NCBI GenBank assembly: GCA_029959645.1
Contig: JASCOJ010000017.1
Span: 1-32,698, forward strand
Direction: 5' to 3'
Source: Microbacteriaceae bacterium PS02332
Lineage (GTDB): Bacteria > Actinomycetota > Actinomycetes > Actinomycetales > Microbacteriaceae
DNA: 32,698 nucleotides
Of the stretch, positions 1-32,698 are shown one piece after another. The notes under the pieces were generated by a model. The model did not search any database, was not told the DNA's origin, and saw only the letters and a program-made list of their open reading frames with translations. How positions within the stretch are numbered: position 1 is the first letter of the stretch; each line of letters begins with the position of its first letter. The translations under genes were made by a program, and so were the position numbers.

Positions 1-71
1 GTCTCGCGCTAAGCGACAAGTCTCGGGGACGCGCGCCCGAGACTCGTCGCTCAGACCGAGTCTCGGGACCG
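1..71. repeat. Palindromic intergenic repeat, copy 1
   Basis: First copy of an approximately 71-bp element that recurs at 166-236 with only a few substitutions. Its core is an inverted repeat: left arm 13-27 (gcgacaagtctcggg) and right arm 36-50, with one mismatch. The element may extend beyond the window's left edge. It lies downstream of guaB1 in non-coding DNA and resembles a REP-type or terminator-like repeat. No gene is visible in 1-282. Confidence 0.75.
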
Positions 72-165
72 AGCGGACCGGCGGGCCGACGGGCCAGCGG
101 GCCGGCGCCCGCCCGCGCCCACGGCCCAGCCCGGGTAACGGCCCTGGCCCTGGCCCCGGCCCCGA

Positions 166-236
166 GTCTCGCGCTGAGCGACAAGTCTCGGGGACTGGCG
201 CCCGAGACTTGTCGCCCAGACCGAGTCTCGGGACCG
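166..236. repeat. Palindromic intergenic repeat, copy 2
   Basis: Second copy of the element at 1-71, offset by 165 bp. Here the inverted repeat is perfect: 15-bp arms at 178-192 and 201-215 around an 8-nt loop. The spacer between the copies (about 72-165) is very G+C rich, with short ggccctggccc-type repeats. The hairpin lies 47 bp past the guaB1 stop codon and could also act in 3'-end formation of that transcript. Confidence 0.75.
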
Positions 237-282
237 GGCAGCGGGCGGGGCGGGGGCGGCGGGCCGACCGCCAGCCTCGCGG

Positions 283-1722
283 CTACCAGCTGACCGGCAG
301 GGGCTTGCCCTCCTCGTAGCCCGCGGCGGACTGGATGCCGACGAGCGCGCGCTCCGCGAACTCCGGCAGGCTCGTCGCCCCGGCGTAGGTGGCGGAGCTC
401 CGGAGGCCCGTGGTGATCATGTCGAGGAGGTCCTCGACGCTCGGCCGCTCCGGGTCGAGGTAGATCGTCGACGACGAGATGCCCTCGGCGAAGAGGGCCT
501 TCCGTGCCCGCTCGTAGGGGTCGAGCCGCTCGAAGCGCTCTCGGACCGCCTTCGCGGATGCCATCCCCCAGCTCTCCTTGTAGGCACGACCGGCGGCGTC
601 ACGGCGGAGCACGCCCGGGGCCTCCAGGGTGCCGGCGAACCACGAGCCGATCATGACGCTGGACGCACCGGCCGCGAGTGCCAGGGCGACGTCGCGCGGG
701 TACCGCACGCCGCCGTCAGCCCATACGTGCGCGCCGAGCGAGCGTGCCGCCGCCGCGGTCTCGAGGACGGCCGAGAACTGCGGTCGTCCGACGGCGGTCA
801 TCATCCGGGTGGTGCACATCGCGCCGGGGCCGACGCCGACCTTGATGATCGAGGCGCCCGCGCCGACGAGGTGCGCGACGGCGTCGGCGGTGACGACGTT
901 GCCGGCGACGAGCGGGATGCCGAGACCGAGCTCGGACACGGCCCGCAGCGCGCGGAGCATGCCGTCCTGGTGGCCGTGCGCGGTGTCGAGGACGAGCACG
1001 TCGACACCGGCCTCGGCGAGGGCCGCGGCCTTCGCGGCGACGTCGCCGTTGATGCCGACCGCCGCGGCGACGCGCAGGCGTCCGGAGGCGTCGACCGCAG
1101 GCCGGTAGATGTCGGAGCGGATGGCGCTGGTCGGGCTCGTGGTGCCGACGACCCTGCCGTGTCGGACGACCGGCGCGAAGTCGACCCCGGCCGCGGTGAG
1201 CACGTCGTACACGTGCCGCGGGGTCCCGGCGTCCTCGGCGTCGATCGCCGTGGTCGCGCCGTGCAGCAGGTCGCCGAGGACGGCGTCCGGCCCGGCGGTG
1301 CCGAGTCGGTTCGCCGGCACGCAGCCGAGGTACTCGCCGGCGGCGTCGCGGACGACGATGCCGCGGCCGTCGACCGGCAGGAGCTGCTCGAGCGCGTCGG
1401 CGACGGTCGCGTCGGCAGGGAGTTCGAGGGCGGAGTCGAACGCGACCGGCTGCGCCTTCACCCAGCGGATCGCCTCGGCGAGGTCCTGCAGGTGCATGTC
1501 CTGGGGCAGGACGCCGAGGCCGCCGCGGCGCGCGAGGGTCGCGGCGAGTCGCGGCCCGGTCACCGAGTTCATGTTCGCGCTGACGACGGGGATGGTGGCG
1601 CCGGTGCCGTCCGTCGTCGCGAGGTCCACGTCGAAGCGGCTCGTCACGGCCGAACGGCTCGGGACGAGGAAGACGTCGGAGTAGGTCAGGTCGTGGGTCG
1701 GCCGCGTCTCGTAGAACCTCAT
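283..1722 (-). CDS. guaB1: GuaB1-type IMP dehydrogenase/GMP reductase family protein
   Basis: A 479-residue TIM-barrel enzyme of the IMPDH/GMP reductase family. N-terminal RFYETRPTHDLTYSDVFLVP and a VVSANMNSVTG segment are typical of the family. The active-site loop GPGAMCTTRMM places the catalytic Cys at residue 303. Residues of roughly 95-205 interrupt the barrel and look like paired CBS domains. In mycobacteria the GuaB1 paralogue is a GMP reductase (GMP to IMP, purine salvage) rather than the essential IMPDH, and the same role is inferred here. The ATG at 1722 was chosen because the family starts at this MRFYETRP block and a TACAGT -10 hexamer ends 6 bp before it, implying a leaderless mRNA; an in-frame start at 1797 would add 25 unconserved residues. 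It is divergent from kgd. Confidence 0.9.
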   Translation of the reverse strand: MRFYETRPTHDLTYSDVFLVPSRSAVTSRFDVDLATTDGTGATIPVVSANMNSVTGPRLAATLARRGGLGVLPQDMHLQDLAEAIRWVKAQPVAFDSALELPADATVADALEQLLPVDGRGIVVRDAAGEYLGCVPANRLGTAGPDAVLGDLLHGATTAIDAEDAGTPRHVYDVLTAAGVDFAPVVRHGRVVGTTSPTSAIRSDIYRPAVDASGRLRVAAAVGINGDVAAKAAALAEAGVDVLVLDTAHGHQDGMLRALRAVSELGLGIPLVAGNVVTADAVAHLVGAGASIIKVGVGPGAMCTTRMMTAVGRPQFSAVLETAAAARSLGAHVWADGGVRYPRDVALALAAGASSVMIGSWFAGTLEAPGVLRRDAAGRAYKESWGMASAKAVRERFERLDPYERARKALFAEGISSSTIYLDPERPSVEDLLDMITTGLRSSATYAGATSLPEFAERALVGIQSAAGYEEGKPLPVSW

Positions 1723-1728
1723 GCCGCC

Positions 1729-1734
1729 ACTGTA
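1729..1734 (-). promoter_or_regulatory. -10 element of guaB1 (leaderless)
   Basis: TACAGT on the minus strand fits the actinobacterial TANNNT -10 consensus. Six bases separate it from the guaB1 ATG, so transcription should start at or next to the start codon. No clear -35 is seen. Confidence 0.5.
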
Positions 1735-1819
1735 CGGCGCGGGTTCGGCGGTGGTCCTGGGGACGGCCGGGAGGCCCGACCCGCGGTGGACGTCCACCTC
1801 GCGTCCGCGTCGGGGCGGC

Positions 1820-1825
1820 TAGGAT
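1820..1825 (+). promoter_or_regulatory. -10 element upstream of kgd
   Basis: TAGGAT lies 7 bp before an in-frame GTG at 1833. Transcription from about 1832-1833 would give either a leaderless Kgd with 22 extra residues or a 66-nt leader to the GTG at 1899. Confidence 0.5.
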
Positions 1826-1898
1826 CGAGGTCGTGCCGGGCAGGGTTGCCCAGCACGACACACACGAGCATCAATCGACGGAGAGTGGGCGATCGGCT

Positions 1899-4800
1899 GT
1901 GTCGAGCCATCTGACCGGAACGGACGAGACCGCGGGCGAATTCGGCGCGAACGAGTGGCTGGTGGACGAGCTCTACGAGCAGTTCCGCGTCGACAAGCAC
2001 TCCGTCGATGAGTCGTGGTGGCCCGTGCTCGAGAGCTACCACCGGTCGCAGGCCGACGACGCCCCGTCGGCGGAGGTGTCCACCCCCGCCCCGGCACCGG
2101 CCGAGCAGGAGGCCGCAGCGGCCGCCGAGCCCGCGACGCAGCCGGCCGCGGTCGGTGGCACGTCGAGCACGCAGCAGCCCGCCACGGGTGACGCGAAGAC
2201 GCCCCTCCAGGCGCGCACGACCTCCAAGCAGCCCTCCCCGCAGCCGATCCCGGCGCAGGCCGACGACTCCGCGGACGACCACGAGGAGACGCACGAGGAC
2301 GTCGCCACGCCCCTCCGCGGCATGGCGAAGACCCTCGCGTCGAACATGGACGCCTCGCTCACCGTCCCGACCGCGACGAGCGTCCGGACGATCCCGGCGA
2401 AGCTGATGATCGACAACCGCATCGTCATCAACAACCACCTGCGGCGCTCCCGCGGCGGCAAGATCTCCTTCACGCACCTCATCGGCTGGGCGATGGTGCA
2501 GACGCTCAAGGAGTTCCCGAGCCAGAACGTCTCGTACGAGGAGCGCGACGGCAAGCCGTTCCTCATCACGCCGGCGCACGTCGCCCTCGGCATCGCGATC
2601 GACGTCCCGAAGAAGGACGGCACCCGCTCGCTCCTCGTGCCGAGCATCAAGCGGGCCGAGACCCTGACGTTCGGGCAGTTCCTCTCCGTGTACGAGGACG
2701 TCGTCAAGCGCGCCCGTGACGGCAAGCTCACCCCGGCGGACTTCCAGGGCACCACGATCTCCCTGACGAACCCGGGCGGTATCGGCACCGTGCACAGCGT
2801 GCCGCGCCTGACGAAGGGGCAGGGCTGCATCATCGGCGCCGGCGCCCTCGAGTACCCGGCGCAGTTCCAGGGCTCCGCGCCGAAGACCCTCGTCGAGCTC
2901 GGCGTCGGCAAGACCATCACGCTGACGAGCACGTACGACCACCGCGTCATCCAGGGCGCCGGGTCGGGCGAGTTCCTCAAGAAGGTGCACGAGCGCCTCA
3001 TCGGCGAGCACGGCTTCTACGAGGACATCTTCGCCGCGCTCCGGATCCCCTACAAACCGATCCAGTGGGCGAACGACATCAACGTCGACCTCGCGCACCG
3101 GGTGAACAAGACCGCGCGCGTGCAGGAGCTCATCAACAGCTTCCGGGTCCGTGGTCACCTCATGGCGGACATCGACCCGCTCGAGTACCGCCAGCGCACC
3201 CACCCGGACCTCGAGATCGAGAGCCACGGGCTGACCTTCTGGGACCTCGACCGTGAGTTCGTCACCGGCGGCCTGGCGGGCACCACGACTGCGCCCCTCC
3301 GTGACGTGCTGGGCATCCTCCGCGACGCCTACTGCCGCACCGTGGGCATCGAGTACATGCACATCCAGGACCCGGAGCAGCGTCGCTGGTTCCAGAGCCA
3401 CATCGAGGTGCCGTACTCGAAGCCGTCGAAGGACGAGCAGCTCCGCGTCCTCGGCAAGCTCAACGAGGCCGAGGCCTTCGAGACCTTCCTGCAGACGAAG
3501 TACGTCGGCCAGAAGCGCTTCTCGCTCGAGGGCGGGGAGTCGACGATCGCGTTCCTCGACACGCTCATCCAGCACGCCGCCGTGGACGGTCTCGACGAGG
3601 TCGCGATCGGCATGGCGCACCGCGGACGCCTGAACGTCCTGACGAACATCGCCGGCAAGACGTACGGCCAGATCTTCCGCGAGTTCGAGGGCACCCAGCT
3701 CCCGGGCACCGTCTCCGGCCAGGGGTCGGGCGACGTGAAGTACCACGTCGGCACCGAGGGCACCTTCCGTGCCTCGGACGGTTCGCGCATCCCGGTGACG
3801 ATCGCGGCGAACCCCTCCCACCTGGAGGCCGTCGACGGCGTGCTCGAGGGCATCGTCCGTGCGAAGCAGGACCGCGGGCCCGCCGGCGTGTTCGGCGTGC
3901 TCCCCGTGCTCGTGCACGGCGACGCGGCGATGGCCGGGCAGGGCGTGGTCGTCGAGACGCTGCAGATGTCGCAGCTGCGGGGCTACCGCACCGGCGGCAC
4001 CGTGCACCTCGTCATCAACAACCAGGTCGGGTTCACCACCCCGCCGGAGTCGGCACGCACCTCGGTGTACTCGACCGACGTCGCGAAGACGATCCAGGCA
4101 CCGGTCTTCCACGTCAACGGCGACGACCCCGAGGCCGTGGCACGCGTCGCCGACCTCGCGTTCGCCTACCGCGAGGAGTTCCACCGCGACGTCGTCATCG
4201 ACCTCATCTGCTACCGCCGCCGCGGGCACAACGAGGGCGACGACCCCTCGATGACGCAGCCGCTCATGTACAACCTCATCGAGGCGAAGCGCTCGGTCCG
4301 CACGCTGTACACCGAGGCCCTCGTCGGCCGCGGCGACATCACGCAGCAGGAGTACGACGACGCGCACCGCGACTTCCAGGACCGCCTGGAGCGCGCCTTC
4401 GCCGAGACGCACGAGGCACAGACCGGGTCCGCGTCGCCGGCCACGGCGGACGACGAGGGCGCCGTGAACGGGCTCGAGCGACCGACCGCGCAGCGCGACG
4501 ACTCCGAGCGCGACGTCCGGGACACCGCGGTGTCGCGCGAGCTCGTCGAGCTCATCGGCGACGCCCACGGCAACCCGCCCGCCGGCTTCTCGATCCACCC
4601 GAAGCTGCAGCAGCTCCTCCAGAAGCGCACGGAGATGACCCGCACCGGCGGCATCGACTGGGCGATGGCGGAGCTCATCGCGATCGGCTCCGTCCTCACC
4701 GAGGGCAAGCCGGTCCGGCTCACCGGGCAGGACGCGCGCCGCGGCACCTTCGTGCAGCGGCAGGCGGTGTTCCACGACCGGGTCAACGGCCAGGAGTGGT

Positions 4801-5675
4801 TGCCGCTGGCGAACCTCACGGAGGACCAGGCCCGCTTCACCATCTACGACTCGTTGCTCAGCGAGTACGCGGCGATGGCGTTCGAGTACGGCTACTCGGT
4901 CGAGCGCCCCGAGGCCCTCGTGCTCTGGGAGGCGCAGTTCGGCGACTTCGCGAACGGCGCACAGACCGTGATCGACGAGTTCATCTCGTCGGCCGAGCAG
5001 AAGTGGGGCCAGCGGTCGGGGCTCGTGCTCCTGCTCCCCCACGGCTACGAGGGTCAGGGGCCGGACCACTCGTCCGCCCGCATCGAGCGCTACCTGCAGC
5101 TGTGCGCCGAGGACAACATGGTGGTGGCGCGGCCCTCGACGCCGGCGTCGTACTTCCACCTGCTCCGCCGGCAGGCGTGGGAGAAGCCGCAGAAGCCGCT
5201 CGTGGTGTTCTCCCCGAAGGCCATGCTCCGCCTGCGCCAGGCGACGAGCAGCGTCGAGGACTTCACCGACGGGACGTTCCAGGAGGTCATCGACGACGAC
5301 CGCCTGTCGGACCGCAGCGCCGTGCGCCGTGTGGTGCTGCACTCCGGCAAGGTGCACCACGACCTCCGCGCCGAGGCGGAGAAGCGCGGCACGACCGACG
5401 TCGCCCTCGTCCGGCTCGAGCAACTCGCCCCGCTGCCGCTCGACCGCATCCTCGCGGTGCTCGACGGCTACCCGGACGCCGAGGTGGTCTTCGCGCAGGA
5501 GGAGCCCGAGAACCAGGGCGCCTGGCCCTACGTGTGCATGAACCTCTCGCCGCACCTCGCGGGACGACCGCTGTCGGTGGCCGCGCGTCCCGCGAGCGCC
5601 GCCCCCGCGACCGGCTCGTCGAAGCGCTCCGCCGCCGAGGCCGCCGACGTCATCTCCCGCGCATTGAGCGCTTGA
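1899..5675 (+). CDS. kgd: Multifunctional 2-oxoglutarate decarboxylase/dehydrogenase E1 with fused E2-like domain
   Basis: A 1258-residue protein with the actinobacterial Kgd architecture. Residues about 14-47 (GEFGANEWLVDELYEQF and following) match the E1 N-terminal segment. An Ala/Pro/Gln-rich linker runs to about 135. An acyltransferase (E2-type) catalytic domain follows, from PLRGMAKTLASNM (about 136) through TYDHRVIQGA (about 345). The thiamine-diphosphate E1 part then includes GMAHRGRLNVL (about 571), INNQVGFTTPP (about 707) and RLTGQDARRGTFVQRQA (about 940). No lipoyl domain is present, as expected for this family. It decarboxylates 2-oxoglutarate in the TCA cycle, feeding the succinyl-CoA-forming complex or carboligation. 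The GTG at 1899 (VSSHLTG) fits the family N-terminus, but its nearest purine-rich stretch (ggagag, 1880-1885) is rather distant. The GTG at 1833 is an open alternative. The gene ends before a strong hairpin. Confidence 0.95.
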   Translation: MSSHLTGTDETAGEFGANEWLVDELYEQFRVDKHSVDESWWPVLESYHRSQADDAPSAEVSTPAPAPAEQEAAAAAEPATQPAAVGGTSSTQQPATGDAKTPLQARTTSKQPSPQPIPAQADDSADDHEETHEDVATPLRGMAKTLASNMDASLTVPTATSVRTIPAKLMIDNRIVINNHLRRSRGGKISFTHLIGWAMVQTLKEFPSQNVSYEERDGKPFLITPAHVALGIAIDVPKKDGTRSLLVPSIKRAETLTFGQFLSVYEDVVKRARDGKLTPADFQGTTISLTNPGGIGTVHSVPRLTKGQGCIIGAGALEYPAQFQGSAPKTLVELGVGKTITLTSTYDHRVIQGAGSGEFLKKVHERLIGEHGFYEDIFAALRIPYKPIQWANDINVDLAHRVNKTARVQELINSFRVRGHLMADIDPLEYRQRTHPDLEIESHGLTFWDLDREFVTGGLAGTTTAPLRDVLGILRDAYCRTVGIEYMHIQDPEQRRWFQSHIEVPYSKPSKDEQLRVLGKLNEAEAFETFLQTKYVGQKRFSLEGGESTIAFLDTLIQHAAVDGLDEVAIGMAHRGRLNVLTNIAGKTYGQIFREFEGTQLPGTVSGQGSGDVKYHVGTEGTFRASDGSRIPVTIAANPSHLEAVDGVLEGIVRAKQDRGPAGVFGVLPVLVHGDAAMAGQGVVVETLQMSQLRGYRTGGTVHLVINNQVGFTTPPESARTSVYSTDVAKTIQAPVFHVNGDDPEAVARVADLAFAYREEFHRDVVIDLICYRRRGHNEGDDPSMTQPLMYNLIEAKRSVRTLYTEALVGRGDITQQEYDDAHRDFQDRLERAFAETHEAQTGSASPATADDEGAVNGLERPTAQRDDSERDVRDTAVSRELVELIGDAHGNPPAGFSIHPKLQQLLQKRTEMTRTGGIDWAMAELIAIGSVLTEGKPVRLTGQDARRGTFVQRQAVFHDRVNGQEWLPLANLTEDQARFTIYDSLLSEYAAMAFEYGYSVERPEALVLWEAQFGDFANGAQTVIDEFISSAEQKWGQRSGLVLLLPHGYEGQGPDHSSARIERYLQLCAEDNMVVARPSTPASYFHLLRRQAWEKPQKPLVVFSPKAMLRLRQATSSVEDFTDGTFQEVIDDDRLSDRSAVRRVVLHSGKVHHDLRAEAEKRGTTDVALVRLEQLAPLPLDRILAVLDGYPDAEVVFAQEEPENQGAWPYVCMNLSPHLAGRPLSVAARPASAAPATGSSKRSAAEAADVISRALSA

Positions 5676-5698
5676 GCGCGTCGGCCTGATGATGAGGA

Positions 5699-5741
5699 AG
5701 CGCCTCGTGCAGGAGTCCGAGGGACTCCAGCACGAGGCGCT
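5699..5741. terminator. Long hairpin terminator between convergent kgd and GNAT genes
   Basis: Outer arms agcgcctcgtgc (5699-5710) and gcacgaggcgct (5730-5741) are perfectly complementary. A single A/A mismatch leads to an inner 7-bp stem (ggagtcc 5712-5718, ggactcc 5722-5728) closed by a 3-nt loop. It sits between two converging stop codons and is symmetric, so it could serve both strands. There is no long T tract, which is usual at this G+C content. Confidence 0.85.
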
Positions 5742-5759
5742 CCGACGTTCGCGAGGAAA

Positions 5760-6200
5760 TCAGAACAGCCGCGTGTAGCGGACGCCGGCCTCGTGGTAGC
5801 CGCGGCGCTGGTAGAACCGGTGCGCGCTGTCCGTCGCCGCCGCGCTGACGGCCGAGAGCTGGTGCGCGCCCTGCTCGGCGGCCCACGTCTCGAAGGTGCC
5901 GAGCAGCAGCGAACCGGTGCCGAGCCTCCTGGCCGACGGGTCCACGACGAGCAGCAGGAGCTGCGCGGTGGGTTCGTCGGCGGCGTACGTCCACGTGACC
6001 TGCGCGCCGGCGACGGCGACCGCACGACCGTCGTCGTCCCGCACCACCCACGTACGGTGTCCCGCTTCGGGCGTCAGCCGTTCGAGGCGCGAGCGCATCG
6101 ACGCGTCGTCGGCGTGGTGCCCGAGCAGGCGGACCAGGGCGGTGACGTCGGCGACGTCCGCGTCGCTCCAGGTGGTGAGCGGCTCGACGGTGAGGGTCAT
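5760..6200 (-). CDS. GNAT family N-acetyltransferase
   Basis: A 146-residue single-domain acetyltransferase of unknown substrate. The acetyl-CoA binding motif A is visible as LLLLVVDPSARRLGTGSLLLGTFETWA, matching the R/Q-x-x-G-x-G/A pattern. It is followed by the SAHRFYQRRGYHEAGVRYTR segment, typical of the GNAT C-terminus with its conserved Tyr (FYQRRGY). The start is ATG at 6200, which has TAGGGT (6208-6213, minus strand) ending 7 bp upstream, suggesting a leaderless transcript. It converges with kgd and is followed upstream by rsrA on the same strand, 43 bp away. Family membership is clear; the acceptor molecule cannot be inferred. Confidence 0.85.
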   Translation of the reverse strand: MTLTVEPLTTWSDADVADVTALVRLLGHHADDASMRSRLERLTPEAGHRTWVVRDDDGRAVAVAGAQVTWTYAADEPTAQLLLLVVDPSARRLGTGSLLLGTFETWAAEQGAHQLSAVSAAATDSAHRFYQRRGYHEAGVRYTRLF

Positions 6201-6207
6201 GTCCGCG

Positions 6208-6213
6208 ACCCTA
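6208..6213 (-). promoter_or_regulatory. -10 element of the GNAT gene (leaderless)
   Basis: TAGGGT on the minus strand, 7 bp before the ATG at 6200. It separates transcription of the acetyltransferase gene from sigR-rsrA. Confidence 0.5.
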
Positions 6214-6243
6214 CCCGGACCGGGAGGCCGTACCGTCCGACGC

Positions 6244-6489
6244 TCAGTGCGTCGACTGCTCCGCGCGGATGCGGGTGAGGACCTCGGCCCGGAGCTGGTC
6301 CGGCGCGGTCTCGCGGCAGGCTCGCTTCACGGTCTCCATGAGCACGACGCCGACGCGGTGCTCGGTCAAGCAGTCCTCGCAGCCGTCCATGTGCTCGCGG
6401 ATGTCCGCGGCGTCCTCGTGTCGCAGCTCGTCGTGGAGGAACTCCTCGAGCTCCGCCTTCGCCTTGGAGCAGTCGCAGCCGCCCATCAT
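6244..6489 (-). CDS. rsrA: Zinc-binding anti-sigma factor RsrA (thiol redox sensor)
   Basis: An 81-residue ZAS-family anti-sigma factor. The signature H33-x3-C37-x2-C40 (HMDGCEDC) is intact. N-terminal cysteines C5 and C7 (GGCDCSK) supply the further zinc ligand, and C58 is an additional cysteine. In the family, reduced RsrA holds its sigma factor inactive; disulfide stress expels zinc, forms a disulfide and releases sigma. The ATG (6487-6489) overlaps the sigR stop codon by ATGA, so translation is coupled and stoichiometric with SigR. A second in-frame Met follows immediately. The operon arrangement is the conserved actinobacterial sigR-rsrA one. Confidence 0.92.
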
Positions 6490-7358
6490 GCGTCCTTCCG
6501 GGTCGTTCGGGTCGATCGGGTCGTCGTCGGGGCGGCTTCCCGTGTGCTGGCGCCGCGGCCCCGCCCGCGCATCGTCGCGGTCGACGCTGCGTCCGGGACG
6601 ACGCCGGTCTCCCGGGCATGGTCGGCCAGGAGCCCCCGGAGGAGTCGGCGACCACGGTGGAGCCGGCTCATGACCGTGCCCACGGGGGTCTTCATGATGT
6701 CCGCGATCTCCTGGTAGGAGAAGCCCTCGACGTCGGCGAAGTAGACCGCCATCCGGAAGTCCTCGGGGATGGCCTGGAGCGCGTCCTTCACAGCGGAGGA
6801 CGGCAGGTGGTCGATCGCGTCGGCCTCGGCGGACCGCGCGGAGATCGACTGCGTGACGCTCTCCGCGCCGCCGAGCTGCCAGTCCTCGAGCTCGTCGATG
6901 GTCCCCTGGTACGGGTTCCGCTGGTTCTTCCGGTACGTGTTGATGAACGTGTTCGTCAGGATCCGGTACAGCCAGGCCTTGAGGTTCGTGCCCTGGCGGA
7001 ACTGCCGGAACGCGGCGAAGGCCTTGACGAACGTCTCCTGCACGAGGTCGGACGCGTCGGCGGGGTTGCGGGTCATCCGCATCGCGGCGCCGTACAGCTG
7101 GTCCATGAACGGCAGCGCCTGGTCCTCGAAGAGGCGGCGGAGCTCGGACTCGGAGACCGTCTTCGCGTCGACGGGCTCGGCGACCTCCGTGTCGGTGTCG
7201 CCGTCGGCCGGGTCGACCACATCGACCTCGTCGGCCGAGTCCGCCGGGTCGACCTCGTCGCCGTGCAGCTCCGCGTCCTCGTTCTCGACCGCGTCGAGCT
7301 GGGCCTCGGTCTGGTCGACCAGGTCGGCGGGTGCGGCGTGCGGTTCGTCGGTCGTCAT
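6486..7358 (-). CDS. sigR: ECF RNA polymerase sigma factor SigR/SigH (thiol-oxidative stress)
   Basis: A group 4 (ECF) sigma factor of 290 residues from the ATG at 7358. An acidic N-terminal segment (rich in Asp/Glu, about residues 10-65) precedes region 2 ([31 protein letters not shown], then [19 protein letters not shown]). Region 4 reads [44 protein letters not shown] Thr/Arg-rich tail of about 45 residues follows, much of it encoded just ahead of the rsrA start. TAGACT (7367-7372, minus) ends 8 bp before the ATG, giving a leaderless short form. A second in-frame start, TTG at 7475, has a strong AGGAGGA ribosome site (7479-7485) and a sigma-R-type promoter upstream, so a 329-residue isoform is probable. 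It directs thioredoxin, mycothiol and protein quality-control genes in relatives. It is partnered with rsrA. Confidence 0.93.
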
Positions 7359-7366
7359 CGCCCGCC

Positions 7367-7372
7367 AGTCTA
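7367..7372 (-). promoter_or_regulatory. Inner sigR promoter p1, -10 element (leaderless short SigR)
   Basis: TAGACT on the minus strand lies 8 bp before the ATG at 7358, fitting a vegetative leaderless promoter for the 290-residue SigR. It sits inside the coding sequence of the longer isoform. No convincing -35 was seen. Confidence 0.5.
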
Positions 7373-7478
7373 GGCGGACCGCGGTGACCGGGCTCTGCGG
7401 CTCGGGGACCGTCGTGCGGACGCGCGACAGGCGCGTGGCCGTGGTCGGCCGGTCCGGTGCGAGGGTGGTCGCCAATGC

Positions 7479-7485
7479 TCCTCCT
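7479..7485 (-). promoter_or_regulatory. Strong ribosome binding site for long SigR isoform
   Basis: AGGAGGA followed by gca and then TTG (7475-7473) in frame with sigR. It is one of the best Shine-Dalgarno sequences in the window, and would have no purpose unless the TTG start is used. The inner ATG at 7358 has no comparable site. Confidence 0.65.
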
Positions 7486-7489
7486 GGTG

Positions 7490-7512
7490 CGGTTCAGTAC
7501 CCTGGTGAACCG
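7490..7512. repeat. Inverted repeat in the sigR/aroA divergent region
   Basis: Arms cggttca (7490-7496) and tgaaccg (7506-7512) with a 9-nt spacer. It covers the GTT of sigR p2 and the aroA -10 region and ends right before the aroA ATG. It may be an operator, or simply symmetry of overlapping promoters. Confidence 0.5.
7498..7503 (+). promoter_or_regulatory. -10 element of aroA (leaderless)
   Basis: TACCCT ends 9 bp before the aroA ATG at 7513, placing the transcription start at or within about 3 bases of the start codon. It overlaps the sigR control region on the other strand. Confidence 0.45.
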
Positions 7513-7533
7513 ATGGCAGAGACGACGCATTCC
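7508..7533 (-). promoter_or_regulatory. Sigma-R-type autoregulatory promoter p2 of sigR
   Basis: On the minus strand GGAAT (7533-7529) is followed by exactly 18 nt and then GTT (7510-7508). This is the GGAAT-N18-GTT consensus known for SigR/SigH regulons. Transcription would begin near 7500 and carry the AGGAGGA site and TTG at 7475. The -35 lies within the first codons of aroA, so the promoter overlaps the divergent gene. Confidence 0.8.
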
Positions 7534-8895
7534 CACGGTTCCCCCGAGGCGACCCGGCAGCCCGGTCCGTGGCTCGCGCCGGTGGCGGCCGGCCCCCTGC
7601 GCGGCGACGTCGCCCTGCCCGGCTCGAAGTCGCTGACGAACCGCGAACTCGTGCTCGCAGCGCTCGCGGACGGCCCCTCGACCATCCACCTCCCCCTGCA
7701 CTCCCGCGACTCCGCGCTCATGGTCACGGCCCTCCGACAGCTCGGGGTGCGCATCGACGAACTCGAGCCCGAGGCCGGCACGGCCCCGAACCCGTACGGG
7801 CCGGACCTCCGGGTGACGCCCGCGCCGATGACCGGCGACGTCCGCATCGACTGCGGTCTCGCCGGCACCGTGATGCGGTTCCTCCCGCCGCTCGCCGCCC
7901 TCGCCGTCGGCGCGGTCACCGTGGACGGCGACCCGTCCGCGCGGCGCCGACCGATGGACGTCGTGATCCGCGCCCTCGCCGACCTCGGCGTCGCGGTCAC
8001 CGACGACGGCGACGGTTCGATGCCCTTCACCTTCACCGGGACCGGGTCGGTGCGCGGCGGCACGCTCGACGTCGACGCGTCCGCCTCGTCGCAGTTCGTC
8101 TCCGGCCTGCTCCTGTCCGCACCCCGCTTCGACGAGGGACTGCACCTCCGACACACGGGCGAGCGCCTGCCGAGCCTGCCGCACATCGCGATGACCGTGG
8201 ACGTCCTCCGGGCCCGCGGCGTCCGCGTCGACGAGCCCGCGGTCGGTGAGTGGGTCGTGCACCCGGGGCCGATCGGGGCCCGCGACGTGACGATCGAACC
8301 GGACCTGTCGAACGCCGCGCCGTTCGCGGTCGCCGCCCTGGTCGCCGGCGGGACGGTGCGGATCCGCACGTGGCCGACGGTGACGACGCAGGTCGGTGCC
8401 GACCTCGAGACGCTCCTGCCGCTCTGGGGAGCGACCGTGACGCGTGACGGCGAGGACCTCGTGGTCGACGGCGGCGTCGGGGTCCGGGGCGGGGCCTCCC
8501 TGCCGGGACTCGACCTCGACCTGACCCGCGGCGGGGAGCTGGCACCGCCGCTCGTCGCGCTGGCGGCACTCGCCGACGGCCCGACGCGCGTCACGGGCAT
8601 CGGCCACCTCCGTGGGCACGAGACCGACCGGCTCGCGGCACTCGCCGCGGATGTGTCCGGCCTGGGAGGCTCGGTGACCGAGGAGCAGGACGGCCTGCGG
8701 ATCGAGCCGGCTCCGCTCCACGGCGGCCCGTGGGCCGCGTACGAGGACCACCGGATGGCGACGGCGGGTGCGGTCCTCGGACTCGTCACCGACGGCGTGT
8801 CCGTCGACGACATCGGGTCGACCGCGAAGACCCTGCCGCAGTTCCCCGAGCTGTGGCGGGACCTCGTGGCGACCGGGGACGAGGAACGAGCATGA
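7513..8895 (+). CDS. aroA: 3-phosphoshikimate 1-carboxyvinyltransferase (EPSP synthase)
   Basis: A 460-residue EPSP synthase, the sixth step of the shikimate pathway (shikimate-3-phosphate + PEP to EPSP). Visible signatures are LPGSKSLTNRELVLAALADG (substrate-binding Lys and Ser, about residues 35-54), DCGLAGTVMRFLPPLAAL (PEP loop, corresponding to the LGNAGTAMR motif), DVDASASSQFVSGLLLSAPR, and the C-terminal YEDHRMATAGAVLGL with a catalytic Glu/His region. The ATG at 7513 immediately follows the divergent sigR control region and has a leaderless-type -10. The stop overlaps the rsgA start (ATGA at 8892-8895), so the two are translationally coupled. The sigR-rsrA/aroA-rsgA neighbourhood is conserved in actinobacteria such as Mycobacterium. 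Confidence 0.95.
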   Translation: MAETTHSHGSPEATRQPGPWLAPVAAGPLRGDVALPGSKSLTNRELVLAALADGPSTIHLPLHSRDSALMVTALRQLGVRIDELEPEAGTAPNPYGPDLRVTPAPMTGDVRIDCGLAGTVMRFLPPLAALAVGAVTVDGDPSARRRPMDVVIRALADLGVAVTDDGDGSMPFTFTGTGSVRGGTLDVDASASSQFVSGLLLSAPRFDEGLHLRHTGERLPSLPHIAMTVDVLRARGVRVDEPAVGEWVVHPGPIGARDVTIEPDLSNAAPFAVAALVAGGTVRIRTWPTVTTQVGADLETLLPLWGATVTRDGEDLVVDGGVGVRGGASLPGLDLDLTRGGELAPPLVALAALADGPTRVTGIGHLRGHETDRLAALAADVSGLGGSVTEEQDGLRIEPAPLHGGPWAAYEDHRMATAGAVLGLVTDGVSVDDIGSTAKTLPQFPELWRDLVATGDEERA

Positions 8896-9947
8896 GCTGG
8901 TGGGACGACACCGACGGGAACGGCGACGAGGACGAGCCGTACGGCCAGTACGACGAGTCGAGCGTCCGGGTCCGTCCGAACCCGAAGGGCAACCGGCCGC
9001 GCACGAAGACCCGCCCCTCGTACGACGACGCGCCGACCGGCTGGGTGACGAACGTCGACCGGGGCCGGTTCGGTGTGCTCGTCACCGGCGGGGACGGCGA
9101 GCACGTCGTCACCGCGACGAAGGCCCGTGAGCTCGGCCGGAAGTCCGTCGTGACGGGCGACCACGTCTCGCTCGCCGGGGACGTCTCCGGCGACGAGGGA
9201 TCGCTCGCGCGGATCGTCCGGGTCGCCGAGCGCACCTCGCTGCTGCGCCGCAGCGCGGACGACTCCGACGAGGTCGAACGCGTCATCGTCGCGAACGCGG
9301 ACCAGATGCTCATCGTCGTCGCGGCGGCGGACCCCGAGCCCCGCACCCGACTGATCGACCGGTACCTCGTGGCGGCCTTCGACGCCGGCCTCGACCCGGT
9401 CCTCTGCATCACGAAGACCGACCTCGCCGACCCCGCGCCGTTCCTGGCGCACTTCGCGTGCCTCGACCTGCGGATCGTGACGAGCCGCGCGGACGACGTG
9501 CCGTTCGCGGAGCTGCACGAGCTGCTCGACGGCAAGGTGACGGTGACGGTGGGGCACTCCGGCGTCGGGAAGTCGACGCTCGTGAACGCCCTGACCGGCT
9601 CGACGCGGGCGATCGGTGTCGTGAACGCGGTCACCGGACGCGGTCGGCACACGTCGTCGTCGTCGATCGCGCTCCGGGTGCGGGACGGCGGGTGGATCAT
9701 CGACACCCCCGGGGTCCGGTCGTTCGGGCTCGGCCACGTGCAGCCGGAGAACGTCTTCCGGGCGTTCGCCTCGCACGCGGTGCCCGTGCAGGACTCCCCC
9801 GACGGCATCCCGCTCGACCAGGCGCACGACTGGGAGATCGTCGACCGCGTCCAGAACGGGGAGCTCGGGCCCACCGGGGTCGAGCGGCTCGACTCGTTCC
9901 GCGCACTCCTCGCGGGCATGAGCGGCGAGGCGGCCGGCACCGCGTAG
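8892..9947 (+). CDS. rsgA: Ribosome small subunit-dependent GTPase A
   Basis: A 351-residue circularly permuted GTPase acting in late 30S subunit maturation. After an acidic/charged N-terminus comes an OB-fold (about residues 45-115, WVTNVDRGRFGVLV...GDHVSLAGD). G4 is CITKTDLADP and G1 (P-loop) is GHSGVGKSTLVNAL at about residue 220. G2 lies in the GRGRHTSSSS region and G3 is IIDTPGVRSFGL. The usual C-terminal zinc motif (C-x(4-5)-C-x-H-x5-C) is not present: the corresponding region reads ENVFRAFASHAVPVQDSPDGIPLDQAH, without cysteines. The start is the ATG overlapping the aroA stop. A co-expressed pair with aroA is implied. Confidence 0.92.
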   Translation: MSWWDDTDGNGDEDEPYGQYDESSVRVRPNPKGNRPRTKTRPSYDDAPTGWVTNVDRGRFGVLVTGGDGEHVVTATKARELGRKSVVTGDHVSLAGDVSGDEGSLARIVRVAERTSLLRRSADDSDEVERVIVANADQMLIVVAAADPEPRTRLIDRYLVAAFDAGLDPVLCITKTDLADPAPFLAHFACLDLRIVTSRADDVPFAELHELLDGKVTVTVGHSGVGKSTLVNALTGSTRAIGVVNAVTGRGRHTSSSSIALRVRDGGWIIDTPGVRSFGLGHVQPENVFRAFASHAVPVQDSPDGIPLDQAHDWEIVDRVQNGELGPTGVERLDSFRALLAGMSGEAAGTA

Positions 9948-9985
9948 ACCCGTGCCGTCCGGTCGACACCCGGGTCGAGCGGGCG

Positions 9986-9991
9986 TAGGGT
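9986..9991 (+). promoter_or_regulatory. -10 element of the membrane protein gene (leaderless)
   Basis: TAGGGT ends 8 bp before the GTG at 10000, which supports that start and an independent promoter after rsgA. Confidence 0.5.
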
Positions 9992-9999
9992 TGCCCCTC

Positions 10000-11109
10000 G
10001 TGTCTGAAGTTGCAAAGTACAACTACGCGACGGGTGCCGCCCACCACGCCGCACCGCGTTCCTCCCGCCGCAGCCCGGTCCTCCGTCCCGACGGGCTGGG
10101 CCACCTGCTCCGCTCGTTCGGCTCGCACGTGCTCGTGCCGCTCTTCCTCGCGGTCGGCATGACCCTCGCGTACCTCGGCGCCTTCCACGCCCCCACCCCA
10201 CACGAGCTGCCCGTCGGCGTCGTCGGCACCACCCCCGCGACGCAGGTGTTCGCGCAGACCGTCACAGACCGTTCCGACGGCGCCCTCGTCACGCACGTCG
10301 TCGACAGCGCCGCACACGCCGAGCAGCAGGTCCGTGACCGCGACCTCGCCGCGGTCTACGCGCCGACGGCCAGCGACGCGACGCTCTACGTCTCGACCGC
10401 GGCGAGCGAGACGACCGCGACCGCGGCGGAGAAGGTCTTCCTGCCGATCGCCTACGGGCAGCACCTGCCGTTCCGCGTCGTGGACGTCGTGCCGACGAGC
10501 GCCGAGGACACCACCGGTCAGGGCCTGTTCTTCCTGCTCGTCGGCCTCAGCGTCGGCGGGTACGCCTCGGCGATCGCCGTCGCGGCGTTCGCCACGCGCC
10601 TCCGCCCGCTGTGGACGGCGGTCGTCGGGCTCGCCACCGCCGCGGTCGTCGCCGGCATCGGCGTCGTCGTCGCCGGCCCGGTCTACGGCGTGCTCACCGC
10701 GCACCAGTGGCAGGTCTTCCTCTTCGCCTGGCTGTACGACGCGGTCATCATCGCCCTCGGCATCGGGCTGCACCCGCTGCTCGGCCGGTGGACCACACCG
10801 GTGTTGACGATGCTCTTCGTGATGCTCAACTTCACCTCCTCGGGCGGGATCTTCCAGCCGGCGTTCCAGCCCGGGTTCTTCGCCGGACTGCACACGTTCT
10901 GGAGCGGCGCGGCCTGGCTCCAGGCGGCGCAGGACCTCGAGTACTTCCCCGGTGCCTCGCTCGGCCGCAGCGGGCTCGTCCTCGCGCTCTGGCTCGTCGC
11001 CGCCGTCGGGCTGTGCGTCCTCGTGCACGGACTCGTCGCGCACCGCACCCGCATCGCCCGCGAGCGCGCGGTCACCCGCCTCGAGGAGGAGGAGGTCGTG
11101 GCGGCCTGA
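10000..11109 (+). CDS. ABC-2/YhgE-like integral membrane protein
   Basis: A 369-residue membrane protein. The predicted order is a short cytoplasmic N-terminus, TM1 at about 38-60 (HVLVPLFLAVGMTLAYLGAF), an extracytoplasmic domain of about 95 residues (with GVVGTTPATQVFAQTV and DLAAVYAPTASDATLYVSTA), then about five more TM segments. These include GLFFLLVGLSVGGYASAIAVAAF, TAVVGLATAAVVAGIGVVVAG, FLFAWLYDAVIIALGIGL, LTMLFVMLNFTSSGGIFQPAF and a C-terminal LALWLVAAVGLCVLVHGL. One N-terminal TM, an external domain and a C-terminal TM bundle resemble YhgE/Pip and ABC-2 permease-like proteins, but no ATPase is adjacent. The GTG at 10000 was chosen over the upstream GTG at 9952 because of the TAGGGT -10. 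Substrate unknown. hisN begins 20 bp after the stop. Confidence 0.7.
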   Translation: MSEVAKYNYATGAAHHAAPRSSRRSPVLRPDGLGHLLRSFGSHVLVPLFLAVGMTLAYLGAFHAPTPHELPVGVVGTTPATQVFAQTVTDRSDGALVTHVVDSAAHAEQQVRDRDLAAVYAPTASDATLYVSTAASETTATAAEKVFLPIAYGQHLPFRVVDVVPTSAEDTTGQGLFFLLVGLSVGGYASAIAVAAFATRLRPLWTAVVGLATAAVVAGIGVVVAGPVYGVLTAHQWQVFLFAWLYDAVIIALGIGLHPLLGRWTTPVLTMLFVMLNFTSSGGIFQPAFQPGFFAGLHTFWSGAAWLQAAQDLEYFPGASLGRSGLVLALWLVAAVGLCVLVHGLVAHRTRIARERAVTRLEEEEVVAA

Positions 11110-11116
11110 CCGCCGC

Positions 11117-11122
11117 TACGCT
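11117..11122 (+). promoter_or_regulatory. -10 element of hisN (leaderless)
   Basis: TACGCT, 7 bp before the GTG at 11130. Confidence 0.5.
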
Positions 11123-11129
11123 GACGGGC

Positions 11130-11915
11130 GTGGACCTCAGCGCCGACCTGGACTTCGCCCGCTCCCTCGCCGACACCGCGGACGCGATCAGCCTCGAGCG
11201 CTACCGGGCCGCGGACCTGCACGTGTCCCGCAAGGCCGACAGCACCGCCGTCACCGACGCCGACCAGGCGGTCGAGCGGGCACTCCGCGAGCGGCTCGCC
11301 ACCGAGCGGCCCGACGACGCCTTCCTCGGCGAGGAGACCACCGCGGACAGCGGCGCCGAGGCCACGAGCGTCGGCCACCGCCAGTGGGTCGTCGACCCGA
11401 TCGACGGCACCGCGAACTACCTGCGCGGCGTGCCGGTCTGGGCGACGCTCATCGCACTCGCGGTGGACGGCCGCCCGGTGCTCGGCGTCGTCAGCGCGCC
11501 GGCGCTCGGCAAGCGCTGGTGGGCCGCGGCCGGGCTGGGCGCACACTCCCTCGACGGCGCACTCCGGGTCTCCGGGGTCGCCGCCCTCGAGGACGCCAGC
11601 ATCAGCTACAACAGCCTCCAGCAGTGGGACGACGACGACCGACTCGAGTCACTCGTGACCCTGTCGCGGTCGGTGTGGCGGACCCGTGCGTACGGCGACA
11701 TGTGGTCGTACATGATGGTCGCCGAGGGCGTCCTCGACGTCGCCGGCGAGCCGGACCTCAAGCCGTGGGACATGGCGGCGCTCGTCCCGATCGTCGAGGA
11801 GGCCGGGGGCCGCTTCACCTCGCTGGACGGGGACCCGGGGCCCTGGCACGGCAGCGCCCTCGCGACGAACGGCCTCGTGCACGACGCGGTGGTCGAGCGA
11901 CTCCGACGCCCCTGA
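11130..11915 (+). CDS. hisN: Inositol monophosphatase-family phosphatase, probable histidinol-phosphatase
   Basis: A 261-residue Mg2+-dependent phosphatase of the IMPase superfamily. Metal-binding motifs are FLGEETT (Glu pair) and WVVDPIDGTANYLRGVPVWAT (the DPIDGT signature, about residues 89-95). The C-terminal motif is DLKPWDMAALVPIVEEAGG (WDxAA). The sequence pattern, including HVSRKADSTAVTDADQAVE at the N-terminus, is that of actinobacterial HisN, which dephosphorylates L-histidinol phosphate in histidine synthesis; a generic inositol-phosphate phosphatase remains possible. The GTG at 11130 has a TACGCT -10 7 bp upstream. The stop codon lies in the first of three 18-bp repeats that run on into the spacer. 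Confidence 0.85.
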   Translation: MDLSADLDFARSLADTADAISLERYRAADLHVSRKADSTAVTDADQAVERALRERLATERPDDAFLGEETTADSGAEATSVGHRQWVVDPIDGTANYLRGVPVWATLIALAVDGRPVLGVVSAPALGKRWWAAAGLGAHSLDGALRVSGVAALEDASISYNSLQQWDDDDRLESLVTLSRSVWRTRAYGDMWSYMMVAEGVLDVAGEPDLKPWDMAALVPIVEEAGGRFTSLDGDPGPWHGSALATNGLVHDAVVERLRRP

Positions 11916-11954
11916 CGGCTCCGACGCCCCTGACGACTCCGACGCCCTCGACGG
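11901..11954. repeat. 18-bp tandem repeat across the hisN stop codon
   Basis: Three units of ctccgacgcccctgacg plus one base, at 11901-11918, 11919-11936 and 11937-11954. The third is slightly diverged. The first contains the hisN TGA (11913-11915). Probably produced by slippage; no function is evident. Confidence 0.7.
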
Positions 11955-12307
11955 CTCCGTCACCCCCGGCCGCCTCCCGGAGGGCAGCCGCACCGGTTGT
12001 ACCCCTGGTCCACCCCGCCCGTCGACGCGCTCGCGGGCGGCAGGACACCGCCCGCCGGCCCGGGAGCGCGACCGATTCCCAGGCTGTACCCCGACCCCCG
12101 CGCGGGGGTCACGATCGGGACGCTCGGTACCCCCCGGACTGGGGGCATGACAGATCGCGCGGATCACTGACGGTCGGCTCAGCCCTGCCGATGCTGGGTT
12201 ATCGTTCACCACAGACGGGTCGTTCTGTCGTCCGGGATCCCTAGTCCCGGAGGACACGGACGGTCGTCGTTTCGTCCGAAAACCCGACCCGAGGGGTGAT
12301 CAAGACG
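11916..12307. other. Long non-coding spacer between hisN and the LuxR-type locus
   Basis: About 390 bp without a convincing gene. It holds the tail of the 18-bp repeats, a perfect 18-bp G+C palindrome at 12093-12110 and a second C-run/G-run hairpin at about 12130-12145. A TATCGT hexamer at 12200-12205 is a candidate -10 for the downstream locus. Its composition drops towards lower G+C after about 12150, as expected for a promoter region. Confidence 0.5.
12093..12110. terminator. Perfect G+C palindrome, possible hisN terminator
   Basis: gacccccg at 12093-12100 followed by cgcgggggtc at 12101-12110 makes an 18-bp perfect palindrome 178 bp past the hisN stop. A second hairpin (C6 at about 12130-12135, G5 at 12141-12145) follows. 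No T tract is present, so termination is inferred from structure only. Confidence 0.45.
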
Positions 12308-12523
12308 ATGTCATCATCGTTCCCGAGCGGAACCGAGCGATCCCACGCTCGTCGTCCGCGAACCGTCCACACGTCATCCGTGTCCGCGACCCGACAGGCC
12401 ACCCACCCGTCGACCGCGAACGCTGCCCGCCGCGGGGCCACCCACCTCGCTGCCGGCTCCTCGACCACCGCCCTCCGCGCGGTCGTCACCCGCTCCCGCG
12501 TGCCCGGCGCCGGAGGCCGGTGA
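12308..12523 (+). CDS. Small basic Ser/Thr/Arg-rich ORF upstream of LuxR-type regulator
   Basis: A 71-residue ORF starting MSSSFPSGTERSHARRPRT. It is basic and low-complexity, with no recognisable domain, signal peptide or membrane segment. gagggg at 12291-12296 is a possible ribosome site 11 bp upstream. Its stop is only 6 bp before the regulator's ATG, so it could be a leader peptide or a small protein coupled to it. In such G+C-rich DNA an open frame of this length occurs easily by chance, and the composition argues for caution. Confidence 0.3.
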   Translation: MSSSFPSGTERSHARRPRTVHTSSVSATRQATHPSTANAARRGATHLAAGSSTTALRAVVTRSRVPGAGGR

Positions 12524-12529
12524 GTCCAG

Positions 12530-15376
12530 ATGGAACTCACCGGTCGACGTACTGAGGTCGACCGGATCACGACCCTCGCTGTCTCCCCCCGGGAGTCGGC
12601 GCTGGTCGTCATCGGCGATCCTGGCTCCGGACGCACGAGCGTCCTCGACGCGGTCACCAGCCGCGTTCCCCTCCCCGTCGTCCGCATCGGCGTGAACGGC
12701 AGCGAGTCCCGCTGGCCGCTCGCCGGCGTGACGACGCTCTTCACCGCGCTCGACGACCCGCGTGCGACGGCACACGTCGTCCGCATCGTCAGCGGCGTCC
12801 GCGGAACCGTCGACGACGCCGCGGCACCCGTCGTGGCGCACGAACTCCTCGAGACCGTCCGCGCCCTGCAGCTCCCACCGACGCTCGTCCTCATCGACGA
12901 CCTCGACCGGATGGACCGCGAGAGCCAGGCGCTCATCGCGTTCCTCGCCGGACGGCTCGTCGGCACCGCCCTGCGGATCGTCGCGACCGTGCAGTGCGTC
13001 CCGACGGACGGCCCGCTCGCCTCGTTGCCGTCCCTGCGGCTCGCGGCGCTCGACCCCGACGACGCACTCGTGCTCGCACGCTCGATGGCACAGGAGGACG
13101 CGAACGACGGGGTGCTGGCCGTCGTCGCCGAGCAGACCGGAGGCAACCCCGGCGCGCTCCGCGAACAGCTCGGCGCGCTCCGGCGCGAACAGTTGCTCGG
13201 CTCCGAGCCGCTTGTGCTGCCGTTGCGCCCGACGCCGACCACCGACCGCGTCGCCGTGCACCTGCTCGGCGCTGCTCGGGGACACGACGCGGACGTCCTC
13301 ACCCGTCTCGCCCTCGCTCCCGTGACCCGGCTCACCGGCACGGAGTGGGACCGCGACGCCGTCGAGGACCTCGTCGACGCCGGCCTCGTCACCGTCCGCG
13401 GCTCCGCCGTGACGGTCCGCAGCCCGCTCGTGCGGTCGCACCTGCACTGGCGGATGACGGCGCGCGACCGGCGCACCGCGCACGCCGAGCTCGCGACGAC
13501 CGCCGACCCGCGGGCCGCCGCGTGGCACCAGAGCCACGCCGACGTCCCGGACGCCGTCCGGCTCCTGGACGCGGCCCGCTCGTACGCAGCCGAGGGCGAC
13601 GCGGCATCGGCCGTGGCGCTCGCCGAGCGCGCACTGCAGGTCGGGTCCTCCGCCGAGGACGAGCACGCGGCCCTCCTCGGTGTCGCCGAGGTCCTGCTCG
13701 CCCACCGGATGCTCGGCCTCGCGGCCCGGTACCTCGCGGCGATCCGGCCGTTCCGCTCCCGCGCCGACGACGTCCGCCGCCTCCGGCTGCACTACTCGGT
13801 GCAGTACCTCCGGGGCGACGCCGTGGACGCGGACGAGCTGCTCGTGCCCGTGGACCGGGCGGACGCCGGCGAGGCGGAGGCGGTGTCGGGCCTCCTGGCC
13901 ATGGTCGCCTCCTTCCAGGCCGAGGCCTGGGAGCTGGACCACGCGCGCGACCTGCTGCGGCGTGCGGAGCCCTTCGCGGAGACGATGTCGGCGCACGCGG
14001 TCGAGATCCTCACCGCGGCACGGCACATGGTCGACGCGGTGGACGGCACCCTGCCGGACGACCGCGACCTGTACGGCGGGCTCGCCGCCGGGCAGCTCGT
14101 CGGCATGTCCGAGCCGGCCCTGCTCCTGCTCGCACACGCCCTGAGCCTCGCCGAGCGGCACCGCAGCGCCCGCCGGGTCTTCGCCCTCGTGCTGGTGCGC
14201 TCCGCACACACCGCGCCCGTCTGGGTCGAGGCCGCCCGCTACCTGTCCGCCGAGAACGAGGTGCGCTCCGGCAACCTGCGGCAGGCGCTCCGCGCCATCG
14301 ACGCGTGGGAGGCCGGTTCGGCCGCCGCCGAGCGGCTCCGGGAACCGTCCCGGGCGATCGCCATCGCCTGGCGCCACTTCCTCGAGGGGCGGCCGTCCGA
14401 GGCCGTGGCCGTCGTCGACCGGTGCCTCGCACACCGCTCCCCGAGCGGCGTCTGGGGCGCCACGGCGAAGCTGCACGCCTTCCGCGGCCGCGTCCTGCTC
14501 CTCGAGGGTCGGGTCGAGGAGGCCGCCACGGCACTCGAGGCCGCCGACGCACTGGCCCGTTCCGTGCAGAACCCGACGGTCCTCCGGCACCTCGGCGACC
14601 TCGTCGAGGCGTACGTCCGCCTCGACCGGGTCGACGACGCCCGGGCCGCGGCCGCCCGCCGGGCGGGCCCCCCCCCGCCGGCCCCCGGCCCCCGGGGCGC
14701 CCGCGGGGGGGCGCCCGCCCGCCGCGCCGGGGCCCCCCACGCCCGGGCCGCGGCCGCCCGACTGGCGGGCGACCACCACACCCGGCCGTCCCGCTGGGGC
14801 GCGATCGTGCTGGCCAGGAGCCTGGCGCTCGTGGCGGACGACACCACCAGGGTCGCCGCTCGTCGACGCGCGCTCGACGTGTTCGAGCCGACCGACTCGC
14901 AGTTCGAGCGGGCGCGCACGCTCGCGGCACTCGCGGTCGTCAGCACCGGACCGGAGCGGGCACGCCTCGGCGCCGGTGCGGCTGCCGCGTACGAGGCCGC
15001 CGGGCTCCGACGGCCGCTCGTGGCACCGCAGGACGTCCCGACCTGGACCACCGCGGCCACCGTGGCCCCGGCACGCGGTCCCGTCCGCCCCGGGAGCGAC
15101 ATCGCCATCGGTGTCGGGTCCCCCGTCCGGCCGGGCACCGCGACGGCCGGACCGCTCGCGGCGACCCCGCTGAGCGTCCCGGAACCGACCGCGGCGCTGA
15201 CCATGCTGACCCCGGAGGAACGGGCCGTCGTACAGAAGGTCACCGAGGGCTACCGGAACCGCGAGATCGCCACGTCGCTCTACATGTCCCAGCGGACCGT
15301 CGAGCTACGGCTCACGCAGATCTACCGGAAGGTCGGCGCGCGCTCGCGGTCGCACCTCGTGGCGCTGCTCGGCTGA
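12530..15376 (+). CDS. Large LuxR-family (LAL-type) transcriptional regulator with AAA-like ATPase domain
   Basis: A 948-residue regulator in the MalT/LAL layout. The N-terminal P-loop is GDPGSGRTS (residues 29-37), with Arg where Walker A normally has Lys. The Walker B-like segment is PTLVLIDDLDRMD (about 120-130). A long alpha-helical TPR-like middle (about 330-800) follows. The C-terminal HTH at about 895-945 reads LTPEERAVVQKVTEGYRNREIATSLYMSQRTVELRLTQIYRKVGARSRSHLVALL, a typical LuxR/NarL domain. The start ATG has ggagg at 12512-12516. Target genes are unknown; the small ORFs on either side are candidates. Codons at about 14638-14738 are pure G+C, giving a Pro/Gly/Arg/Ala segment unlike the rest; this may be an assembly error or duplication, so the length should be treated with care. 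Confidence 0.85.
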   Translation: MELTGRRTEVDRITTLAVSPRESALVVIGDPGSGRTSVLDAVTSRVPLPVVRIGVNGSESRWPLAGVTTLFTALDDPRATAHVVRIVSGVRGTVDDAAAPVVAHELLETVRALQLPPTLVLIDDLDRMDRESQALIAFLAGRLVGTALRIVATVQCVPTDGPLASLPSLRLAALDPDDALVLARSMAQEDANDGVLAVVAEQTGGNPGALREQLGALRREQLLGSEPLVLPLRPTPTTDRVAVHLLGAARGHDADVLTRLALAPVTRLTGTEWDRDAVEDLVDAGLVTVRGSAVTVRSPLVRSHLHWRMTARDRRTAHAELATTADPRAAAWHQSHADVPDAVRLLDAARSYAAEGDAASAVALAERALQVGSSAEDEHAALLGVAEVLLAHRMLGLAARYLAAIRPFRSRADDVRRLRLHYSVQYLRGDAVDADELLVPVDRADAGEAEAVSGLLAMVASFQAEAWELDHARDLLRRAEPFAETMSAHAVEILTAARHMVDAVDGTLPDDRDLYGGLAAGQLVGMSEPALLLLAHALSLAERHRSARRVFALVLVRSAHTAPVWVEAARYLSAENEVRSGNLRQALRAIDAWEAGSAAAERLREPSRAIAIAWRHFLEGRPSEAVAVVDRCLAHRSPSGVWGATAKLHAFRGRVLLLEGRVEEAATALEAADALARSVQNPTVLRHLGDLVEAYVRLDRVDDARAAAARRAGPPPPAPGPRGARGGAPARRAGAPHARAAAARLAGDHHTRPSRWGAIVLARSLALVADDTTRVAARRRALDVFEPTDSQFERARTLAALAVVSTGPERARLGAGAAAAYEAAGLRRPLVAPQDVPTWTTAATVAPARGPVRPGSDIAIGVGSPVRPGTATAGPLAATPLSVPEPTAALTMLTPEERAVVQKVTEGYRNREIATSLYMSQRTVELRLTQIYRKVGARSRSHLVALLG
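14637..14760. repeat. 102-bp in-frame direct repeat boundary enclosing pure G+C DNA
   Basis: The 22-bp sequence at 14637-14658 recurs exactly at 14739-14760, an offset of 102 bp (34 codons). From 14638 to 14738 there is not one A or T, with runs of nine C and seven G. Flanking coding DNA is ordinary. Joining the repeats would give DDARAAAARLAGDHH, a natural continuation of the helical domain. Confidence 0.8.
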
Positions 15377-15387
15377 CGCCGCCGCGG

Positions 15388-15437
15388 CGACGGACGGGAG
15401 GCCCACCCCGCGTCCGACAGGGACACCCCGTCCGTCG
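15388..15437. terminator. Possible terminator after the LuxR-type gene
   Basis: Arms cgacggacggg (15388-15398) and cccgtccgtcg (15427-15437) are perfectly complementary over 11 bp around a 28-nt loop, 12 bp after the stop. The left arm is part of a 16-bp sequence also present at 32662-32677 after glgB. Confidence 0.5.
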
Positions 15438-15546
15438 TCGCCACGTCCGCACCCCGCGGGACCGGCCGTCCGCCGTCCCGCTCCCCGACGTCCGTCCCCG
15501 CCGACGCTCGTCGCCCCCGTCTCGTACTCCACCCGGAGGGATCCCC

Positions 15547-15627
15547 ATGACCACCAACCCCGCACCGTCCCGCTCCACGGCCCCGTCCGTTCCTCCCGTC
15601 CGCCGTCCGACGCCGACGGCGCGCTGA
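15547..15627 (+). CDS. Tiny Pro/Ser/Thr-rich ORF
   Basis: A 26-residue ORF (MTTNPAPSRSTAPSVPPVRR...) preceded by a good ggaggg ribosome site at 15535-15540, 6 bp from the ATG. It ends 4 bp before the next small ORF's ATG, so the two could be co-translated. No domain can be recognised, and reality depends on expression data. The preceding 15377-15546 stretch shows only the hairpin noted separately. Confidence 0.35.
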   Translation: MTTNPAPSRSTAPSVPPVRRPTPTAR

Positions 15628-15631
15628 CCGC

Positions 15632-15817
15632 ATGGGCAAGCACCTGCGGATCAACCGCCTCACGCTCTTCGCCGCGGTCCTCGCCGCCCTCGCCCTCGTC
15701 CTCACCGGGTTCCTCGGCCACACCGCTCCGGCGCACGCCGAACCGCACCAGCACGTCGCGATCGGCACCGTCACGTCCGACGGCGCCGGTGGCCCGGCGG
15801 GGACCGACCGTCGGTGA
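15632..15817 (+). CDS. Small putative secreted peptide
   Basis: A 61-residue ORF with a convincing signal peptide shape: a basic n-region (MGKHLRINR), a hydrophobic core (LTLFAAVLAALALVLTGFLG) and a likely AHA-EP signal peptidase site near residue 36. The predicted mature part would be about 25 residues (EPHQHVAIGTVTSDG...). No family is recognised. It lies between the LuxR-type regulator and the M50-type protease. The start is ATG at 15632, placed directly after the 26-residue ORF. It could be a secreted signal or wall peptide; nothing in the sequence settles this. Confidence 0.5.
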   Translation: MGKHLRINRLTLFAAVLAALALVLTGFLGHTAPAHAEPHQHVAIGTVTSDGAGGPAGTDRR

Positions 15818-15847
15818 CCTCCCGGGACGGTCTGGCACGATGACCGC

Positions 15848-16564
15848 TTGACCATCTCACTGCCTGCCGTCACGGTGCCGATCGCCCTGCTCATCGGCGC
15901 GGTGCTCCCGTTCGTCCCGGTCGTCGGCCGGGTCGCCCGCATCGCCGCGACCGTCGCGCACGAGGTCGGCCACTGTGTCGTCGTCGTGCCGTTCGGCGGC
16001 CGGATCCGCCGGATCGAGCTGCACCCGGACGGCTCCGGAGAGGCCTGGGTGCAGCTCGGCGGCGTGCCCGGCGCTGTCCGCTGGCTCGTCCGCGTCGTCA
16101 ACCTGTTCGCGGGGTACAACGCACCACTGTGGGCCGGGGTGCTGCTCGTCACCGGTGCGATCACCGGGTCGCGGTGGCTCCCCGTCGCCGTGCTCGGCGT
16201 CGTCGGACTCGTCGCACTGCTGTTCGTCCGGAACTGGTTCGGCCTGCTCGTCGTCGTCGGCTTCGACGTGCTCGCGCTGTGGGTCGCCCTCCGCCCCTCG
16301 GACACGACGCTGCTCGTCGTCGCCGCCGTCGGGGCCGCGTTCGTCGTCGACGGGCTGCGGTCCCTCGCGCAGGTGACCGGGTGGCTGCTCACCGGTGCGC
16401 GCGTGCAGACCGACTTCCACATCGCCGCCGCCGAGATGCGCCTGCCCGCCACGCTGTGGTTCGTGCTGTTCCTGCTCGTCGACGCGGCCGCCGTGTGGCT
16501 CGCCCGCGAGCCGCTCCTCGCCGTGTGGGACGCGGTCCGGGTGGGCGTCGCGTCACTCGGCTGA
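15848..16564 (+). CDS. M50B-type integral membrane zinc metallopeptidase
   Basis: A 238-residue multi-pass membrane protein carrying HEVGH (HExxH, about residues 38-42) at the end of a hydrophobic segment, as in M50 intramembrane metalloproteases. It continues with FGGRIRRIELHPDGSGEAWVQLGG, typical of the compact actinobacterial M50B-like family, and about five further hydrophobic segments (e.g. PLWAGVLLVTGAIT, LPVAVLGVVGLVALLFV, FGLLVVVGFDVLALWVAL, LWFVLFLLVDAAAVWLA). The start is TTG at 15848: a nearby ATG at 15840 runs straight into a stop, and a weak CACGAT -10 lies 6 bp upstream. Substrate unknown. Regulated proteolysis of membrane proteins is the family's usual role. Confidence 0.8.
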   Translation: MTISLPAVTVPIALLIGAVLPFVPVVGRVARIAATVAHEVGHCVVVVPFGGRIRRIELHPDGSGEAWVQLGGVPGAVRWLVRVVNLFAGYNAPLWAGVLLVTGAITGSRWLPVAVLGVVGLVALLFVRNWFGLLVVVGFDVLALWVALRPSDTTLLVVAAVGAAFVVDGLRSLAQVTGWLLTGARVQTDFHIAAAEMRLPATLWFVLFLLVDAAAVWLAREPLLAVWDAVRVGVASLG

Positions 16565-16643
16565 CGTAACGCGGGGTAGCGCACCGACGGCAGCGCAGCC
16601 GAGCCTGCGACCATGACGAGCACGACGACCGCACGAGAGGTGG

Positions 16644-18011
16644 ATGATGACCGACGACGACCACGGGTTCGCGACCGAGCAGGTGCACGGGGGCTTCGTG
16701 CCCGACGCCGGGCACGGTGCACGGGTCCCGGCGATCCACATGTCGTCCGGCTTCCTCTTCGAGGACGCGGCCCAGGCCAGGGACCGGTTCGCCGGCACCG
16801 ACGACGGCTACACCTACACGCGGCTCGGCAACCCGACCAACGCCGACGTCGAACGCCGGGTGGCGCTGCTCGAGCGCGGCACGGAGGCGATCCTCGTCAG
16901 CAGCGGTCAGGCCGCCGCGAACGTGGCGTTCCTCGGCCTCCTCGCCGCGGGCGACCACGTGGTGAGCGCGAACAGCATCTACGAGGGCACGCGCGGGTTG
17001 CTCGTGCAGAACCTCGGGCGGCTCGGCATCGAGGTGGACTTCGTCACCGACGCCCGCGACCTCGACGAGTGGGCCCGACTCGTCCGCCCGGAGACCAAGG
17101 CGTTCTTCGCGGAGACCATCCCGAACCCGAAGAACGACGTGCTCGACATCGCCGGGGTCGCCGACACCGCACACCGTGCCGGGGTCCCGCTCGTGGTCGA
17201 CAACACCCTCGCGACGCCGTACCTCGTCCGGCCGGTCGAGCACGGCGCCGACGTCGTCGTGCACTCGGCGTCGAAGTTCCTCTCCGGGCACGGCTCCGGC
17301 CTCGGCGGCGTCGTCGTGGACGGCGGCTCGTTCGACTGGGCGGCCGTCCCCGAGCGGTTCCCGCACCTGACCCGTCCCGAGCCGTCGCTCGGCGGCGCCA
17401 GCTACGCCGAGCGCTTCGGCAGCCGGGCGTTCATCGTGTTCGCCCGCGACGTGATCGCCTCCCGCATCGGGCCGACGCCGTCGCCGTTCAACGCGTTCCT
17501 GCTCCGTCAGGGCATCGAGACGCTGTCGCTCCGCGTCGAGCGGCACACCGCGAACGCCCTCACGGTCGCCACCTGGCTGGAGGCCCAGCCCGAGGTGACG
17601 AGCGTCGACCACGCCGGTCTCGCCTCCAGTCCGTACCACGACCTCGCCCAGCGGTACCTGCCACGCGGTGCCGGCTCGGTGTTCGCCTTCACGCTCGCCG
17701 GCGGCACCGCCGCCGCCTACGCGTTCATCGACGCGGTGCAGCTGTTCAGCAGGATGACGCACCTCGGCGACGTCCGGTCGCTGATCCTGCACCCGGCGAC
17801 CACGACGCACGCCGGACGCACGCCCGAGGAGCGCGCCGAGCAGGGCATCGACGACGGGCTCATCAGGCTGTCCGTCGGCATCGAGGACGTCGCGGACCTG
17901 CTCCGTGACCTCGAGCGCGGGTTCGCGGCCCTGCGCGCCGGCGACACGGACCGTGCCGAGCAGGAATCGGCCGTCGTCCCGCAGCCGCACGCGATCGTCG
18001 AGGAGGTCTGA
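16644..18011 (+). CDS. O-acetylhomoserine sulfhydrylase-like PLP enzyme (Cys/Met metabolism family)
   Basis: A 455-residue fold-type I PLP enzyme of the Cys/Met metabolism family. Characteristic segments are YTYTRLGNPTNADVERRVALLE, VSSGQAAANVAFL, ETIPNPKNDVLDI, PLVVDNTLATPYLVRP and VVHSASKFLSGHG, in which K211 should bind PLP. The C-terminal HAGRTPEERAEQGIDDGLIRLSVGIEDVADLLRDLERGF is typical. Its length of over 420 residues and NTLATPYLVRP favour O-acetylhomoserine (or O-succinylhomoserine) sulfhydrylase, MetY-like, making homocysteine from sulfide, over the shorter cystathionine gamma-synthases; this is not certain. agaggtgg precedes two adjacent ATGs (16644, 16647). The stop is one base before the monooxygenase start, so the two form an operon. 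Confidence 0.85.
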   Translation: MMTDDDHGFATEQVHGGFVPDAGHGARVPAIHMSSGFLFEDAAQARDRFAGTDDGYTYTRLGNPTNADVERRVALLERGTEAILVSSGQAAANVAFLGLLAAGDHVVSANSIYEGTRGLLVQNLGRLGIEVDFVTDARDLDEWARLVRPETKAFFAETIPNPKNDVLDIAGVADTAHRAGVPLVVDNTLATPYLVRPVEHGADVVVHSASKFLSGHGSGLGGVVVDGGSFDWAAVPERFPHLTRPEPSLGGASYAERFGSRAFIVFARDVIASRIGPTPSPFNAFLLRQGIETLSLRVERHTANALTVATWLEAQPEVTSVDHAGLASSPYHDLAQRYLPRGAGSVFAFTLAGGTAAAYAFIDAVQLFSRMTHLGDVRSLILHPATTTHAGRTPEERAEQGIDDGLIRLSVGIEDVADLLRDLERGFAALRAGDTDRAEQESAVVPQPHAIVEEV

Positions 18012-18012
18012 G

Positions 18013-19317
18013 GTGGCCGACCTGCAGCACTTCGGGTACTTCTTCTCCCGCGGCTTCGGACCCCAGGCCTGGGGCCGCTCCGACTGGGACTGGGGCTACG
18101 ACTGGACCCGGCCCGACCTCTACCAGCAGTCCGTCCGGACGCTCGAGCAGGCCGGGATGGACCTCGTCATCGCCGAGGACGCGATCTCTCTCGGCAACCC
18201 GTCGACCCTCGACCTCCGGATCCGGCAGGCGTACGGCGGCCCGAAGCACGACCCGCTGCTGCTCGCGCCGTACCTGTTCGCCGCGACCTCGCACATCGGC
18301 ATCGCGCCGACCGTGAACGCGGGCATCACCCCGCCGTACCTGGCCGCCCGGCAGTTCGCCACCCTCGCGCACCTGTCGTCCTCGCGCTTCGGCATCAATG
18401 TCGTCACCGACGTCGGGAGCGCCCGGCACGCCGGCCTCGCACCGCTGCCGCACGACGCCGCCTACGACCGGGCCGAGGAGTGGTTGCGCCTCGTCCGGCG
18501 CCTGTGGGGCTCCTGGAACGGCGGGTACGTCGGCGACCGGTCCGACTGGCACTTCGCCGACGGCGCGCAGCTCGACGCGTTCCACCACGAGGGCGAGTAC
18601 TTCACCGCGGACGGGCCGCTCAACGCGTTGCCGCTCGACGACGACCCGGTCGTCGTCTCCCCCGGCGGCTCCGGCCGCGGGCTCGGCTTCGCGGGGACGC
18701 ACTCCGACGTGCAACTCGCCCTCGCGCCGCTCTCGGCCCCGGCCGTCGCCGCGTACCGGGCGAAGGTGCACGAGGCGGCCACGGCTGCCGGGCGGACGCC
18801 GTCGGACGTGCGGGTCCTGTTCGTCCTCAAGCCCGTCGTGGTGTCCTCCGCCGAGGAGGCCGACCGGCTCGTCGCCGCCTCACTCCACCCGACCGACGAG
18901 GCCCTCCGCGCCGCCGCCGTCGCGTGGTCGAGCGACTCGGAGACCGACCTGCTCTCGCTCGACCTCGACGCGCCCGTCCCGGAGGGCACGTTCGGCGACC
19001 ACGTCTCCGCAGGGACGATCCGCGGACTGCTCGGAGACACGCCCGACGCGCCCCTGCGCGAGCTCCTCACCCGGAAGGCGCGGCTCGGCCGGGTCTCCGA
19101 CCGTGCCGGGTTCGTGGGGACGGCGGACGAGTTCGCCGACTTCATCGAGGAGCTCGGGTCCGACGCCGACAACGACGGCATCATCTTCTCCGGCGACCTC
19201 CACCCGGCGCAGGTCGCGCGGATGTTCGGCGACCTCGTGCCGGTGCTCCGGCAGCGTGGGCTGCTCCGGCGGGAGTACGGCGACGGCGGCCTGCGGGCGA
19301 ACCTCTTCGACTTCTGA
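18013..19317 (+). CDS. LLM-class FMN-dependent monooxygenase (NtaA/DszA/DmoA type)
   Basis: A 434-residue bacterial luciferase-like flavin monooxygenase. The N-terminus (FGYFFSRGFGPQAWGRSDWDWGYDWTRPDLYQQSVRTLEQAGMDLVIAED) and GINVVTDVGSARHAGL fit the NtaA/SnaA/DszA subgroup. Further typical elements are YDRAEEWLRLVRRLWGSW, a HEGEYFTADGPLN segment and a SPGGSGRGLGFAGTHSD phosphate-loop-like region. Members oxidise sulfur or nitrogen compounds such as dimethyl sulfide, dibenzothiophene sulfone or nitrilotriacetate, using FMNH2 from a separate reductase, which is not in this window. The GTG start has aggagg at 18001-18006, 6 bp away. Coupling to a MetY-like enzyme suggests use of organosulfur compounds as a sulfur source. 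The gene converges with the repeat-tail protein, with a 10-bp gap. Confidence 0.85.
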   Translation: MADLQHFGYFFSRGFGPQAWGRSDWDWGYDWTRPDLYQQSVRTLEQAGMDLVIAEDAISLGNPSTLDLRIRQAYGGPKHDPLLLAPYLFAATSHIGIAPTVNAGITPPYLAARQFATLAHLSSSRFGINVVTDVGSARHAGLAPLPHDAAYDRAEEWLRLVRRLWGSWNGGYVGDRSDWHFADGAQLDAFHHEGEYFTADGPLNALPLDDDPVVVSPGGSGRGLGFAGTHSDVQLALAPLSAPAVAAYRAKVHEAATAAGRTPSDVRVLFVLKPVVVSSAEEADRLVAASLHPTDEALRAAAVAWSSDSETDLLSLDLDAPVPEGTFGDHVSAGTIRGLLGDTPDAPLRELLTRKARLGRVSDRAGFVGTADEFADFIEELGSDADNDGIIFSGDLHPAQVARMFGDLVPVLRQRGLLRREYGDGGLRANLFDF

Positions 19318-19327
19318 CCCGGGTCGG

Positions 19328-20536
19328 CTACTTCCCGCCGGACTGCTTCGGGGACTTCGCCTTGCCCTTGCCGTCCTTCGGCTTGGCCTTGCCGTCCGAC
19401 CCGGCCTTGCCTGCCTTGGCCTTGCTGTCCGACTTCGCCTTGCCGGCCTTGCTCTTGCTGTCCGATTTCGCCTTCCCGGACTTGCCCTTGTCGTCCGACT
19501 TCGCCTTGCTGTCCGACTTCGCCTTGCTGTCCGACTTCGCCTTGCTGTCCGACTTCGCCTTGCTGTCCGACTTCGCCTTGCCGGACTTCCCCTTGCCGTC
19601 CGACTTCGCCTTCCCGCTCGACTTCCCCGTGCCGGGCTTCGCCGTCGCGGCCGGCTCCTGCTCGGCCGACGCGCCCGCGGTGTCCACGGCGCCTGTGGTG
19701 ACCGGTCCGACCGCGCCCGCGCCGTCCGACGCGCCCGCGGTGACCACAGCGCCTTCCGCGGCCGGTCCGGCGGTACCCGCGGTGGCACCAGCGCCCGCGG
19801 TGGCCGGTCCGTCCGCGTCCGCGGCCTCGGACACGCCGGCTCCGGTGTCGGCGATGTCGACCGTGGCCGCGTCGGCGGGCGCTTCGTCGGTCGCGAACTG
19901 CCCCGCACCGGACACGTCCGCGGCGTCGGCGTCGGCGTCGGCGCCAGCGGTGGCGTCCGTGGGCTCGGTGGCGTCCGTGGGCTCGGCGACGTCCGTGGGC
20001 TCGGCGACGTCGGCGTGCTCGGCGGCGTCGATCCGCTCGACGAGCACCTCCGCGCCGTCGTCGGCGAGCCGAAGGAGCGTCTGTGCGGCCCGCACACGCG
20101 TCGTGGTGGTCCGGCGGGCCAGGACGTCGGCACGGACACCCTCGAGGAACGCCCGCACCGCACGGTCGACACCAGAGCGGCCACGCGGGGCGGCTCGGTC
20201 GAGTCGGTCGAGGTCGCCGGCGATCCCGGCGGCGTCTTCCGTGCGCAGCTCCGCCCGGACCGCGGCGACGAGCGACGCGACGGCGGCAGCGGCACGCTCA
20301 GCGGCGGCGTCACGACGCTCGAGGACCACGAGCAACTCGGCGCCCGGTCCGTAGGAGACCGTCTCCAGGCGCACCGGCTCTGCACCCCTGCCGCGGACGA
20401 CGAGCTTGGCGTCCGGCGTCGGGAGCCACGCGGTCAGCGCCGCGACCGTCGCGACGGAAGCGACGACCCGCTCGTACTCGGCGAGGCCGATCCGTTCCTG
20501 CTCGGTCAGACGGACACGGATCGCGATCTCCTGCAC
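19328..20536 (-). CDS. Uncharacterised protein with acidic Ala-rich middle and Lys/Ser/Asp repeat tail
   Basis: A 402-residue protein that I do not recognise. Residues 1-165 look folded (VQEIAIRVRLTEQERIGLAEYERVV..., later GPGAELLVVLERRDAAAERAAAAVASLVAAVRAEL), with mixed sheet and a long Ala/Arg helical segment. Residues about 170-300 are acidic and Ala/Thr/Pro-rich with EPTDVAEPTDATEPTD repeats. The last about 100 residues are a lysine-rich tail made of KAKSDS hexapeptide variants, ending KSPKQSGGK. An acidic middle followed by a histone H1-like basic tail suggests a disordered nucleic-acid- or ribosome-contacting protein; this is inference. No signal peptide or TM is seen. The GTG at 20536 was chosen for its gagagg site 9 bp upstream. 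It lies just downstream of ssrA on the same strand. Confidence 0.8.
   Translation of the reverse strand: MQEIAIRVRLTEQERIGLAEYERVVASVATVAALTAWLPTPDAKLVVRGRGAEPVRLETVSYGPGAELLVVLERRDAAAERAAAAVASLVAAVRAELRTEDAAGIAGDLDRLDRAAPRGRSGVDRAVRAFLEGVRADVLARRTTTTRVRAAQTLLRLADDGAEVLVERIDAAEHADVAEPTDVAEPTDATEPTDATAGADADADAADVSGAGQFATDEAPADAATVDIADTGAGVSEAADADGPATAGAGATAGTAGPAAEGAVVTAGASDGAGAVGPVTTGAVDTAGASAEQEPAATAKPGTGKSSGKAKSDGKGKSGKAKSDSKAKSDSKAKSDSKAKSDSKAKSDDKGKSGKAKSDSKSKAGKAKSDSKAKAGKAGSDGKAKPKDGKGKAKSPKQSGGK
19493..19582. repeat. 18-bp tandem array encoding KAKSDS hexapeptides
   Basis: Five contiguous 18-bp units (gtccgacttcgccttgct); four are identical and the fifth differs in its last base. Diverged units flank them over about 19360-19620. 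The array is in frame with the minus-strand gene, each unit encoding one KAKSDS-type hexapeptide. It should be prone to length variation between strains. Confidence 0.9.
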
Positions 20537-20659
20537 GGTGGTGCACCTCTCGGTCGGGTCGGACGCACCGTGGTGTGCGCCTGGCCCGGAGCGTAGTCCT
20601 CGCACCCGGCAGGACCGGTGCCTGCCCGGCAGGACCAGCCGGCGGGCGACACCGACGAC

Positions 20660-20697
20660 GAACGCCCCCGCCGGTCCGAGGACCAGCAGGGGCGTTC
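20660..20697 (-). terminator. Hairpin downstream of tmRNA gene
   Basis: Arms gaacgcccc (20660-20668) and ggggcgttc (20689-20697) are perfect. An inner ggtcc/ggacc stem lies at 20673-20684. It is 46 bp beyond the tmRNA 3' end and is the likely terminator for ssrA. A small cgtggt/accacg dyad follows at about 20700-20712. No T tract. Confidence 0.65.
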
Positions 20698-20742
20698 ACC
20701 GTGGTGACCACGATGCGACAACGGTTCCCGCACGACGGCAGA

Positions 20743-21119
20743 TGGTGGAGATGGGGGGAATCGAACCCCCGTCCAACGCTGCAATTCGACGTCTTCTACG
20801 GGCGTATCCGGATGAGGCGTTCTGCTCGGCCCCGTCCTTTGCTACCGGCTTCTAGGACGACGGGCCCAGTCTCAGTGCAAGTCCCGCACGGCCCTGAGGC
20901 ACAACCGCGCAGCAAGTCCCCTGGATGACGCCGGACTCAGGTTAGGAGACGATCACCTGGCCGACGGACTTCATGTGCTGGGCTGCTTACGCAGCGAGAG
21001 CGAAGTCAGTGCGCTTGGAATTGGCACTTGTTGTTTTCCACGGATCGTTTCCGAGATGACCGTGGGTCCTCGGCCCGCTTCCCGTCGGCACACAGGCGAT
21101 GTCGAAACCGATCATCCCC
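20743..21119 (-). ncRNA. ssrA: Transfer-messenger RNA (tmRNA)
   Basis: A 377-nt tmRNA on the minus strand. The 5' end GGGGATGATCGGTTTCGACA and the 3' end, a T-arm GGGGGTTCGATTCCCCCC followed by CATCTCCACCA, are diagnostic. GGGGATG pairs with CATCTCC in a 7-bp acceptor stem (one G-U), and the CCA is encoded. The tag reading frame runs from a GCC resume codon at 21025 to TAA at 20987-20989, encoding ANSKRTDFALAA, which ends in the LAA degron recognised by ClpXP-type proteases. With SmpB, encoded just upstream on the same strand, it rescues stalled ribosomes. No TANNNT lies immediately before the 5' end. The nearest, TAGACT (21190-21195, minus strand), would imply a 5' leader of about 65 nt removed by RNase P. 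Confidence 0.97.
20987..21025 (-). other. tmRNA tag peptide coding segment
   Basis: Resume codon GCC (21025-21023) through the TAA stop. Twelve residues, ANSKRTDFALAA; the C-terminal ALAA matches the proteolysis signal seen across bacteria. Confidence 0.85.
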
Positions 21120-21220
21120 ATGGGGGCCGACGCGAGCGAACCGCTGTCGCACTGTGGAGTTGTGGTGCCCCGTGAGGAGCAGTGTCCCAGTCTAGCCGTT
21201 CCTGAGCTGGGAGGCCACCG

Positions 21221-21697
21221 TCACTCGCCCCGGAGGTTCCGGGACCGCATGGCCCGCTCAGCCTCACGCTTGTCGGTCTTCTCACGCAGTGCCTGGCGCT
21301 TGTCGAACTCGCGCTTGCCCTTGGCGACCGCGATCTCGACCTTCGCACGGCCGTCGGAGAAGTAGATCTTCATCGGGACGAGCGTGTAGCCGCCCTGCGA
21401 GGTCTTGTGCGAGATCTTGACGATCTCCTGCTTGTGCAGCAGGAGCTTCCGCTTGCGCCGCGGAGCGTGGTTGTTCCACGTGCCCTCGGTGTACTCGGGG
21501 ATGTGCACCGCGTCGAGCCACGCCTCGCCGGCGTCGACGTACGCGTAGCCGTCGACGAGTGAGGCGCGCCCCTCGCGGAGGGACTTCACCTCGGTGCCGC
21601 TGAGCACCATGCCGGCCTCGTAGGTGTCCTCGATGAGGTAGTCGTGCCGCGCACGACGGTTCGTCGCGACGGTCTTCTCACCGCGTTCCTTCACCAT
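21221..21697 (-). CDS. smpB: SsrA-binding protein SmpB
   Basis: A 158-residue RNA-binding protein, partner of tmRNA in trans-translation. Conserved blocks are visible: [106 protein letters not shown] and a basic C-terminal tail that enters the decoding centre. Length is normal. ATG at 21697 has GAGGAG (21704-21709, minus strand) 6 bp upstream. A TATGCT hexamer at 21751-21756 (minus strand) suggests its own promoter after ftsX. The gene lies immediately upstream of ssrA, its functional partner, with about 100 bp between. Confidence 0.97.
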
Positions 21698-21750
21698 GCG
21701 CTGCTCCTCGTGTCGATCCGCTCACCGTGCACGTCGCCGGTCAGCCGCTC

Positions 21751-21756
21751 AGCATA
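21751..21756 (-). promoter_or_regulatory. -10 element for smpB
   Basis: TATGCT on the minus strand, 54 bp upstream of the smpB ATG, in a locally less G+C-rich stretch. The resulting leader would carry the GAGGAG ribosome site. Confidence 0.45.
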
Positions 21757-21765
21757 TCGAACACC

Positions 21766-21793
21766 ACGCGCCGGCCGGGTGTTCCCGGCGCGT
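21766..21793 (-). terminator. Possible ftsX terminator
   Basis: Arms acgcgccgg (21766-21774) and ccggcgcgt (21785-21793) around a 10-nt loop, 35 bp past the ftsX stop and just upstream of the smpB -10. Confidence 0.5.
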
Positions 21794-21827
21794 CCCCGGC
21801 CAGGACGGCGCAGTCCGGACCGGCCCG

Positions 21828-22742
21828 CTAGACCTTGAGGTACCGGCGGATGGCGATGGAGGCCGACACGGCCGCGAGCAGCACGCCGATCACGATCACC
21901 GCCGGCACCACGATCGCCGCGTCGCTCATGCCGATGAACGCCGTCCCCGAGAAGCGCTTGGTCAGGTAGTTCCGGACGAAGAACCAGACGACCGCGACGA
22001 TGGCCCCGCCGGCGAGCACGGCTCCGACCGCGGCGGCGATCACCCCCTCGAGCACGAAGGGTGTCTGGATGAACCGGTTCGACGCCCCCACCAGACGCAT
22101 GATCCCGAGCTCCCGTCGTCTGGAGAACGCGGAGAGCCGGATCGTCGTCGCGATGAGCAGCACCGCCGCGACGAGCATGAGCGCCGCGATGCCGATCGCC
22201 GTGTACGACGACGCGTTGAGCAGGTTGAAGATCGGTTGCAGGTACCCGCGTTGGTCGACGACGCTCTGCACGCCGGCGACCTTCGACAGGCTCTCGACGA
22301 GGACGTCCGCCTGCGACGGGTTCTTCAGGTTCACCCAGAAGGTCTCGTTGAGGTACTCGGGCTTGACGAACTCGGTGGCCGGCGAGTCCTTGAACTGCTG
22401 CTTGAACCGGGTGTAGGCGTCCTTCTGGTCCTCGAAGTACGCCTTCTCGATGTACGGCTTCAGCGTCGACGACTCGAGCTGCTGCTTGATCTGCGCGCGC
22501 TGGTCGTCGGTGGCCTTGGCGCCGGTGCAGTTGCCGGTGGTGTCGGTGTCGGTGCAGAGGTAGACCGCGACCTGGGCACGGTCGTACCAGTACCCCTTCA
22601 TCTGGTTGATCTGCATCTGGAGCAGGATCGCGGTGCCGACGAACGTCAGCGAGATGAAGGTGACCAGGACGACCGAGACGACCATCGAGGCGTTGCGACG
22701 GAGGCCGGAACCGACCTCGGCCATGACGAGTCCGAGCCTCAT
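21828..22742 (-). CDS. ftsX: Cell division ABC transporter permease FtsX
   Basis: A 304-residue permease with the FtsX layout. It has a cytoplasmic N-terminus ([17 protein letters not shown]), TM1 ([23 protein letters not shown]) and an extracellular loop of about 130 residues containing two cysteines ([13 protein letters not shown]). Three C-terminal TMs follow ([68 protein letters not shown]). [27 protein letters not shown] is the coupling-helix region that contacts FtsE. Actinobacterial FtsEX activates NlpC/P60 wall hydrolases such as RipC during division. Its ATG overlaps the ftsE stop by 4 bp, so the two are coupled. Confidence 0.95.
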
Positions 22743-23494
22743 CGGATGAGCCCCGGGATGGTCTGGATGCCGGTGGTGTTGGAGACCACGCCGCGCTGGA
22801 TCGGGAGCGCCTGCGTCTGGTACCCGCCGGACTGCTCGTCGCGGAGGACCTTCCCGCCGGAGAGCTCGACGACCCGTCGCTGCATCTGGTTCACGATGGA
22901 GGCGTCGTGCGTGGCCATGAGGATCGTGGTACCGCCCTGGTTGATGCGTTCGAGGAGCGCCATGATGCCCGCCGAGGTCGTCGGGTCGAGGTTGCCGGTG
23001 GGCTCGTCGGCGAGGAGGACCGCCGGCTTGTTCACGACGGCGCGTGCGATCGCGACGCGCTGCTGCTCACCACCGGAGAGCTCGTGCGGCATGCGGGTCG
23101 CCTTGCCGGAGAGCCCGACGAGCTTGAGCACGTCGGTGACGGACTCGCTGATGAAGCCCTTGCTCTTGCCGATCACCTGCAGCGAGAACGCGACGTTGTC
23201 GAAGACGTTCTTGTTCGGCAAGAGGCGGAAGTCCTGGAAGACGACGCCGAGGTTCCGTCGGAAGTACGGCACCTTCCGCGACGAGAGCGACCCGAGGCGC
23301 TGCCCGAGGACGTGGATCTGCCCGCGGGAGGGCTTCTCCTCCTTGAGCACGAGGCGGAGGAAGCTCGACTTCCCGGAACCGGACGCGCCGACGAGGAAGA
23401 CGAACTCGCCCTTGAGGATCTCGAGGGTGACGTCGTCGAGCGCCGGACTCGGGTTGCCCGAGTACATCTTGGTGACCTGGTCGAATTTGATCAT
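22739..23494 (-). CDS. ftsE: Cell division ATP-binding protein FtsE
   Basis: A 251-residue ABC ATPase: Walker [15 protein letters not shown]-loop [20 protein letters not shown], signature [14 protein letters not shown], Walker [12 protein letters not shown] and H-loop MATHD. The body matches FtsE; a tail of about 25 residues after the usual end ([26 protein letters not shown]) makes it slightly longer than common FtsE proteins. The start is ATG at 23494; TACCCT (23504-23509, minus strand) lies 9 bp before it, consistent with a leaderless ftsEX message separate from prfB. Confidence 0.95.
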
Positions 23495-23503
23495 GACCGG
23501 ATC

Positions 23504-23509
23504 AGGGTA
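23504..23509 (-). promoter_or_regulatory. -10 element of ftsEX (leaderless)
   Basis: TACCCT on the minus strand, 9 bp before the ftsE ATG. Confidence 0.45.
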
Positions 23510-23555
23510 GGTCGCTCGGCCGTGAAGGACCGCCAGGCGCGCGGCTCACGGCCTG

Positions 23556-24665
23556 TCAGTCTTCGACCTTCTGCTTGCGCCACCGGATGCCGGCGTTGAT
23601 GAATCCGTCGAGGTCGCCGTCGAACACCGCCGAGGGGTTGTTGACCTCGTGGTCGGTGCGGAGGTCCTTGACCATCTGGTACGGCGCGAGCACGTAGTTG
23701 CGGATCTGGTCGCCCCAGCTCGCCGTGATCGTGCCGGCGAGTTCCTTCTTCTTCGCGTTCTCCTCCTCCTTCTTCAGGAGCAGGAGGCGCGACTGCAGCA
23801 CGCGCATGGCGGCGGCACGGTTCTGGATCTGCGACTTCTCGTTCTGCATCGACACGACGGTGCCGGTCGGCAGGTGGGTCAGGCGGACCGCGGAGTCGGT
23901 CGTGTTGACGGACTGCCCACCGGGGCCGGAGGACCGGAAGACGTCGACGCGGATGTCGTTCTCCGGGATGTCGATGACGGCCGTCTCCGGCATGAGCGGG
24001 ATGACCTCGACCGCGGCGAAGGACGTCTGGCGCTTGCCCGCGGCGCCGAACGGCGACATGCGGACGAGGCGGTGCGTGCCGGCCTCCACCGACAGGGTGC
24101 CGAACGCGTGCGGGCCGTCGACCTCGAACGTGGCGGACTTGATGCCCGCCTCCTCCGCGTAGGAGGTGTCCATCACGGTGACCTTCTGGTCGTGCTGCTC
24201 GGCGTACCGCAGGTACATGCGCATGAGCATCTCGGCGAAGTCCGCGGCGTCGACGCCACCGGCCCCGGCCCGGATCGTGATGACGGCCGGACGGTCGTCG
24301 TACTCACCGTCGAGGAGCGTCTGCACCTCGAGCTCACCCATGGTCTTCGTGATCGCGGCGAGTTCGGCGACGGCCTCGTCGACGGCGTCCTGGTCCTCGC
24401 CCTCGTTCGCCATCTCGACGAGGACCTCGAGGTCGTCGAGGCGCTGCTCGGTGTCGGTGAGCTTCTTCAGCTGCACCTGCCGGTGCGACAGCGCGCTCGT
24501 GACCTGCTGGGCGTGGTCGGTGTCCTCCCAGAGGTCCGGCGCCCCGGCCTGCTCGCTCAGTTCCGCGATCTCCCGCTCGAGCCGCTCGACGTCGACCACG
24601 GAGCGGATGTTGCCGAAGGTGACGCGGAGGGCGCTGACCTGCTCGCTGATGTCCAGTTCGACCAT
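23556..24665 (-). CDS. prfB: Peptide chain release factor 2
   Basis: A 369-residue RF2, which terminates translation at UGA and UAA. The anticodon-like tripeptide SPF is visible in [16 protein letters not shown]. The catalytic GGQ lies in [26 protein letters not shown], which inserts into the peptidyl transferase centre. The reading frame is continuous from ATG at 24665, so the programmed +1 frameshift with in-frame UGA used by many bacteria is absent, as is common in actinobacteria. TAGGAT (24674-24679, minus strand) lies 8 bp before the ATG, suggesting a leaderless transcript. It is followed by ftsE after a 61-bp gap, the usual actinobacterial order prfB-ftsE-ftsX-smpB. Confidence 0.96.
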
Positions 24666-24673
24666 GGTCCCCG

Positions 24674-24679
24674 ATCCTA
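24674..24679 (-). promoter_or_regulatory. -10 element of prfB (leaderless)
   Basis: TAGGAT on the minus strand, 8 bp before the prfB ATG at 24665. Confidence 0.5.
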
Positions 24680-24711
24680 CCGGCGCGCACCGGCGCCCGG
24701 GGTCGCCCCGG

Positions 24712-25875
24712 TCAGCGCCCGAGCGAGGGTGCGCGCGACGCCATCCCGGCGGCCCCGGCGCGCGCCACGGCGGCGGGCAGGGCGGCGAGGAAGGCGTCGA
24801 CGTCGGCGTCGGTCGAGGTGTGTCCGAGCGTGATGCGGAGTGCCCCGCGGGCGTCCTCCTCGCTCAGGCCCATCGCGAGCAGCACGTGCGAGGCCTCCGG
24901 CACGCCGGCCTGGCACGCGGACCCGGTGGACACGGCCACCCCGGCGGCGTCGAGGAGGAACAGCAGCGAGTCCCCCTCGCAGCCCGGGAAGGTGAAGTGC
25001 GCGTTGTTCGGCAGGCGGTCGTCCGGGTCCCCCATCAACACCGCGCTCGGCACCGCACGGCGGACGCCCTCGACCAGTCGGTCCCGCAGGTGCCGGACGT
25101 CGGCGTGCGGGGTGCGGGCGGCGACGCCGAAGGCCGCCGCGGCGGGGGCGTCCTGCGTGCCGCTCCGGACCTGGCGCTGCTGGCCGCCGCCGTGGATGAG
25201 CGGTTCGACGGTCGCACGTCGGCCGAGCACGAGCGCGCCGACCCCGACGGGACCACCGATCTTGTGCGCCGAGACGCTCAGGGCGTCGAGCCCGGATGCG
25301 GCGAAGTCGACCGGCACCTGCCCGTAGGCGGCCACGGCGTCGCTGTGCACCGGCACCCCGGCGGCGTGCGCGAGCTCCACGATCCGCGCGACCGGCTGCA
25401 CGGTGCCGACCTCGTTGTTCGCCCACAGGAACGTGACCAGGGCGACGTCGTCGGCGGAGGCGAGCCGGGCCTCCAGGGCGGCGAGGTCGACGCGACCCTG
25501 GGCGTCGAGCGGGACGACGTCGACGACGGCCCCCTCGTGCCGCTCCAACCAGTCGACCGTGTCGACGGTGGCGTGGTGCTCCCCCGCCGGCACCACGATG
25601 CGCGGGCGGGCGCGGTCGCGCTGCCGTGCCCAGAACAGCCCCTTGACGGCCAGGTTGATGCTCTCCGTGCCACCGGAGGTGAAGACGACCTCCACCGGGT
25701 CCGCGCCGAGCGACGCGGCGACGGCCGCGCGGCCGTCCTCCAACAGCATGCGGGCCCGCTGGCCGGCGCTGTGGATCGAGGACGGGTTGCCGACCGTGGC
25801 GAGCGCCTCGGTGAAGGCGGCGAGCGCCGCGGGGAGGATCGGCGTCGTCGCGGCGTGGTCGAGGTAGACGGGCAC
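24712..25875 (-). CDS. Cysteine desulfurase (NifS/IscS family)
   Basis: A 387-residue PLP-dependent class V aminotransferase-fold enzyme that removes sulfur from cysteine for Fe-S clusters and thiolated tRNA. Motifs in order: [10 protein letters not shown] at the N-terminus, [50 protein letters not shown], the PLP lysine K205 in [24 protein letters not shown] and the catalytic C321 in STGSACQAG. The GTG at 25875 was chosen because [11 protein letters not shown] is the family's N-terminus and AGGAAGGGG lies just upstream. In many actinobacteria this gene is followed by mnmA; here prfB follows, so it stands alone. It is divergent from glgX across a symmetric promoter. Confidence 0.93.
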
Positions 25876-25897
25876 GGGACACCCCTTCCTGGAGCGT

Positions 25898-25931
25898 CCC
25901 CAGGATACGCGGTGGTCCTCGTACCCTGGGG
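25898..25931. promoter_or_regulatory. Symmetric divergent promoter of cysteine desulfurase and glgX
   Basis: Inverted repeat with arms ccccaggatacg (25898-25909) and cgtaccctgggg (25920-25931), 11 of 12 positions complementary, 10-nt spacer. Each arm contains a -10: TATCCT on the minus strand (25907-25902) for the desulfurase, and TACCCT on the plus strand (25922-25927), 6 bp before the glgX GTG. The identical flanks suggest a common operator or duplicated promoter core. Confidence 0.55.
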
Positions 25932-25933
25932 GC

Positions 25934-27967
25934 GTGCACGAGACGGCGATCGACATCAGCCCGGGCTTCCGCCTCGACGGGGACGCCCCCCGCTTCACCC
26001 TGCGGTCGGCCTCCGCCACGGCGGCGACGGTCGTCGTCGACGGCCGCGGCCGGTTCCCCCTGGAGCGGGTCGGCGACCCCGACCGGTGGACGGCGTCCAC
26101 GCCCGGCGTCGTGCCCGGAGACTCGTACCACCTGCTCGTGGACGGCCCCGACGGTCCGCGGCACGGGTTCGACCCGACCCGACCGCTGCTCGACCCGGCA
26201 GCACGGGGCGTCATGCCGACCGGCCGCGACGAGGCGGACGGTCCGCGGTGGACCAGCGTCGTCGTCGACGGTGCGTTCGACTGGGGCGGGGTGCCGAAGC
26301 CGCAGGTGCCGCTCGACCGGGCCGTGGTGTACGAGGCGAACGTCCGGACGCTGACGCAGGCGAACCCCGCGGTCCCCGAGCACCTCCGCGGCACCTACGC
26401 CGGGGTGGCGCACGCGAGCACGATCGCGCACCTGCACCGCATCGGCGTCACGACGCTCGAGCTGCTGCCCGTGCACGCCTTCGACACCGAGCGCTGGCTG
26501 CGGCAGGCCGGCCGGGAGAACGCCTGGGGCTACAACACGCTGGCCTTCTTCGCTCCGCACGCCGGGTACGCCTCGGCGGAGGCCCGCGCGGCCGGCGCCG
26601 ACGGGGTCCTCCGCGAGTTCAAGGGCATGGTGCGGCTCCTGCACGAGGCCGGCATCCAGGTGGTCCTCGACGTCGTCTACAACCACACCGCTGAGGAGGG
26701 CCTCGGCGGCCCGACCACGTCCCTCCGCGGGATCGACGGCGCGAACCGGTACCGGTGGGGCGCGGACGGCTACGTCGACACGACGGGCTGTGGCAACACG
26801 CTCGACACCTCGGTGGAGGCGACGGCCGACCTGATCGTCGACAGCCTGCGCTACTGGGCGCGCGAGGTGCAGGTCGACGGCTTCCGGTTCGACCTGATGG
26901 CCGCGCTCGCCCGCGACGCGGCGCACACCTTCGACCCGGCGCACCCGCTGCTCGAGCGGATCCGCACCGACCCGGACCTCCAGGACGTCCTGGTCATCGC
27001 CGAACCGTGGGACGTCGGCCAGGGCGGCTGGCAGACCGGGTCGTTCGGCGCCGGGGCCCTCGAGTGGAACGACGGCTTCCGCGACACCGTCCGGCAGTTC
27101 TGGCTCTCGGACGTCGCGCAGGAGCGGCGGACCGGGGTGCCCGGCGGCGGCATCGGGGCGCTCGCCGGGGCGCTGACCGGGTCCCGTCACGTGTTCGGGC
27201 CGGAGCGCGGACCACTCGCCGGCGTCGGGTTCGTCACCGCGCACGACGGCTTCACCCTGCTCGACCTCGTGTCGTACGACCGCAAGCACAACCAGGCGAA
27301 CGGCGAGGAGGACCGCGACGGCTCGAACGAGAACCGCTCCTTCAACCACGGGGTCGAGGGACCCACCGACGACCGCGGCGTGCGGGCCTCCCGCGGGCGG
27401 TCGATGCGGAACCTGCTCGGCACCCTCTTCCTCTCCGCCGGTGTCCCGATGCTCACGGCGGGCGACGAGCGCAGCCGGACGCAGCACGGCAACAACAACG
27501 CCTACGTGGTCTCCGAGGACCTCACCCCGGTGGACTGGTCGGACGACGAGGACGCCGAGTCGACGACGGAGACGGTCGCTGCCCTGACCCGCCTGCGCGC
27601 GGCGCACCCCGCGCTCCGGCCGTCGCGGTTCGGTGTGGCGGGCCAGGTGACGCCGTCCGCGTCACGGATGACCTGGTACGGCCCGGACGGCGGACCGATG
27701 ACCGGCGAGTGGTGGGACCAGCCGCTCCACCGCGCGGTGCAGGTCCTCGTCGAGTCGACGCCCGAGCACGAGCCGTACGACCGTGTCCTCGTCGTCGTGC
27801 ACGGCAGCGGCCGGACCCGCGACCTCGCACTCCCGGTCCGCGACGACCTGCTCGGGTACCGGCTGGCCTGGTCGAGCGAGAAGCACCGCGACCACGACCG
27901 GACCAGGACCGCGGGGTCGGTCTTCACCGCGTACGGCCCCGGGATCCACCTGTTCGAGGTCGTCTGA
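25934..27967 (+). CDS. glgX: Glycogen debranching enzyme GlgX (isoamylase type)
   Basis: A 677-residue GH13 debranching enzyme that hydrolyses alpha-1,6 branches of glycogen limit dextrins. An N-terminal CBM48-like beta domain (about 1-110) precedes the catalytic barrel. Visible GH13 motifs are VVLDVVYNHTAEE (region I), DGFRFDLM with nucleophile D320, AEPWDVG with acid/base E357, and TAHDGFTLLD with the transition-state Asp at 438. ENAWGYNTLAFFAPHAGYAS and DRKHNQANGEEDRDGSNEN are typical of GlgX/TreX. The GTG start (25934) has TACCCT 6 bp upstream, giving a leaderless mRNA. glgE follows 104 bp downstream under its own -10. Confidence 0.93.
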   Translation: MHETAIDISPGFRLDGDAPRFTLRSASATAATVVVDGRGRFPLERVGDPDRWTASTPGVVPGDSYHLLVDGPDGPRHGFDPTRPLLDPAARGVMPTGRDEADGPRWTSVVVDGAFDWGGVPKPQVPLDRAVVYEANVRTLTQANPAVPEHLRGTYAGVAHASTIAHLHRIGVTTLELLPVHAFDTERWLRQAGRENAWGYNTLAFFAPHAGYASAEARAAGADGVLREFKGMVRLLHEAGIQVVLDVVYNHTAEEGLGGPTTSLRGIDGANRYRWGADGYVDTTGCGNTLDTSVEATADLIVDSLRYWAREVQVDGFRFDLMAALARDAAHTFDPAHPLLERIRTDPDLQDVLVIAEPWDVGQGGWQTGSFGAGALEWNDGFRDTVRQFWLSDVAQERRTGVPGGGIGALAGALTGSRHVFGPERGPLAGVGFVTAHDGFTLLDLVSYDRKHNQANGEEDRDGSNENRSFNHGVEGPTDDRGVRASRGRSMRNLLGTLFLSAGVPMLTAGDERSRTQHGNNNAYVVSEDLTPVDWSDDEDAESTTETVAALTRLRAAHPALRPSRFGVAGQVTPSASRMTWYGPDGGPMTGEWWDQPLHRAVQVLVESTPEHEPYDRVLVVVHGSGRTRDLALPVRDDLLGYRLAWSSEKHRDHDRTRTAGSVFTAYGPGIHLFEVV

Positions 27968-28058
27968 CCGGTCCGCGGAGCGCCCCGTCGGCGCCGGACG
28001 GCGATGCGCCGTCCGGACCGGGACACGCGTTCCCGGGACCACGACACGCGTCGCCGGG

Positions 28059-28064
28059 TAGCGT
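28059..28064 (+). promoter_or_regulatory. -10 element of glgE-glgB (leaderless)
   Basis: TAGCGT ends 7 bp before the glgE GTG at 28072. Confidence 0.5.
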
Positions 28065-28071
28065 CTGCTCC

Positions 28072-30072
28072 GTGGCCACCGCAGACCGACCCCGGCGTCC
28101 GAAGATCGGGCGCATCCCGATCACCGAACTCGCCCCGACGACGCCGAACGGCTTCCCGGGCAAGGCCTTCGACGGGGAGGTGATCACGTTCGGCGCGACC
28201 GTCTTCCGAGAGGGACACGGCGTCATCGGCGCCGACCTCGTCCTCGAGCGCCCCGACGGGGTGTCCAGCACCGTCCCGCTCGTCCCCGGCACGCCCGGGA
28301 CCGACCGGTTCGAGGCGGCCGTCCAGATCGAGTCCGTCGGTGTCTGGCAGTGGCACGTCGAGTCCTACGCCGACGACTGGGCGAGCTGGGTGCACGGCGC
28401 CCGGTTGAAGATCGCCGCCGGCGTCGACACCGAAGCGACCCTGCTCGACGGTGCCGCCCTGCTCGACCGGCTCGCCACCGAGCGCGGGTCCGCCGCGGCG
28501 ACGCGTGCCGCCGCCCGGATCCGTGACACCGACCTCGAACCGGCCGAGCGTCTCGCCGCGGTCGACGACACGCGCCTGGTCGCCGAGCTCGAGGAGCGCC
28601 CGCTCAGCTCGCTCCGCACCGTCTCCGCCACCCAGCTCCTCGACGTCGAGCGCACCCGCGCCGGCGTCGGCGCCTGGTACGAGTTCTTCCCGCGCAGCGA
28701 AGGCGCCAAGCGGAACCCCGACGGCTCCTGGAAGAGCGGCGACTTCCGCACCGCCGCCCGTCGCCTGCCCGCCGTGGCACGGATGGGCTTCGAGGTCGTC
28801 TACCTCCCGCCGATCCACCCGATCGGCACCACCGCGCGCAAGGGCCCGAACAACACCCTGACCGCCGGTCCGGACGACCCCGGCAGCCCCTGGGCGATCG
28901 GCGGACCTGAGGGCGGGCACGACGCGATCCACCCCGACCTCGGCACCGAGGACGACTTCCGCGACTTCGTCGAGACGGCGAAGAACACCGGCATGGAGGT
29001 CGCACTCGACTTCGCGCTCCAGTGCTCCCCCGACCACCCCTGGGTCACCGAGCACCCGGAGTGGTTCACGGTCCGCGCCGACGGGTCCATCGCGACGGCC
29101 GAGAACCCGCCGAAGCGCTACCAGGACATCTACCCGATCCAGTTCGACACCGACCCCGAGGGCCTGGTCACCGAGGTCCTCCGTGTGCTGCGGCACTGGA
29201 TCGCGCTCGGCGTGCGCATCTTCCGCGTCGACAACCCGCACACCAAGCCGCTCTGGTTCTGGGAGCGTGTGATCCGCGAGGTCCGCGACGAGCACCCCGA
29301 CATCGTGTTCCTCGCCGAGGCGTTCACCCGCCCGGCGATGATGCGGGCGCTCGCCGAGACCGGGTTCCAGCAGTCGTACTCGTACTTCACGTGGCGGAAC
29401 ACGAAGGAGGAGATCGAGGAGTACTTCACCGAGCTCAGCTCCGAGACGAGCGCGTACCTGCGCCCGAACCTCTTCGTGAACACGCCGGACATCCTGAGCG
29501 AGTTCCTGCAGTTCGGCGGCCGCGCCGGGTACAAGGTCCGTGCCGCGCTCGCCGCGACCGGCGCCCCGACCTGGGGCATGTACTCCGGCTACGAGCTCTT
29601 CGAGGACGTCGCCCGCCCGGGCTCCGAGGAGAACATCGACAACGAGAAGTACGAGTACAAGCCGCGCGACTTCGCCCTCGCCGAGGCCGAGGGCGCGTCA
29701 CTCGCCCCGTACGTCACGATGCTCAACCGCCTCCGTTCCGCGCACCCGGCGCTCCGCCAGCTGCGGAACCTGACGGTGCACGGGGCCGACGACGGCGCGA
29801 TCGTCGTCTACTCGAAGCACCTGCCGGGCCGGTTCACCCGGTCGGGCCGCGACGACACGGTGATCGTCGTCGCGAACGTCGACCCGCACTCCGCGCGGGA
29901 GACCACCGTGCACCTCGACCTCGCCGCGCTCGGTCTCGAGCCGGGCACCGCCTTCGACGTCCGCGACGTCGTGACCGGCGCGCGCTGGACGTGGGGCACC
30001 GACAACTACGTACGCCTGGACGCCTTCCAGGAGCCCGTGCACCTGCTCGTCGTGGAAGGACCGCACCGATGA
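28072..30072 (+). CDS. glgE: Alpha-1,4-glucan:maltose-1-phosphate maltosyltransferase GlgE
   Basis: A 666-residue GH13_3 maltosyltransferase that transfers maltose from maltose-1-phosphate onto alpha-1,4-glucan. The N-terminal beta domain ([47 protein letters not shown]) is followed by a helical insert. Catalytic features are [56 protein letters not shown] with nucleophile D387, and [11 protein letters not shown] with acid E416. [14 protein letters not shown] is also typical. The GTG at 28072 was chosen for its TAGCGT -10 at 7 bp and the family N-terminus. The stop overlaps the glgB ATG, so GlgE and GlgB are co-translated, matching their joint role in building branched alpha-glucan. TreS, Pep2 and GlgM are not in the window. 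Confidence 0.96.
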
Positions 30073-32651
30073 CCGACACCACCCCGGACGAGCCCACCCG
30101 CCCCGCGCCCGGCGGAGCCCCGCGCCCCGCTGCCGGCCCGGGCCTCCCGGCCGTCCCCCCGCCCCCGCCGGCCGTCCCCCGCGACGAGCCCCGCACCTCC
30201 GCTCCGGGCGAGGACCTGCCCGGAGCGCCCACGCCGAAGCCCGAGTCCCCGTCCCGTGACGTCCCGGAGTCCGCGACGCTCGCCGGTGGCGGGCGCCACG
30301 CCGAGGACGCCGGCACGCCGGCGACGCCCGCTCGGCCCGGAGGCCCGGCACCGGTCACGACGTCGGCGCCCGTCGACGACACCACGGCCCAGGAGGGCAC
30401 CGGGACGGACACCACCGTCGATGCGAGCCCGGTCGGCTCCGACGAGGACACGTCGGCCACGGCGCTCGCGACCACCGACGCCGGCGGCACGACGGCGACC
30501 CAGCCGTCCCCCGCGCCCGTCGACGAGTGGATCCGGCAGCAGGTCGCCGAGGCCCGCTGGTCGCTCCCCCACGACGTCCTCGGCCCGCACCCGGTCGACG
30601 GCGGCACGAGCGTCCGGGTGGTCCGCCACCTCGCGACGGCCGTCCGCATCGTCCGGCCGGACGGCGACGACGTCGAGCTGACCCACGAGGGCGACGGCGT
30701 CTGGGCCGGCGCGACCCCGGGCAGCCTCGGCCGCTACCGGGTCGAGGCCGAGTACGAGGACGCCACCTGGACGACCGACGACGCCTACCGGTTCCCGCCG
30801 ACCCTCGGCGAGCTCGACCTGCACCTGTTCGGCGAGGGCCGCGACGAGCAGCTCTGGCACCACCTCGGCGCACACCTCACCACGGTCGACGGCGTCGACG
30901 GCGTCGCGTTCGCCGTCTGGGCCCCGCGTGCCACCGCCGTCCGGGTGATCGGTGATTTCGAGGGCTGGCAGGGCCGTACGACGGCGATGCGCCGACTCGG
31001 CGACCTCGGCGTCTGGGAGCTGTTCTGGCCGGGTGCCCTCGACGGGCAGCGGTACAAGTTCCAGATCCTGACCGACAGCGGCTGGGTGGAGCGGGCCGAC
31101 CCGTTCGCCCGCCGCACCGAGGTGCCGCCGCTCACCGCGTCCGTCATCACGGCCAGCGGCTATGAGTGGTCCGAGGGCGACCAGCAGTGGATGGCCGAGC
31201 GCGCCCGCACGACGACGCACGACCGTCCGATGAGCGTGTACGAGGTGCACCTCGGCTCGTGGCGTCCCGGCCTCAGCTACCGCGAGGTCGCGGACGACCT
31301 GATCGGGCACGTGCAGCACCTCGGCTTCACGCACGTCGAGTTCCTGCCGCTGTCCGAGCACCCGTTCGGCGGGTCCTGGGGCTACCAGGTCACCGGCTAC
31401 TACGCCCCGACCGCGCGCTTCGGCTCGCCGGACGACCTCCGCTACCTCATCGACCGCCTGCACAGCGCCGGCATCGGCGTGATCATGGACTGGGTGCCCG
31501 GGCACTTCCCGAAGGACGAGTGGGCGCTGGCGAAGTTCGACGGCTACGCGCTGTTCGAGCACCCGGACCCCCGCCGCGGCGAGCAGCTCGACTGGGGCAC
31601 CTACGTGTTCGACTTCGGGCAGCCGCAGGTCCGCAACTTCCTCGTGGCGAACGCGCTGTACTGGCTCGAGGAGTTCCACATCGACGGCCTCCGGGTCGAC
31701 GCGGTGGCCTCGATGATCTACCTCGACTACTCGCGCACCGAGTGGCTGCCGAACCAGTACGGCGGCCGCGAGTACCTCGAGGCGGTCTCGTTCCTCCAGG
31801 AGACCAACGCCACCGCGTACAAGCGCTACCCGGGCATCGTGATGATCGCCGAGGAGAGCACCTCCTGGCCGGGCGTCACCGAGCCGACGAGCGCCGGCGG
31901 CCTGGGCTTCGGGCAGAAGTGGAACATGGGGTGGATGCACGACTCGCTCCAGTACGTCGAGCGTGACCCGGCCTACCGCTCCTACCACCACGACGAGCTC
32001 ACCTTCTCGTTCGTGTACGCGTTCAGCGAGCAGTTCACCCTGCCGATCAGCCACGACGAGGTCGTGCACGGCAAGGGCTCGCTCTACGGCAAGATGCCCG
32101 GCGACGAGTGGCAGAAGCTCGCGAACGTCCGTGCCTACCTCGCGTTCATGTGGGCACACCCCGGCAAGCAGCTGCTCTTCATGGGTCAGGAGTTCGCCCA
32201 GCAGACCGAGTGGAGCGAGGCGAAGGGTCTCGACTGGTGGCTCCTCGACGACCCGGGCCACCGCGGTGTGCAGGACCTCGTCGCCGAGCTCAACAGCGTC
32301 TACAAGGCCAGCCCGGCGCTGTGGACGCACGACGCCTCGGCGGAGGGATTCGAGTGGATCGAGGGCGGCGACGCGCCGCACTCCACGATCGGGTTCCTCC
32401 GGAAGGCCGGGGACGAACAGCTCGCCGTCTTCGTGAACTTCTCCGGCGTGCCGGTCGAGCGTCGGTTCGGCCTGCCCTCCGCGGGCACCTGGACCGAGGT
32501 GCTGAACACCGACGCGGCCGTGTACGGCGGGTCGGGCGTCGGCAACCTCGGCGCCGTGCAGGCCGAGGACACCCCGTGGGCCGGCCGGCCCGCGTCGGCG
32601 CACCTCGTGGTCCCGCCCCTCGGCGCGGTCTGGCTCCGCCGCGAGGAGTAG
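30069..32651 (+). CDS. glgB: 1,4-alpha-glucan branching enzyme GlgB with long disordered N-terminus
   Basis: An 860-residue GH13_9 branching enzyme. The first about 148 residues are low-complexity Pro/Ala/Thr/Asp and look disordered; the recognisable enzyme begins near [25 protein letters not shown] (about 151). An N1/CBM48 region precedes the barrel, which shows [68 protein letters not shown] with nucleophile D544, MIAEEST with acid E595, and [22 protein letters not shown]. It cuts alpha-1,4 chains and re-attaches them by alpha-1,6 links. The ATG at 30069 overlaps the glgE stop (ATGA). Mycobacterial GlgB is about 730 residues, so the extra length lies in the N-terminal tail. Confidence 0.96.
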
Positions 32652-32672
32652 CCCCCACGCAGACGGACGGGA

Positions 32673-32698
32673 GGCCCGGTGCCAGCTGGCACCGGGCC
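32673..32698 (+). terminator. Perfect palindrome after glgB (terminator, cut by window edge)
   Basis: A 26-bp perfect palindrome with arms ggcccggtgccag and ctggcaccgggcc, 21 bp past the glgB stop. The preceding gacggacggga (32662-32672) probably pairs with sequence beyond the window, which would make a longer hairpin. The 16-bp segment 32662-32677 also occurs at 15389-15404. Confidence 0.7.

What the first reader, a model, noticed from the sequence alone, without database searches (positions are those of the whole stretch)
7356..7533. sigR has two promoters and two starts, predicting a long feedback isoform of SigR
Seen: a GGAAT-N18-GTT promoter on the minus strand (7533-7508), then AGGAGGA (7485-7479) and an in-frame TTG at 7475. 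Further in, a separate TAGACT -10 lies 8 bp before an inner ATG at 7358. The two starts differ by 39 residues. Known: SigR/SigH-type factors recognise GGAAT-N18-GTT. In Streptomyces a sigma-R-dependent promoter makes a longer, protease-sensitive SigR isoform while the vegetative promoter makes the short stable form. Inference: this lineage has an equivalent dual-isoform feedback switch, with an unrelated-looking extension ([20 protein letters not shown]...) and a leaderless inner start. The promoter also overlaps the first codons of aroA.
Basis: partly seen in the sequence, partly recalled or inferred. Interest (0 to 1): 0.7.

Follow-up and report, generated by a model that had tools for sequence, protein, structure and literature searches.

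The report
Two-start sigR stress gene, leaderless inner
A bacterial thiol-stress regulator gene carries two promoters and two start sites, so the stressed cell probably makes a longer form of the protein, and the layout is kept in many families of one bacterial order although most of the extra protein stretch changes freely.

Summary
In one genome the promoter match alone is no better than chance; conservation settles it. In 101 distinct Microbacteriaceae loci, 101 have TANNNT-N8-ATG at the inner start, 98 have their best Shine-Dalgarno start in its frame, and none has an in-frame stop. P2 is present in 102 of 103. A strong Shine-Dalgarno stands before the outer start in 88 and before the inner in 0 of 101, so promoter choice should set the isoform: P2 long, P1 leaderless and short. 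The layout recurs in 16 other families of the order, with the outer start unclear in several, and not in 8 Streptomyces-like loci. The extension evolves nearly neutrally (pN/pS 0.84) apart from its first residues. That the long form is made and is unstable, as in Streptomyces, is inferred. P2 also interlocks with a predicted leaderless aroA promoter in 86 of 101 loci. A new variant of a known kind.

The parts
7508..7533 (-). sigR P2: SigR-type promoter GGAAT-N18-GTT (-35 7533-7529, -10 7510-7508)
   Evidence: Sequence; such a site upstream of sigR in 102 of 103 Microbacteriaceae loci
7479..7485 (-). Shine-Dalgarno AGGAGGA of the outer start
   Evidence: Sequence; predicted anti-SD duplex -10.3 kcal/mol here, median -9.7 over 101 loci
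7359..7475 (-). 39-codon N-terminal extension of the long isoform, from TTG 7475
   Evidence: Open in frame; best SD start in frame with the inner ATG in 98 of 101 loci, no in-frame stop in any; near-neutral sequence
7367..7372 (-). sigR P1 -10 element TAGACT inside the extension frame
   Evidence: TANNNT exactly 8 nt before the inner ATG in 101 of 101 loci; otherwise rare CTA or GTA codon at this place in 100 of 101
6486..7358 (-). sigR short form from inner ATG 7358 (predicted leaderless on the P1 transcript)
   Evidence: TIGR02947 SigH_actino, 300.5 bits over a cut-off of 251.55 (long form scanned); strong SD before the inner ATG in 0 of 101 loci
6244..6489 (-). rsrA-type zinc anti-sigma factor, overlapping the sigR stop (ATGA)
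   Evidence: zf-HC2 E 1.8e-5, 25.2 bits over cut-off 22.2; HxxxCxxC in HMDGCEDC
7513..8895 (+). aroA (EPSP synthase), divergent; start codon inside sigR P2
   Evidence: PF00275 E 6.4e-99; a divergent ORF starts inside P2 in 86 of 101 loci
7498..7503 (+). predicted aroA -10 TACCCT, 9 nt before the aroA ATG, overlapping the expected P2 start point
   Evidence: TANNNT 7-9 nt before that ATG in 86 of the 86 loci that have it in P2

Best explanation
sigR is read from two promoters that make two proteins. P1 is a housekeeping promoter with a -10 element only, inside the extension frame; its transcript starts at about the inner ATG, has no leader, and can make only the short SigR. P2 is recognised by SigR itself; when RsrA is oxidised and releases SigR, P2 makes a leadered mRNA whose Shine-Dalgarno directs ribosomes to the outer start, giving a SigR with 39 more residues. 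Because the inner ATG has no Shine-Dalgarno, the P2 mRNA should make little short form, so promoter choice alone sets the isoform. Shown by sequence and conservation: both promoters, both starts, the frame lock, the missing inner Shine-Dalgarno. Inferred: transcript start points, translation of the long form, and that the extension marks it for Clp proteolysis as in Streptomyces.
For: P2 in 102 of 103 loci. TANNNT-N8-ATG in 101 of 101 distinct loci, with TA held by otherwise rare codons (CTA 67, GTA 33, ATA 1; only 10 CTA or GTA among 620 Leu and Val codons further on) and G two bases after the hexamer in 100 of 101, so the constraint is on DNA. Best Shine-Dalgarno start in frame in 98 of 101, and in 28 of 30 extension clusters. 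Shine-Dalgarno at or below -6 kcal/mol: inner 0 of 101, outer in-frame 88 of 101. Other families of the order (16 sampled): TANNNT-N8-start in 67 of 70 anchored loci and in both loci left unanchored there; inner Shine-Dalgarno at or below -6 in 3 of 67; best start in frame in 49 of 67; stops in the frame-0 extension in 2 of 4 loci without P2 and 0 of 63 with P2. A SigR-type regulon exists in the genus: GGAAT-N17-19-GTT before trxB in 13 of 13 genomes and before a ClpC-like ATPase in 12 of 12 orthologues (13 genomes, one without an orthologue match).
Against: No transcript or protein data. The extension evolves almost neutrally (pN/pS 0.84, against 0.97 and 1.09 in the shifted frames, 0.53 in the short form's N-terminal region and 0.05 in the core; 24 loci), and its codon-position GC signal is weak (0.75, 0.61, 0.76). 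In several other families (f69, f70, f73, f74) the outer Shine-Dalgarno is weak and the best start is often out of frame; over the order 18 of 67 best starts are out of frame. No GGAAT-type site was found near clpP in 12 same-genus clpP loci, unlike what is reported for Streptomyces, so the degradation loop is the weakest step. P1 has no -35 (4 of 101, control offset 15 of 101). The trxB site was not seen in the 8 trxB loci from other families: in 6 my start motif was not found, in 2 it was and no site stood upstream.
Confidence: 0.78

Rival explanations
1. The long form is made, but the extension has no function of its own: it is a by-product of keeping P1 inside the leader of P2, and selection only avoids stops so that P2 transcripts still give active SigR. 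(Differs from the best explanation only in the last, inferred step.)
For: Near-neutral evolution of the extension (pN/pS 0.84); length ranges from 12 to 50 codons; the inner ATG has no Shine-Dalgarno, so an in-frame outer start is the obvious way for P2 to yield SigR.
Against: Residues 3-5 are conserved in the family (Ala or Thr 79, Thr or Ala 70, Leu 61 of 101) with varied synonymous codons, which suggests some selection on the first residues; the Streptomyces precedent gives the extension a role (PMC5472188).
Confidence: 0.4
2. Only the short form is made; P2 drives transcription but its mRNA is processed or translated from the inner ATG.
For: The inner ATG and its -10 are the most invariant features (101 of 101).
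Against: Strong Shine-Dalgarno at the inner ATG in 0 of 101, at the outer start in 88 of 101; frame lock 98 of 101.
Confidence: 0.08
3. Only the long form is made; TAGACT is a chance feature of a conserved peptide (LDW..M).
For: The peptide looks conserved at first sight.
Against: The residues vary (LDW, LEL, VDL, LSL, LES) while TA...T does not; otherwise rare CTA and GTA codons are used there; spacing to the ATG is 8 nt in all 101.
Confidence: 0.04

Closest known systems
Streptomyces coelicolor sigR: SigR and SigR' from sigRp1 and sigRp2 (PMC5472188: abstract, sections 4 and 6, passages; PMC4921905: passages)
   Same: ECF sigma factor with a redox zinc anti-sigma factor, upstream SigR-dependent promoter, downstream vegetative promoter, outer start between them giving an N-terminally extended form (55 or 58 residues in the two papers).
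   Different: There the short form starts at a GTC codon with a strong AGGAGGTG ribosome site; here at an ATG without Shine-Dalgarno, set to be leaderless. 0 of 8 Streptomyces-like loci have TANNNT-N8-start. Extension sequence, length (12-50 codons in the family) and outer start codon (ATG 47, GTG 41, TTG 13) differ. Instability is reported there, not tested here.
Mycobacterium tuberculosis sigE and sigH promoters (PMC4921905: passages)
   Same: sigE has an upstream ECF-type promoter p2 and a downstream p1 giving a leaderless mRNA; sigH has two promoters, the upstream one SigH-type.
   Different: sigE is a paralogue, and the passages seen describe promoter response to antibiotics, not an isoform switch. 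Of 7 mycobacterial-like loci (f6, label inferred) none has TANNNT-N8-start; one has TANNNT at spacing 5.
Corynebacterium glutamicum sigH-rshA (PMC3489674: passages)
   Same: Orthologous operon with several promoters and autoregulation.
   Different: One ATG with an appropriate ribosome site, as stated in PMC5472188; the word isoform occurs in the PMC3489674 text searched only in a cited title.

Membership tests
SigR/SigH ECF sigma factors (TIGR02947) | Match over the curated cut-off | tested here: met
   300.5 bits against 251.55
SigR/RsrA system | Adjacent zinc anti-sigma factor with HxxxCxxC | tested here: met
   zf-HC2 hit and HMDGCEDC in the overlapping downstream gene; cotranscription not tested
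SigR/SigR' dual-isoform system | SigR-type promoter upstream of the outer start | tested here: met
   GGAAT-N18-GTT here; 102 of 103 loci in the family
SigR/SigR' dual-isoform system | In-frame outer start with ribosome site between the two promoters | tested here: met
   98 of 101 best Shine-Dalgarno starts in frame
SigR/SigR' dual-isoform system | Separate vegetative promoter giving the short form | tested here: met
   By sequence only: TANNNT-N8-ATG in 101 of 101, no -35; no transcript mapped
SigR/SigR' dual-isoform system | Long form unstable, degraded by Clp proteases | not testable with these tools
   No half-life data
SigR/SigR' dual-isoform system | Clp protease genes in the SigR regulon | tested here: inconclusive
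   ClpC-like ATPase with GGAAT-N17-GTT in 12 of 12 same-genus orthologues; no GGAAT-type site in 12 same-genus clpP loci
Streptomyces-type short-form start (GTC with AGGAGGTG) | Non-canonical start with strong ribosome site | tested here: not met
   ATG; Shine-Dalgarno at or below -6 kcal/mol in 0 of 101

The most novel reading that the evidence does not exclude
In most sampled families of the order, a leaderless inner start turns promoter choice into a clean isoform switch, so thiol stress makes only the long SigR; the long form is recognised through its first few residues (M-x-A/T-T/A-L in Microbacteriaceae) while the rest of the extension is a free spacer; and because P2 and a leaderless aroA promoter share the same bases in Microbacteriaceae, each SigR burst also shuts off transcription of the shikimate gene aroA.
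Probability: 0.25. Interest if true: 0.7.

Novelty: new variant of a known kind. Interest (0 to 1): 0.52.

Why it matters
The unstable SigR' loop is known from Streptomyces. If it is widespread in another order with a different molecular solution (a leaderless inner start in place of a GTC start with a ribosome site), the two-isoform design is what is selected while its parts are replaceable, and many cultivable species become available in which the role of a fast-evolving extension can be tested. It also bears on annotation: both sigR starts are real candidates.

Tried and rejected
Significance from the window alone: rejected. The backwards-pattern control (1 match) is not a fair null, since it needs TAAGG.

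Anchoring: first attempts failed through bad regular expressions (one search found none; one search found part) and because some loci lie on the other strand; replaced by tblastn anchoring. Two inner ATGs picked wrongly (L009, L057) were re-picked by the TANNNT-N8-ATG rule; the 101 of 101 figure rests on that rule, and as first picked gave TA in 99 of 101. Rows dropped: of 110 Microbacteriaceae loci, 7 had no anchor and were rescued; 8 were copies of another over their last 240 nt, and L068 has only about 150 nt upstream of the anchor, leaving 101.

Strong purifying selection on the extension as proof of translation: not found. A SigR-type promoter at clpP: not found (one GGAAC match in L307 lies downstream of the clpP active-site codon). 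clpP in the window's own assembly: no match, but 12 of 12 other same-genus genomes have it, so an assembly gap is likely. Vegetative -35 for P1: not found. The 2009 and 2012 papers by Kim and colleagues on SigR' and on SigR orthologues in actinomycetes are not held; I saw only their titles in reference lists, and the 2009 title speaks of actinomycetes, so an earlier mention of part of this cannot be excluded.

Full report
What is there. On the minus strand the sequence reads, 5' to 3': GGAAT (7533-7529), 18 nt, GTT (7510-7508), AGGAGGA (7485-7479), the start TTG (7475), an open frame of 39 codons that holds the hexamer TAGACT (7372-7367), 8 nt, and ATG (7358). The gene is a SigR/SigH-type ECF sigma factor (TIGR02947, 300.5 bits, cut-off 251.55) and overlaps by ATGA a small zinc-finger anti-sigma gene (zf-HC2). 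The divergent neighbour is aroA (PF00275), whose ATG at 7513 lies inside the promoter. The best named matches of the SigR protein are Curtobacterium, so the organism is most likely a Curtobacterium (inference).

Is it more than chance? In this one window, no: the promoter pattern is expected 0.45 times and occurs in 39 of 100 shuffles. So I compared loci. A search of 249 genomes of the family found a sigR match in 237, of which 30 loci were kept; a scan of named genomes kept 80 loci of 441. Of these 110 loci, 103 could be anchored at first, and 102 of them have the P2 pattern within 500 nt upstream (GGAAT with spacing 17-19 in each); the one miss, L068, has only about 150 nt of sequence upstream of the anchor. 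After anchoring all and removing copies, 101 distinct loci with P2 remained. In all 101 one in-frame ATG follows TANNNT by exactly 8 nt (two were first mis-picked). The hexamer is TAGACT in 65, TAGAAT in 17, TAAGCT in 9 and another in 10.

The outer start. Without using frame as a criterion, I scored the ATG, GTG and TTG codons between P2 and the inner ATG for anti-Shine-Dalgarno pairing. The best one is in frame with the inner ATG in 98 of 101 loci; where the best is at or below -6 kcal/mol it is in frame in 86 of 88; no in-frame stop occurs in any of the 101. Extensions run from 12 to 50 codons. Collapsed at 65% nucleotide identity, 28 of 30 representatives are in frame. Pairing at or below -6 is found before the inner ATG in 0 of 101 and before the best in-frame outer start in 88 of 101.

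DNA or protein constraint? At the -10 the constraint is on DNA: the codon holding TA is CTA (67), GTA (33) or ATA (1), while CTA and GTA make up 10 of 620 Leu and Val codons in the following region; the second base after the hexamer is G in 100 of 101, which fits the discriminator base preferred by housekeeping sigma factors (recalled). P1 has no -35 (4 of 101 with 4 of 6 matches; 15 of 101 at a control offset), as is common for leaderless actinobacterial promoters (recalled). The extension as protein is almost free: in 24 Curtobacterium-group loci pN/pS is 0.84 (0.97 and 1.09 in the two shifted frames), against 0.53 for the short form's N-terminal region and 0.05 for the core, and GC by codon position is 0.75, 0.61, 0.76 against 0.76, 0.42, 0.86 in the short form's N-terminal part. 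The exception is the first residues: position 3 is Ala or Thr in 79, position 4 Thr or Ala in 70, position 5 Leu in 61 of 101, with all four Ala and Thr codons and four of six Leu codons in use. A general bias of N-termini may explain part of this; I did not test that.

Beyond the family. In the order, 182 of 198 genomes have a TIGR02947 match; of the 16 without, 15 are of one family, f65. I took 72 loci of 16 other families. Of 70 anchored, 67 have TANNNT-N8-start in frame; two others (both f2, small genomes) lack it and keep P2, the third has spacing 7 and no P2. The two left unanchored have it too. P2 (GGAAN, spacing 17-19, within 600 nt) is found in 63 of the 67. The best outer start is in frame in 49 of 67, and in 27 of 34 with strong pairing; strong pairing stands before the inner start in 3 of 67; stops in the frame-0 extension occur in 2 of the 4 loci without P2 and in 0 of the 63 with it. 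In several families (f69, f70, f73, f74) the outer start is not clear. Outside the order I gave 22 loci, 21 of which were anchored: one (f8) has TANNNT-N8-start. All 8 Streptomyces-like loci (f5; one of them, L121, holds the TGTDAGTEH sequence reported by Edman degradation in PMC5472188) have P2 and none has TANNNT-N8-start; nor has any of 7 mycobacterial-like loci (f6, label inferred).

Does the rest of the loop exist? In the own genome GGAAT-N17-19-GTT occurs 41 times, many probably by chance. Among the genes that follow are thioredoxin reductase (34 nt from GTT to ATG), a thioredoxin (37 nt), a glutaredoxin-family protein (132 nt), a primary sigma factor, sufB and a Clp_N-AAA ATPase (the glutaredoxin and the ATPase by Pfam, the others named by reading). 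The trxB site is kept in 13 of 13 genomes of the genus and the Clp site in 12 of 12 orthologues from 13 genomes; in 8 trxB loci of other families it was not seen, 6 of them not assessed because my motif was absent. The Clp ATPase has an LGF loop of the ClpP-binding kind (by reading). No GGAAT-type site stands near clpP in 12 same-genus loci. So the induced-unfoldase arm is plausible, the induced-peptidase arm is not seen.

How it most likely works. Unstressed: P1 gives a leaderless mRNA and short SigR, held by RsrA. Thiol stress: freed SigR fires P2; the leadered mRNA gives the long form from the outer start. Since the inner ATG has no ribosome site in the middle of that mRNA, the two promoters map one-to-one to two proteins. 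In Streptomyces the corresponding long form is degraded by Clp proteases (PMC5472188, introduction; PMC4921905, passages). Whether the extension here is a degradation signal, or only the price of keeping P1 inside the leader, is open; near-neutral evolution fits both a signal confined to the first residues and no signal at all.

Interlocked aroA promoter. In 86 of 101 loci a divergent ORF (80 residues or more; identified as aroA by Pfam only in the window) starts inside P2, and in all 86 a TANNNT stands 7-9 nt before its ATG on the other strand. Here it is TACCCT 7498-7503, about where P2 should start. So aroA is probably leaderless too, and two RNA polymerases should not be able to occupy the site together. 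In the other 15 loci no such start was found. This is a prediction from sequence.

Literature. Searches of the open library listed no paper that, by title and start of abstract, describes this layout in the order (several listings were cut at 12 to 15 papers); the two key papers by Kim and colleagues are not held, so prior mention cannot be excluded. Papers seen: PMC5472188 (abstract, sections 4 and 6, passages), PMC4921905, PMC3489674, PMC4803200 and PMC6282962 (passages).

Noticed in passing
window 7498-7515 (+), and 86 of 101 relatives: aroA appears leaderless (TANNNT 7-9 nt before its ATG) and its -10 overlaps the expected start point of sigR P2: divergent promoters that should exclude each other.
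   Followed up: partly
L250 (own genome contig C291), L251-L261: A ClpC-like ATPase with an LGF loop has a SigR-type promoter (12 of 12 same-genus orthologues) and, in the own genome just downstream of it, TTGAGT-N7-ACTCAA, which looks like the HspR (HAIR) operator (motif recalled).
   Followed up: partly
own genome G000: No ClpP match in this assembly although 12 of 12 other same-genus genomes have two to four; probably an assembly gap.
   Followed up: partly
L203 and L204 (family f2): Two small-genome relatives keep P2 but lack the inner TANNNT-N8-ATG, so they may make a single form.
   Followed up: no
window 7355-7170 (-): The short form itself carries a long acidic N-terminal stretch before the sigma core, of variable length among Curtobacterium relatives.
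   Followed up: no
family f65 of the same order: 15 sampled genomes of one family have no TIGR02947 match at E 1e-70: apparent loss or strong divergence of SigR.
   Followed up: no
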